A program made the position numbers and the translations under genes. DNA of 64,000 bases, taken from assembly GCA_002508705.1 (NCBI GenBank), contig DAYL01000034.1, forward strand, positions 1-64,000, given 5' to 3'. Positions 1-64,000 of this stretch are shown piece after piece; within the stretch, counting starts at the first letter, position 1; the number at the start of each line of letters is the position of its first letter. The DNA is from Methanoculleus sp. UBA374. GTDB lineage: Archaea > Halobacteriota > Methanomicrobia > Methanomicrobiales > Methanoculleaceae. A model generated the notes under the pieces. It was not told the origin of the DNA, did no database searches, and saw only the letters and a program-made list of their open reading frames with translations.

Positions 1-193
1 TGTTAAATAAAAGAACTCAATATGTGTCATTTGTTAATAGATAAACATTTATTAATGCCCATGAAACCCGGTGCTCTTCCCGCACCCTTTGCAGGGGTAT
101 AGGGATGCATGAATCGAGAATCGAAGGCGTTCGGGCGGACCGCGACGGGATGATTGTGCCTTTCCCCTCCGGGACGAGCGGGCGGGAGATTGA

Positions 194-1393
194 ATGCTGG
201 TAAGAAACCTCTTTGTCCCCTCTTCATGCCCTCAGGGCGGCAGGGTGACCACATACGTTCTATGGCCGGAAAGCCGGAAGGTTATCATCCGGATCACGAA
301 ACCGGAGTGTTTCACAGTTGAAGAGATCTTTAATGCGGAACTGGAACAAGGTACCGGGGAAGACGAGCTGGTGTTCTCACGATTCGGGGTGAACGGATAC
401 CTGGGCGTGGTATTCAGAGCCCCGGTGCTGGATAAAGCATCGGATACGATGCAGTTGACATATGCCGTCGAGGCCGAAGACGGCCTTGGCGAAGTGCATA
501 CAAAACGGGTGAACCTGATCGGCTCGCCGGTACACGGCCCTCGTCTCGCCGGTGATTCCCCCGGGCCGGCCCTGTCCGCCACAGGGGGCGCCCGGGTTCA
601 TAACGAACGGGATCTGGTCTCTGCCGCAATAGAGCGTATCTACCGCACCATGGGTGTTATCGATGCCGAATTACGGGAGGAGTTCAGGATCGAAGGTCGG
701 CAGATGACGATCTCCTGCAGCGAGCGGATACAGAGATACGACATGGTCCTGATACCCGAAAAGACGTATCTTCTCCCTAAAACGGTGAAATACACGCATG
801 TCGTCCCGTTACGGGTCGCCATCGCCCGGCTGCCGAAACTGGTTCCGGTGCCCGAAGCGGTTGTAACGGCCGACAGTGCATATAAGATCAAGCTGAACCG
901 CCTTGTCCCCGGCGAAAGGTACCTCTTCTCCCTGGAGTATGCTCTCGACAATCCTGAGTTTCTGGATTTGATTGTGGAACGGTCGCATTGCAATACTCTC
1001 TCCACCGGTCCCGACGGCGCCCGGAGTCTCTACGAATTCGGCGTTCTGTTGAAATACCCCGGTCTCCTGAAGCACAACGATGCCTCCCTGGTCTTCCGCG
1101 ACATCGAGGCAGGGGTGGAGATCGATATCCGCCGGGACATCCCGGCAAGGTCGCACCTGCAGTCGTGCGAACGAACGATTGCACGAGACTTGCAGGAACT
1201 CTGTGCCGATCCTCGGTTCCGCTGCTCAATCGAGGTGAGGGGGGATTTTGTGTACGCCGGCTGCCGGCGGTCCGCCGATCCGCTGCCGGAGTTCGTGCAC
1301 GTTGTGCTGCGAACGGATCTATCTCCGGGCAAACCCGCAGCTGCCGGTACGTTATCGTATAAGCGTCGGCATCTTAGGTCTGAAGATCGTTGA
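194..1393 (+). CDS. Hypothetical protein, 399 aa
   Basis: I do not recognise this protein. It is a soluble-looking 399-residue product without an obvious signal peptide or membrane segment. It is rich in short beta-type stretches alternating with charged residues, and carries scattered cysteines but no clear metal motif. The ATG at 194 is preceded by GGAG at a spacing of five bases, which supports this start; an in-frame GTG at 245 is a weaker alternative. It faces away from nothing upstream in the window and is convergent with gltX, leaving about 100 bases between them. An AT-rich stretch at 1-60 could hold its promoter but is rather far. Function unknown; the long uninterrupted frame is the main evidence that it is real. 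Confidence 0.7.
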   Translation: MLVRNLFVPSSCPQGGRVTTYVLWPESRKVIIRITKPECFTVEEIFNAELEQGTGEDELVFSRFGVNGYLGVVFRAPVLDKASDTMQLTYAVEAEDGLGEVHTKRVNLIGSPVHGPRLAGDSPGPALSATGGARVHNERDLVSAAIERIYRTMGVIDAELREEFRIEGRQMTISCSERIQRYDMVLIPEKTYLLPKTVKYTHVVPLRVAIARLPKLVPVPEAVVTADSAYKIKLNRLVPGERYLFSLEYALDNPEFLDLIVERSHCNTLSTGPDGARSLYEFGVLLKYPGLLKHNDASLVFRDIEAGVEIDIRRDIPARSHLQSCERTIARDLQELCADPRFRCSIEVRGDFVYAGCRRSADPLPEFVHVVLRTDLSPGKPAAAGTLSYKRRHLRSEDR

Positions 1394-1496
1394 AGGGGAT
1401 CGCACGGGGCTCTCACGCGAAGATGGGGGCGGTGCGCGGCCGTAGCGTTCCGGACCGGCACCTCTGCCCCTTCTCTCCAGAAAAAGATGAATCGTC

Positions 1497-3185
1497 TTAC
1501 CGGTGCGCGAAGTAGGCGCTCACCCGTCCGCCGTCCGCCGAGTCGACCCGGGCAAACCCGATCCGCTCGAACTGGACGACGTTATCTCTCTCCCCGGCGA
1601 CCAGGGGTTCGCAGAACCCTTCGAGGCTCCCCTCCTGCCGGAGGAGGGTGCAGGGAAGGTTCGCATCCGCCGGCAGCCACTGGATGATCGGCGCCTTATC
1701 CCGCCGGGCATCCTCAAGCGAGTCCCCCGCGTAGGAGACGCGCGGCAGATCTCCGTCCCACGCGATCCTGACGTTGTAGAGGTCTTTTAACCGGACCATG
1801 CTCTTTCCTTCGATATCCGCCTTCGGGAGGAGGACCCTCCCCCCGGCGACGAGGGTCCGGGCCCCCCGGGAGGGATCGCCCGGGTGAAGAGCCGCATGGG
1901 CCTCGCGGCACGGGGCCCCCTCCACGACGACCTCGACCGGGTCGGGCACAAAGAAGTACCGGTTCGCCTTCGGGTCGACGATCTCCTTGTTCCGGGAATA
2001 AAGGTTCTCCCACGAGAACGATATATCGGTCTCCCCGATCCCGATATCGATCATGGCGTTCCGAACCGCCTCCGCCTTGATGCCCCGGCGTGCAATCGCC
2101 CGGAGCGTCCCGAGGTGGATATCGTCCCAGCCGGTGTAGAGGCCGCTCTTGATCCCCTCGCGCATCCCCGACGTCGAGAGGACGACCCCCGATATCCCCA
2201 TCCTGCCGTAGTGGCGATAAACCGGCGGCTCCCAGCCGAAGTAATCGAAGATGTAGCGCTGCCGCCGCGTGTTTGCAATGTGGTCCTTCCCGCGGATCAC
2301 GTGCGTGATCCCGAGCAGGTGGTCGTCCACCGCAACCGAGAAGTTCATCAGCGGAAAGACCGTGGCGTCCACTCTCGGGTGGAGGGGCGCGTTCACGATC
2401 CTCATCGCGGAGTAATCCCGCATCGCCGGGTCGGGGTGGGTGAGGTCCGTCTTCACCCGGACGGTCACGTCGCCCTCATAGAACTCGCCGTCGAGCATCT
2501 GCTGCCAGAGTTCCAGGTTCTCCTCCACCGTCCGCTCCCGGCAGGGGCACGCCTTCCCCCTGAGTTTGAGTTCCCGGAAGCGTTCCGCCTCGCAGACGCA
2601 GACGTAGGCGCCGCCGAGTTCGATGAGCTTCCTGCACCAGTCGTAGTAGATGTCCAGCCGGTCGCTCTGGTAGACGATATCTGTGATCCCGAGCCCCAGC
2701 CACTCGACATCCTCAAGCACCATCCCGTATGCCTCCGGATCAACCCTTCTCGGGTCGGTATCCTCGATACGGAGAACATACCGGCCCCCATACCGCCGCA
2801 CATAGTAATCGTTCAGGACGGAGGCCCGGGCGTGCCCGAGGTGCAGCGGCCCGCTCGGGTTCGGTGCGAACCGCATCACCACACCGTTCCCGGCGCCGGG
2901 CAGGGCGGGCAGTTCCCGCGACGACCGCTCATGCGTCTCGGCGAGCTCGTCGAGGAGTTCGGGGGCTATCTCGAGAAGAAGGCTCTTTCGCTCCTGCTGA
3001 CTCATCGCCGCCACCTTCGCGATCACCTTCGCCGCAAGAGGACCTACCTCCCGGGCCCGGCTCCGGAACTCCGGGTGCTTGCCGAGCACCGTACCGATGA
3101 CCGTCCCGCTCTTCGGGGTGTCGCCGTACTTCACAGCGTTCTGAAGAGCGTAAATGAGGAGCAGGTGCTCGATATCGGCGTCCAT
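1497..3185 (-). CDS. gltX: Glutamyl-tRNA synthetase (archaeal type)
   Basis: Class Ic aminoacyl-tRNA synthetase that charges tRNA-Glu (in many archaea also tRNA-Gln, later amidated). The protein is 562 aa with a helical N-terminal extension of about 95 residues typical of archaeal/eukaryotic GluRS, then the HIGH-type signature FAPNPSGPLHLGHAR, the catalytic Rossmann fold, and a VLSTSGMREGI segment where the KMSKS-like loop lies; the C-terminal half is the beta-barrel anticodon domain. The open frame extends upstream to 3332, but the ATG at 3185 matches family N termini and lies four bases after the idsA stop codon, so I chose it. It is the last gene of the long minus-strand superoperon. Confidence 0.95.
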   Translation of the reverse strand: MDADIEHLLLIYALQNAVKYGDTPKSGTVIGTVLGKHPEFRSRAREVGPLAAKVIAKVAAMSQQERKSLLLEIAPELLDELAETHERSSRELPALPGAGNGVVMRFAPNPSGPLHLGHARASVLNDYYVRRYGGRYVLRIEDTDPRRVDPEAYGMVLEDVEWLGLGITDIVYQSDRLDIYYDWCRKLIELGGAYVCVCEAERFRELKLRGKACPCRERTVEENLELWQQMLDGEFYEGDVTVRVKTDLTHPDPAMRDYSAMRIVNAPLHPRVDATVFPLMNFSVAVDDHLLGITHVIRGKDHIANTRRQRYIFDYFGWEPPVYRHYGRMGISGVVLSTSGMREGIKSGLYTGWDDIHLGTLRAIARRGIKAEAVRNAMIDIGIGETDISFSWENLYSRNKEIVDPKANRYFFVPDPVEVVVEGAPCREAHAALHPGDPSRGARTLVAGGRVLLPKADIEGKSMVRLKDLYNVRIAWDGDLPRVSYAGDSLEDARRDKAPIIQWLPADANLPCTLLRQEGSLEGFCEPLVAGERDNVVQFERIGFARVDSADGGRVSAYFAHR

Positions 3186-3189
3186 GATA

Positions 3190-4155
3190 TCAGAATCCCC
3201 GATTGACAAAGTAATCGGCGATATCTGCAAGGAGATGCTTCTCCTCGGTGTCCGGGAGGATCGCGAGCGCTTCCTTTGCAACGGTCGCCCGCTCGATGGC
3301 CTTGGCCCTGACCTCGTCGATGATGCCCGCATCCTTCAACCGTGCGATCAGGCCGTCGGTCTCCGCGTCCGAGAGAGCCCTCCGGTACGGAGCGAGGTCG
3401 ATCCCTTTCTCGCGCGCCCTGATTGCAATCAGGGTCTGCTTCCCTTCCCGGATGTCCGATGCACGGTCCTTGCCGGTCACCTCGGCGCTGGCGAGAAGAT
3501 CGATGAGATCGTCCTGGATCTGGAAGGCAACGCCGCTGTTTAACCCGAACTGGTAGAGGGCATCGGCCTGTACCGAGGTTGCACCCGCAAGGATTCCCCC
3601 GATGGCGGCAGACGCACCGTAGAGCACGCCCGTCTTCTTGCTGATCATCTCCAGGTATTCGAGATCCGAGACATCGTCTCTCGCTTCAAACGCCATATCC
3701 ATACTCTGCCCCTCGCAGATCTCGGTGCATGTCCGGGCGAGCATCTTCGTGGCCCGAATTTTTGCTGCATCTTTGGATTCCGAGAGACAGAGATACTCGA
3801 ATGCCTTCGCATACAGCACGTCGCCCGCAAGGATGGCCGTCGGCTCATCCCAGACCGTGTGCACCGTCGGGACGCCGCGCCGCACGGCGTCGCCGTCCAT
3901 GATGTCGTCATGGATGAGGGTGAAACTGTGCGTCAACTCAAGCGCGAGGGCCGCCGGGAGCAGATCGTCCGAACTGCCTTTCCTCACCGCATCCGCAGCA
4001 AGGAGAACGACCGCCGGGCGAAGACGCTTCCCGCCTGCAAGCAGCAGGTGGGCGCTCGCCTGGAAGAGGTCGCCATGGACATCTCCAAAGTAGCGGTGGA
4101 TCACCTTGTCGATTATGTCAGCATTCTTCTCCAGGTAGTCTTCAAGCATCGTCAT
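3190..4155 (-). CDS. idsA: Short-chain trans-prenyl diphosphate synthase (GGPP/FPP synthase)
   Basis: Condenses isopentenyl diphosphate with allylic diphosphates to make C15-C20 chains for archaeol lipids. The 321-aa all-helical protein shows both aspartate-rich motifs: DDIMD (about residue 80) followed by RRG, and DDLID (about residue 213) followed by the GK(D)R loop. The ATG at 4155 has GGTGA six bases upstream. It lies 10 bases after RNase J and 4 bases before gltX, so it is translated within the same operon as mevalonate kinase, IPK and IPP isomerase, which supply its substrates. Chain-length specificity cannot be settled from sequence alone; a bifunctional FPP/GGPP synthase is usual in methanogens. 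Confidence 0.94.
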   Translation of the reverse strand: MTMLEDYLEKNADIIDKVIHRYFGDVHGDLFQASAHLLLAGGKRLRPAVVLLAADAVRKGSSDDLLPAALALELTHSFTLIHDDIMDGDAVRRGVPTVHTVWDEPTAILAGDVLYAKAFEYLCLSESKDAAKIRATKMLARTCTEICEGQSMDMAFEARDDVSDLEYLEMISKKTGVLYGASAAIGGILAGATSVQADALYQFGLNSGVAFQIQDDLIDLLASAEVTGKDRASDIREGKQTLIAIRAREKGIDLAPYRRALSDAETDGLIARLKDAGIIDEVRAKAIERATVAKEALAILPDTEEKHLLADIADYFVNRGF

Positions 4156-4165
4156 ATCTCATCAC

Positions 4166-5503
4166 CTACTTTATCACTATGTTTTGCCCGTTCCGGAGAA
4201 TATGAAGGTCGTTTCCGAGCGTATACCCGATCTCCTCAGCGAATTTCGCATACTCTCCGGTCATACCGATATCGCCGTGGGACGGGATGACGTGCTGGGG
4301 ATTTAAGAGGTGCAGGAACTCGTAATGGTCCTCCTTGTAAGCATGACCCGAGACGTGCAGGTCATCGAAGATCCGCACACCTGCCATCTTGGCACGGGCC
4401 TCGACGAGATAGCGCTGCCCGTAGTTCATCGGATTCGGGATCACTTTTGCCGAAAAGAGGACCTTGTCGCCCTTCTCCAGTTTGAACGGCGTGTCCCCCA
4501 TCACAATCCTTGTCAGGATGGCGCCCGGCTCCCCCTGGTGGCCGGTGACGATCGGGAGGAACTTGTCTTTCCCGGTCTTCATGATCCGCCGCAGCGTCCG
4601 GTCGACTGTCCGGCGGTTGCCGAACATCGAGAGGCTCTCGGGAAACCCGACCAGTTTCAACTGCTCGGCTGCCGAACTGTAGCGTTCCATCGACCGCCCG
4701 AGCAGGATCGGTTTTCTCCCGATCTCGTGGGCGCACTCGGCGATGGTCTTGACGCGGGAGATATGCGATGAGAACGTCGAGACAAATATCGCGCTCTTAT
4801 CGTCCTCGTAACTCGTGATGGTATCCCGCACGAGGTCCCGTGCGATCTTCTCGCTCGGACAGCGCCCCTTATCGGCAATGTTGACGCTCTCCGTGATGAG
4901 GGCGAGAACCCCCTCCTTCCCGATCTGCCGTAGCCTGGCGAAGTCCGGCGGTTCCCCGAGCACCGGGGTCCGGTCCAGTTTAAAGTCGTTCGCATAGACG
5001 ATTGCGCCCCGCGGCGTATGCAGGACCGGGAAGACGGTATCGATGATCGAGTGCTGGGTCCGCACGAACTCGAGCGTGAGGTGCGGAGAGATGGTGTAAC
5101 GCTGTCCGGCCTTCAGGACGAAGAGCTTATTGTTCACCCCGAACTTCTGTTCGCCCGCTATCTGCTGCCTGATCAGTTCCGAGGTATACGGCGTGCTGAT
5201 GATGGGAGCGTTGTAGCGGTGCGCCAGTTTCGGTATCGCACCGATGTGGTCCAGGTGCCCGTGCGAACAGACGATCGCCTTGACGCTCCCTTCCACCGAA
5301 TTCATGATGGTGTCGTCGGGAATGGCTTTCATCTGGATCAGGTCCAGTGAATGCATGTTCTCGATATCGGCATCCTCGTGGATCATCACCTGGTCGAGGC
5401 GCAGACCCATATCAAAGATGACAATCTCCTTTCCGCAGCGGACGGCAGTCATATTTCTGCCGACTTCGTTATACCCGCCCACTGCTATGATTTCAATATC
5501 CAT
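4166..5503 (-). CDS. RNase J-family beta-CASP ribonuclease
   Basis: Metallo-beta-lactamase/beta-CASP nuclease, 445 aa, of the archaeal RNase J group, which acts mainly as a 5'-3' exoribonuclease in RNA decay. The zinc-binding signature HGHLDHIG is at about residue 80, further metal ligands appear in the TQHSI and YANDFKLD stretches, and the beta-CASP part ends with GHAYKED and PSHGD motifs. The ATG at 5503 is chosen because GGAGG lies five bases upstream; the frame can be extended four codons to a TTG but that would overlap the ribosome binding site. It sits between IPP isomerase and prenyl synthase, a linkage seen in many euryarchaea. Confidence 0.92.
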   Translation of the reverse strand: MDIEIIAVGGYNEVGRNMTAVRCGKEIVIFDMGLRLDQVMIHEDADIENMHSLDLIQMKAIPDDTIMNSVEGSVKAIVCSHGHLDHIGAIPKLAHRYNAPIISTPYTSELIRQQIAGEQKFGVNNKLFVLKAGQRYTISPHLTLEFVRTQHSIIDTVFPVLHTPRGAIVYANDFKLDRTPVLGEPPDFARLRQIGKEGVLALITESVNIADKGRCPSEKIARDLVRDTITSYEDDKSAIFVSTFSSHISRVKTIAECAHEIGRKPILLGRSMERYSSAAEQLKLVGFPESLSMFGNRRTVDRTLRRIMKTGKDKFLPIVTGHQGEPGAILTRIVMGDTPFKLEKGDKVLFSAKVIPNPMNYGQRYLVEARAKMAGVRIFDDLHVSGHAYKEDHYEFLHLLNPQHVIPSHGDIGMTGEYAKFAEEIGYTLGNDLHILRNGQNIVIK

Positions 5504-5533
5504 GTATGCCTCCAAATTCGGATGTTTTTGTGG

Positions 5534-6586
5534 TTAGTCGCTTGTTTCAATCATTTGCCGGGTCAGTCCGGTTATATACGTCCGTGCATGGTGGAGGTCC
5601 CCTATCGTCCTGGACCCCGTCAGGAACATCGCCACCGTTAACTCGCGATGTATCGCCTCGACGGTCGCAAAGAGTGCTTCCTCGCTCTCCATGGCGGGTT
5701 TTAAGAGGGGGAGCGCCATGCCCCCGAGATCCGCCCCGAGCGCGATTGCCTTCGCGATATCGGTTCCTGAGCGCAGTCCGCCCGTTGCAACGATCGGGCC
5801 TCCTGCCGTCCGCACCTCACAGAGGCTTACCACAGTCGGTATGCCCCAGGAGAGGAACGCTTCCCCGAGATCGGCAAGTCCGGTGGCGTTCGCCCGCAGG
5901 CATTCTATCTTTGCCCAGGACGTGCCTCCGTAGCCGCCGATATCGATGGCACTCGCTCCTGCTCCCCGGATTGCCCGCGCAGTTCCGGCGGATATGCCGG
6001 AACCAGTCTCCTTCACGATGACCGGGTGGGAGAATTCTTCGCAGAGATTGCGGAGGGCTTCGAGGCACCCCTCCGCGTTATGATCGCCTTCCGGCTGAAT
6101 CGCTTCCTGAAGTGGATTGACGTGGATGGCGATCGCCTGTGCATCGATCATCTCGACAGCCCGTTCCGCCCATTCGATGCCATGGTCGCGGAGCTGGATG
6201 ATCCCGAGATTCGCGCAGAGGAAGGCATGTGGCGCCTCCTCCCGCACAACAACGAAACTCTCCTCCAGTTCGGGTTTTTCCAGTGCCGCTCGCTGAGAAC
6301 CAACACCCATACCGAGATTGTACCGTTCGGCGGCACGTGCAAGCCGCCGGTTTACCTCGAGGGTGTCCGGATGTCCTCCGGTCATCGCTGCAATGAAGAG
6401 AGGAGAGCCGAGCGATGCGCCGAGGAACCGGGTCCCGGTCTCGATCGCATCAAGGTTGCATTCGGGAAGAGCATTGTGGACAAGCCGAACGTCGCCAAAT
6501 CCGGCGTCGCCCGCCTCGATGGGTTTTTCACAACAGATGACCAGGTGATCTCGTTTCCTCGAAGATGTCGCGGTCTCTCCCGTCAT
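5534..6586 (-). CDS. fni: Type 2 isopentenyl-diphosphate delta-isomerase (FMN-dependent)
   Basis: Interconverts IPP and DMAPP using FMN and NAD(P)H, giving the allylic primer for prenyl synthase. The 350-aa TIM-barrel protein has the family hallmarks: N-terminal RKRDHL, AAMTGGHPD, the GVGSQRAAL stretch, VIVKETGSGIS and the GYGGTSWAKIE flavin-binding region. Its start codon overlaps the stop codon of isopentenyl phosphate kinase (ATGA, 6583-6586), showing translational coupling. Length is normal for the family (330-370 aa). Confidence 0.96.
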   Translation of the reverse strand: MTGETATSSRKRDHLVICCEKPIEAGDAGFGDVRLVHNALPECNLDAIETGTRFLGASLGSPLFIAAMTGGHPDTLEVNRRLARAAERYNLGMGVGSQRAALEKPELEESFVVVREEAPHAFLCANLGIIQLRDHGIEWAERAVEMIDAQAIAIHVNPLQEAIQPEGDHNAEGCLEALRNLCEEFSHPVIVKETGSGISAGTARAIRGAGASAIDIGGYGGTSWAKIECLRANATGLADLGEAFLSWGIPTVVSLCEVRTAGGPIVATGGLRSGTDIAKAIALGADLGGMALPLLKPAMESEEALFATVEAIHRELTVAMFLTGSRTIGDLHHARTYITGLTRQMIETSD

Positions 6587-7347
6587 CGTATCCCTCTTCC
6601 CGTTATGGTCGTTCCGCCGTGCCCGGTTTCGTCAAGGAATCGGGCGATCTTTGAGACATGAAAGATGTGCGACTCGATGCCGGCATCGGCGAGTGTGAGG
6701 AGTTCTGCAATCTTGCCCTGCATACCCCCGGTCACGTCGGTGTTGCTCGATCCGCCGATGGAGAGCGACGCCGCTGTGTCCCGGTCTATGCGCGGGACGA
6801 CCGAGCCGTTCTGCAGCACGCCGGGCACATCCGTTGCAAGCCCCACGCGCCTGCTCCCGAGCGCTGCGGCAAGGCGGGTCACCAGCTGGTCCCCCGACAC
6901 AATGCAGGAGCCCTTCAGACGGTCCATCACCACATCGCCGTGCAGCACGGGCACAATGCCGTGTTCTGTCATTTCGGCAATATGGCGGGTCTCCAGCGAG
7001 ACCAGACGGCCGTCTTCGGTGAGAGCCAGATCGAGCGGGTGGATGCCGATCGCCTCGATGCCTGCATCCCGCAAGGCCTCGACGACCGCGGCGTTCAGGC
7101 GCACGACGGCGGCGTGCGTGTAGTAGACGCCGGGAACATTCTTCCCGGTGAGACCTTTGTTGATGCGGTAGCGCCGGGCCTCCGGGTGCCCGCATGACCC
7201 CGCACCATGGACGAGAACGAGTGCGGCGGCTCCTCGTGCGGCGAGCTGGCCTGCAATCTCGTGCAGGCGGGCGCGATCGATCGCACCGTCTCCCGACTTA
7301 TCGGTGATCACGCTTCCTCCCAGTTTCAGTATCACGGTCTCAGTCAT
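6583..7347 (-). CDS. ipk: Isopentenyl phosphate kinase
   Basis: Amino acid kinase-fold enzyme that phosphorylates isopentenyl phosphate to IPP, the last step of the archaeal modified mevalonate routes. The 254-aa product begins MTETVILKLGGSVITDK, with the nucleotide-binding KLGGS, then HGAGSCGH including the histidine characteristic of IPKs, and a C-terminal TDVTGGMQGK loop. I chose the ATG at 7347, which matches family N termini and overlaps the end of mevalonate kinase by eight bases; the open frame reaches 7440 without an expected homologous extension. Flanked on both sides by isoprenoid genes. Confidence 0.95.
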   Translation of the reverse strand: MTETVILKLGGSVITDKSGDGAIDRARLHEIAGQLAARGAAALVLVHGAGSCGHPEARRYRINKGLTGKNVPGVYYTHAAVVRLNAAVVEALRDAGIEAIGIHPLDLALTEDGRLVSLETRHIAEMTEHGIVPVLHGDVVMDRLKGSCIVSGDQLVTRLAAALGSRRVGLATDVPGVLQNGSVVPRIDRDTAASLSIGGSSNTDVTGGMQGKIAELLTLADAGIESHIFHVSKIARFLDETGHGGTTITGRGIR

Positions 7348-8209
7348 GCTTCTCTTTTCTCGCGCCGTCGGTGTCGATCGTGGTGATGATTGCTTTTCCT
7401 TCGCAGGCTTCGATGGCCCCGGCAACTCGGCTCTTTGCACGCCGCGGGCAGAGGGCGATTATACACCCGCCGCCCCCGGCCCCGGTTATCTTCGCTCCGT
7501 AAGCGCCGCTCGCCCTTGCCGCAAGCACGAGTTTACTGCTTATCGGGTGTCCCACCCCGAGGGCTTCCAGGAGGGCGTTATTCATGTCCATGCATTGCCC
7601 CAGTCCTTTCGGCTGGTTGATGTTATGGAGGGCGGTCAGCGTCACGGCCTCAATGGCGTCCAGTATCGGGTTTGCGATCTCCGGGTGCTTCCGATGAAGG
7701 GCCCCGACCAGCTCCACCATCTTCGCGGTGCTGTGCGGCACCAGGGTATTCCCCACGACGATCTGCAGGCCCTGCGGGGGGAGTCTCCGCTTGGAATTGC
7801 CGGTGATGAGGACCATTCCTCCGTTCGCGGAGACGTAAGTGTCCGTAGGGCTTGCCCGCCCGTTCTGGACCTTCTTCTCGATAGCATACGCGACGTCGGC
7901 GATGTATTCACGGGTGTGCCCGAGACCGAACTCGTCGTTGATCGCAGAGAGCGTCGCCACCGTCACCGCTGCCGATGATCCGAGCCCCGATGAACTCTGC
8001 AGTTGCGAATGGACGTAGACGCTGCCCCGGACGCCCATCCGCTTGAAACACTCATCTATGTAGGGCGATTTTGGGCGTGTCGGGTTCCGGGATTTTCTCA
8101 CCGTGACAAAGACGCGGGGTTTTATCGCCATCGCGACCCCCGGCTTTCCATAGACCACTGCATGCTCGCCGAACAGGAAAACCTTGCCCGGCGCGCTCCA
8201 CGTTGCCAA
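7340..8209 (-). CDS. mvk: Mevalonate kinase
   Basis: GHMP kinase that converts mevalonate to 5-phosphomevalonate. The 289-aa protein shows the N-terminal APGKVFLFGEHAVVYG substrate motif, the ATP-binding loop SSGLGSSAAVTVA at about residue 88, and the C-terminal KITGAGGGGCIIAL motif. The start at 8209 abuts the stop codon of the MEMO1-family gene at 8210. The enzymes between phosphomevalonate and isopentenyl phosphate (dehydratase and decarboxylase, or a decarboxylase alone) are not in this window. Confidence 0.96.
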   Translation of the reverse strand: MATWSAPGKVFLFGEHAVVYGKPGVAMAIKPRVFVTVRKSRNPTRPKSPYIDECFKRMGVRGSVYVHSQLQSSSGLGSSAAVTVATLSAINDEFGLGHTREYIADVAYAIEKKVQNGRASPTDTYVSANGGMVLITGNSKRRLPPQGLQIVVGNTLVPHSTAKMVELVGALHRKHPEIANPILDAIEAVTLTALHNINQPKGLGQCMDMNNALLEALGVGHPISSKLVLAARASGAYGAKITGAGGGGCIIALCPRRAKSRVAGAIEACEGKAIITTIDTDGARKEKHD

Positions 8210-8998
8210 TCACACCACCGCTATCGCCGCATACCCCACTACCTGATTATAGTCTCCCGTCACGTCGCCGCTGGTCGTATACCGTAAGAGTTCCCCCCGC
8301 TCCGCACCGAGCGACCGGCAGGCGATGCACATGGTCGAGATCGGGCCGTAGCCGCACACCGTAGCGCCGGTTTCTCGAAGTCTCCGGTAGAACTCCGATG
8401 TGTCCAGGTTTTTGAGCGCATCGATTGCATAGAGATCCTGCTGGCGGGCTATCCTCTCCGGGACATAATGGGAGAAATCGCTTGAAGCAACGACCCGCAC
8501 GTCTCTTCCTGTCCGCTCCGTCGCCCGGAGTATCTGCCCGGCGAGATCAGTCGCCGCTTCGGGACTCTGGTCGCCCATCAGGATGGGCACAACCCTTGCT
8601 CTCGGGAACCGGTACTTGATAAACGGCATCTGCACCTCGATGGAGTGCTCGCTCTGATGGGATGCCTCATCTATCTCGATATCCAGCACGTCGACAAACG
8701 CCCCGTCAACCTCGACTATTCCGAGAGGCGTCTCCCACGGCACGGCAGAGGCGCAGGTCATGTACCCCCGGTGGCTTGGGCCGATGACAACGAACGTACC
8801 GTCAAAATCAGGTGATATGGTGGAGAAAGCACAGGCTCCGGTCTCCCCCGAGTAGATATACCCTGCATGGGGAGCGACGATTCCCCGGGCGTTGGTCTCC
8901 GGGGCCCTCTTCTGGAAGAACGTTTCCAGCAGTTGCTCCAGATGCCGGGGCTCGGCAGGATAGAACATTCCCGCTACACTGCATGGGCGCATATCCAT
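8210..8998 (-). CDS. MEMO1 family protein
   Basis: Archaeal homologue of the eukaryotic Memo redox/scaffold protein, related in fold to non-haem iron dioxygenases; its reaction in archaea is not settled. About 262 aa with the conserved metal-site-like residues in PHAGYIYSG, GPSHRGY, SEHSIEVQMPF and SSDFSHY, and a cysteine in the CGYGP motif. Start taken at the ATG at 8998; a TTG one codon earlier and an ATG at 8992 are possible. It lies between rpsB and mvk, and the tight linkage with isoprenoid genes is recurrent in archaea, which suggests but does not prove a link to that pathway. Confidence 0.9.
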   Translation of the reverse strand: MDMRPCSVAGMFYPAEPRHLEQLLETFFQKRAPETNARGIVAPHAGYIYSGETGACAFSTISPDFDGTFVVIGPSHRGYMTCASAVPWETPLGIVEVDGAFVDVLDIEIDEASHQSEHSIEVQMPFIKYRFPRARVVPILMGDQSPEAATDLAGQILRATERTGRDVRVVASSDFSHYVPERIARQQDLYAIDALKNLDTSEFYRRLRETGATVCGYGPISTMCIACRSLGAERGELLRYTTSGDVTGDYNQVVGYAAIAVV

Positions 8999-9024
8999 CA
9001 AGGTTGAGCTCTTGTGCTTCGATC

Positions 9025-9633
9025 TTATAACTCTGTCTCAAAGTCTTCGGGAGTGAGCGATGTGGTCACACCGCGCAGGTGGAGCATCTCTTTCGTCAGG
9101 AGGTAGTAGATCATCGAGAGCGCCTTTCTGCCTTTGTTGTTTGTCGGGATGACCACGTCGACGTACTTCGTCATGTTGTTGGTGTCGCAGAGAGCAACAA
9201 TCGGGATACCTGCCTGGACCGCTTCGTTGATCGCCTGGGAGTCGCCGATCGGATCGGTCACCACGATCACGTCGGGCTCGATGTACTTGTTCAGACGCTG
9301 GTTCGTGAGCATCCCCGGGATGAAGCGGCCGATGACCGCCATGCCGCCGATGGTGTCGGCGAACTTCTTTGCGGGGTATTGGCCGTACTGCCGTGAGGTG
9401 ACGACCAGGATCTTTGCCGGTTCATACTGCGAGAGGAACTTTGCTGCAGTCTTAATTCTCTCGTCGGTTGCCTGGATGTCCAGGATGTAGAGCCCATCCC
9501 CGCGTACGCGGTAGATGAACTTCATCATGTCCTTGCTCTTCTGCTGGGTGCCGATGTGCACACCCGCTGCGAGGTACTCTTCCACAGGTACCAGTGGTTC
9601 TTTCAGTTCGATTTCAAGTTCGTTTCCCGTCAA
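9025..9633 (-). CDS. rpsB: 30S ribosomal protein S2
   Basis: Small-subunit protein uS2, 202 aa, the short archaeal form. Diagnostic stretches are [15 protein letters not shown] near the N terminus, then [11 protein letters not shown] and the [10 protein letters not shown] segment. The start appears to be TTG at 9633: the codon lies ten bases after GAGGAG, which is itself the end of the enolase reading frame, and the upstream residues match archaeal S2 N termini. It is separated from the enolase stop by one base. Confidence 0.96.
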
Positions 9634-9634
9634 G

Positions 9635-10822
9635 TTAGATCAGCTCCTCTATGCGAATAAGTTCGTTCAGTTTGGCTATCCGTTCCCCGCCGACCACGCC
9701 GGTCTTGATGAAGATGCATCCGAATGCGGTGGCGAGATGCGCAATCGTCGTGTCGGTGGTCTCTCCGGACCGGTGGCTCATGACCGTCTCCATGCCGTTT
9801 TCCTGGGCGAGGTGGATTGCCTCGTAGGTATCGGTGAGCGTTCCGATCTGGTTGGGTTTGATCAGCACGCAGTTTGCCGCGTCCGTCTCGATGCCTTTCG
9901 TGATCCGCTCGACGTTGGTTACGAAGAGGTCGTCGCCGCAGATCAGGCAGCGGTCCCCGACCTGATCGGTCAGTTCGGCGAATCCGCTGAAGTCTTCCTC
10001 AAAGAGCGGGTCCTCGATGTAGATGAGGTTGTAGCGGTCGACGAGGTCCGCCATGTAGGCGATCTGGTCTTCACGCGTCCGGTCGGCATCCTTGTAGTGA
10101 TACTGTCCGCCGTCCCAGAGTTCGCTTGCCGCCACGTCGATTCCCATCCGGATCTCGACGTTCATCTCGTCGGAGACCGTGGCGATTGCTTCGCTGATGG
10201 TCTCGAATGCCTCGGTATCGGATATGGCGGGCGCCCAGGCGCCTTCATCTCCTTTACCGGAGAGTTTGCCCCGCTCCTGCAGAATCTTCTTTACGGTGCG
10301 GTGAACGGCGGCGTTTGCGAAGACCCCCTCCGTTGCGCCGGAAGCCCCGGTCGGAACCACCAGAAACTCCTGGATGGATGTGGCGTTCGGAGCGTGAGCC
10401 CCGCCGCCGATGACGTTGCCGAGGGGGAGAGGCGTCTCTCCGGCAAATGCGCCGCCCAGGTAACGGAAGAGTTCCAGGTTAAGGGACGATGCCGCTGCCT
10501 TTGCACACGCAAGAGAGAGTGCTACGGCAACGTTTGCGCCGATTGAACTGAAGTTGGGCGTTCCGTCGTTCTCCCGGAGCAGTGCGTCGAATGTGATCTG
10601 ATCGTGAGTGTCCTCACCGATGAGCGATGGAATCAGGTTTTTCCGTGCGTCCTCGATAGCCTCGCGCGGCGGCCGCACCCTTGCCTCATAGGTCCCGGTG
10701 CTTGCGCCGCTCGGTGCAGCAGCCCGTCCGAAGCCGCAGTCCGTGTAAATCTCCGCCTCAACGGTTTCGTTTCCACGGCTATCCAGGATCGGTCTCAAGA
10801 TAATCTGTTCGATGGTCGTCAT
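9635..10822 (-). CDS. eno: Enolase (phosphopyruvate hydratase)
   Basis: Interconverts 2-phosphoglycerate and phosphoenolpyruvate, for gluconeogenesis in a methanogen. The 395-aa protein carries the N-terminal [13 protein letters not shown], the SGASTG mobile loop, metal ligands in GIDVAASE and YIEDPL, the catalytic lysine region LIKPNQIGT, and the SHRSGETTD signature. It is a little shorter than typical archaeal enolases (410-430 aa), mostly in surface loops. It sits between rpoK and rpsB, a placement shared by many euryarchaea, so it is probably co-transcribed with ribosomal genes. Confidence 0.97.
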
Positions 10823-10829
10823 CAGATCA

Positions 10830-10997
10830 CTACTTTCTCTTCACCGTTATAGGGATCACGCCTTGATCGAATTCTTCAAGTGCGATCTCGAGCGGTTCCG
10901 TCTTCGTCGTTTTAACCAAAACCGGTGCACCCATCGATATCTGCAGAGCACGAGCCCCTATAATCCGCGCTCGTTCGTATCGGGTATATGATTCCAT
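10830..10997 (-). CDS. rpoK: DNA-directed RNA polymerase subunit K
   Basis: Small (55 aa) archaeal RNA polymerase subunit homologous to eukaryotic Rpb6 and bacterial omega. Translation of this stretch gives a product starting [20 protein letters not shown] and continuing with MGAPVL, the strongly conserved omega/Rpb6 core, and ending TVKRK. ATG at 10997, stop TAG at 10830-10832. It is too short to stand out as an open frame but identity is clear. It lies between tRNA-Pro and enolase in the superoperon, seven bases before the eno start. Confidence 0.95.
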
Positions 10998-11027
10998 CGT
11001 GCAGCCTCAAAATCATTAATAATTAAA

Positions 11028-11102
11028 TGGGGTCGCTGAGATTTGAACTCAGGTCACAGCATCCCGAACGCCATAGGATAGTCCAGGCTACCCCACGACC
11101 CC
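11028..11102 (-). tRNA. tRNA-Pro (anticodon CGG)
   Basis: Reading the minus strand, GGGGTCG at 11102-11096 pairs with CGACCCC at 11035-11029, giving a perfect seven-base acceptor stem with discriminator A. The T arm (CTGAG, TTCAAAT loop, CTCAG) is perfect. The anticodon loop TTCGGGA gives CGG on a stem with several G-U pairs. No CCA is encoded. The 5' end directly follows the rpoN stop codon at 11103, so the tRNA is excised from the ribosomal protein transcript or has a promoter inside rpoN. Confidence 0.93.
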
Positions 11103-11291
11103 TCATTGATACGGATTCAGGTCCTCCACTACTTCCTTGTGCGTCAGCAGCATCCGCCTGCAACAGTACCGCTCCAGACCGAGGTCGTCGAGGATCCTTC
11201 CCGGATCCTCGCCGGCATCTCGCCGCTCCTTGAACTCTTTCCAGGCTGTAGAGATGACCTTACCGCATGTAAAACATCGTACGGGTATCAT
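11103..11291 (-). CDS. rpoN: DNA-directed RNA polymerase subunit N
   Basis: 62-aa zinc-binding subunit homologous to eukaryotic Rpb10. It begins [13 protein letters not shown], with CxxC zinc ligands, and has the second pair of ligands in the invariant RYCCRRM motif. Length and motif spacing are canonical. It follows rpsI by 35 bases and its stop codon touches the 5' end of tRNA-Pro. Not related to bacterial sigma-54, which shares the symbol. Confidence 0.97.
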
Positions 11292-11326
11292 ATCCGTTAT
11301 CCTGCATCACTTATATCTCTTTTGTC

Positions 11327-11728
11327 TCACCGGTAGGACTTCTGGAATCTTGCCCGTGCACCCCGACCGTGCGGTTTCTTGGTTTCTTTCTGCCGTGAGT
11401 CATTCACGAGCAGAGTCCGGTCGTATGCGAGGAACGCGTCCTTGATCCGGGGATCGTTATGCCACTCCACAATGCCGCGCGCAAGCGCTGTCCTGATCGC
11501 TTCGGCCTGGCCCATCATGCCGCCGCCTGCAACATCAATTGCTGCGTCAATACCGTCGAGTGCGTTCGGGATCAGCAGCAACGGTTCGGCGATCTTCATG
11601 CGCGTCAACTCGTTCCCGTAGATCTCCAGGGGCACGGAGTTGATACGGACCCGTCCGTTGCCGGATTTCAGGGTCGCCCTGGCGATTGCCGTCTTTCTCT
11701 TCCCGCTTGTATTGATGATCTTTGCCAC
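11327..11728 (-). CDS. rpsI: 30S ribosomal protein S9
   Basis: Small-subunit protein uS9, 133 aa. N-terminal [15 protein letters not shown] and the glycine-rich [20 protein letters not shown] segment are typical, and the C terminus ends in the conserved basic ARFQKSYR tail that reaches the decoding centre. It follows rplM with 13 bases between, the standard archaeal L13-S9-RpoN order. Confidence 0.97.
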
Positions 11729-11741
11729 TCCATCACCTCAT

Positions 11742-12164
11742 TTAATATTTTGCTCCGAGGTTGGTACTTATTGCCCCGATCGTCAGGTATCTCGGGCTGC
11801 TCAGCCGGTCGATATGAGCCGCTTCGAGCGTTTCGGTCTCCACTCCGGAGAACTCCACGGGAACGCCGACATAAGCCTTGATCCGCTTGAATGCGGCAAT
11901 GCCGCGCTCACGCTTGTAAGGGAGCATGCCCCGGATGGTGCGCTTGACGATCTGGTCGGGCCTGCGCGGGAAGAACGGGCCGCCTTCCCGGGACCCGCGC
12001 TCGCGCTTGGTAGTGTAGTTCGCGAGCACGTGCGCCCGGCTTCCGGAGACGATCGCCTTTTCGACGTTCACAATGGCAATCTCCTCGCCGGCGAGCGCGC
12101 GCTGTGCGATCATGCTGGCCATTCTTCCGAGCAGTAGTCCGTCTGCATCGATAACTGTAACCAT
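11742..12164 (-). CDS. rplM: 50S ribosomal protein L13
   Basis: Large-subunit protein uL13, 140 aa, beginning [17 protein letters not shown], followed by the [10 protein letters not shown] segment and the [11 protein letters not shown] motif. The ATG at 12164 is chosen since AGGTGA lies five bases upstream; a GTG three codons earlier would overlap the stop codon of rpl18e and leave no ribosome binding site. Part of the L18e-L13-S9-RpoN unit. Confidence 0.96.
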
Positions 12165-12169
12165 TCGTC

Positions 12170-12538
12170 TCACCTGAGGATCCGTACCTTGCTCCCCTTC
12201 GGGTTATCTCGAATGAGGTCCTCGATAGTCATGCACGTCCCGTTGGCGCCGGTGATCTTGCTCACCGCAGCCTCTGAGAAATCCAGTGCGGCGATCTTCA
12301 CCGGCAGACTGAGCGCGCCGCTGCCGAGCACCTTGCCCGGCACCAGGATCGTCTCGTCTTCGTTCGCATAGCGGTCGATCTTACTGAGGTTTACCTCGGC
12401 GTAGTTCTTCCGGGGTGCATCCAGCCTCTTTGCAATCTCGCGCCAGATGTTCGCCTCATGTACGCGTGACGCATCCTTCAGCGTCACAATGAGTGCGGCC
12501 AGCCGGGGGTTGGATTTAGTCTCGCTTGTCTTCTTCAT
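12170..12538 (-). CDS. rpl18e: 50S ribosomal protein L18e
   Basis: Archaeal/eukaryotic-specific large-subunit protein eL18, 122 aa; the fold resembles bacterial L15. The N-terminal [17 protein letters not shown] and [23 protein letters not shown] are characteristic (stretches seen at residues 8-24 and 48-70). Its start lies 23 bases inside the end of rpoD, a large overlap in a different frame indicating coupled translation. Confidence 0.95.
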
Positions 12539-13364
12539 GAGTCCCCTCTCCCGTTATCTCGTTCATCACGTCTACCAGGTCGTCTGATGATTTCTGGATA
12601 TATTGTAGCGCTCTCTCGATGATCTCCCGGACGGGCATCGATCCATCGCCTTCCACCACGAAGATGAACCTCTCCGCGTCGGTACCGATATGGACGGCCG
12701 GTTCATTGCCGATACCGCCGGCAAGGCACGCCCGCTCGCAGAGTTTGCAGAGGGAACAGGATTCCAACCGTCCTTCGATGACCCGGACCTTTCCCTGTCC
12801 CGTTTCGAGGACATGGCGTGGGCATTCATCGACGCACATCCCGCACCCGTCGCACAATTCGTCGATGGTAATCACGGGGTAGTTTTTGTACCCGCAGACG
12901 GTGGTCGCCTGCCATTTCGCATGCTCTTTTCCGGTACCGAGGATCGCTTGCGCTTCGAGAACAACCTTCTGTTCTTTGGCGAGATCGATGATGGGAATGC
13001 TCCCCTCTACCGGTGCCGCGTCGGGGTCCTGGGGTATCAGGTCGCTTGAGTAGACCGTTTTCGGCCCCTCGGCGGAGAGCGTATAGGTCGCGGTGCAGAC
13101 CGGACAGCCGGCGCCGTTGCAGGCGCACTCGCTCCGTGCCGCGTAGCGTTTCAGGTCGGTTCGCAGGGGAATGAGCCCCAACCGGTGCGCCAGCATCTCA
13201 TCGAAGAGGACGCTGGTGTTATCATATACGCGGACATCTTCTATGGCGAGCGTCGGCACTTCGCTGATCATCGCCCGTCGGAGCATATTGGCGAACGACG
13301 TGGAAACGCCGTTTAAGATGAATTTGGCGACTCTCTCATCCAGTCGAGAAAACGCTATCTCCAT
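12516..13364 (-). CDS. rpoD: DNA-directed RNA polymerase subunit D with a double [4Fe-4S] domain
   Basis: Archaeal RNA polymerase assembly subunit homologous to Rpb3/AC40 and bacterial alpha. The 282-aa product starts [15 protein letters not shown], a family hallmark, and has the alpha-like SFANMLRRAMISEVPT region. Between about residues 165 and 220 it contains two complete ferredoxin motifs: C171, C174, C177, C181 and C203, C206, C209, C213, plus an extra cysteine cluster at 80-90 (CACNGAGCPVC). Methanogen RpoD proteins are known to carry clusters here. Start at 13364 shares one base with the rpsK stop (TAATG); the open frame continues upstream through rpsK but that part is a shadow. Confidence 0.96.
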   Translation of the reverse strand: MEIAFSRLDERVAKFILNGVSTSFANMLRRAMISEVPTLAIEDVRVYDNTSVLFDEMLAHRLGLIPLRTDLKRYAARSECACNGAGCPVCTATYTLSAEGPKTVYSSDLIPQDPDAAPVEGSIPIIDLAKEQKVVLEAQAILGTGKEHAKWQATTVCGYKNYPVITIDELCDGCGMCVDECPRHVLETGQGKVRVIEGRLESCSLCKLCERACLAGGIGNEPAVHIGTDAERFIFVVEGDGSMPVREIIERALQYIQKSSDDLVDVMNEITGEGTHEEDKRD

Positions 13365-13753
13365 TACACTCTCCTTCCTCGCCGTCCGCCCTTGCCGCGG
13401 ATGCTGTCGTGGGGCACCGGGGTGACGTCTTCTATGCGGCCGATCTTCATCCCTGCGCGGGCAAGGGCACGGATCGCTGCCTGAGCGCCGGGACCGGGGC
13501 TCCGCTGTTTGCCGCGGCCCGGTGCACGAACTTTCACGTGGACGCCGGTGATCCCCTTGTCGCGTGCATTCTGTGCGACCTGGATTGCCATCTGCATGGC
13601 CGCATACGGCGAGCTCTCGTTCCGGTCCTGTTTCACGACCATGCCACCGCTGCTCTTGGTGACCGTCTCGGCTCCGGAGAGGTCGGTGACGGTGATGATG
13701 GTGTTGTTGAAGGAGGCAAAGATGTGTGCAATGCCCCATTTCTCTTCTGCCAT
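13364..13753 (-). CDS. rpsK: 30S ribosomal protein S11
   Basis: Small-subunit protein uS11, 129 aa. Diagnostic sequence includes [19 protein letters not shown] at the N terminus, the SPYAAMQMA helix, [20 protein letters not shown], and the basic C terminus [10 protein letters not shown]. Follows rpsD by four bases. Confidence 0.97.
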
Positions 13754-13757
13754 GGGT

Positions 13758-14306
13758 TTACCTCACTCCTGCACGGACGATGCGGCTTCTTTCGGGGTGG
13801 ACCTCGTTCGAGAGCGGAGAGGGGCCGTAGTAACCGATCTCCATTTCTTCGGCTCTCTCGACCCGGTAACCGGGCACGGTCACCCGGCGGCCGGCGATTG
13901 CGATGTGCCCGTGCGTAATGAACTGGCGGGCCTGCTTGGGCGAGCGTGCGAGTCCTTTCCGGAGGACCAGCGTCTGGAGGCGGCGATCGAGCTGCTGCTC
14001 GACCTTCAGGGCGAGAGCGTCGCCGACATCGGCGCTCTCACCGACGAGACCGTAGCGGTAGAGGTGGTTGATGAATTGATCCTTTTTCTTCTGATAATCC
14101 TCCGGGCTGAGGCCTCCCGATCGCAGCGCCACCAGTTCACGGGCTGCGGCCCGGTACTTCCGGAGCACGCTCTGCGCCTTCCAGAGTTCACGCTTGTTCC
14201 GGAGCCCGTAGTCGATGATCAGCCGCTTTTCGTCTTCAAGTCTTGTCTTCTCGAACCGCCGCTTGGGCGTCGCATACTGCTTGTAACTCTTTCCGGGATA
14301 TCCCAT
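13758..14306 (-). CDS. rpsD: 30S ribosomal protein S4
   Basis: Small-subunit protein uS4, 182 aa, archaeal form. N-terminal [18 protein letters not shown], then an S4 RNA-binding domain around residues 105-165 with [19 protein letters not shown] and [12 protein letters not shown] primary rRNA binder in 30S assembly. Separated from rpsM by 12 bases and from rpsK by four. Confidence 0.97.
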
Positions 14307-14318
14307 TCAATCACCGCC

Positions 14319-14768
14319 TTACTCTTTCTTTCTCTTGACGCCGACTGTCGTACCGGTTCTTCCGGTGGACTTGGTGCGCTGGCCGCGGACCTTCTGTCCT
14401 GTCTCGTGCCTGATGCCGCGGTAACTGCGCATCTTCCTCATACGGTTGACATCATCGTCATTCATCATGGAAAGATCGGTCCCGAGAAGGTGACGGACTT
14501 CCCCGGTATAGACATCCTTTGGACGGTTCACCATCCAGTCGGGTACCTGTTCGGTATACGTATCGACGGTGTTTGCGATCCGCCCGACCGTCTCGTCGTC
14601 AAGTTTGCCGAGCACGGCGTGGGGGTCCACGCCAGCAAGGGCGGCGATGGTGCGCGACGTATGCGGGCCGATGCCCTTGATCCCGGTCAGTGCTATGTGC
14701 ACCGCCTTCGTGCCGTCGAGATCAGTGTTCCTGATTCGAACAAAGTATTTTATCTCTTCATCATCCAT
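14319..14768 (-). CDS. rpsM: 30S ribosomal protein S13
   Basis: Small-subunit protein uS13, 149 aa, with the archaeal N terminus ([16 protein letters not shown]), the helix-two-turns-helix [16 protein letters not shown], and the C-terminal [20 protein letters not shown] tail region. First protein gene of the superoperon; tRNA-Ser lies 34 bases upstream on the same strand. Confidence 0.97.
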
Positions 14769-14802
14769 GTGATCGCCTCATCATCGACGTTGTCGGTGAA
14801 AG

Positions 14803-14887
14803 CGCTGAGGGAGGGATTTGAACCCTCGAGTCCCAGGGGGACACAGGTTTAGCAAACCTGCGCCATACCAGGCTTGGCTACCTCAAC
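14803..14887 (-). tRNA. tRNA-Ser (anticodon GCT)
   Basis: On the minus strand the 85-base gene begins GTTGAGG (14887-14881), pairing with CCTCAGC at 14810-14804, with discriminator G as expected for archaeal serine tRNAs. The anticodon arm is CAGGT, loop TTGCTAA, ACCTG, giving GCT for AGC/AGT codons. A long variable arm (GTCCCCCTGGGAC) and a perfect T arm (GAGGG, TTCAAAT, CCCTC) confirm a class II serine tRNA. Co-directional with and just upstream of rpsM. Confidence 0.95.
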
Positions 14888-14959
14888 ATAGAACTTCGCA
14901 TCTTTCGATACTCGCAACACACGGGGTGCTGCTCCAGACACAGCATTCTATGACTTGTG

Positions 14960-14998
14960 CCTATTAATTTTAGTACGATACCCTAATAATAATTGTGG
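14960..14998 (-). promoter_or_regulatory. Candidate promoter region for tRNA-Ser and the rpsM superoperon
   Basis: The only AT-rich block upstream of the superoperon: on the minus strand it reads ATTATTATTAGGG and then AAAATTAATAG, both able to serve as archaeal TATA elements. The distance to the tRNA (70-100 bases) would leave a short leader that is trimmed off. Assignment rests on composition and position only. Confidence 0.35.
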
Positions 14999-15003
14999 TG
15001 GTG

Positions 15004-15969
15004 TCAGGGAGACGGACGGGCCCGCTTGACCCCGCTTCCGATCAGCCCCGAGGCGACGATGGGGAGTGCTATCGTCGCGTCGCAGAAACACTGGACGCGC
15101 GGGGACTCCGGCGCCTCCTTGCCCCAGCTGATCGCCTCTTCAAAGGTGCACCCGGAGAGGCCGCCCCAGTGGGGGGCGTCGGTGGTGTACTGGATGGCGT
15201 AGGCATGTCCGCCAAGGTGTTGTTCGTGAATTGAGGCGATGACCTGAGTCTGCTGGATGAAGTTCTTCGGCACACCGCCGCCGATGTAGATGACGCCGGT
15301 CTTCCTCGACTCTTCGACCATGCGGGTGATCTCGTCGGTATCGGCGATCTGGTCGATCTCGATCTCGACCCCACGCCGGCGGGCCATGACGAGGGCGATG
15401 CCGATGGACGAATCGCCGAGAGCGGGAATGAAGATCGGGACGTCGTATTCGGCGCAGGTGGCGATGAGCGACCGCCCTTCCGGCTGCCGCTTGCGGAGCC
15501 ACTCCCCGAGGAGCCGGATGAACTCCCGCGACGACCCCCGGAACGGCGCGAGCTCGTCGGCAAACCGGGCGATCTCCGCATCGATGCTCCGGAACTCCTC
15601 TTCGTAGGCAAAGACGTCGTAGATCCGGTCGATCCCCTCTTCGAGGAGCGCCGCGTCGTCGGCGTGGTGGTTGCCGAGGTAGTGGCGCACGCCGAGGTGC
15701 TCGCAGGTGTCGTGAAAGATGTTTGCGCCCGTCGAGACGAGGACGTCGACGTAGCGGTGCCTGACGAGTTCGATCAACACCGTTTGCATTCCTGCCGGGA
15801 TCATCGCCCCCGACAGCCCCATGAATATCGTGCAGTCCGGATCTTCGACCATCCTGGTCCAGACGCCGAGCGACTCCCCGAGTTTCCGCCCCTGGAAGCC
15901 GGTCCTGCTCATGGACAGAAGAAGTGCCGTTACGTCCGTGTTCGGTTTGACTGGCTGCGTTGGTATCAT
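15004..15969 (-). CDS. dys: Deoxyhypusine synthase
   Basis: Transfers the aminobutyl group of spermidine to a lysine of aIF5A, the first step of hypusine formation. The 321-aa protein has the NAD-binding stretches GLSGAMIPAGM and STGANIFHD, the EYDVPIFIPALGDSSIG segment, IYIGGGVPKNFI, and the C-terminal EAISWGKE motif containing the lysine that corresponds to the catalytic lysine of human DHPS. I chose the ATG at 15969 (AGGA upstream); a GTG at 16020 would add 17 atypical residues. Monocistronic in appearance. Confidence 0.94.
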   Translation of the reverse strand: MIPTQPVKPNTDVTALLLSMSRTGFQGRKLGESLGVWTRMVEDPDCTIFMGLSGAMIPAGMQTVLIELVRHRYVDVLVSTGANIFHDTCEHLGVRHYLGNHHADDAALLEEGIDRIYDVFAYEEEFRSIDAEIARFADELAPFRGSSREFIRLLGEWLRKRQPEGRSLIATCAEYDVPIFIPALGDSSIGIALVMARRRGVEIEIDQIADTDEITRMVEESRKTGVIYIGGGVPKNFIQQTQVIASIHEQHLGGHAYAIQYTTDAPHWGGLSGCTFEEAISWGKEAPESPRVQCFCDATIALPIVASGLIGSGVKRARPSP

Positions 15970-16020
15970 GGATACATCCTGATTACCCGTTTCTTGTTGC
16001 AGAACCATAATGATTGGCAC

Positions 16021-16394
16021 CCGTCCGGAAGAACGAAGCGAAGTTTCTGGAAAGATCGTGCACGAGATGCGGTCGGTGCAGGTTTCGCCCCTTTAATTTC
16101 GACCTACAGAAATCCACTAAAAGGGCTCTCTTCGGTCGGGGATACCCTCATGTCCAGGACATTCGACCCGGAAGGGTGACCGGCGAGGGTCACCCTGGAG
16201 GGTTTCGCCTGGAGCCACAGCGGCGACTGAGCGTCAGAAGGTCAGTTAGATAAGGCTGGTGGTGCTGGGAATGGGGGCACCGATGGCGCCCGGCGAAGCC
16301 TGGCTCCGGTCCCCCTTTAATCAGTCCTGTTAAGCAAAACAAACGCCGGCGTTGGCCCCCGGGCCCGAAAAAGAGGTGGTCTTCAGGGCCCCGT
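16021..16394. other. Noncoding stretch rich in inverted repeats
   Basis: No convincing coding frame. Visible structure: a 13-base dyad ATGTCC-A-GGACAT at 16150-16162; a nine-pair hairpin AGGGTGACC / GGTCACCCT at 16173-16181 and 16188-16196; a long-range nine-pair helix CTGGAGCCA (16209-16217) with TGGCTCCGG (16301-16309) enclosing a GGTGC/GCACC hairpin (16261-16265, 16277-16281). I searched by eye for SRP RNA, RNase P and tRNA landmarks on both strands and found none. It could be a structured ncRNA, a terminator region between dys and the CBS operon (both minus), or a decayed element. Confidence 0.4.
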
Positions 16395-17177
16395 TCACAG
16401 GGCCTGAACGAGTGAGTTCCTGGTAACAACGCCCGTGATCTTTCCGTTCTCCGTGACCGGGACGGAACTGATGCTCTTCTTGAGCATCAGGGAGATGACG
16501 TCCGAGACGTCCGTACCCGCATCCGTCGAGATCAGGGGCGTGCTCATGATGTCGCGCACAAGGAGGTTTCTGATCCGGTACTCCTGCCGGGTCCCCTCCA
16601 CGATATCCTTGAACGCATAGAGCGCCTTTGCGACATCGGTCTCCGTGACGATCCCGAGAACTTTGTCGCCGTCCTCAACGATGAACCGGTTGATGTTGCC
16701 GTCAAGCATCCTCCTGCGGAGGTGGACGGCCCGCTCCTCGGCCTGGATGGACTGCACCGGTTCCAGAACGTCCTTGATGCCGCCTGCCGGCCGAAGCACC
16801 TTCAGGAGGTCGCCCGCCGTCACCTGTCCGATGAGGCGGTGCTCGGCATCAAGAACCACGACCAGCTTGTAGTGCTGGAGCAACGGCACCAGAACATCGA
16901 TGCTCTGGTCCGGGTATGCGGAGGTGAAGTCTTCTTCGACCGTGTTCGCGACGTGAATGGATGTGGCTTTCAGTGCCTGGGTCTTCTTGCTCCCGAGCGT
17001 CTCAGCAATCGCCGCCCGGGAAGTCGTGCCGATGACCGTGCCGTTGTTGGTCACGATGAGCGGATCGACCCCCTGATCGAGCATTTTTTCGAGCGCTTCG
17101 CTGACAAAGGCAGACTTTGCGATGGCGATCGGTTTTGCCATCACGTCTTTGACAAGTACCTGATATTTGTCGCTCAT
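16395..17177 (-). CDS. CBS-domain protein (four CBS motifs), CBS array gene 5
   Basis: 260-aa soluble protein made entirely of CBS motifs (about 8-60, 70-130, 135-190, 210-258), the pairs forming Bateman modules that bind adenosine nucleotides or related ligands. Each starts with a VKDVMAKPI or VRDIMSTPL-type strand and ends with a GIVT(E/R)-type strand. No enzymatic or DNA-binding domain is visible, so it is probably a stand-alone ligand sensor or partner subunit. Its ATG overlaps the stop of the upstream CBS gene (17174-17177), and it is the last gene of a five-gene CBS run. Physiological role unknown. Confidence 0.88.
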   Translation of the reverse strand: MSDKYQVLVKDVMAKPIAIAKSAFVSEALEKMLDQGVDPLIVTNNGTVIGTTSRAAIAETLGSKKTQALKATSIHVANTVEEDFTSAYPDQSIDVLVPLLQHYKLVVVLDAEHRLIGQVTAGDLLKVLRPAGGIKDVLEPVQSIQAEERAVHLRRRMLDGNINRFIVEDGDKVLGIVTETDVAKALYAFKDIVEGTRQEYRIRNLLVRDIMSTPLISTDAGTDVSDVISLMLKKSISSVPVTENGKITGVVTRNSLVQAL

Positions 17178-18013
17178 TTTGCCACTTCCTTAATGATATC
17201 GTCTCTCTTGAGCACGCCCCGGATATCACCGTCCTCAACGACAACGAGGCTGTTGATCTGATTTTCGAGCATCAGCCCGGTGGCATCCTGCAGGGATGCG
17301 CCGGGGGAGACGGTGATGACGGGGCGGCTCATGATGTCCTCTGCGACTGCCGATACCTCGACGACGTATCTGAATCGTTTCTGCCCTGCCGGCTCCTCTT
17401 TCCGGAGGAGAGTGATGTCTTTTCTGGGCAGGTTCATCCGTTCGTCCAGATACTCGTAGAATGCAAGGTTACTCTCCGTAATAATGCCGGCAAGGCTTCC
17501 ATTGTCGTTAACGACGATAAGTTTATCGTTTTTCCCCTTAATCGTGTCGATGACATGGTCCAGTGAGTGATACCGGTTGACCGTGACCGCATCCTCCATG
17601 ATCTCGTCGACCCGGGACGAGAGCCCGAGTACATGGGCGGAGCGCATAACATCCAGTTTGGTGACGATGCCGGTCACCTTGCCGTCGGCGACGACAGGCA
17701 ATCCCGATATGTCGCGGTCAAGCATCGTTGCTGCAATCTCGCGAATGCCGGTCTCCGGCGTTACGGTGATCGGCGTTGGCGCCATCAGGATACTGACCGG
17801 AATCCGGTCGATTGGGCGTCGTCGCCACATCGGTTCCGTCTGCCTGAGTCGATAGGCGATGTCCTTCTTGGTGAGGATGCCCCGGAGTTCATCCCCCTCC
17901 ATGACGGGAAGTCTTGATACACGGTGTTTAAGCATCAGGTTTCGCGCATAGGCAACGTTATCGGCCGGTGCAACGACATACACCGGACTCGACATCACGT
18001 CAATGGCACGCAT
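17174..18013 (-). CDS. CBS-domain protein (four CBS motifs), CBS array gene 4
   Basis: 279 aa; four CBS motifs, starting MRAIDVMSSPVYVVAPAD and later VSILMAPTPITV, VDEIMEDAVTV and AEDIMSRPVITV. The linker around residues 196-215 is basic (RKDITLLRKEEPAGQKR) and sits between the third and fourth motif, where it could mediate contact with a partner. Start at 18013 follows GAGGAG by ten bases; the upstream gene ends inside this ribosome binding site, so the two are coupled. No catalytic domain. Confidence 0.88.
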   Translation of the reverse strand: MRAIDVMSSPVYVVAPADNVAYARNLMLKHRVSRLPVMEGDELRGILTKKDIAYRLRQTEPMWRRRPIDRIPVSILMAPTPITVTPETGIREIAATMLDRDISGLPVVADGKVTGIVTKLDVMRSAHVLGLSSRVDEIMEDAVTVNRYHSLDHVIDTIKGKNDKLIVVNDNGSLAGIITESNLAFYEYLDERMNLPRKDITLLRKEEPAGQKRFRYVVEVSAVAEDIMSRPVITVSPGASLQDATGLMLENQINSLVVVEDGDIRGVLKRDDIIKEVAK

Positions 18014-18020
18014 GTTCCTT

Positions 18021-18968
18021 TCACTCCTCTGCAAATGCCTTCACGAGGTCGTATTCCGTCACGAGTCCGACAAGGCGTGAATCTTCGATAACCGGAAACG
18101 CACCGATACGTCGCCGGATCAGCTCGATGGCGACGTCGTGGATATTTCGGTCCAGTGTGGTGGTGTGCAGTTCCCCGGAGAGGAGCGACCGCACCGGCGC
18201 CCCCATCACCTCGGCGGAGTCCCCGGTCGTCAGTTGTTCGAATGCTTTGCCTTTGCCGAGGTAATTCATAATATCGGTAGCGGTAACGATACCGCAGAGA
18301 ACCTCGTCCACGACGACCGGAAGCCGCCGGAACCTGCACTTCACCATCTCTTCACAGACCTTGCCGATAGGGGTGTCGGGCCCGGTGACGCGGACCGATG
18401 ACGTCATCACATCCTCCACCGTGCGGCTCGAGTGCTCGGTGGTGAGCACCTTCATCACGTCGCGCTCGGTCACGATGCCCTTCAGGTCTCCCCCTCCGTT
18501 GACGATGGGGATCCCGCCGATGTTCCGATTGACGATGATCTCGACCGCATCGGCAATGCTCCCGGATACGGGCATGGTGACCGGGTGCGCGGTCATAATC
18601 TCGCGCAGATCCTCGTTGACGGCGGCAAGGAAGTTTCCCCCGTGCTTCACCTGCACAAGATTCGATTTGTCGCCGCCGCCCATGAAGTCGATGATGTCGC
18701 TGACGGTCACGATCCCGCGGAGGCGGTGCGTACCCGCGTCGACGACCGGCAGCCTGCGGAACCCTTCCCTTGTCATGATCTCGACTGCCTGGATGATCGA
18801 GGTGGTCCGCTGTGCCACGACAACATCTCTTGTGGCGATCGCCATGACTTCGCCTTCGTGCCCGGCGACCCTCGTCTTGAAATCGACAGGCCCGCGTTCG
18901 CCTTTCCCCGGCATCTTCAGGAGCCGGTCGGCCGGTTTCTTCTCTGAGTTATTGGAGTTCGGTTGCAT
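18021..18968 (-). CDS. CBS-domain protein (four CBS motifs), CBS array gene 3
   Basis: 315 aa. A polar N-terminal tail of about 35 residues (asparagine- and lysine-rich) precedes four CBS motifs; the clearest read IATRDVVVAQRTTSII, LREIMTAHPVTMPVSG, VEDVMTSSVRVTGPDT and VRSLLSGELHTTTLD. The VTERDV, VTATDI and VTEYDL ends of the motifs carry the T/S-x-x-D ribose-contact pattern common in nucleotide-binding CBS domains. ATG at 18968; 40 bases separate it from the preceding CBS gene. Confidence 0.88.
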   Translation of the reverse strand: MQPNSNNSEKKPADRLLKMPGKGERGPVDFKTRVAGHEGEVMAIATRDVVVAQRTTSIIQAVEIMTREGFRRLPVVDAGTHRLRGIVTVSDIIDFMGGGDKSNLVQVKHGGNFLAAVNEDLREIMTAHPVTMPVSGSIADAVEIIVNRNIGGIPIVNGGGDLKGIVTERDVMKVLTTEHSSRTVEDVMTSSVRVTGPDTPIGKVCEEMVKCRFRRLPVVVDEVLCGIVTATDIMNYLGKGKAFEQLTTGDSAEVMGAPVRSLLSGELHTTTLDRNIHDVAIELIRRRIGAFPVIEDSRLVGLVTEYDLVKAFAEE

Positions 18969-19008
18969 AGTATCACTCTTTTCGGAAAGATATGGTATGG
19001 AAATCTCC

Positions 19009-19764
19009 TCATCGGGGGAGACTGCTTAGAACGTCGTGACGGTCGATAACGCCGACAAACCTCTTTTTTTCATCGATAACCGGGAGGATGCTGACATCAT
19101 GATCGACCATCAGCCGGCTCGCCGTTGCAATCGTATCGTCGGGTGCTACGCTGATGACGGGTGTTGTCATCACCCGCTCCACCGTGGTATCCGCCTGGTT
19201 TTTCACCGACATACGAATGTTTCCGGCGCGCAGAAGGTCTCGACGGGAGACGACGCCGATGACTTCTTTCTTCTGCAGAACCGGGAATGCAATGAAACCG
19301 CTGGAGGTGATCAGGCTGTAGATGCGGTGTATGGGCTCCCGGAATTCGCAGGTGACGGGTTCCCGCGACATGACGTCCTTGACCCTCCCCGGGATGTTGT
19401 AGCGGGAGATCAGGACCGGAAAGAGCTCGGAGAAGAGTACTCCCCCGAGGAGCCGGCCGTCTTCGTTCACGACCGCCGCGCTGTTTGTCCGGGCCTCCAT
19501 TATGGCGAGGGCGACCTCTGTTAGGGGCGTATCCGGAGCGACCCGGGCGGCCTCCCGGATAAAGCCCTTGATGGTAACGTTTGATTTGGTGTCTATCACC
19601 AACAGGACGTCGGATATGTCCAGGTATCCCATCAGGCGCTTTGTCTCGTCTACGACGAAAAGTTCACGAAAGACGTCGTCCCGGAGAACGCTTCGCGCTT
19701 TCGTGACGTAGTCGTCGTAGTGCAGGGTGGGTATTTCCACCATCAGGCTTGAGGCCACTTTCAT
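19009..19764 (-). CDS. CBS-domain protein (four CBS motifs), CBS array gene 2
   Basis: 251 aa starting MKVASSLMVEIPTLHYDDYV. Motifs one and two are more divergent (no clear xDVM start), while the last two are canonical: VKDVMSREPVTC and VERVMTTPVISVAPDD. The ATG at 19764 overlaps the stop codon of the upstream gene (ATGA) and has GGAGG ten bases upstream; the longer frame to 19845 overlaps that gene and is not favoured. Confidence 0.87.
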   Translation of the reverse strand: MKVASSLMVEIPTLHYDDYVTKARSVLRDDVFRELFVVDETKRLMGYLDISDVLLVIDTKSNVTIKGFIREAARVAPDTPLTEVALAIMEARTNSAAVVNEDGRLLGGVLFSELFPVLISRYNIPGRVKDVMSREPVTCEFREPIHRIYSLITSSGFIAFPVLQKKEVIGVVSRRDLLRAGNIRMSVKNQADTTVERVMTTPVISVAPDDTIATASRLMVDHDVSILPVIDEKKRFVGVIDRHDVLSSLPR

Positions 19765-20324
19765 AGCAATTGTTCCTCCTCCCGACAGGCGGGACAGAGC
19801 ATAAGGTTGTCGACCCTTGATAGGTCGTCGGACATCTTCCCGCATCGGTCGCAGACGCCCATGGCATACTCCTCCTCGCGATTGATCTCAATAAGATCTG
19901 CCAGCAGTTCGTTCACTTCGGCTGCAACGGTGAGAATATCTCTGACCGTCACGATCCCGATAACCATCTGGTTCTCAACGACGGGAAGTCTGCGAACGCG
20001 GTGCTTCACCATCATTGCCGCCGCGTCGCCGACCAGTTTATCGGCACCGATCGTGATCAGCGGGGTGCTCATGATCTCGCGAACCTGAATGCTGCTCGGT
20101 TTTAAGTCTTTTGCCACGACTTTACAGTTGATATCCTCCTCCGTGACGATCCCGGTGGGCAGGTTATTTTGCAGTACGATACAACTGCCGACTCCATCCC
20201 GGCACATGGTCTGCGCCGCTCTGGCAACGGCCTCTCCCACATCGATTGTCGTTGGATGACTTTGCATGACCTCCCTTACCGGTATGCGTGTCTCGAAACG
20301 GATAGTATCGCTGTTGTTCATCAT
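19761..20324 (-). CDS. CBS-domain protein with C-terminal zinc ribbon, CBS array gene 1
   Basis: 187 aa: one CBS pair (VREVMQSHPTTIDV and VREIMSTPLITIGAD, ending in VTEEDI and VTVRDI), then a helix and a C-terminal zinc ribbon with CDRCG and CPAC ligand pairs. The ribbon could bind nucleic acid or protein and makes this the only multi-domain member of the array. The ATG at 20324 lies five bases after AGGTGA. It is the first gene of the array and is transcribed divergently from the Era-like GTPase. Confidence 0.88.
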   Translation of the reverse strand: MMNNSDTIRFETRIPVREVMQSHPTTIDVGEAVARAAQTMCRDGVGSCIVLQNNLPTGIVTEEDINCKVVAKDLKPSSIQVREIMSTPLITIGADKLVGDAAAMMVKHRVRRLPVVENQMVIGIVTVRDILTVAAEVNELLADLIEINREEEYAMGVCDRCGKMSDDLSRVDNLMLCPACREEEQLL

Positions 20325-20419
20325 GGGATTCACCTGATCCGATCAATATGTTGGTATTCTTCTAATCCGGTCGATATGCGGTCTGATTCCCCCGGTGCAA
20401 GTGTATCTAGGTCTCAACA

Positions 20420-20430
20420 GTATAAAAGAA
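20420..20430 (-). promoter_or_regulatory. TATA box candidate for the CBS operon
   Basis: Minus strand reads TTCTTTTATAC, close to the archaeal TATA consensus. Transcription would start near 20395, leaving about 70 bases of leader before the first CBS gene. Confidence 0.45.
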
Positions 20431-20489
20431 TTCTCTCGCTCTGGGATTGCGGTTCTTTCCATAAAATCAGATGGGTGCGCTGAACGGAA

Positions 20490-20503
20490 CATATAATTAT
20501 ATG
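20490..20503 (+). promoter_or_regulatory. Palindromic TATA element for the GTPase operon
   Basis: CATATAATTATATG is a perfect 14-base palindrome that also fits a TATA box. It would place the start site near 20520-20530 and give a leader of about 40 bases ahead of the GTPase ATG at 20564. Confidence 0.5.
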
Positions 20504-20563
20504 TATTTGTGAGTGCCATAACACACCTTAGTATAGGCGAATCGGCCTACTTGAGGGAGCTTA

Positions 20564-21205
20564 ATGACGTTCTTCGTTCGTGCAAAACAAAAGATCTCAA
20601 CGTTCTTAAAGACGCTCTTTAAGAAGCGGACCTGCCGTATTGGGATTTACGGCCCTCCCAATGCAGGCAAAACGACGCTTGCAAACAGAATTGTGCGGGA
20701 TTGGGTGGGTGATGCAGTCGGGCCGGTCAGTGAGGTGCCTCACGAAACCCGCCGCGTGCGGCGCAAGGAGGACATCACCATCACGAGCCACAACGGCAAC
20801 TCGATCACCATCGACATCGTCGATACGCCGGGCGTGACGACCAAGATTGATTATAACGAGTTCGTTGAATACGGCATCGAGAAGGAGGAAGCGATCAAGC
20901 GGGCACGGGAGGCTACCGAGGGCGTGGCCGAGGCGATGCACTGGCTCCGTGAGGATATCGACGGCGTCATTTACATGCTTGATTCAACGCAGGACCCGTT
21001 CCAGCAGGTGAATATCATGCTGATCGGGATCATCGAGAGCCGGAGTCTCCCGGTCCTGATCGTTGCGAACAAGAACGACCTCCCTGATGCTTCTGCCGCC
21101 CGGATCAAGAGTGCGTTTCCTCAGCACCCGGTGATCTCCATCTCGGGTCTTGAAGGGAACAACGTGGACGAGTTGTACGAAAAGATGGCATCATACTTTG
21201 GGTGA
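20564..21205 (+). CDS. Era-like small GTP-binding protein
   Basis: 213-aa TRAFAC-class GTPase. G1 loop GPPNAGKTTLANR at about residue 31, switch I/G2 region near THETR-like ETRRVRR, G3 DTPGVT at about residue 87, and G4 NKND at about residue 168. A basic N-terminal helix (residues 1-28) may contact membrane or RNA. There is no KH domain, so it is not a true Era. The ATG follows GAGGGAG at four bases. It is followed without a gap by DUF2073 and Zn-ribbon genes; this trio recurs in euryarchaea and, from memory, its haloarchaeal counterparts lie near a replication origin (oap genes). Function not established. Confidence 0.88.
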   Translation: MTFFVRAKQKISTFLKTLFKKRTCRIGIYGPPNAGKTTLANRIVRDWVGDAVGPVSEVPHETRRVRRKEDITITSHNGNSITIDIVDTPGVTTKIDYNEFVEYGIEKEEAIKRAREATEGVAEAMHWLREDIDGVIYMLDSTQDPFQQVNIMLIGIIESRSLPVLIVANKNDLPDASAARIKSAFPQHPVISISGLEGNNVDELYEKMASYFG

Positions 21206-21210
21206 TGGAG

Positions 21211-21579
21211 ATGATACAGGGTGTACAGATAGACCTTATTTCGGCAGATCGCCTCGACCGGCTCACATCCATGGAGAAGATTCGCCTGATCCTTGACGAT
21301 GTCATGGAGGGGAACATCGTTGTTCTGGAGAAGGGTCTCGCGCCGGACGAACAGAGTAAACTTATCGAGATCACGATGCGGGAGATCGCGCCCGACGGGT
21401 TTTCCGGGATTGAGATGGAGACCTATCCGATTCGGGAAGCGCCGACCGGATTCCTCGGCAAACTGCTTGGAGGGAAGCGCTCTGAGAGCCGATTGACCGT
21501 GATCGGGCCTGCAAACCAGCTTCGGACCCTTAAGAAGGAGAAAGACCTCATCAGTGCGTGGGTCTCATCTTCAAAGTAG
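21211..21579 (+). CDS. DUF2073 family protein
   Basis: 122 aa, soluble, no known enzymatic motif. N-terminal MIQGVQIDLISADRLDRLTS and the downstream IVLEKGLAPDEQSKLIE pattern (residues about 35-52) match the archaeal DUF2073 group that always travels with an Era-like GTPase. I used the ATG at 21211, which has GGTGA five bases upstream; an ATG at 21205 is also possible. The GTPase stop codon lies in the ribosome binding site, so translation is coupled. Confidence 0.8.
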   Translation: MIQGVQIDLISADRLDRLTSMEKIRLILDDVMEGNIVVLEKGLAPDEQSKLIEITMREIAPDGFSGIEMETYPIREAPTGFLGKLLGGKRSESRLTVIGPANQLRTLKKEKDLISAWVSSSK

Positions 21580-21602
21580 CGGGATAAGTACGGGTGATAG
21601 AT

Positions 21603-21980
21603 ATGCCTCACAAGTGTACGCAATGCGGCAGGGAATTCGAGGACGGTTCGACGAAGATACTGAAGGGGTGCCCGAGCTGTGGCGGAAAGAAGTTTCTTTA
21701 CATTCGTGAGGCCGAACGGCACGACGACGTGCTGAAAGAGAAGACCATCGACGAAATAGCCCGGGAAACGGGTGAGAACGTGCTTGAGATCCGCGAGGAC
21801 CGGAAAAAAGAGGAGATCGAGGTCTTTGAGCGGATTGAGAGCATCCGGATCCTCGGGCCGGGTTCGTACGAACTGAACATCGATAAATTGGCCAGATCTG
21901 ATGAAGTTGTCGTCGGATTGGAGAAAGAAGGAAGATACGTGGTGGATATCCTCTCGATGGCCAGAAAGAAGAGGAGATAG
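21603..21980 (+). CDS. Zn-ribbon protein, DUF2072 family
   Basis: 125 aa. A zinc ribbon occupies residues 3-30 (CTQCG and CPSCGGKKF), followed by an acidic linker and a C-terminal domain ending DILSMARKKRR. Third gene of the GTPase / DUF2073 / Zn-ribbon operon. The ATG at 21603 is preceded by GGTGAT at five bases. The ribbon suggests nucleic acid or ribosome contact, but no role is demonstrated in the sequence. Confidence 0.82.
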   Translation: MPHKCTQCGREFEDGSTKILKGCPSCGGKKFLYIREAERHDDVLKEKTIDEIARETGENVLEIREDRKKEEIEVFERIESIRILGPGSYELNIDKLARSDEVVVGLEKEGRYVVDILSMARKKRR

Positions 21981-22349
21981 CGCCTCCGACCGTTTCACCG
22001 GTCGGAGACCCCCTGTAAGCGGGAGAGGCATTGCCCTTCCGCCCGGGTATCTGCACTCCCGCCCTGCCCTGACGAACCGGGGAGTCGATGGGAATCCGGG
22101 CGAGATCCCTGCATTTTTGCACCTCAAACCGAATGTTTAAATATCGTCAGACCCTTTTTTCAGGTACAAACCAAACCCGACACTCTGTGATACATGCCGA
22201 AACGACGGTTTCCTGCATGAGAGCATGAATCTCTCATGAATCTTTGCGCGTAGATCGGATCTTCTTCTCGCTCTCGCTCTCATGCACCTGTCCCCCGGCC
22301 TGTGCGGGTCGCATCATGCACGGCAGAGTGTCGGTCTGGAGGCATTCCC

Positions 22350-23531
22350 ATGAACACAAGAGATGATACCCAGAATCCGGTCGATGATGCAACGGGCCAG
22401 ATCAATGATACCAGAACTCCGGTCTACCTATCATCGCTCGATAGGATCTCCGGTATCCCTCCGGAGGAGCGTGCCGACCTTGCGCGGGTAACGGAACTCT
22501 TTGCGTTTCGCGCAAACGACTATTACCTCTCATTGATCGACTGGAGCGATCCCCGGGACCCTATCCGGCGGTTGATCATCCCGACCCTTGAGGAACTGGA
22601 GCCCTGGGGGCAACTTGACCCGTCGTCCGAACACCGATACACCATGGCGCCGGGGCTGCAGCACAAATACCGGGAGACTGCTCTCCTGCTGGTCAGCGAC
22701 CTCTGCGGCGGTCTCTGTCGTTATTGCTTCCGCAAGCGTCTCTTCATCAAGAGTGCGCGCGAAGTGACTAAGGACGTCTCGGAGGGACTTCTCTACATCC
22801 GGGACCATCCGGAGATCACCAACGTCCTGCTTACCGGAGGCGATCCGCTGATGCTTGAGGCCGCCGGGCTGGCCGATATCGTCCGGCGACTCCGGGGGAT
22901 CGATCATGTCGGGGTCATCCGGATAGGGACGAAGGTGCCTGCATACGATCCCTTCCGGGTCACCGATAACCCGGCGCTCCTCGATATGATCCGGAAGTAC
23001 AGCACGGACGAAAAGCGGATCTACGTCATGGCGCAGTTCACCCACCCGCGGGAACTGACCGACGCTGCATGTCAGTCAGTCTCTCTCCTGCAGGATGCCG
23101 GAGCGGTCGTCATGAACCAGACGCCTCTGATCCGCGGCATCAACGACGACCCGGCGGTGCTTGCTGCGCTCTTCGAGAGACTCGCTTCGATCGGGGCGAA
23201 TCCTTACTATGTCTTCCAGTGCCGCCCGACGACCGGCAACCGGACGTTCGCGGTGCCGGTGGAGGAGTCCTACCGGATCTTCGAGCAGGCGCGGTCGGGC
23301 TGCTCGGGGCTGGCGAAGCGGGCCCGGTTTGTGATCTCCCACGCGACGGGGAAGATCGAGGTGGTGGGCCGGACCGATGAGTTCACGTTCTTCAAGTACA
23401 ACCAGGCGGAAAACCCGGAGGACATAGGCCGGTTCATGGTCTATAAGAGCAACCCGGAGGCCTACTGGTTCGACGATTACACGGACCTGATGGACGAGGG
23501 GAGGGTGACGGGGCCGGATGGGCCGATGTAG
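22350..23531 (+). CDS. Radical SAM KamA-family protein (lysine 2,3-aminomutase-like)
   Basis: 393 aa. The radical SAM cluster motif CGGLCRYC (about residue 115) is preceded by a family-typical N-terminal domain and followed by LLTGGDPLML, IRIGTKVPAYDP and PLIRGINDD, the latter two typical of lysine 2,3-aminomutases with PLP. The ATG at 22350 has GGAGG seven bases upstream. In methanogens, lysine 2,3-aminomutase (ablA) usually sits beside the acetyltransferase ablB to make N-epsilon-acetyl-beta-lysine, a salt-stress osmolyte; no ablB is adjacent here, so substrate and role are open. Confidence 0.85.
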   Translation: MNTRDDTQNPVDDATGQINDTRTPVYLSSLDRISGIPPEERADLARVTELFAFRANDYYLSLIDWSDPRDPIRRLIIPTLEELEPWGQLDPSSEHRYTMAPGLQHKYRETALLLVSDLCGGLCRYCFRKRLFIKSAREVTKDVSEGLLYIRDHPEITNVLLTGGDPLMLEAAGLADIVRRLRGIDHVGVIRIGTKVPAYDPFRVTDNPALLDMIRKYSTDEKRIYVMAQFTHPRELTDAACQSVSLLQDAGAVVMNQTPLIRGINDDPAVLAALFERLASIGANPYYVFQCRPTTGNRTFAVPVEESYRIFEQARSGCSGLAKRARFVISHATGKIEVVGRTDEFTFFKYNQAENPEDIGRFMVYKSNPEAYWFDDYTDLMDEGRVTGPDGPM

Positions 23532-23838
23532 GCTGTCCGGGAGGTTGTCGTCGGGTGCGGAGTTCACGCCGGGGCGAACGGGGGTTTGGGCGCCTGAGAT
23601 GCGCTAAGAGCAGTCTGGCCTAGAATGGAGTTTTAATCCTCAATTGCGCTCCACTCCTCGGGAGATATGCCCGCCTGCCGGAGAATGCACACGAGCAGGA
23701 CCGGTTCCGTCTATAAGGGTTTTCGTTCCCGGTTAGGGGCAGGGAGGCTTTTCATGCTTGCTCGACGGCGGGGAGTGGGGCGAAGATGATATTTGGGGTG
23801 AGGGCTATGGTCGGCCCTGTGATCCTTATCTTCACCCG
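23532..23838. other. Intergenic region, no gene recognised
   Basis: Space between the 3' ends of the convergent KamA-family and PKD-protein genes. I see no coding frame with support, no tRNA and no repeat; it presumably holds terminators for both. Confidence 0.5.
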
Positions 23839-26394
23839 TCAGAACGGATAGTCCGCAGGGTCGCTGACGTATACCTCGACGTTCTTGAAGGTGACCGTCG
23901 TTCCGCCGCTGGTGACGTCGAATCCGTCGCGGGCGACGACGACTCCCTCCAGGAATGCACCATTAAACGTTACCTTCCCGTTCGGGGCGAAGAAGATGCC
24001 GGTGACACCGCTACCGCCCAGCCCTGTTATGGTGATGTCGCCGGTGCGTGCGATGATGATGACGTTGGTTGCGGTGTGCTTCCAACCTTCGGAGGTGTAA
24101 CTGTCGGCAAATACCTTCATGTTGCTCGTCAGGTCTCCGCCCGAGACGTACCCTCGTGTCGCATACCATTCGTCAGATTTCACGGAGGGTATCCCCTGAT
24201 CCGGCATGGTGAATCCGGGCACTGTTGCCTGGTGGATGCATTTTGCAAGGATATCGGCATTGTAGTTGCTGGGGGTCGTGTTCGTGCCGGTGTAGTAGAT
24301 GTATGCATCGTCCGCGATCCAGGGGGTCCATTCGAGTGTGAGGTCTCCGTCGACGTAGACGTTCCCGTGGATCTTCGCGTCCTTCAGGCTGAAGTTGCCG
24401 GCAACGTACACGTCGCCATAGATCTCTCTTGCGCCTCTCCATAACTCAAGGTCCCCGTTGACGTAGATGGACCCGGGTTTTTCTGCCGACCCGAGGCCCG
24501 CGCTCCCGTCGTCGAGGGTAACGTCGCCGTCGATGTAGATGTCCGTCACGGCGATGGAGGCGCCGCCGTTCAGGTCACTCGTCGTCAGCCCACCGGTAAC
24601 GATGACCGTTGCTCCCGGGCCGTTGACGTTGTTCCCGCCGAACTGGAGGGCGCTTCCGTAGACGAAGACGTTCTCGTCTATGATGAAATCGATGAAGGAT
24701 TTTGTAACCCGGATGTAGTCCTCTCTGGTCCAGGTGTCGTTGCCGTAGGCGTTGCTTGCGGTCAGGCTGACGGTGTAGTTGCCGGGGCTCTCGTAGATAT
24801 GCACCGGGTTCTGCTCGGTCGATGTGTTGCCGTCCCCGAAGTCCCAGGACCATGAGGTCACATTGCCGGTCGAGGTGTCGTTGAACTGGACGACGAGCGG
24901 CGCGTTTCCTTCGGTGACGTTCGCGGTGAAGTTTGCAACGGGCGGGGCCAGCACGGTTATGTAGTCGGTCCTGGTCTCGGTCGAGAACCCGCAGGCGTTG
25001 CTTGCCGTCAGGCTGACGGTGTAGGTTCCCGGCGCCGTGTAGGTGTGGTTCGGATGCTGCACAGTCGACGTGGTGCCGTCCCCGAAGTTCCAGAACCACG
25101 ATGTCACCCCTCCCATGGAAGCGTCGGTGAACTGCACCTCAAGGGGTGCGGTGCCGTTCAGCGGTGTTGCGGTGAAGTTTGCAGAGACCTGCACCGTGCC
25201 CTGACAGAAGGAATCGACCGGTTTGCGCTCGAAGTCGGGCGACGACCACTCAAGGTAAAGGACGGCCGCTCCGTTGTTCTCGAACATCTTCACCTTGATG
25301 GGGTGCGACCCGGCGGAGAGATGGATCGAACTGTTCTTCTCCTCCGGCTTGTGGTAACCCCAGTGGTCGATCAGGGGTTCGGCACCCTCGTCCACGGCAT
25401 CGATCCAGAGGCGCGACCCGTCGTCTGAGGTGAGGTAGAAGGTGTATGTGGCATCCGCCGGAACGAGCAGGTAACCTTCATAGACGACGCTGAACTGCTC
25501 GGTCTTGTTGAGAGTGCTGTTGGGCCAGTCCTCTTCGTCGGAACCGCAACGATATATTCTCCCGGCCTCCGCGTCGGCGAACCGGAGTCTCTGATCGACC
25601 CTCTGGACCGGCGTGCCGGTGAACTCTCTGGTCGGGTAATAGGTGCCGAGAAGCCCCGGGGACGAGCAGCAGGAGACGATGATGTACCCGGTCTTCGTCT
25701 CGGTGTCGGAGGCCCCGGCCCGGGTTACGGTCAGGCTGACGGTGTAGTTGCCCGGCGCCGCGTAGATATGAGTTGGGTGCCGGTCGGTCGAGGTAGCGTT
25801 GTCCCCGAAGTCCCAGAGCCAGGCGGTCGGCCCGCCCGTGGAGGTGTCAGTGAACCGGACGGCGAGCGGGGCGGTGCCGTAGGTGACGTTGGCGGTGAAG
25901 TTCGCAGCAAGGGGCACCGGTGTTGGTCCTGCTGTCTCTGTCGGTGTGGGTCCTGTTGTCGGCGTCACCGCCGTGCCGTTCCCGAGGTCGTGGAGGAGCC
26001 AGTCGCCGCCGGTGCGTCTCACGCCCTCTCCGACAATCTGGATGCGGAGGTTCTCCGTTCCGTTCGTATCGAGGACAAGGGCCTCCCCGGTCTTCCACGA
26101 CGTCCAGATCTCATGCTTTTCTCCTGCGGCGTCGATAAGGCTGAAATCGGCCGTCCGGTCGACTCCGTCGACGAGGATCGCGAAGCGCCCCTTCTCAAGC
26201 GGGTCGCCGCCGTCGTGGTAGATTGAAACGGTCCCTCCCTCACTATCGGTCTCCATGCGGGCGATCATTGCGGGCGCCGCATCCCCGGGCGGGTGGGAGA
26301 GGAGCGCCACCCCGGCTATCGCTACCGCCGTCACGAAGACGGCGATGAGAGCCATGACGCCGATGAGGTCGGAGGCGGCGGTGTCGCCGGGCAT
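23839..26394 (-). CDS. Secreted PKD- and PA14-domain surface protein with pilin-like N terminus
   Basis: 851 aa. The N terminus (DLIGVMALIAVFVTAVAIAG) is a hydrophobic helix typical of the archaeal pilin-like DUF1628/type IV pilin N-terminal group. Then come a threonine/proline-rich linker, a PKD domain (about 165-250, with the WLWDFGD signature), a PA14-like sugar-binding domain (about 255-395, with TSDDGSRLWIDA), two more PKD domains (about 400-485 and 487-570, WFWNFGDG and WSWDFGDG), and a C-terminal repetitive beta-helix-like part with VYVDGDL/IYVNGDL repeats. Probably exported and anchored to the cell surface, acting in adhesion or glycan contact. Last gene of a three-gene run of pilin-like proteins. 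Confidence 0.85.
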   Translation of the reverse strand: MPGDTAASDLIGVMALIAVFVTAVAIAGVALLSHPPGDAAPAMIARMETDSEGGTVSIYHDGGDPLEKGRFAILVDGVDRTADFSLIDAAGEKHEIWTSWKTGEALVLDTNGTENLRIQIVGEGVRRTGGDWLLHDLGNGTAVTPTTGPTPTETAGPTPVPLAANFTANVTYGTAPLAVRFTDTSTGGPTAWLWDFGDNATSTDRHPTHIYAAPGNYTVSLTVTRAGASDTETKTGYIIVSCCSSPGLLGTYYPTREFTGTPVQRVDQRLRFADAEAGRIYRCGSDEEDWPNSTLNKTEQFSVVYEGYLLVPADATYTFYLTSDDGSRLWIDAVDEGAEPLIDHWGYHKPEEKNSSIHLSAGSHPIKVKMFENNGAAVLYLEWSSPDFERKPVDSFCQGTVQVSANFTATPLNGTAPLEVQFTDASMGGVTSWFWNFGDGTTSTVQHPNHTYTAPGTYTVSLTASNACGFSTETRTDYITVLAPPVANFTANVTEGNAPLVVQFNDTSTGNVTSWSWDFGDGNTSTEQNPVHIYESPGNYTVSLTASNAYGNDTWTREDYIRVTKSFIDFIIDENVFVYGSALQFGGNNVNGPGATVIVTGGLTTSDLNGGASIAVTDIYIDGDVTLDDGSAGLGSAEKPGSIYVNGDLELWRGAREIYGDVYVAGNFSLKDAKIHGNVYVDGDLTLEWTPWIADDAYIYYTGTNTTPSNYNADILAKCIHQATVPGFTMPDQGIPSVKSDEWYATRGYVSGGDLTSNMKVFADSYTSEGWKHTATNVIIIARTGDITITGLGGSGVTGIFFAPNGKVTFNGAFLEGVVVARDGFDVTSGGTTVTFKNVEVYVSDPADYPF

Positions 26395-26676
26395 GAAGGG
26401 TCCTTTTACGTTTCGTCCTGAAACTTGGTTGTCTTCATCGATACATTTACTTTCTGTACACTACCTCCGGCAATGCCACGCTTATCAAGGGCAATTGAAG
26501 CGGAGACAGCAGAAATCACACTATCTCGAGGAGCGGAACTTATGGTCATCTCAACGCCTGATGGTTCTTCACAAAGAGGTCAGGCAGAGCCGAACCTCCA
26601 TATTCCATCCAGTATTCGCCCCGGGGTGAATGACTGGAGATTGTTTGCACGTCATTTTGGTTGTTTTCCATAAACG

Positions 26677-27885
26677 TTACCCGTAGAATATGTAATTGGT
26701 GATCGATCCCACGAAGTAGATCGTCTCCTGCCCGTTGTTCAGATTCATCAGCCCATCCGTTCCCGGCATCAGGTTGTAGAGGGTAATTTCACGGTCATCA
26801 TCACCATCGATGATGGTTTCATCATCCACCGTGAACCGTGTCCACATATTGTTCGACGGCACGTTCAGTGTCAGTGTTGAAACGAGGTCTTCGTGGCTCT
26901 GGATGTAGATGCCGTTGATTTTTGCGGTTCCTTTCCTGCCGTCGTTGATATAGAGCGTTACATCGTCGTAGGCAAACGTTGTGATCGTCGATCCGCTCAT
27001 GTAGATCTCGCCCCTTCCGCTCGTTCCGATGACCAGTTTCACCGTATCGCCGATCGCGAGGTCGTAGCGCGTACCCCCGATCTCGATGTAGGAGTAGGCT
27101 CCGGTCACCTTGAATTCGAGATAGCCGCCCGGCATGAGAGAGCCCGTTTTTCCCACTGCCGTGTTGAGCAGGGCATCGTGCCCGGTTGAAGATGCTGTAA
27201 CGGTGATGTATCCTGTCTTTGTTTCGGTATCGGATGCTCCCGCCCTCGTTACGGTCAGGCTGACGGTGTAGTTGCCCGGGGCCGCGTAGGTATGGGTTGG
27301 GTTCTGCACAGTCGACGTGTTTCCGTCTCCGAAGTCCCAGAGCCAGGCGGTCGGCCTGCCCGTGGAGGTGTCGGTGAACCGGACGGCAAGCGGGGCGGGG
27401 CCGTAGGTGGCGTTGGCGGTGAAGTTTGCAGAGACGGTCCCGGCCCCCGGCTCCGTCGGGTCCGGGGAGAACGTCTTCCCCCCTCCCCTGAAGGCCACCT
27501 CGGCAAGGATCGTCTCGCCGCTCCCTGCGACTGCGGTCACGATCACGCGGGTAGGGTTTGCGTCGCCTGTGTAGGTGAGGACTCCCCCGATCGACCAGAC
27601 GCCGTCTTCAAGTCCGATGAAGTCATCGGTCCCGTCAGCAAGGCCGCTCTCGTTGTCAACGTAGATCCGGTACTCCCCCGCCCTGAGGGGGTCGCCTCCC
27701 TCGTGAACGAGGGCGAGGCGGCCGCTCTCGTTCCCCGCGACGATGGCTGCACGGGGGACCTCGTCCGGCTGGTAGCCGGAGAGGAGGACTACCGCCACGA
27801 TCACCACGGCGAGGACGGTCACGCCGACCAGGAGCATGGCCCCGACCACCTCGGAGATTCCATCTTCACCGCGATGTTGTCTCAT
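26677..27885 (-). CDS. Pilin-like surface protein with one PKD domain
   Basis: 402 aa. N-terminal GISEVVGAMLLVGVTVLAVV is the hallmark of archaeal type IV pilin-like DUF1628 proteins, with the processing-type GISE before the hydrophobic helix. A globular beta domain follows (to about residue 145), then one PKD domain (about 155-240, WLWDFGDGN) nearly identical to the first PKD of the neighbouring 851-aa protein, and a C-terminal beta domain of unknown type. Start at the ATG 27885 with GGAG eight bases upstream; the stop of the preceding gene lies in between, so the pair is co-translated. Confidence 0.85.
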   Translation of the reverse strand: MRQHRGEDGISEVVGAMLLVGVTVLAVVIVAVVLLSGYQPDEVPRAAIVAGNESGRLALVHEGGDPLRAGEYRIYVDNESGLADGTDDFIGLEDGVWSIGGVLTYTGDANPTRVIVTAVAGSGETILAEVAFRGGGKTFSPDPTEPGAGTVSANFTANATYGPAPLAVRFTDTSTGRPTAWLWDFGDGNTSTVQNPTHTYAAPGNYTVSLTVTRAGASDTETKTGYITVTASSTGHDALLNTAVGKTGSLMPGGYLEFKVTGAYSYIEIGGTRYDLAIGDTVKLVIGTSGRGEIYMSGSTITTFAYDDVTLYINDGRKGTAKINGIYIQSHEDLVSTLTLNVPSNNMWTRFTVDDETIIDGDDDREITLYNLMPGTDGLMNLNNGQETIYFVGSITNYIFYG

Positions 27886-27890
27886 ACCGC

Positions 27891-28805
27891 TCACTCCACC
27901 AGGGACGCCGCGTTATGGATCGTCACCGTGTAGTTCGCCGGATACACCTTGAGGGTCACCGTCTCGCTCTCGTCTGCTGGCGGCCGGACGATGAGCCGGG
28001 TCGTGTTCCCGTCCCGTTCAATCGACCACGACGAGGTATCAACCCCCTCTTCTATCGCCCTTTGCCGGACCTCCCCAAAACCTCTCTCCCAGGCTCTGGC
28101 CGTCGTCAGATCGCCAGCCTCGATGGTCAGGTTCACCCGATCGTAGGCCCCGTTGAGGGAGGAAGAACCGCTCGAGCGCATCCTTGTCTCGACCCGCACC
28201 GGCCCCGAGCCCGCTATCGTGGCCGCCCCGTCGAGACTGATCGGGGCGATGGTGAGGGTGGTGTTGCCGTCGGTGGTTTTGTAGGCCGCGATCGACGGCC
28301 CGACCCGCACCGTCGTCCCCTCTTCCTGGGAGAGGAAGACCGCGCCCATCTGGTAAGTCCAGGTCTGCTCCACCCAGTAGTTGTTCGAGGACCGGTAGGT
28401 AAGGCTGCCGAGGGGGATGGTCGTGCTCTCAGTCCCGGCTTCAATCGTCAGGTTGGCCCCCCCGCTCATCACCGAGACCGTCCCCCCCGAGCCCGCAGGA
28501 GTAAAGATGGGGAGCGTGAAGACTCTGCCGCCGGTCGCGCCCGCGCCCGTCCCGAGGTCGAAGGCCGTCGAGAGGAGCACCCCATGTCTTTCGTTCACCC
28601 AGAGCGAATCCAGACCGATCTTATAGTCTACGAACCGGTCCTTCACCTGGTTCATGTGCGCGATCTCGTTCTCCCTTCCCGCCGCAGGGACTGCGTAGAC
28701 CTGGTAGAGCGAGAGTGCGACAACGATCACGCCGAGGAGAAGGACGAAACCGACAACCTCCGAGAGGCCGTCATCGCGCGGCTTGGGTGACATTATCAGG
28801 ATCAT
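27891..28805 (-). CDS. Pilin-like membrane/secreted protein, DUF1628-type N terminus
   Basis: 304 aa. Begins with a short basic stretch and GLSEVVGFVLLLGVIVVALS, the same pilin-like start as the next gene, followed by a threonine/serine-rich beta-strand ectodomain without PKD motifs. Start: ATG 28805 lies about 25 bases from a TATA-like element and would be leaderless; ATG 28793 is an alternative. Probably the first gene of the surface-protein operon. Specific function unknown; could be a minor pilin or pseudopilin. Confidence 0.78.
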   Translation of the reverse strand: MILIMSPKPRDDGLSEVVGFVLLLGVIVVALSLYQVYAVPAAGRENEIAHMNQVKDRFVDYKIGLDSLWVNERHGVLLSTAFDLGTGAGATGGRVFTLPIFTPAGSGGTVSVMSGGANLTIEAGTESTTIPLGSLTYRSSNNYWVEQTWTYQMGAVFLSQEEGTTVRVGPSIAAYKTTDGNTTLTIAPISLDGAATIAGSGPVRVETRMRSSGSSSLNGAYDRVNLTIEAGDLTTARAWERGFGEVRQRAIEEGVDTSSWSIERDGNTTRLIVRPPADESETVTLKVYPANYTVTIHNAASLVE

Positions 28806-28826
28806 TTTCTGTGCGTGGCCTATATC

Positions 28827-28834
28827 TGTTTATT
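28827..28834 (-). promoter_or_regulatory. TATA-like element for the pilin-like operon
   Basis: Minus strand AATAAACA, centred about 25 bases upstream of the ATG at 28805, fits a leaderless transcript. Confidence 0.4.
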
Positions 28835-28976
28835 GTTCACCGCCACCTGCGGCCCGAAGGATAAACGCAAAATCCTGGAGCGTATGGCAATTTAATGCCC
28901 ATATCTGGTCTTTCTGCCCTTCCTTCCTTTATCATTAAACCTTTTCATCTCCATCCGCCATAAATAATACAGTCTT

Positions 28977-29987
28977 ATGCCACAGGATTCGGGAGTATCC
29001 TCCGACGGGCCGCATCTGAGCCCGGGTTGTGTCCTCTGCCACCAGGGAGCAAAGATGGTTCTCTTCGTGACCGGACGGTGTCGCCGCACCTGCTGGTACT
29101 GCCCGCTCTCGCGCGAGAGAAAAGGCCGGGATGTTGTTTTTGCAAACGACCGGCAGGTCTCGTCGCCGTCGGAGGCCATCGAGGAAGCGGAGTGCATGAG
29201 CGCTCTCGGGACCGGTGTCACCGGCGGCGAACCGCTGCTTGAACTTGACCGCGTGGTGGAGTATTGCCGGGCCCTCAAAGAGCATTTTGGCCAGGATCAC
29301 CAGATCCATCTCTACACCGGCCTTGCACCGGACGAAACCATGTTCCGGCGCCTGCAGGGTCTGGTCGACGAGATCCGGCTCCACCCGCCCCACGAGTCCT
29401 GGCCCCGCATCAGCGAGACCGACTACGCCCGTTCTGCCGTCATCGCCCGTCGAATGGGTTTTTCCATCGGCATCGAGGTGCCGGCGCTCCCGGGCATCGG
29501 CGCCCTTGCCGCCGTGCTGCCGCTCCTTGACTTCCTCAACATCAACGAACTGGAGTGGGGCGAGACCTGCGCCGCCGCCATGCGCGCGCGCGGGCTCGAA
29601 CCCGAGGACGGACTGCATAACGCGGTGCTGGGCGCCCGCCGCTGGGTGGAAGAACTCCCCGACGACCCGAAAGTCCATTTCTGCTCATCCGTCTTCAAAG
29701 ACTCGGTCCAGCTGCGGGAACGGTTAAAGCGGATCGCTGCCAATACTGCGCGTCCGTTTGAAGAGGTGACCGATGACGGGACTGTCGTGTACGGGGTGCT
29801 CGAACCGGCGGTCCCCGTCACCGAGTTTCTGGCGAGCCTCGATGAGGATGATTATATGGTCTGCGATGGAAGGGTCGAGATGGCATGGTGGGTGCTTGCC
29901 GGCGAGGGTGCCGGGCTGCCCGGCCGGAAGTACGTCGTCGAGCGCTACCCCAACGGTGGTATGGTGGTGGAGGTGACGCCTCTGTGA
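28977..29987 (+). CDS. Radical SAM protein
   Basis: 336 aa. CRRTCWYCP at about residues 35-43 is the radical SAM [4Fe-4S] motif, preceded by a conserved CVLCHQGAKMVLFVTG stretch carrying an additional CxxC. This matches the archaeal radical SAM group COG2108, often linked with pyruvate-formate-lyase-activating-type proteins but of unknown substrate. The C-terminal part is a small beta domain. Its stop codon overlaps the GTG start of the cis-prenyltransferase downstream (GTGA, 29984-29987), implying shared expression. Confidence 0.82.
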   Translation: MPQDSGVSSDGPHLSPGCVLCHQGAKMVLFVTGRCRRTCWYCPLSRERKGRDVVFANDRQVSSPSEAIEEAECMSALGTGVTGGEPLLELDRVVEYCRALKEHFGQDHQIHLYTGLAPDETMFRRLQGLVDEIRLHPPHESWPRISETDYARSAVIARRMGFSIGIEVPALPGIGALAAVLPLLDFLNINELEWGETCAAAMRARGLEPEDGLHNAVLGARRWVEELPDDPKVHFCSSVFKDSVQLRERLKRIAANTARPFEEVTDDGTVVYGVLEPAVPVTEFLASLDEDDYMVCDGRVEMAWWVLAGEGAGLPGRKYVVERYPNGGMVVEVTPL

Positions 29988-30766
29988 TACTCAGGTCCCG
30001 GATTGAGGCCCTCTATGAGCGCTGTTTGCGATGGGAGGTGAAGCACATTCCCCGGCATGTTGCGGTGATCCAGGACGGAAATCGCCGATTTGCCAAAGAA
30101 CAGGGGTTCGATACCGCAATAGGACACCGGCTCGGGGCGGACACCACGGAGCATGTCCTCGATTGGGCGTGCGATCTCGGGGTGCAGCACATCACGCTCT
30201 ATACCTTCTCCACCGAGAACTTCCGGAGGGATAAGAGCGAGTTAAAATCGCTCTTTACGCTCTTCCAGGAGAAATTTGTCGCGATACTGACCGACGAGCG
30301 GGTGCATCAAAACCATATCCGGGTACAGATGATCGGCGACCGGTCCCTCCTCCCCGACGCCCTTCTTGCCACCATTGAGGCGGCGGAGAAGGCGACGCTG
30401 CACTACACCGACTACTACATCAACATCGCGCTTGCATACGGCGGCCGAAACGAGATCGTGCATGCAACCCGGTCAATACTGAATGAAATAAAGCAGGGCG
30501 TCATCGATCCTCGGGCTATCAGCACCGCGACCATCGAGAGCCACCTCAACCGGGGAGCGCCGATACCCCCCGTCGACCTGATCATCCGCACCGGCAACGA
30601 CTACCGGACATCCAACTTCCTCCCCTGGCTCGCGAACGGCCACGAGTCCGCCGTCTACTTCTGCGCCCCCTACTGGCCGGCGTTCCGGAAGATCGATCTC
30701 CTGCGGGCGATGCGCGTCTATGACCAGCGCATGCGCCTGAAGGAGCGTGCAGAGAGTCGGTCCTGA
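29984..30766 (+). CDS. uppS: cis-Prenyltransferase (undecaprenyl-type synthase), catalytic subunit
   Basis: 260-aa member of the UppS/DHDDS family that extends an allylic diphosphate with IPP in cis to give the polyprenyl carrier for glycan assembly. The catalytic aspartate lies in VIQDGNRRFAKEQG (Asp31), with TLYTFSTENFRR and the IPP-binding LIIRTGNDYRTSNF following. The GTG at 29984 is chosen: GGAGGTGA lies seven bases upstream and it overlaps the radical SAM stop. The C terminus ends RMRLKERAESRS and lacks the RxG motif found at the end of single-subunit enzymes, while the convergent neighbour has it. Confidence 0.93.
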   Translation: MILRSRIEALYERCLRWEVKHIPRHVAVIQDGNRRFAKEQGFDTAIGHRLGADTTEHVLDWACDLGVQHITLYTFSTENFRRDKSELKSLFTLFQEKFVAILTDERVHQNHIRVQMIGDRSLLPDALLATIEAAEKATLHYTDYYINIALAYGGRNEIVHATRSILNEIKQGVIDPRAISTATIESHLNRGAPIPPVDLIIRTGNDYRTSNFLPWLANGHESAVYFCAPYWPAFRKIDLLRAMRVYDQRMRLKERAESRS

Positions 30767-30809
30767 CGATAAAGGCAGAGGGTTTTCCGGACCTCGCGCC
30801 GGATACATC

Positions 30810-31400
30810 TCATCGCCCGAACCGGCGCGCGCGCGACTGGTAATCCCTGAGTGCCCGGAGAAAATCCACTTTCCGCAGAAGCGCCCAGTTGACGTCGAGA
30901 AAGAAGAGTTCGGAGTAGACCGACTGCCATATGAGGAAGTCGGTCAGGTGGTTGCCGCCCGTTTTGATGACGAGGTCCGGTTCGTAGTTGAAGGTGAGGT
31001 ATGACTCCAGCAGGTCTTCGTCGACCGAAGATGGGTCTACACCGTCTCTGGCCATCCTTCTCACGCAGTCGGCGATCTCTTCCCGCCCGCTCTTCCCGAT
31101 CGCCACCGTTACGTCCATACCTTCCCCGCTCGCCTCCATTCCGTCCAGGTAGTGCAGGGTCAGGTGCGCAATCGACGAGATCGCGCGGATCTGCGGAAGG
31201 CATTGCTCCAGCCGGGCCGGGTCGGTGGTACTGATGTGGAACATGACGCTCCTGATCCCGAGGTCACGGCACCACTGGGTGGCGCGGTAGAGGTTGCCCG
31301 GGGCGTCGAGCATATCCTGCTCGGTGATCATGAAACAGATCTGCTCCGGAAGCGTATGGAGGTCCCGAAGGAGGATCTTCTCGTAGAGACGGTAGATCAC
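30810..31400 (-). CDS. Divergent cis-prenyltransferase-like subunit (probable non-catalytic partner)
   Basis: 196 aa, homologous over its length to UppS: VIYRLYEKILLRDL aligns with the start of uppS, MFHISTTDPAR with the STEN loop, and PDLVIKTGGNHLTDFLIWQ plus SELFFLDVNW with the C-terminal core. The catalytic DGNRR motif is replaced by MITEQDML, so it should be inactive alone, but it ends in RRFGR, an RxG motif. This pattern resembles the Nus1/NgBR subunit of eukaryotic cis-prenyltransferases. GTG at 31400 overlaps the polX stop (GTGA) and has GGAG eight bases upstream; the frame to 31460 would overlap polX heavily. Confidence 0.82.
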   Translation of the reverse strand: MIYRLYEKILLRDLHTLPEQICFMITEQDMLDAPGNLYRATQWCRDLGIRSVMFHISTTDPARLEQCLPQIRAISSIAHLTLHYLDGMEASGEGMDVTVAIGKSGREEIADCVRRMARDGVDPSSVDEDLLESYLTFNYEPDLVIKTGGNHLTDFLIWQSVYSELFFLDVNWALLRKVDFLRALRDYQSRARRFGR

Positions 31401-33082
31401 GACCTCCACTCCAGCAACCCGGATAGAGAGAGGGTGTTTATAATATCGCTCGCGGTGCACCAGCCCCGGCGCGCCAGCATAACGCCGTAGCGCATATTCG
31501 AGAATTCGCCAATCCTGTGAGCATCTGTTCCTGCAGCCAGTTTCACTCCCTTCTTCTTCGCGTGCCAGATATAAATATCCTCAAGGTCAAGCCGGTGGGG
31601 CGACGCGTTGATCTCAAGGGCGGTCCCCGTCTCCGCCGCATGAGCGACCACGCGCACAAGATCGATTGCGTACGGCGGTCGCCGGCCGAGGAGGCGCCCG
31701 GTAGGATGGCCAATGATATCGACGTGGTCGTTCTCCATCGCGGTGAGGACCCGCCGGGTCAGGGTATCCTGGTCCTGGCTGAATCCAGTATGAACCGAGG
31801 CGATCACCAGGTCCAGGTCTGCAAGGACCTTATTCGAATACCCTAACTTCCCGTCGCTCTTGATCTCCACCTCGCTCCCGGCAAGGAGCTGGCAGACATG
31901 CCGCCGGTTGACCCGCTCGATCTCGACCCGCTGCTTTGCGAGAGCATCCGGGCTCATGCGTGACGAGTGGTCGGTGACTGCGATATACTCATAGCCCCGG
32001 GCATCTCCTGCCTCTGCCACGTCTTCCAGCGACTGGCGGCCGTCGCTTGAGGTGGTGTGGGCGTGGAGGTCCCCCCGTATCTCGTGGAGGTCGACAAGGT
32101 CGGGGAGGGCGTGCTGGAGGGCAAGTTCGACCTCGCCCCGGTTCTCGCGCAGTTCCGGCGGGATAGTCGCCATGCCAAGGAACGCAAAGACCTCCTCCTC
32201 GCTCTCGAACGTCTGCAGTTTCCCGGTCGCCGAGTCCGCGAGGCCGTTTCGGTCAAGCCGGTAACCCTGTTTCTGTGCTACCGCACCGAGCCGGTCTAAA
32301 AACCCGCGGGAGCCGGTGGCGCAGAGGAGTGCGGTGCCGCACCGTTCGGGGTCGGTGAATCGGATGTTCAGTTCGGCGTCGTTGACAAAGAGCACGGTTT
32401 CTTCAGCGCTCTCGCCGGCGACCCCGTCGGCGGCGGTTCCAGGACGGTGCAAGAATGTGCTCCGGTCTCCGATAGCGACAATCTCAATCCGGCCGACGGT
32501 ACTTGACCCTCGCCGGTAGCTCCCCGCGACCGCATACCCTCCGCGAGGGAGCAATGCTCGCGCGCTCGCAAGCACGGCCTCGGCCTGCTGTCTGGTCATC
32601 CGGTCCGATTTCCGGCGAAGCTGCCTGATGCCTCTTTTGATCATCTCTTCCTTCTTTACGCCGAAACCCGGGAGCGCCCTGATCCGGTGCCCTTCCACTG
32701 CCTGCGCGAGATCCTCCACGGTCCGGACACCGAGTCTCTTCCAGAGGACGCGCAGGGTCCGGGGTCCCACCCCGGCAACGTCGAGCAGCTCGACGAGCGA
32801 CCCGGGAACGGCTGTCTGCAGGTCGTTGAGTTCCCGGAACGATCCGGTGGCGGCGATCTCCCGGATCTGTCCGGCTATCTTGACTCCTATGCCCGGGACC
32901 CGGGTCAGTTCCTCTTCGTCGAGTCCGGCAACCGGGAGGGGGAGTCGCTCGACCTGCCGTGCCGCCCGCTCGTAAGCCCCGATCCGGTATCGGTCGCTTC
33001 CCGCGACCTCGAGTAGACGGCTCATGAACGCGAGCCGTTCGGCGACATCCCTGTTGGTGACCTGCTTACCCGGGCTTTCCAT
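31397..33082 (-). CDS. PolX-family protein with degenerate polymerase site and intact PHP domain
   Basis: 561 aa, organised as bacterial/archaeal PolX: N-terminal 8-kDa-like and helix-hairpin-helix region (VPGIGVKIAG, VAGVGPRT, LPGFGVKKEE), palm/thumb domain (about 160-310), and C-terminal PHP nuclease (about 335-560). In the palm, the GDVD catalytic aspartates of family X are replaced by GRIE (Arg198, Glu200) and the third aspartate by Asn239. The PHP metal ligands look complete: DLHAHT, TDHSSRM, ASVHTGF, IGHPTGR and GTDAHR. So it should keep 3'-5' exonuclease or phosphoesterase activity but not DNA synthesis. ATG 33082 sits about 27 bases from a TATA box, suggesting a leaderless message. 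Confidence 0.88.
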   Translation of the reverse strand: MESPGKQVTNRDVAERLAFMSRLLEVAGSDRYRIGAYERAARQVERLPLPVAGLDEEELTRVPGIGVKIAGQIREIAATGSFRELNDLQTAVPGSLVELLDVAGVGPRTLRVLWKRLGVRTVEDLAQAVEGHRIRALPGFGVKKEEMIKRGIRQLRRKSDRMTRQQAEAVLASARALLPRGGYAVAGSYRRGSSTVGRIEIVAIGDRSTFLHRPGTAADGVAGESAEETVLFVNDAELNIRFTDPERCGTALLCATGSRGFLDRLGAVAQKQGYRLDRNGLADSATGKLQTFESEEEVFAFLGMATIPPELRENRGEVELALQHALPDLVDLHEIRGDLHAHTTSSDGRQSLEDVAEAGDARGYEYIAVTDHSSRMSPDALAKQRVEIERVNRRHVCQLLAGSEVEIKSDGKLGYSNKVLADLDLVIASVHTGFSQDQDTLTRRVLTAMENDHVDIIGHPTGRLLGRRPPYAIDLVRVVAHAAETGTALEINASPHRLDLEDIYIWHAKKKGVKLAAGTDAHRIGEFSNMRYGVMLARRGWCTASDIINTLSLSGLLEWRS

Positions 33083-33104
33083 GATCAATCGATCATTTGC
33101 AAAA

Positions 33105-33113
33105 CCATATAGG
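33105..33113 (-). promoter_or_regulatory. TATA box of the degenerate polX gene
   Basis: Minus strand CCTATATGG, centred 27 bases before the ATG at 33082, which fits an archaeal leaderless promoter and decides the start codon. Confidence 0.55.
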
Positions 33114-33231
33114 CATTAACGTTCGTCAGGCGCTTCGGACGAACCCCCGTCTGTTCGGTTCATGAAGACGGCACGGCGCTGTTTTTCATAGACGACTATG
33201 ATAACCCAAATCCATAAACTTGTAGAAATGA

Positions 33232-33254
33232 AAGAAAGTGTAACATGCTTTCTT
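33232..33254. promoter_or_regulatory. Inverted repeat overlapping the start of the DtxR-family gene
   Basis: AAGAAAG (33232-33238) and CTTTCTT (33248-33254) form a seven-base inverted repeat with a nine-base spacer that covers the ATG at 33245. With a CATAAACT TATA-like element around 33213 the message would be leaderless, so a regulator bound here would block initiation. An autoregulatory operator is inferred only from position and symmetry. Confidence 0.35.
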
Positions 33255-33883
33255 CCACAGTTGAGGATTACCTTGAAGCAATTCTCACGATCACGGAAAA
33301 CGGCAGGCAGTCGGCGACGTCGCAGGAGATAGCCGCGGCACTCGGCGTCGAGAAGGCGACCGTCGACGCTTCTCTCGCCTCCCTGGTCGAGGAAGGATAC
33401 CTTGAGCGAGTATCGGACGATGCCGTCAGGCTGACCGAGAACGGGTCGGCGGTCGCGTCGCAGGTTGCCCGAAAGCACCGTGTCCTGCAGTGCTTCCTGA
33501 CGGAGATGCTTGGCGTTGATGCGGAGAGAGCAAGCAAAGAGGCCTGCACGCTCGAGCACGGCATCTCCGACGAGACCATCGATCGGCTCTCCACCTACAT
33601 GGACGACGCGCAAACCGCCCCGGGGCGGCATATGGGACGCTGCCGCCGGGGGCAGGGAACCTGCACGCTGCTCGACTGCAAGGAAGGGGATACCGCCCGG
33701 GTAGCGATGATCCAGGGGCCCCGGCGGAACCGGAGGCTGCTCGACCTCGGCATCTTCCCCGGTGAAGTCGTGCAGATCCGGCGGAAACTACCGAACCAGT
33801 CGATCGTGGTCCGGGTGAAAGGGTGCGACATTGCGATCAGCCCCGAGATAGCGACATCGATCATTGTGGAGTCGTGCCCATGA
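33245..33883 (+). CDS. DtxR/MntR-family metal-dependent regulator with FeoA domain
   Basis: 212 aa. Residues 1-60 form the DtxR winged helix (STVEDYLEAILTITENG, then an EIAAALGVEKATVDASL recognition helix), residues 65-125 the dimerisation/metal domain with HRVLQCFLTEMLG and the EHGIS motif, and residues 140-210 an SH3-like FeoA domain (RNRRLLDLGIFPGEVV). A CRRGQGTC stretch lies between. It represses or activates metal uptake in response to Fe(II) or Mn(II). Its stop codon overlaps the feoB start, so it most likely controls its own operon. Confidence 0.9.
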   Translation: MLSSTVEDYLEAILTITENGRQSATSQEIAAALGVEKATVDASLASLVEEGYLERVSDDAVRLTENGSAVASQVARKHRVLQCFLTEMLGVDAERASKEACTLEHGISDETIDRLSTYMDDAQTAPGRHMGRCRRGQGTCTLLDCKEGDTARVAMIQGPRRNRRLLDLGIFPGEVVQIRRKLPNQSIVVRVKGCDIAISPEIATSIIVESCP

Positions 33884-35739
33884 GGTTTGCACTGATCGGT
33901 AACCCCAGCGTGGGCAAATCCATGATCTTCAGCCAGCTCACCGGTCTCGGCGTCGAGGTGAGCAACTACCCCGGGACCACCGTCGAATTGCAGCGGGGCA
34001 ACACCTGCTTCCAGCGGGAGATCATCGAACTTGTGGACCTCCCCGGTGTCTACTCCCTGGATGGAAGTTCGGAGGAAGAAAATCTGGTCCGTCGGTTCCT
34101 GGAACAGAAGGACACCGATGCGGTCATCGTGGTGTTGAACGCCACGCGTCTGGAACGCAACCTCTATCTTCTCCTCCAGGTGGCGGAGTACGGTCTTCCG
34201 ATGGTCGTTGTGCTGAATATGGCCGACGAAGCCGTAAAAGAGGGGCTCGAAATCGATCCCGGCCCGCTCCGCGACCTCCTCGGCATCGACGTGATCCCGA
34301 CGGCCGCGTCGCAGGGGAAGAACATCGACCAGATCATTCCAGCGGCTCTTGCCGCTCCCCGCCCGTCGGCGATTGAGATCCCCTACGATCACCACATCGA
34401 GGCTGCCATCCGGAGCCTTGAAAAGATGTTCGGGACCGACCGAAAGGAGAGCATCCGTGCGCTCCTTGGGTTTGGCGATAATCCGGAGTTGCTCGAAGCG
34501 GCACGGACGATTGCCGACGAGATCGAGTCCCGGCACCGGATGACGGTCGCCCAGATCATCGCGGCCAACCGGCACAACTTCGCCCACGAAATCGCCGGAC
34601 TCACCATAAAGGAGAAGGCCCACCTCCCCAAAACCGATCTCGACCGCATCCTGACGCGGGTGTTCCCGGGCATCCCCATCATGCTCGGTATCCTCGTGGG
34701 GATGCTTCTTGTGGTCTTCATCACGGGATCGTTTCTTGAGGAAGTTATCGTGGAGTTCTTCGATGTCTTTTTGCTCCAGCCGTTCCTCGCGCTCGGGCTG
34801 CCCCCTCTGGTGGAAGAACTGGGAAAATCTCTCCTGCTCGCGCTCCAGGCGGGTTTCGGGATAGCGTTCCCGTATGTCTTCCTCTTCTACATCATCATCT
34901 CTATCCTCGAGGACTCCGGGTATATGACCCGGGCGGCCTTTCTCGCCGACAACGCGATGCACCGGGTCGGGATGCACGGCGGTGCGGTCATCCCGCTGAC
35001 GCTGGCATTCGGGTGCAACGTGCCGGCCATTATGAGCATACGACTTCTCTCCTCCCGGCGGGAGCGCGTCATCGCTTCGTTCCTGGTCACCATGGTGCCC
35101 TGCTCGGCCCGGTCCGTCATCATTGCCGGGATTGTGGCGGGTTTTGTCGGTATCGGAGCGGCATTCAGCGTCTACGCCATCGTCTTTGTCCTGATCCTGA
35201 TCACGGGGCTCTTCCTCTCCCGGGTGACGCCCGGCGAGCGGTTCGGCATGATCATGGAAATGGCGCCGCTCCGCCGGCCGGTTCCGAAACTCGTGATGAA
35301 GAAGGCCTGGCTGCGCCTCTCCGAGTTCCTCTTCATCGCCATGCCTTTGCTCCTCGTGGGAAGCGTCGTTCTCGGACTGCTCGAATTCTTCGGCGTCATG
35401 GGCGCCTTCGAACAACTGGTGGAGCCCTACACCATGGCCCTCCTCGGCCTGCCCGGTTACTCGGCGACGGCGCTCGTCTTCGGCATTCTCCGTAAGGAGA
35501 TGGCGTTTGAGACCCTTGCCATCCTCGCAGGGACCGCGAACCTCGGGGCGGTGCTCTCGTCTCTGCAACTCTATATCTTTGCGGTCGTGACGGTCCTCTT
35601 CGTCCCCTGCCTCGCGACCATCACCGTCCTCCTGCGCGAGGTCGGTTCAAAGATCACGCTTGCAATCACGGTCTATACGGTCGCCCTCGGCCTCCTCGTC
35701 GGAAGTCTTCTGTTCCATATACTGCCGCTGGTGATGTGA
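33880..35739 (+). CDS. feoB: Ferrous iron transporter FeoB
   Basis: 619-aa membrane GTPase for Fe(II) uptake. The N-terminal G domain has GNPSVGKS (G1), NYPGTT (G2), DLPGVYS (G3) and NMAD (G4); a helical GDI-like domain follows, then about eight membrane spans from residue 265 containing two Gate motifs (AFGCNVPAIMSIR and the later ILRKEMAFETLAI). It is at the short end of the family. ATG at 33880 overlaps the regulator stop (ATGA). A FeoA partner is fused to the regulator rather than free. Confidence 0.95.
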   Translation: MRFALIGNPSVGKSMIFSQLTGLGVEVSNYPGTTVELQRGNTCFQREIIELVDLPGVYSLDGSSEEENLVRRFLEQKDTDAVIVVLNATRLERNLYLLLQVAEYGLPMVVVLNMADEAVKEGLEIDPGPLRDLLGIDVIPTAASQGKNIDQIIPAALAAPRPSAIEIPYDHHIEAAIRSLEKMFGTDRKESIRALLGFGDNPELLEAARTIADEIESRHRMTVAQIIAANRHNFAHEIAGLTIKEKAHLPKTDLDRILTRVFPGIPIMLGILVGMLLVVFITGSFLEEVIVEFFDVFLLQPFLALGLPPLVEELGKSLLLALQAGFGIAFPYVFLFYIIISILEDSGYMTRAAFLADNAMHRVGMHGGAVIPLTLAFGCNVPAIMSIRLLSSRRERVIASFLVTMVPCSARSVIIAGIVAGFVGIGAAFSVYAIVFVLILITGLFLSRVTPGERFGMIMEMAPLRRPVPKLVMKKAWLRLSEFLFIAMPLLLVGSVVLGLLEFFGVMGAFEQLVEPYTMALLGLPGYSATALVFGILRKEMAFETLAILAGTANLGAVLSSLQLYIFAVVTVLFVPCLATITVLLREVGSKITLAITVYTVALGLLVGSLLFHILPLVM

Positions 35740-36458
35740 TGTATCTCTATAAAACCGGTATCCCGATGATAGACAGGGAATTCGGTGGCCTGCGGGCCGC
35801 CACGAATATCCTCGTCCTGGCACCGCCTCTTGCCTACGCGGAACACCTCGCGTACAGGATAACCTGCCCCCAGTCCGGGGAATGGACCGTTGCAATCACG
35901 ACCGACGAGCGTGTCGCCGTCGTCGCCGATGTGTTCAAGGGGGCAGGGGTGAACATGAGCCATATCGGGTTCATCGACGCGGTCACGAAGACGTCGGTGC
36001 CGACCCTGCAGGACACGGCGAAGGTGAAGTTCGTCACGAGCCCCCGCGACCTGACCAACATGGGGATCAAGTTCTTCCGGATGGTGGAGTATATGTGGAA
36101 AGAGGGGGTGATGGCCGATCCTCCGGGGCCGATGCCCCCGCCGGTCCGGCTCTGCGTCAATTCGGTCTCGACGCTCCTTCTGTATGCGCGGCTGGAGGTG
36201 ACCTTCAAGTTTCTCCACGTCATCACGAACCGGGTGAAGAAAATCGAGGGGATCGGCGTCTATGTCCTTAACAGCGAGTCGTTCGATGAGAAGATCATAG
36301 CCACGATCAAGCAGCTGATGAACATTGTCATTGAAGTGAGGACGGATGACGGAAGGCAGCCGGTGGAGCGGAGCTTCCGCGTTATCGGCATCCGCGGCAG
36401 AACGACTCCCTGGATCCGCTACTTCTACGATGATGACATACTGACGATTGAGGGATGA
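35739..36458 (+). CDS. RecA/KaiC-superfamily-like protein lacking Walker A
   Basis: 239 aa. The beginning [15 protein letters not shown] mimics the start of KaiC/RAD55 ATPases (GIPxLDxxLGGG), but the following P-loop is replaced by [14 protein letters not shown], without GxxGxGK[TS]. The rest follows a RecA-like alternation of strands and helices. It is therefore probably a non-hydrolysing relative. It overlaps the feoB stop by one base (TGATG). Comparable degenerate RecA-like genes occur in archaeal operons with regulatory roles; no function is known for this one. Confidence 0.75.
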
Positions 36459-36489
36459 CGATGATGCCTGCTCCGGAGTCGAACCGGCC

Positions 36490-37242
36490 ATGCTGACGTT
36501 TGTGGGCCTCGGGCTCTACGATCTCGGGGATATATCGGTCAAAGGTCTCGATTGCGTCCGGGATGCCGATGCCATCTACCTTGAGTCGTATACGTCCCGG
36601 CTGATGGGGACGGATGTCGCCGCGATGGAGGCGTTCTTCGGCAAGGAGGTCCGGGTGCTCGTGCGGGAGGACGTCGAGCAGGACCCCCGTGAGGTCCTGG
36701 AACGTGCCGCGAGAGGTCGGGTGGTGTTCCTGACCGGGGGGGACCCCATGGTCTCGACGACGCATGCCGACTTACGGATGCGGGCGGCCGCCGCCGGCAT
36801 TGAGACGTCCATCATCCACGCTTCGTCCATATCGAGCGCCGTCTCGGGCCTCTCCGGTCTCCAGAATTACCGGTTCGGGAAATCCTGTTCGGTGCCGTTC
36901 CCCGCGAAAGGGTGGTTCCCCACGACTCCGATCGAGACGGTTGCGGCAAACCTCGCTCTTTCTCTCCATACGCTCGTCTACCTTGATATCCAGAAGGACC
37001 GCTACATGTGCATCCCCGAAGCGATCGCTCTCCTCGAAGAGATGGCGGAGAAGCTCGGCATCGAACCGCCGGCACTCTACGTGGGCATCGCCCGGGCTGG
37101 ATCGGCGGCCCCGGTGGTTCGCGCCGGGTCAGGCGTGGACCTCAAAGAGACCGATTTCGGGCCTCCGCTCCATGTCCTTCTCGTGCCGGCGGAACTCCAC
37201 CCCATGGAGCGCGAGTACCTGGAGGTCTTTGCCGGCCTATGA
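36490..37242 (+). CDS. dph5: Diphthine synthase
   Basis: 250-aa SAM-dependent methyltransferase (tetrapyrrole methylase fold) that methylates the modified histidine of aEF2 on the way to diphthamide. Family features: N-terminal [46 protein letters not shown] and the DIQKDRYM segment. ATG at 36490; the frame could be extended 14 codons but homologues start here. Its stop overlaps the DUF357 start codon (ATGA). Confidence 0.95.
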
Positions 37243-37808
37243 TCCTCGAAGACTACGGAACTCTCTACCGGGGGTCCCTCTCCAGGACCCGGATTGCCGT
37301 TCCGGCGGGAACTCTCCTCCACCGGGCAGCGGACGAGGTGGTCGAGATGGCCATAGCATACCAGAGCGACGGCACAACGTTTCTCCGGGCGGGTGACCCG
37401 GTAAACGCGCTCGCCGCGTTTGCATACGGGATCGGCTGGCTCGACGCGGGCTCGCGCCTCGGGCTGCTCGAACCGCTTGCCGCCCACCCCCCGGTCGATG
37501 TGGATGCATGCATCCCGGATTCACTGAGCGCCCATCTGGATGAAAAGACCCATCGTTACCGGCGGATGCTTTCTGATGCTTATATGGCGGTTTGCACGGG
37601 GCCGGACAGGGCGAGTCCCCTCTGTGCGGGAGCCGAGTCGCTCCATGCCGCGGCTCACTCCTGGTATACCGGGGGTGTGGAGTGCCTCGAAGCGGGCGAC
37701 CTTGCCGGGGCCCTCGCCCGGTTCAGCTATGGGTATGCCTGGCTTGATGCCGGTATCCGTGCCGGGTTATTCCGTATAACCGGCGACCGGGGACTCTTCA
37801 CCGTCTAG
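37239..37808 (+). CDS. DUF357 protein with internal duplication
   Basis: 189 aa, helical. Residues about 34-77 and 135-178 are clear copies of each other: [18 protein letters not shown] versus [18 protein letters not shown], each preceded by an acidic [13 protein letters not shown] or [13 protein letters not shown] stretch. The usual DUF357 protein is a single copy of about 85 residues, so this is a two-domain version. ATG at 37239 overlaps the dph5 stop; dph5-DUF357 linkage is common in archaea. Function unknown. Confidence 0.82.
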
Positions 37809-38037
37809 AGGTCTTCGTAATGCTCTGTGCGCGGACGGCGGGTTTTCCGAATCCTGACAATCCCGCCGAAATCCGATAAAATCATCGTTAAATAGTAGCT
37901 GCACGATACTCTATTAACTCATTTCGGGCACCTTCCCCTGAAATTGCCCGATAATTTGCATGATATCTGCGGATATCTATTGGCGTTCGGGGACCGGGTC
38001 TCCGAATCCGTCCCCAGTACACGGAGCGTCGTAAAGC

Positions 38038-39072
38038 ATGAAGAAGTCCCAGTGGACCTGGCTGCTCATCTCGATCGGTTTTAGCACCCTTGTCATGGTG
38101 GGTGTCCTGTACTTCACCGTCGACGAGATGACGATCGAGTATCTCAGCCGGGTGAGTCTGCTCTACCTGGTCCTTGCCGTCCTCCTCCACCTCGTCTCGT
38201 TCGGGTTCTGGGCCCTCCGTATCCAGTTGATGACAGCGTCGCTCGGATACCGCGTGGGCTTTAAACACTGCATGAACCTGGTACTGGCAAACATACTCGT
38301 TGCGTCGGTCACCCCGGCGCAGGCGGGAGGCGAACCGGTCCGGGTTCACGAACTCTACCGGGCCGGCGTCCCGATCGGAGACGCCACCGCCGTCGTCGTT
38401 ATGGAGCGGATTCTTGATGGGATCGTCCTTGGAGCCCTCGGGGCTTTTTCCATGCTCTTCCTCGGGCGGTACTGGAGCGGCCTTGCCTCAGGGTTCAGCG
38501 GCCTGAGCCTCCTTATGTACGCCGCCTGGATAGCCGTCATCCTCTTTGTGCTGGTCTTCGTCTACTCGGTGAGGAACCCGGACTACCTCAAGCGTCTCCT
38601 CAAAAGGATGTCGCGGTGGATCGACCGGCGCTGGCACTTAAAGCGGTTCGAGAGCCTCCTTGAGACGATCGATCGGGAGGTGGACAACTTTAACGACGGC
38701 CTCGTCAGGTTCGTGAACCGCGGAAAGGTTGGCCTTGTATGGGGGATTATCTTTACAACGCTCTTCTGGTTCGCAGAGTTTGCCATCGGTTCGCTGCTCC
38801 TTGTGGGTCTTGGGCAGCCGCCTTTCCTCATCGAGTCGTTCGTCGCCCAGCTTATCCTTGCCGTCATCATGATGATCCCGCTCACGCCCGGAGGCTCGGG
38901 TATTGCGGAGCTCGGCGCCACATCGCTCTACAGCCTCTTCATCCCATCGTCGATTGTGGGGGTCTTCGTCCTTCTCTGGCGGCTGATCCTCTACTACCTC
39001 AACATACTCGTCGGTCTCCTGTCGAGTCTCGTCATTGTACGGCGCGAGTATCTTGCCCGCGTGAAGAAATAG
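38038..39072 (+). CDS. UPF0104/lysylphosphatidylglycerol synthase TM-region family membrane protein
   Basis: 344 aa with about eight hydrophobic spans. The stretch TPAQAGGEPVRVHELYRAGVP (seen at residues 87-107) and the late LTPGGSGIAELGATSLY are characteristic of the COG0392 flippase-like group, to which archaeal AglD-like and MprF N-terminal regions belong. Likely handles a lipid-linked substrate at the membrane; the specific substrate is unknown. No catalytic domain is fused. Preceded by about 230 bases without a gene (37809-38037). Confidence 0.85.
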   Translation: MKKSQWTWLLISIGFSTLVMVGVLYFTVDEMTIEYLSRVSLLYLVLAVLLHLVSFGFWALRIQLMTASLGYRVGFKHCMNLVLANILVASVTPAQAGGEPVRVHELYRAGVPIGDATAVVVMERILDGIVLGALGAFSMLFLGRYWSGLASGFSGLSLLMYAAWIAVILFVLVFVYSVRNPDYLKRLLKRMSRWIDRRWHLKRFESLLETIDREVDNFNDGLVRFVNRGKVGLVWGIIFTTLFWFAEFAIGSLLLVGLGQPPFLIESFVAQLILAVIMMIPLTPGGSGIAELGATSLYSLFIPSSIVGVFVLLWRLILYYLNILVGLLSSLVIVRREYLARVKK

Positions 39073-39109
39073 CAAGGATTGACCCCAAGGTTTAAACGTC
39101 ATAAGGCTC

Positions 39110-39571
39110 ATGTCAGATGATAACATGACTGCTCAAAGTTGCAGGGTGCAGGGCGTGTTCATGTCGGTGAGCGATATGGGGGCGGCGCCGACAGTCGTCC
39201 TGGATGCCGGGGAGGACAGCACGATACCTATATACGTCGGGCTCTGGGAGGCGATTTCGATAAATAATGCGTTAAATAGTGAGATGCTTCCCCGGCCCAT
39301 AACCCACGACCTCATTGTCGAGCTGTTCCGGAATTTTGAGATAGCCCTCGACGCCCTGCACATCGATTCCCTGGAAGAGGGGGTCTTCTATGCCAAACTC
39401 CTCCTCCGGCAGGGGTCGCGCACCGAGATCATGGATTGCCGGCCGAGCGACGGGATAGCCATCGCTCTGCGTTACCGTGCTCCCATCATGATCGAAGATA
39501 CAGTCGTCGAGTCCGCGGCCGTGAAGAAGGACGATCTTCCCCGGATGGTGGACCTGAAGGAATACCTTTGA
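39110..39571 (+). CDS. Bifunctional nuclease (DUF151) family protein
   Basis: 153 aa. The BFN/DUF151 pattern is visible: VVLDAGEDSTIPIYVGLWEA near residues 28-47, a helix with RPITHDLIVELF, and a C-terminal CRPSDGIAIALRYRAPI motif. Plant and bacterial relatives have been described as nucleases; archaeal members are uncharacterised. ATG 39110 has AAGG just upstream; ATG 39125 is an alternative start. Probably its own transcript. Confidence 0.87.
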   Translation: MSDDNMTAQSCRVQGVFMSVSDMGAAPTVVLDAGEDSTIPIYVGLWEAISINNALNSEMLPRPITHDLIVELFRNFEIALDALHIDSLEEGVFYAKLLLRQGSRTEIMDCRPSDGIAIALRYRAPIMIEDTVVESAAVKKDDLPRMVDLKEYL

Positions 39572-39617
39572 GCGGTTCGCCGGGAATTGCCCCGCCCCGA
39601 AATCCGGATGACTATGG

Positions 39618-39911
39618 TTATTTTCGACGTGCGGAGAGTTCGTCGAGCACAGTCGAAATGTCGGTGCCGGATGCCTGAAGCGCCACCAGGAAGTGGAAGA
39701 GGAGGTCGGCCGCTTCGGAGACCGTTCTCTCCGGCACCTGGTTCTTTGCGGCCAGGATGAACTCGACTGCTTCTTCACCGACCTTCTCCAGGGATTTGTC
39801 GATTCCTTTCCGGTGCGTCAGGACCGAACTGACGTAACTCTCGGCAGAGGGGTGTTCTGCCCGGTCCTGGATGACCTCCCAGACCTCGTCGAGGATGCTC
39901 CAGTCACGCAT
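39618..39911 (-). CDS. hisE: Phosphoribosyl-ATP pyrophosphohydrolase
   Basis: 97-aa MazG-like all-alpha enzyme for the second step of histidine biosynthesis, cleaving PRPP-derived phosphoribosyl-ATP to phosphoribosyl-AMP. Motifs: SYVSSVLTHRKGIDKSLEKV followed by GEEAVEFILAA and EAADLLFHFLVAL, with the metal-binding E-E-x(n)-E-A-A-D-L pattern. ATG at 39911 overlaps the end of nusA by eight bases. The longer frame upstream is a shadow of nusA. No other his gene is nearby. Confidence 0.94.
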   Translation of the reverse strand: MRDWSILDEVWEVIQDRAEHPSAESYVSSVLTHRKGIDKSLEKVGEEAVEFILAAKNQVPERTVSEAADLLFHFLVALQASGTDISTVLDELSARRK

Positions 39912-40344
39912 GGGTGTTTTCCTCCGCGAGCACCTCACCAAGGACAGTGTCGAAGTACCGGGAGAGGAGGAGCCGTGCTTTCTCGATGGTGCACCCGCTC
40001 TTCCCGATGGCGATGCCGAGATCGCCCGGATCGACGTAGACCGTGAGTCTCCCGTCGTCTTCTCTCCTGACACCGACGACGCTGGCAGGCTTAAATACAT
40101 TCCTCGTGAAATTTTCAATTTCCGGGGAATATTCAACCATCTCGATGCGTTTTCCGAGGACCCGCTGCATTTTCCTGATATTGCTTCCCTTTCGGCCGAT
40201 GGCGAGACCCATATCGCCTTCTTTTATGAGGTATACTACCCGGTCGAAGCGTTCATCGATGATGCAGTCCAGCGCGGTCGCTCTGGTAAGAATTCTCAAC
40301 TCTTCGATGTATCGTCGTTCTTTAAAGCATATGGTTCGTATCAT
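39904..40344 (-). CDS. nusA: NusA-like KH-domain transcription factor
   Basis: 146 aa, consisting of the two KH domains that archaeal NusA retains. Each KH loop is visible: GDMGLAIGRKGSNIRKM (about residue 43) and GDLGIAIGKSGCTIEKA (about residue 107). It binds RNA and is thought to act in termination or antitermination. In many archaea nusA sits with rpoA2 and ribosomal genes; here it is coupled to hisE instead, with overlapping reading frames. Confidence 0.9.
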   Translation of the reverse strand: MIRTICFKERRYIEELRILTRATALDCIIDERFDRVVYLIKEGDMGLAIGRKGSNIRKMQRVLGKRIEMVEYSPEIENFTRNVFKPASVVGVRREDDGRLTVYVDPGDLGIAIGKSGCTIEKARLLLSRYFDTVLGEVLAEENTHA

Positions 40345-40434
40345 TGAAGCAGTCCCCGATGGGAATGATGCGGTAGGATATAGTCCTTGAGAGAATATAT
40401 ATCTAAGTACCCTTGGCCATAACCGGATGTCGGC

Positions 40435-41871
40435 CTAGCACTTCTGCAGGATCACCTTTATTGCCGCTCCTTCCTCCGGTTTGCCGGGCACCCGATCCGC
40501 CGCCCAGACACGTCCGCCGTACTGGTTTGTGAGGGTTTTGACGATATGGAGTCCAAGACCTCTGCTCCCGGATGCGGTTTTGTTTCCCCTGGCGAAGCGA
40601 TCGAATATGTTGGGCTTCAGATGGTCCGGTATGCCGATGCCGGTATCGGCAACCGTCAGCGTTACGGTATCTCCGGCCTCCATGACGGTTATCTCAATCC
40701 GCACCTTCATTCCGCCGAACTTGATGCTGTTGCTGATCAGATTTGATATGATGTGCTCGAGGAGAGGGTTCGCCCAGACCATGAGTTTTTCTCCCTCATA
40801 CCTGATATCGATGCCTGCGTACCGGCGTATCTGGCTGCGGATACTGCTGTCCAGGTCAACCGGCTCCAGGCAGATGCGATGAGTTTTGAGCGTATTTAAG
40901 AGTTCGACGTTTTTGATGACGTTGATCCCCTGCTCGACCGTATTTTTGACCATTTGAGCGAGTTCCGCCTCTTCGCCGGAGAGCCGCTCCCGAAGCATCT
41001 CGATGATCGTTGCTGCGACCATGTTGGTGTTGTAGATGTCGGTGCCGAGCAGGTCGAGGTAAAGGCTGGAGAGCTGGCCGGTCTCCTGAATGGTTCGTTC
41101 ACGGCAGAGAACGCTGGTGATGTCGCGGCTGACCCCGGCGGCGGCCACGACTTTTCCGGCCTGGTTGTGCAGGGGGTGAATGGTGACTTTGAACGACCGT
41201 CGGTCGCCGTGCCACATAAACGACCGGGTCTTCGAGACGACCTCTCCCATCTCGATGACCCGGCGAGCGGCTCCGGTCAGGAAGTCCGCCTCCTCCGGCG
41301 GGAGCAGGACGCCGGGAGCCGCACCGATGACTTTTTCCGGGTCTACGCCCATTTTCCGGGCTTCGGACCAGTAAAACTGGGTGAAGACGCCGTCCCGGTT
41401 GAGCTTGAAGATCATATCCGGCAGAGCGCTTGCCAGGACCTGGATCTGCTCCTCCGCTCCTCCACGAGACTCTTGGATCGTTTCCTCTTCCGGGGTGTTC
41501 CGGATGGTCTCAACGGCACCGATCTGTCTGCCGGTGGTGTCGTAGAGGGAAGCTGCCGTGCAGACAACCTCTCTCCCGGACGCCAGGGTGATGCGTGACT
41601 CGGTGAATGTCTCCTCACTTTCGTTGTGCTGCTGGTAGTCGCTTCCGGCATCGCCGCGAGTCAGGAGGTAGTTCGCGAGTGTAGGACGTTTCTCGCCGAA
41701 CAGCGCTTCTCCATGCGCGTACCCGCCCATTCCAACGATATTTTCTGCCGGAACGCCGGTATACTGTACCATGCTGTCGTTCCAGATAACCACCCGCCCC
41801 TCGCAGTCGAGAACGAGTGTCGGTTGCTGGAGACGGTCGAAGATACCCACAGGTATCTGGCTGCAATTCAT
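40435..41871 (-). CDS. PAS sensor protein with histidine-kinase ATPase domain but no phospho-acceptor histidine
   Basis: 478 aa, soluble. Two PAS domains (about 10-125 and 140-260), a short HisKA-like helical hairpin, and a complete HATPase domain with N box (SNLISNSIKFGG), G1 (DTGIGIPDHL) and G2 (GSRGLGLHIVK). In the dimerisation helix, where methanogen kinases have LMGHDINN-type sequence, this protein reads LDLLGTDIYNTN, with Thr277 in place of histidine. It may act as a sensor ATPase or phosphorylate nothing. Start taken at ATG 41871 (GAGGG upstream); upstream in-frame starts to 41991 exist. No response regulator is adjacent. Confidence 0.85.
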   Translation of the reverse strand: MNCSQIPVGIFDRLQQPTLVLDCEGRVVIWNDSMVQYTGVPAENIVGMGGYAHGEALFGEKRPTLANYLLTRGDAGSDYQQHNESEETFTESRITLASGREVVCTAASLYDTTGRQIGAVETIRNTPEEETIQESRGGAEEQIQVLASALPDMIFKLNRDGVFTQFYWSEARKMGVDPEKVIGAAPGVLLPPEEADFLTGAARRVIEMGEVVSKTRSFMWHGDRRSFKVTIHPLHNQAGKVVAAAGVSRDITSVLCRERTIQETGQLSSLYLDLLGTDIYNTNMVAATIIEMLRERLSGEEAELAQMVKNTVEQGINVIKNVELLNTLKTHRICLEPVDLDSSIRSQIRRYAGIDIRYEGEKLMVWANPLLEHIISNLISNSIKFGGMKVRIEITVMEAGDTVTLTVADTGIGIPDHLKPNIFDRFARGNKTASGSRGLGLHIVKTLTNQYGGRVWAADRVPGKPEEGAAIKVILQKC

Positions 41872-41991
41872 ATGCCCTCTGGCAATCTCCTGGTACATCT
41901 TCACGCGCATCACCTGTGGACGGTTTTCGCCCCTGCAAAGTTGCCCCGGTGGCACCTTCTTGGCCGCCGGGAAGATCTTCTCTCTGGACAA

Positions 41992-42367
41992 GTTCGACGC
42001 CTCTTATTAATTACTGCTTCCGATCAGTGGTGATAGCCCCTACCTTCACGACAACTACCGCAAAAGGCGGAAACGACGGGTATCACCCTGAACCGGGACT
42101 AATACGCAGAGAAAGTTTCTGGAACCGTCGCTTAAAAGGATGTCTATTTATTCTCTTCAAAATATACATCCCGGGCGATTTGATATTTATATTTTCTCAG
42201 ATCTCATCCCGTCTGGGCAGCCGGAGTTACTACAATAAGCAGGTTCTCTCCGGGAACAGGAGTAACAGGCTTTTTCTGGGGGTCTTTCCGGATTGTGCTC
42301 CGGGACGCAAAAATCGGCATCTTACGTCATTGAAGTAAGTTAATATTTGAGTATTTGCAGATTATAG
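41992..42367. other. Intergenic region between the sensor protein and DUF432 gene
   Basis: No coding frame with support. It contains an AT-rich stretch at 42140-42210 and a TTAATATTT element near 42338-42346, about 27 bases before the ATG of the DUF432 gene, which probably is its TATA box (leaderless start). Several TTTTT runs could terminate or initiate either side. Confidence 0.4.
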
Positions 42368-43075
42368 ATGATGTTTGGGAGGTATAGAGGCGCTTTCCAT
42401 CGTGAATGCGGGAGTGTTTCGGTGGAGGCCGGGCCGGTGAACGGTCTTATGACCTACCGGCGGAGGTGCGAAGGGCAGACGTTCGAGCGGATCTTGGTCT
42501 CGGAGACAGATGAGATCGTCATCAACCCGGTGGAGCCGGTCAACCTCCCTGAGGAGATCACGGACTTCCTGATGATGGAATTCCCTCCGATGGTCATCGG
42601 GCCCGGTGCCACCCAGACGATCTACCTGAAGTTCCCCGTCGAGATCGGCGTGTATCTCGATGCTGCAAAATGCATTGAGGTGCTGGACGTCTTCGCTCCC
42701 GGACGTCAGAAGTATACGCTCTACGGCCCGGCGACGACCGGGGTCATCGCCCGGTACTACTGGAGTGCCGTCTACCCGGAGATCCCTCCGGTCGAATCTT
42801 TTTGTGACGGGGTGATGGAACTCTCCATCTCGAATGCATCCCACGAATGGGCGGAGGTCTCCCGGGCGGTCTTTGACAGCACCGACATGAAGCTCTACTA
42901 CGGTGAGTTCGTGGCGGTCACTACCACCATGAAGATTCTCTCCAAGCTCCTTGCGGAGACGGACTTCGTCGATGTGCCCCTCAAATCGGATATGGTGAAG
43001 TCCATCGAGCTCTACACGGCCCGCAAGATCCCGGTGCTCTCCCGGGGATACCTGATGGAGTGGGGGCTGTCATGA
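42368..43075 (+). CDS. DUF432 family protein
   Basis: 235 aa, mainly beta-strand, no membrane segment. The stretches ILVSETDEIVINPVEPVNLP, MEFPPMVIGPGATQTIYLKF and GVYLDAAKCIEVLDVF match archaeal DUF432 proteins, which are found next to mechanosensitive channels. Two ATG codons are adjacent (42368 and 42371). Its stop codon overlaps the start of mscS (ATGA), so it is probably a soluble or peripheral partner of that channel. Confidence 0.82.
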   Translation: MMFGRYRGAFHRECGSVSVEAGPVNGLMTYRRRCEGQTFERILVSETDEIVINPVEPVNLPEEITDFLMMEFPPMVIGPGATQTIYLKFPVEIGVYLDAAKCIEVLDVFAPGRQKYTLYGPATTGVIARYYWSAVYPEIPPVESFCDGVMELSISNASHEWAEVSRAVFDSTDMKLYYGEFVAVTTTMKILSKLLAETDFVDVPLKSDMVKSIELYTARKIPVLSRGYLMEWGLS

Positions 43076-43932
43076 CGTTCGACCTGACCGAGGTTCTGGA
43101 GATCCCTATCGGCGTCGGTTCGATCACCGTCGAGGACCTCCTGTATTTTGCGATCATCCTCATCGTCGGCGTCACCATCGCGAAGATCGTCGCGATAAAC
43201 GTCCGGCGAGCCCTCGGGGACCGGCTGCCCAAGAACGAGCGCGAGTTGCTCGTGAAACTGATCTACTACTTCATCATCGTCTGGGCGCTCGTCGTCGCTC
43301 TCCCGCAGCTCAATTTCAACCTCTCCGGCCTCCTGGTGGCCGGGGGCGTTGCCGGTCTCGTCCTCGGTTTTGCCAGCCAGAGCGTCGTCTCCAACCTGAT
43401 CTCCGGCCTCTTCCTCATGTTCGAGCACCCGATCCGGATCGGCGACAGCATCAACGTCGCGAACGTCAGCGGTAACGTCGAGGATATCCGCATCCTCTCG
43501 ACCGTCATCAAGACCTATGACGGGATTTACGTCCGGATTCCAAACGAAAAGGTCTTCACCTCCAATATTACCAACTATGTCCATAACGCCGCCCGAAGGT
43601 TTGAGTATCAGATCGGCATCAGGTATGAGGACGATGCAGAGGCGGCGATGCGGATCATGAAGGAGGTCATCGCGACCCATCCGTTCGCACTGAAGAATCC
43701 GGCGCCCTCGGTCTTCGTCGACAACTTCGGCGATAGCAGCGTCAACCTGACCGCTTACATCTGGGCGCCGGCTCAGAACTGGTGGGGCGTCAGGACGGAC
43801 CTCCTCTGGAAGATCAAACAGGCGCTCGAAGAGAACGGTATCGAGATGCCCTACCCGCAACAGACCCTCCGGTTTGCGGACGAACTCAGGGTGACGAACA
43901 GGGCTCCTGAAAAGCGAGAGCGGATGGAGTAA
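43072..43932 (+). CDS. Small-conductance mechanosensitive channel, MscS family
   Basis: 286 aa. Three N-terminal membrane spans, of which the third has the pore-lining glycine/alanine pattern LLVAGGVAGLVLGFASQSVV, then the beta domain beginning GLFLMFEHPIRIGDSINV and the alpha-beta C-terminal domain. Opens on membrane tension during osmotic downshock to release solutes. ATG at 43072 overlaps the DUF432 stop with GGAG eleven bases upstream. Confidence 0.93.
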   Translation: MTFDLTEVLEIPIGVGSITVEDLLYFAIILIVGVTIAKIVAINVRRALGDRLPKNERELLVKLIYYFIIVWALVVALPQLNFNLSGLLVAGGVAGLVLGFASQSVVSNLISGLFLMFEHPIRIGDSINVANVSGNVEDIRILSTVIKTYDGIYVRIPNEKVFTSNITNYVHNAARRFEYQIGIRYEDDAEAAMRIMKEVIATHPFALKNPAPSVFVDNFGDSSVNLTAYIWAPAQNWWGVRTDLLWKIKQALEENGIEMPYPQQTLRFADELRVTNRAPEKRERME

Positions 43933-44097
43933 CCCTTTTAGGTCCGGTGCGCCTTTCCGCCCCCTCCTCCGCAGGAGGGACTCCGGGTGCCGTGCCTGCA
44001 GTCCCGCCGTTTGGGGATGCCGGAGATACGCCGCCCCGATGAGGGCGCCGATATCTTCACCGGGACGGTGCATAAGACCGCCCCCGGACCTGCAGAC

Positions 44098-44105
44098 AAA
44101 AAAAA
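44098..44105 (-). terminator. Poly-T terminator after the SIMPL-domain gene
   Basis: Eight T residues on the minus strand about 20 bases past the stop codon at 44124, the usual archaeal intrinsic termination signal. Confidence 0.55.
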
Positions 44106-44123
44106 GTGGGTTTTGCGAAAGCG

Positions 44124-44867
44124 TTACCCGATGACGTAGGAGATGGAGACGGTTGCGGTCACGTCGATCTCACCGACCTCGAGCGGGGTCCGGACCGCCG
44201 CACCCGCCGTCTTTTCCATGTTCATATAACTGCTGTCGTAAGCCAGCGGTATGTAGTTGTTTCCGACGTTGACCTCTTTGACGTCGACGATGGTCTTCCC
44301 GAGGGCCGCGGCAACCGCGTCCGCGTCGCCCCGCGCCTGCGCTACCGCGGCGGTCAGGGCCTGCGAGCGGAACTCCAGCTGTTTTGCGTCGCTTAAGGTG
44401 AACGTGAACCGGTCGACCCGGTTTGCGCCGTTCGCGACTGCAAGGTCGATGATCTCTCCGGCGCGATTCACGTCGGTGAGCGTGACCTCAAGGGTGTTGA
44501 CGACGCGGTAGAACCGGACCTTTGCGTCGGTAGTCAGGGGCCGGTCGTTGTTTTCGGTCACCGGGATGATGTTGTAACCGGCGGTCCGGATATCTTTCTC
44601 CGGAATTCCTGCGTTCTTTAGAGCATTGATCACGGCGTCCATTCTTTGGGCGTTCTGCTGCTGCGCCACCGTAACGTCGGCGTGCTCGGTCTCGACCGCG
44701 AACCGGATGACGGCCTGGTCGGGTGTGGTCGTCACTTTGCCCGTCCCTGAAACATGGATCAGTTTGTCTGTGGACTCCTCCGACACCTGTGCGGTGACGT
44801 TGCCGATCACCGCGGCAGAGAGAAGGATCGCCAGAACAATCCCCAGAAGTGCTGTCTTTCCTCGCAT
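44124..44867 (-). CDS. SIMPL-domain (DUF541) exported protein
   Basis: 247 aa. N-terminal signal peptide (MRGKTALLGIVLAILLSAAV, cleavage likely near NVTAQ), then a SIMPL domain: IHVSGTGKVTTTPDQAVIRF, ALKNAGIPEKDIRTAGYNI and the late VGEIDVTATVSISYVIG strand. Such proteins occur as BP26-like surface or periplasmic proteins and are thought to form oligomeric channels or protective assemblies. Likely lies on the outer side of the membrane. Monocistronic, with a poly-T signal downstream. Confidence 0.88.
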   Translation of the reverse strand: MRGKTALLGIVLAILLSAAVIGNVTAQVSEESTDKLIHVSGTGKVTTTPDQAVIRFAVETEHADVTVAQQQNAQRMDAVINALKNAGIPEKDIRTAGYNIIPVTENNDRPLTTDAKVRFYRVVNTLEVTLTDVNRAGEIIDLAVANGANRVDRFTFTLSDAKQLEFRSQALTAAVAQARGDADAVAAALGKTIVDVKEVNVGNNYIPLAYDSSYMNMEKTAGAAVRTPLEVGEIDVTATVSISYVIG

Positions 44868-45038
44868 AGATATCAGTCATCACTTGATTTGGTGAAAATA
44901 AATATCTTGCTTTAACTACGGGAATTTTCGTAGTTTTACTCTGTGGAATGTGAAAATCCGGCATTTAAGACGCCGGTCCGGGGGGCTGCAACGCCCCGGG
45001 GCGGCGAGATTCTTCTCGATATCCGCTCCCGGATCATG

Positions 45039-45047
45039 TTTTATATG
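45039..45047 (+). promoter_or_regulatory. TATA box for the small paralogue gene at 45069
   Basis: TTTTATATG, centred about 27 bases before the ATG at 45069, favouring that start over the longer frame. Confidence 0.5.
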
Positions 45048-45068
45048 AGACGATCGATCGGGAGAGCC

Positions 45069-45353
45069 ATGCTTGATGATATCGCAGCGGCACAGCAGCG
45101 GGCCGTGATGGCGGAGATCGAGGAGATGATCCAGTCGACGCCCGACTACGCCAGTGTCAAAGAGACACTCCGGTCGCTTAACTTCGTTCCCGAGCAGGAC
45201 GATGCCGATGTCGCGATCTGGGTACAGCCTGCCCTCAGGATCTTTGTCCTGCTCAGGATGAACCTCGGGGGCGGGTATGCGGGGTACAGGGTGGCCGCCT
45301 ACGACGACCTTGAAGACCACAGGGAAGATTTCCCTGGATATACTGCCCGATAA
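45069..45353 (+). CDS. Hypothetical small protein (paralogue of the next gene)
   Basis: 94 aa, not recognised. Helical N terminus (LDDIAAAQQRAVMAEIEEM) followed by a compact alpha/beta part: VKETLRSLNFVPEQDDADVA and RIFVLLRMNLGGGYAGYRV. It aligns with the following 92-aa gene across the C-terminal 60 residues, so the two are tandem duplicates. ATG 45069 has GGAG four bases upstream. A TCTTTTTT run follows the stop codon and may terminate it. Confidence 0.72.
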   Translation: MLDDIAAAQQRAVMAEIEEMIQSTPDYASVKETLRSLNFVPEQDDADVAIWVQPALRIFVLLRMNLGGGYAGYRVAAYDDLEDHREDFPGYTAR

Positions 45354-45433
45354 GGTCTTTTTTCCGGACAACCCGATCTCCGCCTCTTCTCACCTGTCTC
45401 CCGCCGGGTCAAATTTATGAGGACGTATGCGGT

Positions 45434-45712
45434 ATGGTCAATCGCATGCGCGGATCGATAGCGGCTTACCGGAAGGAGCAGGAGACCAGAAAGGGCCGGG
45501 TCCGGGAGATGATCGCCGCAAGCACCACCTACGGCGACGTCTGCAAGGGCCTCGAAGACCTTGGGTTCCGGGCCCGGGAGGACAACCCTGCCCTCGCCCT
45601 CTGGGAGAACCCCGAGTATGAACTCTTCGTGATAGTTCGTATGAACCCGGAGACCGGCCGGTTACAGGAATATGGGGTGAGTACGTTTGAGGAGGCGGAA
45701 GGGTCCGAATAA
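45434..45712 (+). CDS. Hypothetical small protein (paralogue of the previous gene)
   Basis: 92 aa, not recognised. A basic helical start (IAAYRKEQETRKGRVREMI) precedes VCKGLEDLGFRAREDNPALA and ELFVIVRMNPETGRLQEYGV, which match the conserved core of the upstream protein. No transmembrane segment, signal or metal motif. ATG 45434 is used; ATG 45446 is possible and lies nearer to the usual distance from an AAATTTAT element at 45411-45418. Confidence 0.68.
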   Translation: MVNRMRGSIAAYRKEQETRKGRVREMIAASTTYGDVCKGLEDLGFRAREDNPALALWENPEYELFVIVRMNPETGRLQEYGVSTFEEAEGSE

Positions 45713-45727
45713 TCGTCGGCTCATGCT

Positions 45728-46177
45728 TCAGCTGTGATCCTCGCCGGGTGGGTCCGCAAAGAGCGCGATGTATCCCCCGACGAGCACGACGACGAAGACG
45801 AAGAGGGAGATCAGGAGCGCGGGCGTCCCGGTAAGCAGCGCGAAGATTCCAATGCCCGCGATCTCGCCGACGATCCGGATGAGCCGGAAGAGAAAGACGA
45901 CCAGAAGGACGGCACCGACGGCGCCAAAGACCGGGCCGGGCAGGTTCAGAGGAAACGCGAGGGCGCCGAAGAGGTCGCCGATGAGGAAGGTTACCGAGAT
46001 CAGGATCAGCAGCCCGAGATTCGCGTTGAGGAACGCGACGATGCGGAGGAAGACCGGGGTCTGGACGGAGGAGCCGGCGAGGGCGTTCAGGAGGCCGAGC
46101 AGGATCAGGAAGACGACAAGTCCGATGGCCCATGAGACGAGGACGCCGACGACCGATATCTTCCTGCGCTTGCCCAT
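45728..46177 (-). CDS. Hypothetical membrane protein, about four spans
   Basis: 149 aa, strongly hydrophobic: spans at about 8-30, 45-68, 80-105 and 112-135, with a basic N terminus (MGKRRKISVVG) and acidic tail. No signature I can name. It could be a small transporter-like or stress-related membrane protein. Independent of its neighbours, and convergent with the small paralogue gene, with only 15 bases between the stop codons. Confidence 0.7.
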   Translation of the reverse strand: MGKRRKISVVGVLVSWAIGLVVFLILLGLLNALAGSSVQTPVFLRIVAFLNANLGLLILISVTFLIGDLFGALAFPLNLPGPVFGAVGAVLLVVFLFRLIRIVGEIAGIGIFALLTGTPALLISLFVFVVVLVGGYIALFADPPGEDHS

Positions 46178-46216
46178 GCCGATCTCTTCCTTGTGTGGGT
46201 GGTGGGACCTCTCCCC

Positions 46217-47839
46217 TTATTGTGATGCCGGCGTGCGGCGGGCGAGGTCCTGTTCATCTCCGCCCGGCTCCGTCACCCGGGTCTCTGCCTGCTCGCGGAG
46301 AAACGAGAGGAGGTAGTAGGGTCCCCCGACACCCCTGCCGGTCGTTCCGCTCGCCTTCCAGCCCCCGAAAGGCTGGGCCCCGGGCCAGGCTCCGGTCGTC
46401 GCCCCTCCGCGCCGGTTGGCGTAGACGACCCCGAACCGTATCCTGTCGAAGAAATTCTCCACCTCTTCTGGGTCTTCTGTAAATATTCCCGCCGTCAGGC
46501 CGTATTCCGTCGCGTTTGCGAGCGCGAGCGCCTCATCGAGGGTCTCGAAGGTGCCGACGGCGAGGATCGGGACGAAGAGTTCTTCCCGGAAGATCCGGTG
46601 ATCGTGCGCGAGGCCGGCGATGACCGTGGGCCGGACGTAGGCGCCCCGACCGGTGCGTTCGTCCTCGAGGACCTTCCCGCCGGCAACAATCCTGCCGCCG
46701 TCCCGGATCGCCTCGTCGACCGCCTTCTGGAAGGTCAGCCGCGCATCGTCGTCGATCAGGGGGCCGTACGCGACCTCCCGCCGTCGGGGGTCCCCGATTT
46801 CCATCCGCTCCGCCCGGTTGCGGAGCGCCTGCAGGAACCGCTCCGCAACCGATGCCTGGACGTAGACCCGGGATGCGGCGCTGCACTTCTGTCCCGCAAA
46901 CCCGAAGGCCGCCCGGGCCACACCCTCAACCGCCTTTGTGATATCGGCGTTCGCCGTGACGATCACCGGGTTTTTGCTCCCCAGTTCCATGACCAGCGGT
47001 CTGTGGTAGGGCTGCACCGCGACCGTCTGCCGCTCCAGCCGCATCCCCACGGCCCGCGACCCCGTGAATGCGATCCCGGCGACGTCCGGATGGGCGGCCA
47101 CGACTCTGCCGAAGGGGCCCCCGGGCCCGGTCACCAGGTTGAGGACGCCGGGAGGGACCCCGCTCTCCGCAAAAAGTCGGAAGAGGGTCGCCCCGGAAAG
47201 AGGCGTCTTGCTTGTCGGTTTGAAGACGACTGTGTTCCCGGTGAGGAGCGCCCCGGAGATCATGCCAGCGGCAAGCGCTATCGGGAAGTTGAACGGGGAG
47301 ATGACCGCCCAGACGCCGTACGGCCGCATGACGCTCCGGGACTCCTCCCCCGGGGCCGGGGAGTGCAGGGAGAGCACGTAGCCGTTGTTCTGCTCGTAGA
47401 CCCCGCAGTAATACCGGAGCATATCGGCCGTCTCGCCGACCTCCGCCAGTGCCTCGGACCGGGTCTTCCCTGCTTCAAAAGTCAGGAGGGCTGCAAGCGA
47501 AAAGAGCCGGTCCTCAATTGCATCGGCCGTCCGCCTGATGACCGCGACCCGTTTCCGCCAGTCCCTCCGGCTCCACTCCGGGAAGGTCCCGTTCGCTGCG
47601 GCGATTCCCTGCCGGGCATGCTCCTCTCCTCCGGAGGAGAACGCCCCGAGCAGGACGGTCGCGTCGATGGGAGACCACACCTCGAACTCCCGATCGGCCG
47701 TGACCTCCCGGCCGCCGATGTACATCGGGTGGCGCTTTCCGAACTCCCGCTCGATCTCATGGAGCGCCGCTTCGTACTCGCCGTGGAGCCTCTCGTCCGA
47801 TTCAAGCGAGACGTAGGTGACCTTCTCCGACTCCGGCAT
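46217..47839 (-). CDS. Delta-1-pyrroline-5-carboxylate dehydrogenase-type aldehyde dehydrogenase
   Basis: 540 aa, NAD(P)-dependent ALDH superfamily. SPFNFPIALAAGM, the NADP-loop TGSRAVG, the catalytic glutamate region MELGSKNPVIV (general base) and the nucleophile in GFAGQKCSAASRVYV are all in place. The long N-terminal part (YIGGREVTADREFEVWSP after about 38 residues) and length point to the P5CDH group, which oxidises glutamate semialdehyde to glutamate. Its ATG shares a base with the aminotransferase stop (TAATG), so both form one unit; together they could convert ornithine to glutamate. Confidence 0.83.
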   Translation of the reverse strand: MPESEKVTYVSLESDERLHGEYEAALHEIEREFGKRHPMYIGGREVTADREFEVWSPIDATVLLGAFSSGGEEHARQGIAAANGTFPEWSRRDWRKRVAVIRRTADAIEDRLFSLAALLTFEAGKTRSEALAEVGETADMLRYYCGVYEQNNGYVLSLHSPAPGEESRSVMRPYGVWAVISPFNFPIALAAGMISGALLTGNTVVFKPTSKTPLSGATLFRLFAESGVPPGVLNLVTGPGGPFGRVVAAHPDVAGIAFTGSRAVGMRLERQTVAVQPYHRPLVMELGSKNPVIVTANADITKAVEGVARAAFGFAGQKCSAASRVYVQASVAERFLQALRNRAERMEIGDPRRREVAYGPLIDDDARLTFQKAVDEAIRDGGRIVAGGKVLEDERTGRGAYVRPTVIAGLAHDHRIFREELFVPILAVGTFETLDEALALANATEYGLTAGIFTEDPEEVENFFDRIRFGVVYANRRGGATTGAWPGAQPFGGWKASGTTGRGVGGPYYLLSFLREQAETRVTEPGGDEQDLARRTPASQ

Positions 47840-49149
47840 TAAAACCCCTCCATGACCCTGTCGAGGATATCCATGCCGATATCGATCTCCTCCTCGTCTA
47901 TGGTCAGGGGCGGGCTGAACCGGATCGTCGACTCCCCTGCCGGGAGCAGGACGAGACCGTGTTCGAACGCGTGCCGGAGGACGGTCTCCCGCTCCTCTCC
48001 TGCCGGCTCCTTTGTGGTCGGGTCCCGGACGAGTTCCATCCCTGCCATGAGCCCGAGGCCGCGAACGTCCCCGACGATCGGATGCCGCTCCGCAAGTTCG
48101 CGCAGGCGCTCCATCAGATACTCTCCTCTTTCCAGCACCCGGTCTCCGAACCCCTCTTCACGGAGGAGAGCCATCACGGCGAGCGCCGCCGCGCAGGCAA
48201 GGTTGTTCCCGCCGAAGGTGCTCGCGTGCGAGCCGGGCGGCCAGTCCATGACCTCCTCGGAGGCAACGGTGACGCCGAGCGGCAACCCTCCGCCGATCGC
48301 TTTCCCGAGACAGACGATATCGGGGGTGACGCCGGCGTGCATGGAGGCGAGGAACCGCCCGGTCCGGAAGCACCCCGACTGCACCTCATCCGCCGCAAGG
48401 AGGATCCCGTGCTCGTCGCAGAGCCGCCGCAGCCGGGGAAGGAAACCCGGCGGCGGGACGACGTATCCACCTTCCCCCAGTACGGGTTCGACGAAGATCG
48501 CGGCAACCTCGTCGGGCGCGACCTCGGAGCGAAAGACGGTATCCTCAAGGTAGGTTATGACGTCGGCGTCGCAGGTCGCGGGGTCCCCGCCGAGCGGGTG
48601 ATAGGGATCGGGATAAGGCACGTGGACAACCGGCAGAAACGGCCCGAAGGCGCGGCGCTGAATAACCTGCGAGGCGGTGAGGCTGAGGGCCCCGTAGGTC
48701 CGGCCGTGAAACCCGCGGTAGAACGATATGAAGAAGTTCCTGCCCGTGTGGTGCCGGGCAAGTTTCATCGCCGCTTCAATGCTCTCCGCCCCGGAGTTGG
48801 CGTAGTAAACCCGGTTAAGCCCGTCCGGGAGGAGTCTCACCAATTCCTCGGCGCACCGCACCGGGATTTCGGAGCAGAAGTCCAGAAACGCCCCGTGCGA
48901 GAGGTACTTCGCCTGCTCCTGGACGGCGGAGACGACCCGGGGGTGGTTCCACCCCGCGTTCATTACGGCGATCCCGGCCGTAAAATCAAGGTAGCGGTTT
49001 CCATCGACATCCCAGAGATTCACGCCGCTCGCCTTCTGCAGCACGAGGGGGTACTTCCTCACGATCGACCGGGAGATGACCGCCGCGTCCCGGCGGAGCA
49101 CCTCGAGGGCTTTCTCACCCGGAGGTTCGACACGTATCAGGGGCTCCAT
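47839..49149 (-). CDS. Class III aminotransferase (ornithine / 4-aminobutyrate type)
   Basis: 436-aa PLP enzyme. ANSGAESIEAAMKLAR, YRGFHGRTYGALSLT, the DEVQSG motif (Asp binding the pyridine nitrogen) and the Schiff-base lysine region PDIVCLGKAIGGG are evident. Such enzymes in archaea act as ornithine, acetylornithine, 4-aminobutyrate or lysine aminotransferases; pairing with a P5C-dehydrogenase makes ornithine-delta-aminotransferase the best guess. ATG at 49149; the frame extends upstream, but the start here matches homologues. Leading gene of the two-gene operon. Confidence 0.85.
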   Translation of the reverse strand: MEPLIRVEPPGEKALEVLRRDAAVISRSIVRKYPLVLQKASGVNLWDVDGNRYLDFTAGIAVMNAGWNHPRVVSAVQEQAKYLSHGAFLDFCSEIPVRCAEELVRLLPDGLNRVYYANSGAESIEAAMKLARHHTGRNFFISFYRGFHGRTYGALSLTASQVIQRRAFGPFLPVVHVPYPDPYHPLGGDPATCDADVITYLEDTVFRSEVAPDEVAAIFVEPVLGEGGYVVPPPGFLPRLRRLCDEHGILLAADEVQSGCFRTGRFLASMHAGVTPDIVCLGKAIGGGLPLGVTVASEEVMDWPPGSHASTFGGNNLACAAALAVMALLREEGFGDRVLERGEYLMERLRELAERHPIVGDVRGLGLMAGMELVRDPTTKEPAGEERETVLRHAFEHGLVLLPAGESTIRFSPPLTIDEEEIDIGMDILDRVMEGF

Positions 49150-49243
49150 GCACCTACCCTGTCCCCGGTCGGTAATAAAGTCCCCGCCGGGCCGGAGACC
49201 GCAACGTTGATGTAGCTCCCGGCAGTGAAGAAACCGGTCAGCC

Positions 49244-50983
49244 GTGAAATTTGCAACCCTCACCTCCTGCTTTGAGCGGCTTGAGGCGACATCGTCCCGA
49301 AACGAGATGACCGCACTTCTCGCGCGACTGCTCGCCGGGGCGGAGCCGGACGAGATCGGCATCGTCTGCTACTTTGTGCTGGGAGAGATCGGTCCGGGCG
49401 CCAGCGATCTGAATCTGGGCCTCGGGGACCGGACCACGGCGGCGGCGATCGCTCTTGCGGCCGGAACCGATCCGGCTTTCGTCGAGGCGGCGACGCGGGA
49501 ACTCGGCGATTACGGCGACGCCGCATCCCGGTTGATCGAGGCCCCGGCCACAGGATCGCTCTCGGTCGCCGACGTCCACCGCGGTCTTGTCGGGATCGCC
49601 CATGCGTCCGGCCAGGGTTCGGCGGAAGAGAAGAAAAACATCCTCGCACGGCTGCTCACCGCCGCCACGCCGCCTGAGCGGCGTTACCTGGTCCGGCTCG
49701 CCACCGGGGAGATGCGGCTCGGCGTCGGGGATATGACGCTCCTCGATGCCCTTGCGGAGGCATACCTGGGATCGAAGACGGGGCGCCCGCTCCTCGAGCA
49801 TGCCTACAACGTATCATCCGATATCGGTTTTGTGGCCCGGACGCTCCGGGTGAAAGGGCCGCCCGGGGTGCAGGCAATCACCATCGCCCTGCACCGGCCC
49901 GTCCGGCCGATGCTTCCCCAGCGGGTCGCCAGGATCTCGGAGATCCTCGAGCGGATCGGCTCTCCCGTCATCGCCGTCGAGGAGAAGTACGACGGCGAAC
50001 GGATTCAGGCGCACAAGGACGGCGACGACGTCACCCTCTTTTCGCGGCGGTTGACCGACGTCACCGACCAGTACCCCGATATCGTCCGCCGCGTCCGGGG
50101 CTCCGTTACGGCGAAGACGGCGATCCTCGACGGCGAGGCGGTTGCGTTCAACCATGAGGCCGGGACCTATCAGCCGTTCCAGACGCTGATGCGGCGGCGA
50201 CGGAAGTACCGGGTCCGGGAGGTTGCCGGCGAGATCCCCGCGACCTACCGGGTCTTCGATCTCCTCTACGTTAACGGCGAGTCCTGCCTCTCCCGGAGTT
50301 ACCCCGACCGGCGGGCGATACTCGAGGCGGTCCTCTCAGGGGACGACCGGATCTCCGTCGCCGACCGCATTGTAACAGGGGATACCGACGGGATCACGGA
50401 GTTCTACAGCGCCTGCATTGAACGCGGGCTCGAAGGGATCGTCTGCAAGTCGTGCGCAAAGGACTCGTTTTACCGGGCGGGAGCGCGGGAGTGGCAGTGG
50501 ATCAAGTGGAAGGGGGACTACGCTCCCGGCCTTGCCGATACGCTCGACCTTGTCATCGTCGGCGCCAGCGCCGGTCGGGGGAAGCGGGCCGGGACCTACG
50601 GTTCGGTCCTCTGTGCCGCCTATAACCACGAGGAAGACCTCTTTCAGACGGTCTGCGGCATGGGCACGGGTTTCTCTGACGAAGAACTCGCGGGCCTCCC
50701 CCGACGGCTCGCCGGTGCGAGGACGGACCGGCAGCCGGCGCGGGTGATGGTGAACCCGCAGGCGGCACCCGACTTCTGGTTCGTGCCGGCCCGGGTCGTG
50801 GAGGTGCTCGGGCTTGAGATCACCGAGAGCCCGGTCCATACCTGCAACTGGGACCCGGAGCGGCGGCGGGGGCTCGCCCTCCGGTTCCCGCGGTTCGTGC
50901 GGTGGCGGGACGAGAAGAGCCCGGAACAGGCGACGACGACCACCGAGGTCGCGGCCATGTTCCGCCGGCAGCGGGAGGCGTGA
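49244..50983 (+). CDS. lig: ATP-dependent DNA ligase
   Basis: 579 aa. N-terminal DNA-binding domain (1-220), nucleotidyltransferase domain with the AMP-accepting lysine in VEEKYDGERIQAH (motif I, about residue 248), motif III YRVFDLLYVNG, motif IV GLEGIVCKS and motif V WIKWKGDY, then the OB domain. It seals nicks in replication and repair, recruited by PCNA. Start is GTG 49244; no strong ribosome binding site. It is followed at once by polX2, with two bases between, which suggests a shared repair role. Confidence 0.95.
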   Translation: MKFATLTSCFERLEATSSRNEMTALLARLLAGAEPDEIGIVCYFVLGEIGPGASDLNLGLGDRTTAAAIALAAGTDPAFVEAATRELGDYGDAASRLIEAPATGSLSVADVHRGLVGIAHASGQGSAEEKKNILARLLTAATPPERRYLVRLATGEMRLGVGDMTLLDALAEAYLGSKTGRPLLEHAYNVSSDIGFVARTLRVKGPPGVQAITIALHRPVRPMLPQRVARISEILERIGSPVIAVEEKYDGERIQAHKDGDDVTLFSRRLTDVTDQYPDIVRRVRGSVTAKTAILDGEAVAFNHEAGTYQPFQTLMRRRRKYRVREVAGEIPATYRVFDLLYVNGESCLSRSYPDRRAILEAVLSGDDRISVADRIVTGDTDGITEFYSACIERGLEGIVCKSCAKDSFYRAGAREWQWIKWKGDYAPGLADTLDLVIVGASAGRGKRAGTYGSVLCAAYNHEEDLFQTVCGMGTGFSDEELAGLPRRLAGARTDRQPARVMVNPQAAPDFWFVPARVVEVLGLEITESPVHTCNWDPERRRGLALRFPRFVRWRDEKSPEQATTTTEVAAMFRRQREA

Positions 50984-50985
50984 CG

Positions 50986-52719
50986 GTGGAGAATCTTTCG
51001 CAGGTGACCAATATAGAGGTCGCGGCGGTCCTCGACGAGGTCGCGGACCTCCTGGAGATCAAAGGCGTCCGGTTCAAGCCGCAGGCATACCGGCGGGCAG
51101 CCCGGGCGATCGAGACTCTTCCGGAGGATATCGCCGACGTCGCGCGGGAGGGCGACCTCGATGATATCCCCGGCGTCGGCAAGAGCATCGCCGAAAAGAT
51201 CCGCGAGATCGTCGAGACTGGCCGCCTCGCTTACCTCGCGTCTCTCCGCGAGGAACTCCCGGAGGGCGTGCAGCACCTGGTCCGGCTTCCCGGGATCGGG
51301 CCGAAGAAGGCGGTCTATCTCGCCCGGGAACTCGGGGTCCGGACCGTCGACGACCTGGAGGCGGCGGCAGCGGCCGGCCGGATCCGCGACCTCCCCGGGT
51401 TCGGGGAGAAGACCGAGCAGAACATCCTCGAGAGCGTCCGGATGAGCCGGACCGCAAAAGAGCGCCGCCTTCTCGGGTATATCCTGCCCGTCGCCCGCGA
51501 TATCGAACGGCGTCTTTCGTCGCTCACGTCGGTCCGGCAGGTGAGCCTTGCCGGTTCGATACGGCGCAGGAAGGAGACGGTCGGGGACGTCGACGTCCTC
51601 GCGACCTCTTCGCGCCCGGAGGAGGTGATGGAGGTATTTTCCACCCTTCCGGGTATTGAGCGGGTTCTCGCCCGGGGAACGACGAAGACGTCGGTGGTGC
51701 TCGCGACCGGGATCCAGGTCGACCTCCGGGTTGTGGAGGACGGGCATTTCGGGGCCGCGCTCCAGTATTTCACGGGTTCAAAGGAGCACAATATTGCTCT
51801 CCGGAAACTTGCTGTTGCGCGAAACTGGCGGCTGAACGAGTATGGGCTCGTAGACCTTGCAAGCGGCAGGACGGTCGCGGGCGAGGACGAGGGCGGGGTC
51901 TACCGGGCTCTCGGTCTTGCCTGGATCGAGCCGGAACTCCGGGAGGACCGCGGCGAGATCGAGGCCGCACGGACCGGGACCCTGCCCGACCTCGTCGGCT
52001 ACGACGCGATCCGGGGCGATCTCCACGTCCATACCCGCTGGAGCGAGGGCGCTCACTCCATCGAGGAGATGGCGGAGGCGGCGCGAGCACTCGGCTACAG
52101 GTACATCGCCATCTGCGACCATTCAGAGGCCCTCCATATCGCCCGCGGCCTCTCCCCCGGGCGCCTGGCCGACCAGGTGCGCGAGATCGAGCGGATTAAC
52201 CGGGTGGCCGGCGATGATTTCACCGTCCTCTCCGGCACCGAGTGCAACATCGGCATGGATGGGAAGCCGGACCTCCCGGACAGCGTCCTCGCCGACCTTG
52301 ACGTTGTGGTGGCGAGCGTTCATTCCGGGTTCAAGCAGACCGAGCGGGAGATGACCGGGCGGGTTATCACGGCGATGCATAACGACCACGTCGACATCAT
52401 CGGCCACCCGACGGGGCGGATCCTCCTTGAACGCGAGCCCTACCGGATCGATCTATCTGCGGTCTATGATGCCGCAACAAAACTCGGTGTCTTGATGGAG
52501 ATCAACGCCTTTCCGTCCCGTCTGGACCTCTCCGACGTCAACTGCTTCGCGGCCCGCGAGGCGGGAGTCCGGTTCTCGCTCGGTTCGGACGCCCACAGCC
52601 GGGAGAACCTCCGCTACATGGAGTTCGGGGTCGCGACCGCCCGGCGAGGCTGGCTCTCGGCGGACGATATCGTCAATACCCACCCGCTTGCGGGGTTGAG
52701 AAGAGTTCTGCGGACATAA
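50986..52719 (+). CDS. polX: DNA polymerase/3'-5' exonuclease PolX
   Basis: 577 aa, complete PolX: HhH motifs IPGVGKSIAEK, LPGIGPKKAVYL and LPGFGEKTEQN; family X palm with GSIRRRKETVGDVDVL (catalytic Asp201 and Asp203) and Asp246 in IQVDLRV; a PHP domain beginning GDLHVHTRWSEG with ICDHSE, ASVHSGF, IGHPTGR and GSDAHS. It should be an active gap-filling polymerase for base excision repair, unlike the degenerate paralogue at 31.4-33.1 kb. GTG 50986 has GGAGG seven bases upstream; a GTG two codons earlier is less likely. Confidence 0.94.
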   Translation: MENLSQVTNIEVAAVLDEVADLLEIKGVRFKPQAYRRAARAIETLPEDIADVAREGDLDDIPGVGKSIAEKIREIVETGRLAYLASLREELPEGVQHLVRLPGIGPKKAVYLARELGVRTVDDLEAAAAAGRIRDLPGFGEKTEQNILESVRMSRTAKERRLLGYILPVARDIERRLSSLTSVRQVSLAGSIRRRKETVGDVDVLATSSRPEEVMEVFSTLPGIERVLARGTTKTSVVLATGIQVDLRVVEDGHFGAALQYFTGSKEHNIALRKLAVARNWRLNEYGLVDLASGRTVAGEDEGGVYRALGLAWIEPELREDRGEIEAARTGTLPDLVGYDAIRGDLHVHTRWSEGAHSIEEMAEAARALGYRYIAICDHSEALHIARGLSPGRLADQVREIERINRVAGDDFTVLSGTECNIGMDGKPDLPDSVLADLDVVVASVHSGFKQTEREMTGRVITAMHNDHVDIIGHPTGRILLEREPYRIDLSAVYDAATKLGVLMEINAFPSRLDLSDVNCFAAREAGVRFSLGSDAHSRENLRYMEFGVATARRGWLSADDIVNTHPLAGLRRVLRT

Positions 52720-52750
52720 GAGTGGGCCGGTGGTCACCGGTTACCCGCTC

Positions 52751-53188
52751 TCATGCCGCGTTGACGACATCCATGAGGCGGATGTCGAACGTCAGGGGTT
52801 TTCCGGCCAGCGGATGGTTTGCGTCCAGCGTCACGGTCGAAGTCGAGACGTCGCTGACGACGACGATTGCCGCCTTGCCGTCCGGCTGCTGGATCTGGAG
52901 TTGCTGGCCCGGCTCGGGGTTGATATCTTCGGGGAACTGCTCCCGGTCTACGGTAAGCGTCATGTCTTCACGGTGCGGACCGTATGCCTCTTCCGGGGGG
53001 ATCGTGGCGGTCTTTGTCTCTCCCGGCGTCATGCCGATCACAGCCTGCTCGAACCCGGAGATAATCTGTCCGTTGCCGATGGTGAACTCCAGAGGCTCTC
53101 GTTCGTTGGAACTGTCAAAGACCGTGCCGTCTTCCAGTTTCCCGGTGTAGTGCACCTTGACGGTGTCGCCTTCCTTTACCTGTGCCAT
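52751..53188 (-). CDS. FKBP-type peptidyl-prolyl isomerase (SlyD-like)
   Basis: 145 aa, archaeal short FKBP. Starts VKVHYTGKLEDGTVFDSS, contains the flap/IF insertion (YGPHREDMTLTVDREQFPED) typical of SlyD-like chaperones, and ends HPLAGKPLTFDIRLM. It accelerates proline isomerisation and acts as a folding helper in the cytosol. There is no histidine-rich nickel tail as in E. coli SlyD. Convergent with polX2, 31 bases apart. Confidence 0.94.
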   Translation of the reverse strand: MAQVKEGDTVKVHYTGKLEDGTVFDSSNEREPLEFTIGNGQIISGFEQAVIGMTPGETKTATIPPEEAYGPHREDMTLTVDREQFPEDINPEPGQQLQIQQPDGKAAIVVVSDVSTSTVTLDANHPLAGKPLTFDIRLMDVVNAA

Positions 53189-53221
53189 ACTGCTTCACCG
53201 GCGGGGTGGTGATCCTGACTC

Positions 53222-53905
53222 CTATTTATGCGTGTCGACCGAATCCTGGTTATCGGCGGAGACGGGAACTCCCGGCATTTGAGGGCGAAGATGTCGTTTG
53301 CCGTTCTTGCGGGCGGCGTGCAGGATCCCCATCACGCCCCGCACATCGTAGCCCGGGGTCCGGTCGATCGTAAAGTCGTAGTGCTCCCCGATGTAGTCGA
53401 GGAGCGCCCTGTTCACCGGCCCCCCGATCGGGGGCATGTGAAGTTCCATCTCGATCCGGCGCACCCCGTCGAGGGCCCCGGGCCGGATGGACCATTCCGC
53501 ACCCTCGCAGTCGCACTTCAGGAAGTCGCAGCCCCTGGCCGTATCGATGAACTCCTCGAGGGTCCGGGTTTTCACGGCGAGGGTCCGGTTTCCCCAGGCG
53601 ATCCGCCTTACGCTTCCATCGCCGAGCGCCCCGTCGAACACCGTGACGTCGACGCCGTTTGCTCTGACATTCTCCCGGAGTGCCTCCGTGAGGATTGGTT
53701 CGACGGCCAGGACCCGCCGGGATCTCCGGGCGGCCCGAATGCAGAACGCACCGACGTTCGCCCCAATATCGAGGACTCTCTCGTCCGGCCGGATGTCGTC
53801 GATGCGGTATTCGCCGACGACGTAGACGGCATCGGCCGAATCCGGCATCCTCCTGAAGGTTATGTCGTCGTAAGCGACGACCGATGTAACATCCTTTCGG
53901 GCCAT
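53222..53905 (-). CDS. FkbM-family methyltransferase
   Basis: 227-aa SAM-dependent methyltransferase. Motif I is VLDIGANVGAFCI, followed by an acidic VEPILTEAL end, and a post-motif DFLKCDCEGAEWSI segment typical of FkbM proteins, which O-methylate sugars or other hydroxyls. No membrane anchor. Substrate unknown; its neighbour FKBP is unlikely to be functionally linked. Confidence 0.82.
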   Translation of the reverse strand: MARKDVTSVVAYDDITFRRMPDSADAVYVVGEYRIDDIRPDERVLDIGANVGAFCIRAARRSRRVLAVEPILTEALRENVRANGVDVTVFDGALGDGSVRRIAWGNRTLAVKTRTLEEFIDTARGCDFLKCDCEGAEWSIRPGALDGVRRIEMELHMPPIGGPVNRALLDYIGEHYDFTIDRTPGYDVRGVMGILHAARKNGKRHLRPQMPGVPVSADNQDSVDTHK

Positions 53906-54877
53906 TGCATCAGGTAGCGTTTGGTCCCTTGCCTATATGGGCGTTCCTCCCCGGGATTGCCATGGTGCTCCCCTGCCCGGCCCCGCACGGAAGGTCCGAA
54001 TCCATGCTCTCCTATTATCCTTTTCGCGTGCCCATTTTACCATGAAACAGGTATAAATCAAATTTGATCGCTGTCAAACGACGTTTGCTTTTGATAACCG
54101 CTTAAGTCAGTATAAATTATTATCTCTCACGCATTGATGCTTCAGGACGAAGGCAGGCAGAAGGCCCACGACACCTGTAACCGTTTTTCGAAACTATCTG
54201 TGTGAGATGATCGTCGCAAAAAAGCTCTCCGGGCGCGGTCCATGCCTGCCCGCATTGCAGGCTCGTCGTGGACCGCGACCCGAACGCAGCAATCGGTCTA
54301 CGGGACTGCAATTCAGAGGGAGGGTGTCCCCGGGGACGACCTCGAAGGAGCAGTCACATGGACTTCACGGTCTCGCGTCTCCTAACTTCAGATCGGGTTT
54401 CCAGGAGGGCGTGACGCGTCGTCTGGTCACCCGTCAACGCCCTCTGGATGCAGGGTCGGCAGCACAGGTTGTCTGAACCCGGTCAGAGGCTTACAGCACA
54501 CCATGGTATTCGTATCTCTTGTGGGTGATATGAGTTTATTGGGCAGGTCTTACCGGGAGGATGCACTTGGTGATGAGACTTTCGGGAGATTCAGTGATTG
54601 CATCTCGTATCCGTTGACGCCACCACCCCCTTCGATGACAAAATACGTATTCTAGGATATAATCCTTTCTCCTATGGGAGGGGGCGGTGCCGGTATGCCG
54701 GGAAACCCCCCATACTTCCGGGCTGCCGTGAAGCACCCCCGTCAACCTTTACCAAATGAATTCCAGATTTCGTGTAAAAGCGTTCCGAATAAGCCGGAGT
54801 GTGGTTCAGCGGCCTTTCTCTTCACGTTGCCCGATAAAAGAGGTGCTCCGGAATGGAGCCAGCCCGCATGCTCTTAC
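53906..54877. other. Gene-poor region with a transposase remnant
   Basis: Nearly 1 kb without an intact gene between the FkbM methyltransferase and the DEAD-box helicase. It is more AT-rich at 54020-54120 than its surroundings. The only interpretable content is a TnpB-like fragment at 54211-54414; no terminal repeats or target duplication were spotted. The other open frames (for example 54206-54476 plus and 54536-54745 minus) are not supported. Confidence 0.5.
54211..54414 (+). pseudogene. Remnant of an IS200/IS605-type TnpB (OrfB) C terminus
   Basis: In this frame the sequence reads ACPHCRLVVDRDPNAA, then an IGLRDCNSEGG-like stretch and a stop codon at 54412-54414. A CPxC followed by LVxDRDxNAA is the signature of the C-terminal zinc ribbon of TnpB. 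The first CxxC pair, the RuvC-like catalytic core and any start codon are missing; the frame is closed upstream by TGA at 54208. It is a decayed fragment of an insertion element, with no TnpA transposase gene in view. Confidence 0.72.
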
Positions 54878-56491
54878 TTACCGCCTGTCCCAAGATACGT
54901 TGCTCCCCGGCGCTCCGATGATCTCGATCGGCTGGGTCAGTCGGACCCTTGCGATGGTTTTCCCTTTCATTCCCTCAATGACCTGGTCGGCGAGGTCGAG
55001 GGGGAGATCGACCGTGGAGTATGTCTCGTAGATATTGATTGCTCCGATTGCGGTCCCGGGAATCCCGGTCTCGCCTGCGAGTGCTCCGACAATATCTTTG
55101 GGCCGGATCTGGTGCTCTTTTCCGACCGGGATCTTGAGGAGAGCCAACCCCTGAGCCGGTCCGATCTCCTGCGGCAGGACCTGGTTCCTGTCGCCCGGAC
55201 TGCTCCCGGCAAGCTCCATCTTCAGGAGGGCCGCGGCAACCTCAAGTGAGGTGTAGTCTTCGGATATCTGGTCGACGAGGTTCATGTAGTGTTCAAGGTC
55301 GCCCTCCTCTATGATGTGCTGTACCCGGTCGATGAGTTTCCGTGTCCGGCTCTCCTCAACATCTCCCTGTGTTGGGAGCGGGATGCGGGCGATCTTGATC
55401 CGGGTGTAGTCCTGGATCGTCCGGAGTTTGAAATACTCTTTCGGGCCCACGAACGTGACGGCCCGTCCGGTGCGGCCGGCACGCGCTGTCCGGCCGATCC
55501 GGTGGATGTAATATTCGATGTCCTGCGGGACGTCGTAGTTGATGACCAGGTCGACGTCCTCTACATCGATGCCCCGCGCGGCGACGTCCGTGGCGACGAG
55601 AATGTCGATCGTCCCCGCACGGAACTTTGCCATCACCCGGTCCCGGAGGGTCTGTTTCATGTCCCCGTGGAGTCCTTCGGCGAAGTAGCCGCGGGCCTGG
55701 AGGTGCGTGGTCAGTTCGTCGACGCCCTTTTTGGTGTTTGAGAAGACGAGGGTCAATTCCGGGTCGTACATATCGAGCAGACGGGTGAGGACTTCGAGTT
55801 TGTCTCTATTCCGCACCTCAATGTAGAGTTGCTCGATCTGCGGGACGGTCACCTCGCGCCGTGCGACAGAGATGAACTCGGGGTTCTTCTGGAACTTCTT
55901 CGAGATATCGAGGATGGGTTTCGGGAGGGTGGCCGAGAAGAGAACCGTCTGGCGGTCTTTTGGTGTTTCGTCCAGGATCTTCTCGATATCTTCACGAAAT
56001 CCCATATCCAGCATCTGGTCGGCTTCGTCGAGGACGACCAGGCCTACCCGGGCAAACGAGAGCGTCCCGCGGTCGAGGTGGTCGAGCACCCGGCCGGGGG
56101 TCCCGACAACGATCTGGACGCCGCGTTGCAATGCCTTGAACTGCCGGTCTATCGGCTGGCCACCGTAGATCGGGGTGGTGCTGATGCCCTTGTGGTATTT
56201 TGCCAGGCGGGAGAACTCTTCGGCGGTCTGAATGGCGAGTTCTCGGGTGGGAGAGAGGACAAGAACCTGTGTCGCCCGGCTGTCGGGGTCGACGCGCTCA
56301 ATTGCCGGGATGCCGAACGCTGCCGTCTTTCCTGTCCCGGTCTGGGCCTGGCCGGTCACGTCGCGGCCTTTGAGTATCATTGGTATTGTGCGTACCTGGA
56401 TCGGCGTGGGCTCCTCAAAGCCCAGGTCTTCTATCGCCTGGAGTGTCTTTTGCGAGATATTGAAATCCTGAAAGGTAACGTTATTTTCCAT
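54878..56491 (-). CDS. DEAD-box RNA helicase with DbpA-type C-terminal domain
   Basis: 537 aa. All helicase motifs are present: Q motif (FEEPTPIQ), I (AQTGTGKT), Ia (PTRELAIQ), II (DEAD), III (SAT), IV (LVFSNT), V (ATDVAARGID) and VI (HRIGRTARAGR). Residues from about 445 form a DbpA/CsdA-like RNA-recognition domain (IVGALAGETGIPGTAIGAIN), which targets rRNA in bacterial homologues. Likely assists ribosome assembly or RNA unwinding under cold stress. Starts at ATG 56491; the stop is followed by the gene-poor region. Confidence 0.95.
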   Translation of the reverse strand: MENNVTFQDFNISQKTLQAIEDLGFEEPTPIQVRTIPMILKGRDVTGQAQTGTGKTAAFGIPAIERVDPDSRATQVLVLSPTRELAIQTAEEFSRLAKYHKGISTTPIYGGQPIDRQFKALQRGVQIVVGTPGRVLDHLDRGTLSFARVGLVVLDEADQMLDMGFREDIEKILDETPKDRQTVLFSATLPKPILDISKKFQKNPEFISVARREVTVPQIEQLYIEVRNRDKLEVLTRLLDMYDPELTLVFSNTKKGVDELTTHLQARGYFAEGLHGDMKQTLRDRVMAKFRAGTIDILVATDVAARGIDVEDVDLVINYDVPQDIEYYIHRIGRTARAGRTGRAVTFVGPKEYFKLRTIQDYTRIKIARIPLPTQGDVEESRTRKLIDRVQHIIEEGDLEHYMNLVDQISEDYTSLEVAAALLKMELAGSSPGDRNQVLPQEIGPAQGLALLKIPVGKEHQIRPKDIVGALAGETGIPGTAIGAINIYETYSTVDLPLDLADQVIEGMKGKTIARVRLTQPIEIIGAPGSNVSWDRR

Positions 56492-56625
56492 TCTTTCATA
56501 TCTTGGTGTTTATGTATCTTTATCTTGTGGGGGTGACGGGGGCGCGCAGCAGATCTCAGTAGCGTGAGGATGAAGAATACAGGGCGTGTGTCCGTGTATC
56601 GTATCGCGTGTGGTGCCTTCCTGAA

Positions 56626-56634
56626 AGATATATC
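56626..56634 (+). promoter_or_regulatory. TATA-like element for the UDG-like gene
   Basis: AGATATATC centred about 30 bases ahead of the ATG at 56660, supporting a leaderless or near-leaderless message and that start codon. Confidence 0.4.
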
Positions 56635-56659
56635 ACTTCTGCGAAGCAAACCTCCTGGA

Positions 56660-57403
56660 ATGGATGTCAAAAACCCTCCGCCGGTGAGCGCCGCGAGGGT
56701 TCGGGAGGTCTACCGCCGCTACTCCGTCGGTCGCCCGGATCTCTGCGACGTCATCCTGCCGGAACTCCTGCCTCACGACGTTTGCAGCGCATACTGCAGG
56801 CCGCCCGACCGCATACGGGTGCTCTTCGTCGCCGAATCCCCACCCTGGTCTGCCGGGCGGCGCGAGGTTGCCGCACCTTCCGACTGTCTGAATCCCGACT
56901 ACCCCTACTTCTGGAACGGCCGCTACGACGTGCGACATCGCGGGGGACGCGCTCCGCTCTCCCTCGGGTTTGCGGAAAATTTGTTTCTGCTGCTCGGGCT
57001 TAACGGCGAATCGCGCCGGGAAAACCTTGATCTCTTCACCGGGAACGGCTTCTTCCTTGTCGATACCGTCAAGTGCGTCTTCCGGAAGAACCGGAGGGCG
57101 GCCGTTCCCGGAGGCCTCGTCCGGTTGAGCGCGCGGGAAATTCTCGGACGGGAGATCGCCGGTCTCGCCCCCGGATACGTCGTCGCCCTCGGAAGTACGG
57201 CATTCGCCGGGCTTCGCGAGATCGAGCCCTATGCGAATGCCCTCGCCGGTGTCAGGACGATTACAGAGATCTCCGGAGACCTCCGGGAGGTCCTCTTCGA
57301 GGAGAATCACCTTCTCTGTCTGCCCTATCCCGGCTGGCGCAACCGGGGCCGGATGGATCTTATCGAGGCGGGATTTTCAGCCGTCCGGGACCTTGCGGCC
57401 TGA
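56660..57403 (+). CDS. Uracil-DNA glycosylase-superfamily-like protein
   Basis: 247 aa, tentative. The core resembles the UDG fold: RVLFVAESPPWS near residue 55 where family members have a GEAPG-like loop, FFLVDTVKCVFRKN in place of the strand with N-K/C residues, YVVALGSTAFAGL after it, and HLLCLPYPGWRN where the HPS-type motif normally lies. No 4Fe-4S cysteine pattern is evident, so it is not a canonical family 4 enzyme. Could be a DNA glycosylase variant or a catalytically changed relative. Start at ATG 56660; the frame extends upstream but the TATA element lies in that extension. Confidence 0.6.
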   Translation: MDVKNPPPVSAARVREVYRRYSVGRPDLCDVILPELLPHDVCSAYCRPPDRIRVLFVAESPPWSAGRREVAAPSDCLNPDYPYFWNGRYDVRHRGGRAPLSLGFAENLFLLLGLNGESRRENLDLFTGNGFFLVDTVKCVFRKNRRAAVPGGLVRLSAREILGREIAGLAPGYVVALGSTAFAGLREIEPYANALAGVRTITEISGDLREVLFEENHLLCLPYPGWRNRGRMDLIEAGFSAVRDLAA

Positions 57404-57408
57404 CCGCC

Positions 57409-58095
57409 TCACCGGAACGTCTTTTTCCCCTCTTCGTACATCCTCTCCTTCTGTCGACGGAGTTCTGCGGCCTTCTTCTGCTCGTCGGGGTCTCCTTTCT
57501 CCTCGATCTTGATCTTCTGCGCTTCTTCCATCAGGTCGCTGCGACTCCGGTACCCGGACGGCCTCATCTTCTCCCTGTCCTCCCGGTACTCTTCCTCAAT
57601 CTGTTGCCGGTGCTCCTGTGCGACGGATTGGCCGGCCGGTCCGCCCACTGGAATCTCCTCGCCGCGGGCCTCGGCGGCTTTCTTCAGCCGCACCTCGAGA
57701 GTCCCGTTTTTAAACGTGGCGCCCGCCCCTTCGTCCTTGACATCGGTTGGGAGAGAGACCGTCCGGGAGAGAGAACCGATCCTCCGCTCCCGCATATGGT
57801 ATCCTGTCTGCTCCTTTTCGCTTGCCTCCTCCCGCCGGGCGGCGATCCGGAGCGTCCGCGGGTCAAGGAGCCGGACGGTTATGTCTCCTCTCTCAACGCC
57901 GGGGAGGTCGGCAACGACCACGACGTCGGTGTCGTGTTCGAGGACGTCGACCATCGTCCCGGCCCCGCCGGGGAGAGGTGGCTGCTGCGCGGTTCGTGAA
58001 AGGTTCTCCATCATCTCGGTGAACTGCCTCTGCATACCCGAGAGCATATCTTCAAACTCGCTCCATGGTTCGCGTGCCGATCTTCTCCACGCCAT
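57409..58095 (-). CDS. Small heat-shock protein, Hsp20/alpha-crystallin family
   Basis: 228 aa. The alpha-crystallin domain spans about residues 45-145: VDVLEHDTDVVVVADLPGVE, DPRTLRIAARRE, GSLSRTVSLPTDV and the final strand FKNGTLEVRLKK. It is longer than usual (about 150 aa) due to a charged, coiled-coil-like C-terminal tail (EEEYREDREKMRP to EEGKKTFR). ATP-independent holdase for unfolding proteins. ATG 58095 has GGAG ten bases upstream; the frame reaching 58200 is not needed. Stop codon is six bases from the UDG-like gene, convergent. Confidence 0.92.
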   Translation of the reverse strand: MAWRRSAREPWSEFEDMLSGMQRQFTEMMENLSRTAQQPPLPGGAGTMVDVLEHDTDVVVVADLPGVERGDITVRLLDPRTLRIAARREEASEKEQTGYHMRERRIGSLSRTVSLPTDVKDEGAGATFKNGTLEVRLKKAAEARGEEIPVGGPAGQSVAQEHRQQIEEEYREDREKMRPSGYRSRSDLMEEAQKIKIEEKGDPDEQKKAAELRRQKERMYEEGKKTFR

Positions 58096-58482
58096 GATAG
58101 TTCTTCTCCTGCCTGCTGGCGGTCTTCTGATTGCAGACACTTCGTATATATGTTCCTGTGCGGGGTGTGGGGCGGCCGGATTGAACGCGTCTCCCTTCAA
58201 AAGACTGATCCGGAGTATGGGTGATGCCTATGGGGAACGTGAAGGAAAATTCATGCCCATGGCTTCTGCAGCCCTGTATCCCCTGAAGTACGACCCGGAA
58301 CTTCCTGGGCGGGCGCCGTGAAGATGAGGGAACCGGCGAGTGGACAGAAGATGTTCATATAGGCAGTCTTCGCGTTTCTCTTCCTGCCAGATACACCTGC
58401 ATGTGCCGCCTGATCCGGCAGATCTTACCGAGTTCTCGTCGGTCGAACCTGTGCCCGGGGATGAATTCATATACTCGATATG
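58096..58482. other. Intergenic region between hsp20 and the cad operator
   Basis: No gene recognised on either strand. It contains the upstream region of hsp20 and a palindrome ATGAATTCAT at 58461-58470 close to the larger operator-like palindrome. Confidence 0.4.
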
Positions 58483-58496
58483 TGAATATATATTCA
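58483..58496. promoter_or_regulatory. Palindromic operator-like site (ArsR/CadC type) upstream of the metal ATPase
   Basis: TGAATATATATTCA is a perfect 14-base palindrome in an AT-rich island, flanked by ATATG and TATTT, which resembles ArsR/SmtB-family operators of the type TGAAxxxxxxTTCA. It also contains a TATA-like core, so a bound repressor would hide the promoter. A CadC-type repressor is encoded 3.1 kb downstream. The site lies about 400 bases before the ATPase start. Confidence 0.5.
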
Positions 58497-58529
58497 TATT
58501 TGTGGTGTATCGATGAGAAGGGACTGTTT

Positions 58530-58898
58530 ATGTCTATCGGAGAAGACCGAAAGGACCTGCGCTCACGCCGTTGCGGACGTCGGGACGGCAACTCTGCAAA
58601 CGAAGAGATGAGCCCTGCACCGGAAGCCCGGAAATTGGGCGGGATATTCAAACCGCCGAATACAGCCGGGGCGAAGACATTGCGAGTCATATCTCCCCCG
58701 GAGGCACACGCCTGCGATACCGGTGTCATTGTGTCAACGAGACCGCCGGCAGCATTTCATCGACTACGGCCGTTGCCCGGTGTACTCCCGGTCGACCGCC
58801 GCCGCGGGGAAAGATCGCCCGGGTATTCTTTAACCAGCGAACACGTCGGCTCGTTGCTGTCGCAGGATATCAAACACATCGGATACGGGCCGGAGTAA
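58530..58898 (+). CDS. Doubtful small open frame between operator and metal ATPase
   Basis: 122 codons beginning MSIGEDRKDLRSRRCGRRDG and ending four bases before the ATPase start, with its stop codon inside the ATPase ribosome binding site. Composition is arginine/proline-rich and codon use is poorer than its neighbours; no motif is recognised. It could be a leader frame, a broken gene, or chance. The region reads no better in other frames. Confidence 0.25.
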   Translation: MSIGEDRKDLRSRRCGRRDGNSANEEMSPAPEARKLGGIFKPPNTAGAKTLRVISPPEAHACDTGVIVSTRPPAAFHRLRPLPGVLPVDRRRGERSPGYSLTSEHVGSLLSQDIKHIGYGPE

Positions 58899-58902
58899 AA
58901 CA

Positions 58903-61527
58903 ATGGCCCATAATCATTCATCACCGGATGATGAAGCGGAGAAAACCGCCTGCCGGTGCGGCTGCCGCCCGGATTCGTCGGAGCAACCCCCCGAATCTGA
59001 TCCGGCAGCAGCTTCCGATTGTTCTCTGCCGGAAGACTCCACGGCGACCGCCGGGGCGGGTTGCGACTGCTGCCCGGACGAAGAGCCCGCACAACCTGCG
59101 TCCGCCGAGCCCGTTTGTGACTGCTGCCATGAGGGTGACATGCACCGACACGCGGGTCCCGGGGCGGCAGCCGCTGCCGATGCTCTGACCGACACATTCG
59201 CCGTGGACGGTCTTGATTGCGCCGATTGCGCCGCTACGCTCGAAAAGGGCATTGGAAGACTCAACGGCGTCATCGATGCAGACGTCAACTTTGCTACGGC
59301 AAAGATGAAAGTGACCTACGACCGGGTGCGGATCCGGCCGGAGCAGATCGAGAAGGCGGTCGGCGGTTTCGGCTACCGGGCCACGCTCCTTTCCGCAGAC
59401 GCCGGCCATCCGGAGGTCCGGCGTTCGGTGTTCCGGCTCTCCGGCCTCGACTGCGCCGACTGCGCAGCCAACCTGGAGAGACGGGTCGGCGCGCTGGAGG
59501 GAGTACGCTCGGTGCAGGTCAATTTTGCCGCCAGCAAAATGACGGTGGAGCACACCGCTCCCTTTGCCGAGATCCTGAAGACGGTGGGGCAGGCCGGGTA
59601 TAAAGCCGAACGCGAAGAAGCGGGTCGGCACCGCCCGGAAACCGGGATCTCGTGGTGGGCCCACCGGCGCACCCAGGCAACCGTCGCCTCCGGCATCATA
59701 CTGGCGGTGGCCGGTGCCCTGGACCTGCTGGGTTTCAGCGACCCCATCGTGATCCCGCTGTACGCCGCGGCTACGATTGTCGGCGGTTACAGCACGGCAA
59801 AACGGGGACTGTACGGCCTGCGTTCCCTCACCTTCGACATGAACCTTCTCATGACCGTCGCCATCATCGGGGCGGCGGCCATTGGGGAGTGGAGCGAAGG
59901 GGCAACCGTTGCCTTTCTCTTCTCTCTCGGCAACACCCTCCAGACCTATACGATGGATAAGACCCGGCAGTCTATCCGGACGCTGATGGATCTGGCCCCG
60001 CCCGACGCTCTGGTGCGGCGCAACGGGGTGGAGCAGAGGCTGCCGGTGGAGGAGGTTGCCGTCGGCGACCTGATCATCGTCAAACCCGGAGAGCGAATTG
60101 CGATGGACGGCACGGTGAGGAGCGGTATGTCGGCCGTCAACCAGGCGATGATCACCGGGGAGTCGCTCCCGGTGGAGAAGGCAGCCGGCGATGCGGTGTA
60201 TGCCGGGACCGTCAATGAACACGGCGCTCTGGAGGTTGAGGTCACCCGGGTCGCCGCAGATTCGACGCTGGCGAAGATTATGCACCTTGTGGAGGAGGCC
60301 CAGGCCCAGAGAGCGCCTTCGCAGCAGTTTGTCGATCTCTTCGCCAGGTACTATACCCCGGCGGTCCTGCTTGCCGCTGCCGGAACCATGGTCCTCCCCT
60401 GGCTGCTGTTCGGTCAGGACTTTGCGTACTGGTTCTACACCGGGCTCGTGCTGCTGGTCATCTCCTGCCCGTGCGCCCTGGTCATCTCGACGCCGGTGTC
60501 CATCGTGTCGGCGATCGGCAACGCATCCCGTAACGGCGTCCTCATCAAAGGCGGCGCTTACCTCGAGCAGATGGGCGCCATTCAGGCCATTGCTCTTGAT
60601 AAAACCGGCACCCTGACCCACGGCCGCCCGGTTGTTACGGATGTCCTGCCGCTGGGTGAACATACCGAGCAGGACTTCCTGGCCATGGCGGCGGCCGTCG
60701 AAAAATGGTCGGAACACCCCCTGGCCGTGGCCATCGTCGAAAAGGCCGGGAGTTTACCCCTGCAGCCGGCAGTGAATTTCAAGGCTCTGGTCGGTCGCGG
60801 CGCCCGGGCTGACGTCGACGGGCAGACGGTCTATATCGGGAATCTGCGTCTCTTCGAGGACCTGGGTTTGAACCCGGCGCAATATATGAACAGGGTGACC
60901 GGGCTGGAAGAGCAGGGCAAGACGGTCATGCTGGTCGGCTCCGGGGGTGCAATCTTCGGCATGATTGCAGTGGCCGACACGCTGCGCGGCAGCGGCAGGG
61001 ATGCCGTCCGGGCCCTTCGCCGGGTCGGCATGAAGCACATCGCCATGCTGACCGGCGACAATCGCCGGGTGGCCGGCGCCATAGCAAAAGACCTCGGCCT
61101 TGATGCCTACTACAGCGACCTGCTGCCGCAGGACAAAGTGGCTGCCGTGCAGAAACTGACGAAAGAGTTCGGCACCGTCGTGATGGTGGGGGACGGCGTC
61201 AACGACGCCCCGGCGCTGGCAGCCGCCAACGTCGGTGTTGCGATGGGTGTGGCCGGCTCGGATACGGCGCTGGAAACGGCCGATATCGCCCTGATGTCCA
61301 ACGATCTGGGGAAGCTGGCCTATGTGATCGACCTGAGCCGCAGGACGGTGACCGTTATCAAGCAGAACATCGGTTTTGCCATCATGGTCAAACTGGTATT
61401 CGTTGCCCTGACGTTTCTCGGGTTCGTCGATCTCTGGCTGGCGGTGCTTGCCGACATGGGGTCGTCGCTTCTCGTTACCTTGAATGGCATGCGTTTGATG
61501 CAGGGGGTAAGCCGATCAACTACATAG
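58903..61527 (+). CDS. cadA: P1B-type heavy-metal-transporting ATPase (Cd/Pb/Zn efflux)
   Basis: 874 aa. A cysteine-rich head (CRCGC, GAGCDCC, VCDCCHEG, residues 16-80), two metal-binding HMA domains with GLDCADCAATLE (Cys106, Cys109) and GLDCADCAANLE (Cys184, Cys187), then eight membrane spans. The transmembrane CPC motif is at 522-524 (ISCPCALV), phosphorylated Asp566 in DKTGTLTHG, HP motif SEHPLA, MLTGDN and GDGVNDAPAL, and the C-terminal ADMGSSLLVTLNGMRL with the Asp typical of Zn/Cd/Pb pumps. Exports divalent soft metals. GGAG seven bases before the ATG. Confidence 0.93.
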   Translation: MAHNHSSPDDEAEKTACRCGCRPDSSEQPPESDPAAASDCSLPEDSTATAGAGCDCCPDEEPAQPASAEPVCDCCHEGDMHRHAGPGAAAAADALTDTFAVDGLDCADCAATLEKGIGRLNGVIDADVNFATAKMKVTYDRVRIRPEQIEKAVGGFGYRATLLSADAGHPEVRRSVFRLSGLDCADCAANLERRVGALEGVRSVQVNFAASKMTVEHTAPFAEILKTVGQAGYKAEREEAGRHRPETGISWWAHRRTQATVASGIILAVAGALDLLGFSDPIVIPLYAAATIVGGYSTAKRGLYGLRSLTFDMNLLMTVAIIGAAAIGEWSEGATVAFLFSLGNTLQTYTMDKTRQSIRTLMDLAPPDALVRRNGVEQRLPVEEVAVGDLIIVKPGERIAMDGTVRSGMSAVNQAMITGESLPVEKAAGDAVYAGTVNEHGALEVEVTRVAADSTLAKIMHLVEEAQAQRAPSQQFVDLFARYYTPAVLLAAAGTMVLPWLLFGQDFAYWFYTGLVLLVISCPCALVISTPVSIVSAIGNASRNGVLIKGGAYLEQMGAIQAIALDKTGTLTHGRPVVTDVLPLGEHTEQDFLAMAAAVEKWSEHPLAVAIVEKAGSLPLQPAVNFKALVGRGARADVDGQTVYIGNLRLFEDLGLNPAQYMNRVTGLEEQGKTVMLVGSGGAIFGMIAVADTLRGSGRDAVRALRRVGMKHIAMLTGDNRRVAGAIAKDLGLDAYYSDLLPQDKVAAVQKLTKEFGTVVMVGDGVNDAPALAAANVGVAMGVAGSDTALETADIALMSNDLGKLAYVIDLSRRTVTVIKQNIGFAIMVKLVFVALTFLGFVDLWLAVLADMGSSLLVTLNGMRLMQGVSRSTT

Positions 61528-61553
61528 AGACTGACGCGCTGCAAACAGGTCAG

Positions 61554-61569
61554 TTTTGATTTTTTTTTT
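61554..61569 (+). terminator. Poly-T terminator after the metal ATPase
   Basis: TTTTGA followed by ten T residues, about 30 bases past the stop at 61527, between the convergent ATPase and repressor genes. Confidence 0.6.
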
Positions 61570-61608
61570 CTTGCTGGACGGGCTAGGGCCGCTCCGGCGA
61601 ATCTCTTG

Positions 61609-61977
61609 TTATTTTTGTCGGACGTGGTCGAGCCCATGCTGCAGCAGAACGGCGATAGTCTCGTCGTTCAGCGAATACTTGGCCATGGTCCCTTCTCTGC
61701 GATACTTGACCAGGCGGGCCCCGCGCAGAAGACGGAGCTGATGCGATACCGCCGATTGCGCCATCTGCACCACCGCTGCAATATCGCAGACACACAACTC
61801 GCGCTTAGAGAGAGCGTATAATATCTTAAACCGGGTCACATCGCCCAGAAGCCGGAATATTTCTGTCGCATGCTGAATGTCTTCCTCCGGCGCCATCTCT
61901 TTTTTTGCCTGACATATCGTTTGAGGATGCTCGCACACCTCTTCGCACATATCAAAATCGCAGGGGGACTCTTTCAT
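61609..61977 (-). CDS. cadC: CadC-type ArsR/SmtB-family metal-responsive repressor
   Basis: 122 aa. Winged helix with recognition helix AQSAVSHQLRLLRGARLV and the classical metal-binding ELCVCDIA motif (Cys62, Cys64) at helix alpha-3. A cysteine-rich N-terminal arm (Cys6, Cys11, Cys15, Cys22) completes the alpha-3N site for Cd/Pb(II). Metal binding would release it from the operator and allow expression of the convergent ATPase. ATG 61977 follows AGGTGG by four bases; the long upstream frame is untranslated. Overlapping TATA/dyad (ACCAC...GTGGT) lies just ahead, suggesting autoregulation. Confidence 0.93.
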   Translation of the reverse strand: MKESPCDFDMCEEVCEHPQTICQAKKEMAPEEDIQHATEIFRLLGDVTRFKILYALSKRELCVCDIAAVVQMAQSAVSHQLRLLRGARLVKYRREGTMAKYSLNDETIAVLLQHGLDHVRQK

Positions 61978-62237
61978 TACACCACCTGAATATGTGGTCG
62001 TATAAAATATATCCTTTCTCCGCAGATACGCTGAACCACAACCCGCAATCTCATCGGTCGTTCTTTCGTTCGGGATGATAACGAGTGATATTGGTTGTTT
62101 GAGGGAACTTTCAGAATGATTGCGGCAAAATTTTCTCCTTTCCCCGGAACTATTTCTCTTTATGATCAATATGCCAAGGTATGAGAGATGTGGGGTGTAG
62201 CGGCTTGTCTCCTGCACCATACACTGACTGCGGGGCG
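61978..62237. promoter_or_regulatory. Divergent regulatory region of cadC and the aminotransferase
   Basis: AT-rich; on the minus strand GGATATATTTTATAC (about 62000-62015) is a good TATA box for cadC, and next to it ACCACATATTCAGGTGGT (61984-62001) is an imperfect dyad that may be the repressor site. The remainder has no supported gene. Confidence 0.4.
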
Positions 62238-63383
62238 ATGGAGCCCTCCCGGAGGTCCCGTGCCGACCATTTTTCCGAGTCGGTCATCCGTGAGATGACG
62301 CGGCTTGCGATAGCGAATAACGCCATCAACCTTGCCCAGGGATTTCCCGATTTTCCGTGCCCGCGGGAACTCAAGGATGCGGCCTGTGCGGCGCTTCATG
62401 CCGATGTGAACCAGTATGCGATCACCTGGGGGGACAGGTCCCTTCGGGAAGCTCTTTCCCGGAACGTGGAGGCGTACAATCGGATGCAGTTCGATCCGGA
62501 GACCGAGATCACCGTGACGTGCGGCTCAACGGAGGCCATGATGGCCTCCCTCCTTGCCCTGATCTCGCCGGGCGACGAGGCGGTCATCTTCGAGCCGTTC
62601 TACGAGAATTACGGGCCTGATTCCGTCATCTCCGGGGCCGTACCCCGGTTCATCCGGCTGAAGGCCGATTTCTCTCTCGACGAGGAGGCCCTGAAATCCG
62701 CGTTTACCAAGAAGACCCGGGTCCTCATCCTCAATACCCCGAACAACCCGACCGGGAAGGTCTTTTCCGGGCAGGAGCTGCGGCTCCTTGCCGATCTCTG
62801 CGTCGAGAACGATGTCGTCGCGATCACGGACGAGATCTACGAACACATCCTCTATGGCGGGCGCAAGCATATCTCGATCGGCTCGCTTCCCGGGATGGAG
62901 GAGCGAACGGTCACGATCGGGAGTTTCTCGAAAACCTACAGCGTTACGGGCTGGCGGGTCGGGTATGCCCTGGCCCACCGGGACCTGACGGCCCGGATCC
63001 GGAAGATCCATGACTTCCTGACCGTGGGAGCCCCGGCTCCCCTCCAGCGTGCCTGTGTTGCAGCGCTGGATCTCCCTCCCTCGTATTACCGGGACCTTGC
63101 GGCTCTCTATGACCGGAAACGAAAGATCCTCTTTTCGGGCCTGACAAAAGCCGGTCTCCGGTGCCGTCTCCCGGAAGGGGCCTACTACATCTTCGCCGAC
63201 ATCTCGGAGTTCGGGATGAACGATACGGAGTTTGCCCGGCACCTCGTCGAGAATGTCGGTGTTGCAGCGGTTCCGGGGAGTTCGTTCTTCCGAGACGGCG
63301 GGGAGAACCGGGTCCGGTTCACCTTCTCAAAGAAGGATGAGACCCTCCTGGAGGCCACCCGCAGATTGGAGCAACTGAATTGA
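62238..63383 (+). CDS. Class I/II PLP-dependent aminotransferase
   Basis: 381 aa, fold type I. Landmarks: NLAQGFPDFPCP near the N terminus, TPNNPTGKVFSG, DEIYEHILYGG and the Schiff-base lysine in TIGSFSKTYSVTGWRVGYA, plus the C-terminal RVRFTFSK. It belongs to the aspartate/aromatic/kynurenine-like group; the substrate cannot be decided by sequence alone. Start ATG 62238 corresponds to homologues; an ATG at 62181 with AAGG upstream would add 19 residues with no match. Function could be amino acid synthesis. Confidence 0.86.
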   Translation: MEPSRRSRADHFSESVIREMTRLAIANNAINLAQGFPDFPCPRELKDAACAALHADVNQYAITWGDRSLREALSRNVEAYNRMQFDPETEITVTCGSTEAMMASLLALISPGDEAVIFEPFYENYGPDSVISGAVPRFIRLKADFSLDEEALKSAFTKKTRVLILNTPNNPTGKVFSGQELRLLADLCVENDVVAITDEIYEHILYGGRKHISIGSLPGMEERTVTIGSFSKTYSVTGWRVGYALAHRDLTARIRKIHDFLTVGAPAPLQRACVAALDLPPSYYRDLAALYDRKRKILFSGLTKAGLRCRLPEGAYYIFADISEFGMNDTEFARHLVENVGVAAVPGSSFFRDGGENRVRFTFSKKDETLLEATRRLEQLN

Positions 63384-63399
63384 CCTTTGTGGGTCCTGA

Positions 63400-63564
63400 A
63401 TGACTGAGAAGACGTACTGGGACAAAAGGCCCCCGGCGGATCTACGGGAGGCCCCCGCTTCATCCCCGTTCACGGCGCATGACTTTGGGGTCATACCGGG
63501 GGATAACGGGTTCCCCGTTTTTAAGCCTGCAAGGACGGAGCCGAGCAGGATGACCAATCAATGA
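63400..63564 (+). CDS. Small hypothetical protein, 54 aa
   Basis: Open frame MTEKTYWDKRPPADLREAPA... ending TGA at 63562-63564, which overlaps the ATG of the transporter (ATGA). No motif and no signal. The overlap with the next start and its close position after the aminotransferase (17 bases) suggest it may be translated; codon composition is compatible with the neighbours. Not recognised. Confidence 0.45.
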   Translation: MTEKTYWDKRPPADLREAPASSPFTAHDFGVIPGDNGFPVFKPARTEPSRMTNQ

Positions 63565-64000
63565 TTCCGTCTTTGATCCAGCTCATCCTCGCGTTCATCA
63601 TTGCAACCGGTATCGGCGGGGTCTCCGCGATCCTCGGTCTCGGCGGAGGTTTCCTCGCCGTCCCGACCCTCACGCTCCTCTTCGGCCTTGACCTGAAGAC
63701 TGCAATCGGGACGAGCCTTGCCGTGGCCCCCTTTACCGCGCTATCGGGGGGCATCGTCTACGGGCGGCAGGGGAGACTGTGCTGGAAGACGATTGCTGTT
63801 GCGGCAGTCCCCTGCATGGCGGGAAGCCTCATCGGGGCTTTTCTGACGGGTTTCGTCTCCGACGGCACCCTTACCCTTCTCTTCGGAGCCGTTATGCTGA
63901 TCCTTGCGGCCCAGATGGTCCTTCCCGGCCTCTCCCTCGTCCCGGCGATCGTGAAGGGCCCTTCCTTCTGCCAGGCGTATTCTTCGGATACCGAGGAACT
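63561..64000 (+). CDS. TauE/SafE-family membrane transporter (partial, runs off window)
   Basis: First about 146 residues. Hydrophobic spans with GIGGVSAILGLGGGFLAVPTL, the glycine-rich motif of the TauE/SafE (sulfite exporter, DUF81) family, and GTSLAVAPFTALSGGIVYG. The family exports sulfite or related organic anions. The frame is open to the end of the window, so the C-terminal half is not visible. ATG 63561 overlaps the small frame upstream. Confidence 0.85.
   Translation, partial: MIPSLIQLILAFIIATGIGGVSAILGLGGGFLAVPTLTLLFGLDLKTAIGTSLAVAPFTALSGGIVYGRQGRLCWKTIAVAAVPCMAGSLIGAFLTGFVSDGTLTLLFGAVMLILAAQMVLPGLSLVPAIVKGPSFCQAYSSDTEE

What the first reader, a model, noticed from the sequence alone, without database searches (positions are those of the whole stretch)
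29984..31400. Split cis-prenyltransferase: catalytic subunit without RxG beside an inactive-looking subunit that has it
Seen: uppS keeps the catalytic DGNRR (Asp31) and RTGNDYR motifs but ends RMRLKERAESRS, with no RxG. The convergent 196-aa neighbour is homologous through the C-terminal core (VIKTGGNHLTDFLIWQ), lacks DGNRR, and ends RRFGR. Known: eukaryotic cis-prenyltransferases pair DHDDS with Nus1/NgBR, where the non-catalytic subunit supplies RxG; a heteromeric enzyme has been reported from Methanosarcina mazei (from memory). Inference: these two form one heteromer here, encoded convergently.
Basis: partly seen in the sequence, partly recalled or inferred. Interest (0 to 1): 0.85.

Follow-up and report, generated by a model that had tools for sequence, protein, structure and literature searches.

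The report
Two-part cis-prenyltransferase of a methanogen
Two neighbouring genes of a methane-making archaeon look like the active and the helper half of one enzyme that builds the lipid carrier for sugar chains, the same division of labour as in the human enzyme and as already reported for a related methanogen.

Summary
LARGE (29984-30766, +, 260 aa) is a full cis-prenyltransferase that keeps the catalytic and substrate-binding residues but has L-K-E where the RxG motif should be. SMALL (30810-31400, -, 196 aa) has the cis-prenyltransferase fold, has lost the catalytic Asp motif, and ends RRFGR, with RxG in the normal register. The heteromer inference is very probably right.

It is not specific to this window. 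In a sample of 146 genomes of the window relatives' phylum, 144 carry cis-prenyltransferase genes, and every one of those has a LARGE and a SMALL. All 144 SMALL read end in RxG (KxG in two) plus exactly one residue, as human NgBR does. None of the 139 LARGE long enough to test has RxG in register. A probable Methanosarcina genome carries exactly LARGE, SMALL and an MM_0014 orthologue, so by elimination the published M. mazei heteromer (MM_0618 + MM_1083) is this pair. It is therefore a new member of a known kind.

What I did not find in print (open library only) is that the split is phylum-wide, that the NgBR-like C-terminal register is strict, and that the genes sit convergently in three lineages. 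Complex formation and activity were not tested.

The parts
29984..30766 (+). LARGE: catalytic cis-prenyltransferase subunit, 260 aa (relatives are named tritrans,polycis-undecaprenyl-diphosphate synthase by one source)
30810..31400 (-). SMALL: non-catalytic, RxG-donating subunit, 196 aa
30810..30824 (-). C-terminal R193-F194-G195-R196 and stop codon: RxG with exactly one residue after Gly
   Evidence: translation; G195 lies 23 residues after W172, the same spacing as W220-G243 in E. coli UppS (alignment); W at that spacing in 139 of 142 SMALL
28977..29987 (+). Radical-SAM protein directly upstream of LARGE, 4-base stop/start overlap; role in this system unknown
   Evidence: PF04055, PF13353; same strand, within 60 bases of LARGE in 69 of 70 loci that hold LARGE; in the 70th, L021, the contig ends inside LARGE
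31397..33088 (-). PolX-type DNA polymerase/PHP gene directly upstream of SMALL, 4-base overlap; genomic neighbour, no functional link claimed
   Evidence: Pfam and NCBIfam matches, the best NCBIfam one (PolX) just under its cut-off, 412.6 against 426 bits; within 100 bases upstream of SMALL in 49 of 80 loci

Best explanation
LARGE and SMALL are the two subunits of one heteromeric cis-prenyltransferase that makes the polyprenyl diphosphate precursor of the cell's glycosyl carrier lipid. LARGE binds the allylic primer and IPP and does the chemistry (Asp31 plus the arginine set). SMALL keeps the cis-PT fold and dimer surface but is inactive; its C-terminal R-x-G-x-COOH reaches across the dimer interface into LARGE's active site, where the Gly backbone helps hold IPP and the terminal carboxylate meets LARGE Arg34 and Arg82, as NgBR's tail does with DHDDS Arg37 and Arg85. 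Shown here: motif partition, register, conservation, co-occurrence, predicted fold, orthology to the known heteromer by elimination. Inferred: complex formation, trans insertion of the tail, product, carrier role.
For: Motifs split between the two proteins in the window and, across the phylum sample, in 142 of 142 SMALL read (R[RK]xGx at the end, 0 with DGN[RG]) and 142 of 142 LARGE read (DGNR); the remaining two genomes of each set conform too (SMALL of G015 and G024; LARGE of G140 and G147). G001, G002, G003 and G005 hold exactly two PF01255 genes, the pair, so no complete one-chain cis-PT is found there. LARGE residues matching DHDDS D34, R37, R38, R85, R205, R211, S213 (alignment; roles from PMC7573591 passages) are invariant in 142 of 142. 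SMALL ends exactly one residue after Gly, as NgBR (G292, K293) does, where deleting K293 or adding one Ala lowers activity. G139, a probable Methanosarcina by its MM_0014/MA1831 orthologue (8.4e-125 over all 204 residues given), has three PF01255 genes: that one, a LARGE and a SMALL; in M. mazei the two paralogues other than MM_0014 form a heteromer making C45-50 products (PMC8131916 passage).
Against: No interaction or activity data. One of 80 Methanomicrobiales SMALL (L055) ends RTLGK, with Thr for the Arg of RxG. MM_0014 shows that a cis-PT can work as a homodimer without RxG, and yeast Nus1 itself lacks a canonical RxG, so the motif is not an absolute requirement. Sequence similarity of SMALL to human NUS1 is weak (24-25 bits by phmmer; 33-38 bits by profile) and lower than to bacterial UppS. 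The M. mazei MM_0618 and MM_1083 sequences themselves were not seen; the link is by elimination in another genome. I saw no text of the original heteromer paper.
Confidence: 0.92

Rival explanations
1. LARGE is self-sufficient as an RxG-less homodimer, like MM_0014/MA1831, and SMALL is a separate or vestigial protein.
For: MM_0014 and relatives lack RxG; MM_0014 crystallises as a homodimer and makes shorter products. By position the two genes belong to opposite transcription units.
Against: LARGE is not of the MM_0014 type: its profile scores 188 bits on the best UppS and 186 on DHDDS but 71 on MM_0014, and five sampled genomes carry a separate MM_0014-like further gene ending TLGG (G006, G025, G111, G114, G139). 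SMALL is kept in 144 of 144 genomes with a strictly fixed C-terminus, which a vestigial protein would not show.
Confidence: 0.05
2. SMALL homodimerises or partners another protein and has a regulatory or scaffold role not tied to LARGE's active site.
For: Yeast Nus1 expressed alone can form homodimers (PMC7573591 passage). Only SMALL's predicted fold, not its partner, is shown here.
Against: The invariant residues include the RxG tail, which in NgBR completes the neighbouring subunit's active site; the tail's register equals that of E. coli UppS, and LARGE is the cis-PT that lacks it.
Confidence: 0.03

Closest known systems
Methanosarcina mazei heteromeric cis-prenyltransferase (MM_0618 + MM_1083)
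   Same: By elimination in a probable Methanosarcina genome, the same orthologous pair: LARGE-type plus SMALL-type, beside the separate MM_0014 orthologue.
   Different: Here the two genes are convergent neighbours with 43 bases between the stops; in G139 they lie about 0.6 Mb apart. Which MM number is which subunit was not seen.
Human DHDDS/NgBR (NUS1), yeast Rer2/Nus1
   Same: Active subunit without RxG plus inactive cis-PT-fold subunit ending R-x-G-x in human; same set of active-site residues in the active subunit.
   Different: SMALL begins at the cis-PT domain, without an N-terminal extension; NgBR has a transmembrane one (recalled for human; mentions it for the yeast homologue). A DHDDS-type C-terminal helix-turn-helix was not looked for. 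No evidence of shared descent of the split.
Homodimeric bacterial UppS (E. coli, B. subtilis)
   Same: Fold and catalytic residues of LARGE; RxG register of SMALL.
   Different: UppS carries both on one chain; here they are on two.
MM_0014 / MA1831
   Same: Archaeal cis-PT, catalytic chain without RxG.
   Different: Homodimeric, shorter products, only distantly similar to LARGE (71 bits), and a separate gene beside LARGE and SMALL in the five sampled genomes where it was read.

Membership tests
Heteromeric cis-prenyltransferase (two-subunit) | One subunit with the catalytic Asp and the FPP/IPP-binding arginines | tested here: met
   LARGE D31, R34, R35, R82, R202, R208, S210; each invariant in 142 of 142
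Heteromeric cis-prenyltransferase (two-subunit) | Catalytic subunit lacks RxG in the C-terminal register | tested here: met
   Window LARGE has L-K-E there; 0 of 139 LARGE with R/K and G in register, 4 of 143 end too early to test
Heteromeric cis-prenyltransferase (two-subunit) | Second subunit of cis-PT fold without the catalytic Asp motif | tested here: met
   0 of 142 with DGN[RG]; predicted fold of the window's SMALL matched by Foldseek and VIA-align
Heteromeric cis-prenyltransferase (two-subunit) | Second subunit ends in RxG that can enter the partner's active site | tested here: met
   R[RK]xGx end in 142 of 142, plus RRFGR and RRFGA in G024 and G015, and in 79 of 80 named loci, the exception being L055. 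Entry into the partner's site is inferred
Heteromeric cis-prenyltransferase (two-subunit) | The two proteins form a complex and are active only or mainly together | not testable with these tools
   needs co-purification and assay
M. mazei MM_0618/MM_1083 pair | Orthology to both published subunits | tested here: inconclusive
   By elimination in one probable Methanosarcina genome and a passage of PMC8131916; the two published sequences were not compared directly
Homodimeric UppS | Catalytic Asp and RxG on the same chain | tested here: not met
   LARGE lacks RxG, SMALL lacks the Asp motif
MM_0014-type homodimer | Close relative of MM_0014 (TLGG-type end) | tested here: not met
   LARGE is far closer to UppS and DHDDS than to MM_0014; further genes of five genomes fit instead

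The most novel reading that the evidence does not exclude
The split cis-prenyltransferase was already fixed in the common ancestor of this whole archaeal phylum, as an obligate two-gene enzyme with an NgBR-like exact C-terminal carboxylate, and the eukaryotic DHDDS/NgBR split descends from the same archaeal event rather than being an independent invention.
Probability: 0.2. Interest if true: 0.75.

Novelty: new member of a known kind. Interest (0 to 1): 0.48.

Why it matters
A review (PMC7839719, passages) gives homodimeric cis-prenyltransferases to bacteria and plants and says heteromeric ones are typically found in fungi, animals and plants. Here the two-subunit enzyme is the rule for a whole sampled archaeal phylum: 144 of 144 genomes with the family. 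SMALL starts directly at the cis-PT domain, so the pair may be an easy model for the human DHDDS/NgBR enzyme, and it makes the question of one or two origins of the split directly testable by phylogeny with Asgard and eukaryotic sequences.

Tried and rejected

Known gaps and caveats: G012 and G021 show no PF01255 gene, unexplained. G022's third gene (103 bits) was not read; G025 has two LARGE. G004, the genome of L029, shows SMALL only. Completeness of the sampled genomes is not told by the tool. 56 of 142 genomes have the two genes on different contigs. SMALL and LARGE were told apart by profiles that include the C-terminus. The pattern pick of LARGE was wrong for L014 and swapped L021 and L022; searches are used instead.

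Full report
What is there. LARGE (29984-30766, +) and SMALL (30810-31400, -) are convergent genes with 43 bases between their stops. Each is the second gene of a pair with a 4-base GTGA overlap: LARGE after a radical-SAM gene, SMALL after polX. Both belong to PF01255, LARGE over the whole profile, SMALL by its C-terminal half. The window's own genome is not held; its nearest named relatives are Methanoculleus, up to 89% identical in SMALL.

Motifs. LARGE keeps DGNRR (Asp31) and RTGNDYR. Counted from the conserved Trp, SMALL's Gly195 is at W+23, the spacing of W220 and G243 in E. coli UppS (alignment printed), whereas LARGE has L-K-E at the three RxG positions. Through the alignment to DHDDS, LARGE D31, R34, R35, R82, R202, R208 and S210 match DHDDS D34, R37, R38, R85, R205, R211 and S213. 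For the human enzyme, passages of PMC7573591 tie R37 and R38 to FPP binding, R205, R211 and S213 to the phosphate in the IPP site, NgBR G292 to IPP binding, and the carboxylate of the last NgBR residue, K293, to R37 and R85; removing K293 or adding one Ala lowers activity. SMALL also has exactly one residue after Gly. Against a strict reading, the same paper notes that yeast Nus1 lacks the canonical RxG.

Close relatives. Of the 120 best clusters for SMALL, 119 carry R.G in the last 8 residues (the other KFG) and none DGN[RG]; of the 120 best for LARGE, all have DGNRR, and 14 have some R.G in the last 8 residues of a variable tail (the lists show 120 of 4735 and 120 of 7745 hits). Among 80 Methanomicrobiales loci (best 80 of 372), 79 of 80 SMALL end R[RK]xGx; L055 ends RTLGK. 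70 of the 80 hold LARGE (in L021 a cut piece), and in 70 of 70 it is downstream of SMALL on the opposite strand, i.e. convergent; the radical-SAM gene is directly upstream of LARGE in 69 of 70, L021 ending inside LARGE. Of the 10 without LARGE, eight have only 86 to 1,615 bases left beyond SMALL, L053 has LARGE 10.2 kb away, convergent, and L029's genome shows only SMALL. In many Methanoregula-type loci several hundred to 1,600 bases separate the two, yet they remain convergent.

Phylum sample. 146 genomes were searched (phylum of G001, a Methanoculleus; Halobacteriota by recall): 144 have PF01255 genes, and 142 of these have a listed SMALL-type place distinct from LARGE. Reading the genes: 142 of 142 SMALL end R[RK]xGx (RFG 93, RYG 46, KFG 2, RRG 1) and none has DGN[RG]; 142 of 142 LARGE have DGNR. 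The LARGE of G140 and G147, read later, also have DGNRR. The two genomes missed by the SMALL profile, G015 and G024, have short divergent second genes that end RRFGA and RRFGR; G024 is Candidatus Methanohalarchaeum thermophilum by the name of the identical protein. In-register RxG in LARGE: 0 of 139, with 4 of 143 ending too early; R.G within the last six letters occurs in 7 of 142, none in register. Five genomes have a further, MM_0014-like gene ending TLGG. G012 and G021 have no PF01255 match.

Gene order. Of 142 genomes with both places listed, 55 have the two genes within 15 kb on one contig; 53 of these are convergent, one divergent, one tandem; 31 are farther apart on one contig and 56 on different contigs. 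On a FastTree of 143 LARGE the convergent state needs four changes among the 87 genomes scored (G015 was scored as apart although its genes are on different contigs; G147 was left out), and it sits in three blocks. So it is an old arrangement kept in some lineages and lost in others, or gained a few times; related genomes are not independent, and no probability is attached.

Link to the known heteromer. PMC8131916 (passages) says that in M. mazei the cPT paralogues other than MM_0014, MM_0618 and MM_1083, form a heteromer making C45-50 products and are likely responsible for the glycosyl carrier lipid. G139 is a probable Methanosarcina by its MM_0014/MA1831 orthologue; its other two PF01255 genes are one LARGE and one SMALL. 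Hence the window's pair is, by elimination, orthologous to the published heteromer. The original paper was not seen.

Structure. AlphaFold2 gives SMALL a confident cis-PT fold (pLDDT 86, pTM 0.83) with residues 9-196 matched to cis-PTs. By profile, human NUS1 is the only solved cis-PT protein in the list whose best match covers almost all of SMALL (9-196, best 1.4e-8); the other cis-PTs match from residue 69 or later. LARGE also folds as a cis-PT (pLDDT 84), with confidence under 50 at 77-79, 209-212 and 214-221, beside the IPP site.

Novelty. Searches of the open library (one search listed 20 of 68) and passages of four papers showed the M. mazei statement and eukaryotic work; in what I saw nothing says the split is phylum-wide or describes convergent neighbours. 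Subscription papers are not covered, the original M. mazei paper among them. The kind is known, the member is new, and the breadth is the useful part. Whether the eukaryotic split shares this origin is open: SMALL scores lower on NUS1 than on UppS by sequence, which neither supports nor excludes it.

Noticed in passing
28977-29987: Radical-SAM protein (PF04055, PF13353), directly upstream of LARGE in 69 of 70 loci; only sub-cut-off matches to named radical-SAM families (HxsC, HxsB, TatD-linked, tetraether lipid synthase Tes). A steady neighbour of unknown function.
   Followed up: partly
L055:3419-4024: SMALL of this MAG ends RTLGK: Thr in place of the Arg of RxG; either a sequence error or a tolerated change.
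   Followed up: no
26677-28805: Two overlapping minus-strand ORFs whose N-termini look like archaeal type IV pilins (ISEVVGAMLLVG, LSEVVGFVLLLG), one with a PKD-like stretch; by eye only.
   Followed up: no
Genomes G012 and G021 (no locus): The only 2 of 146 sampled genomes of the phylum without any PF01255 match.
   Followed up: partly
L342:1363-1866, and the minus strand of L343 (1312-1803 counted on that strand): Very divergent, shorter SMALL-type frames (168 and 164 aa) that still end RRFGR and RRFGA; the first is from Candidatus Methanohalarchaeum and found no relative beyond itself.
   Followed up: partly
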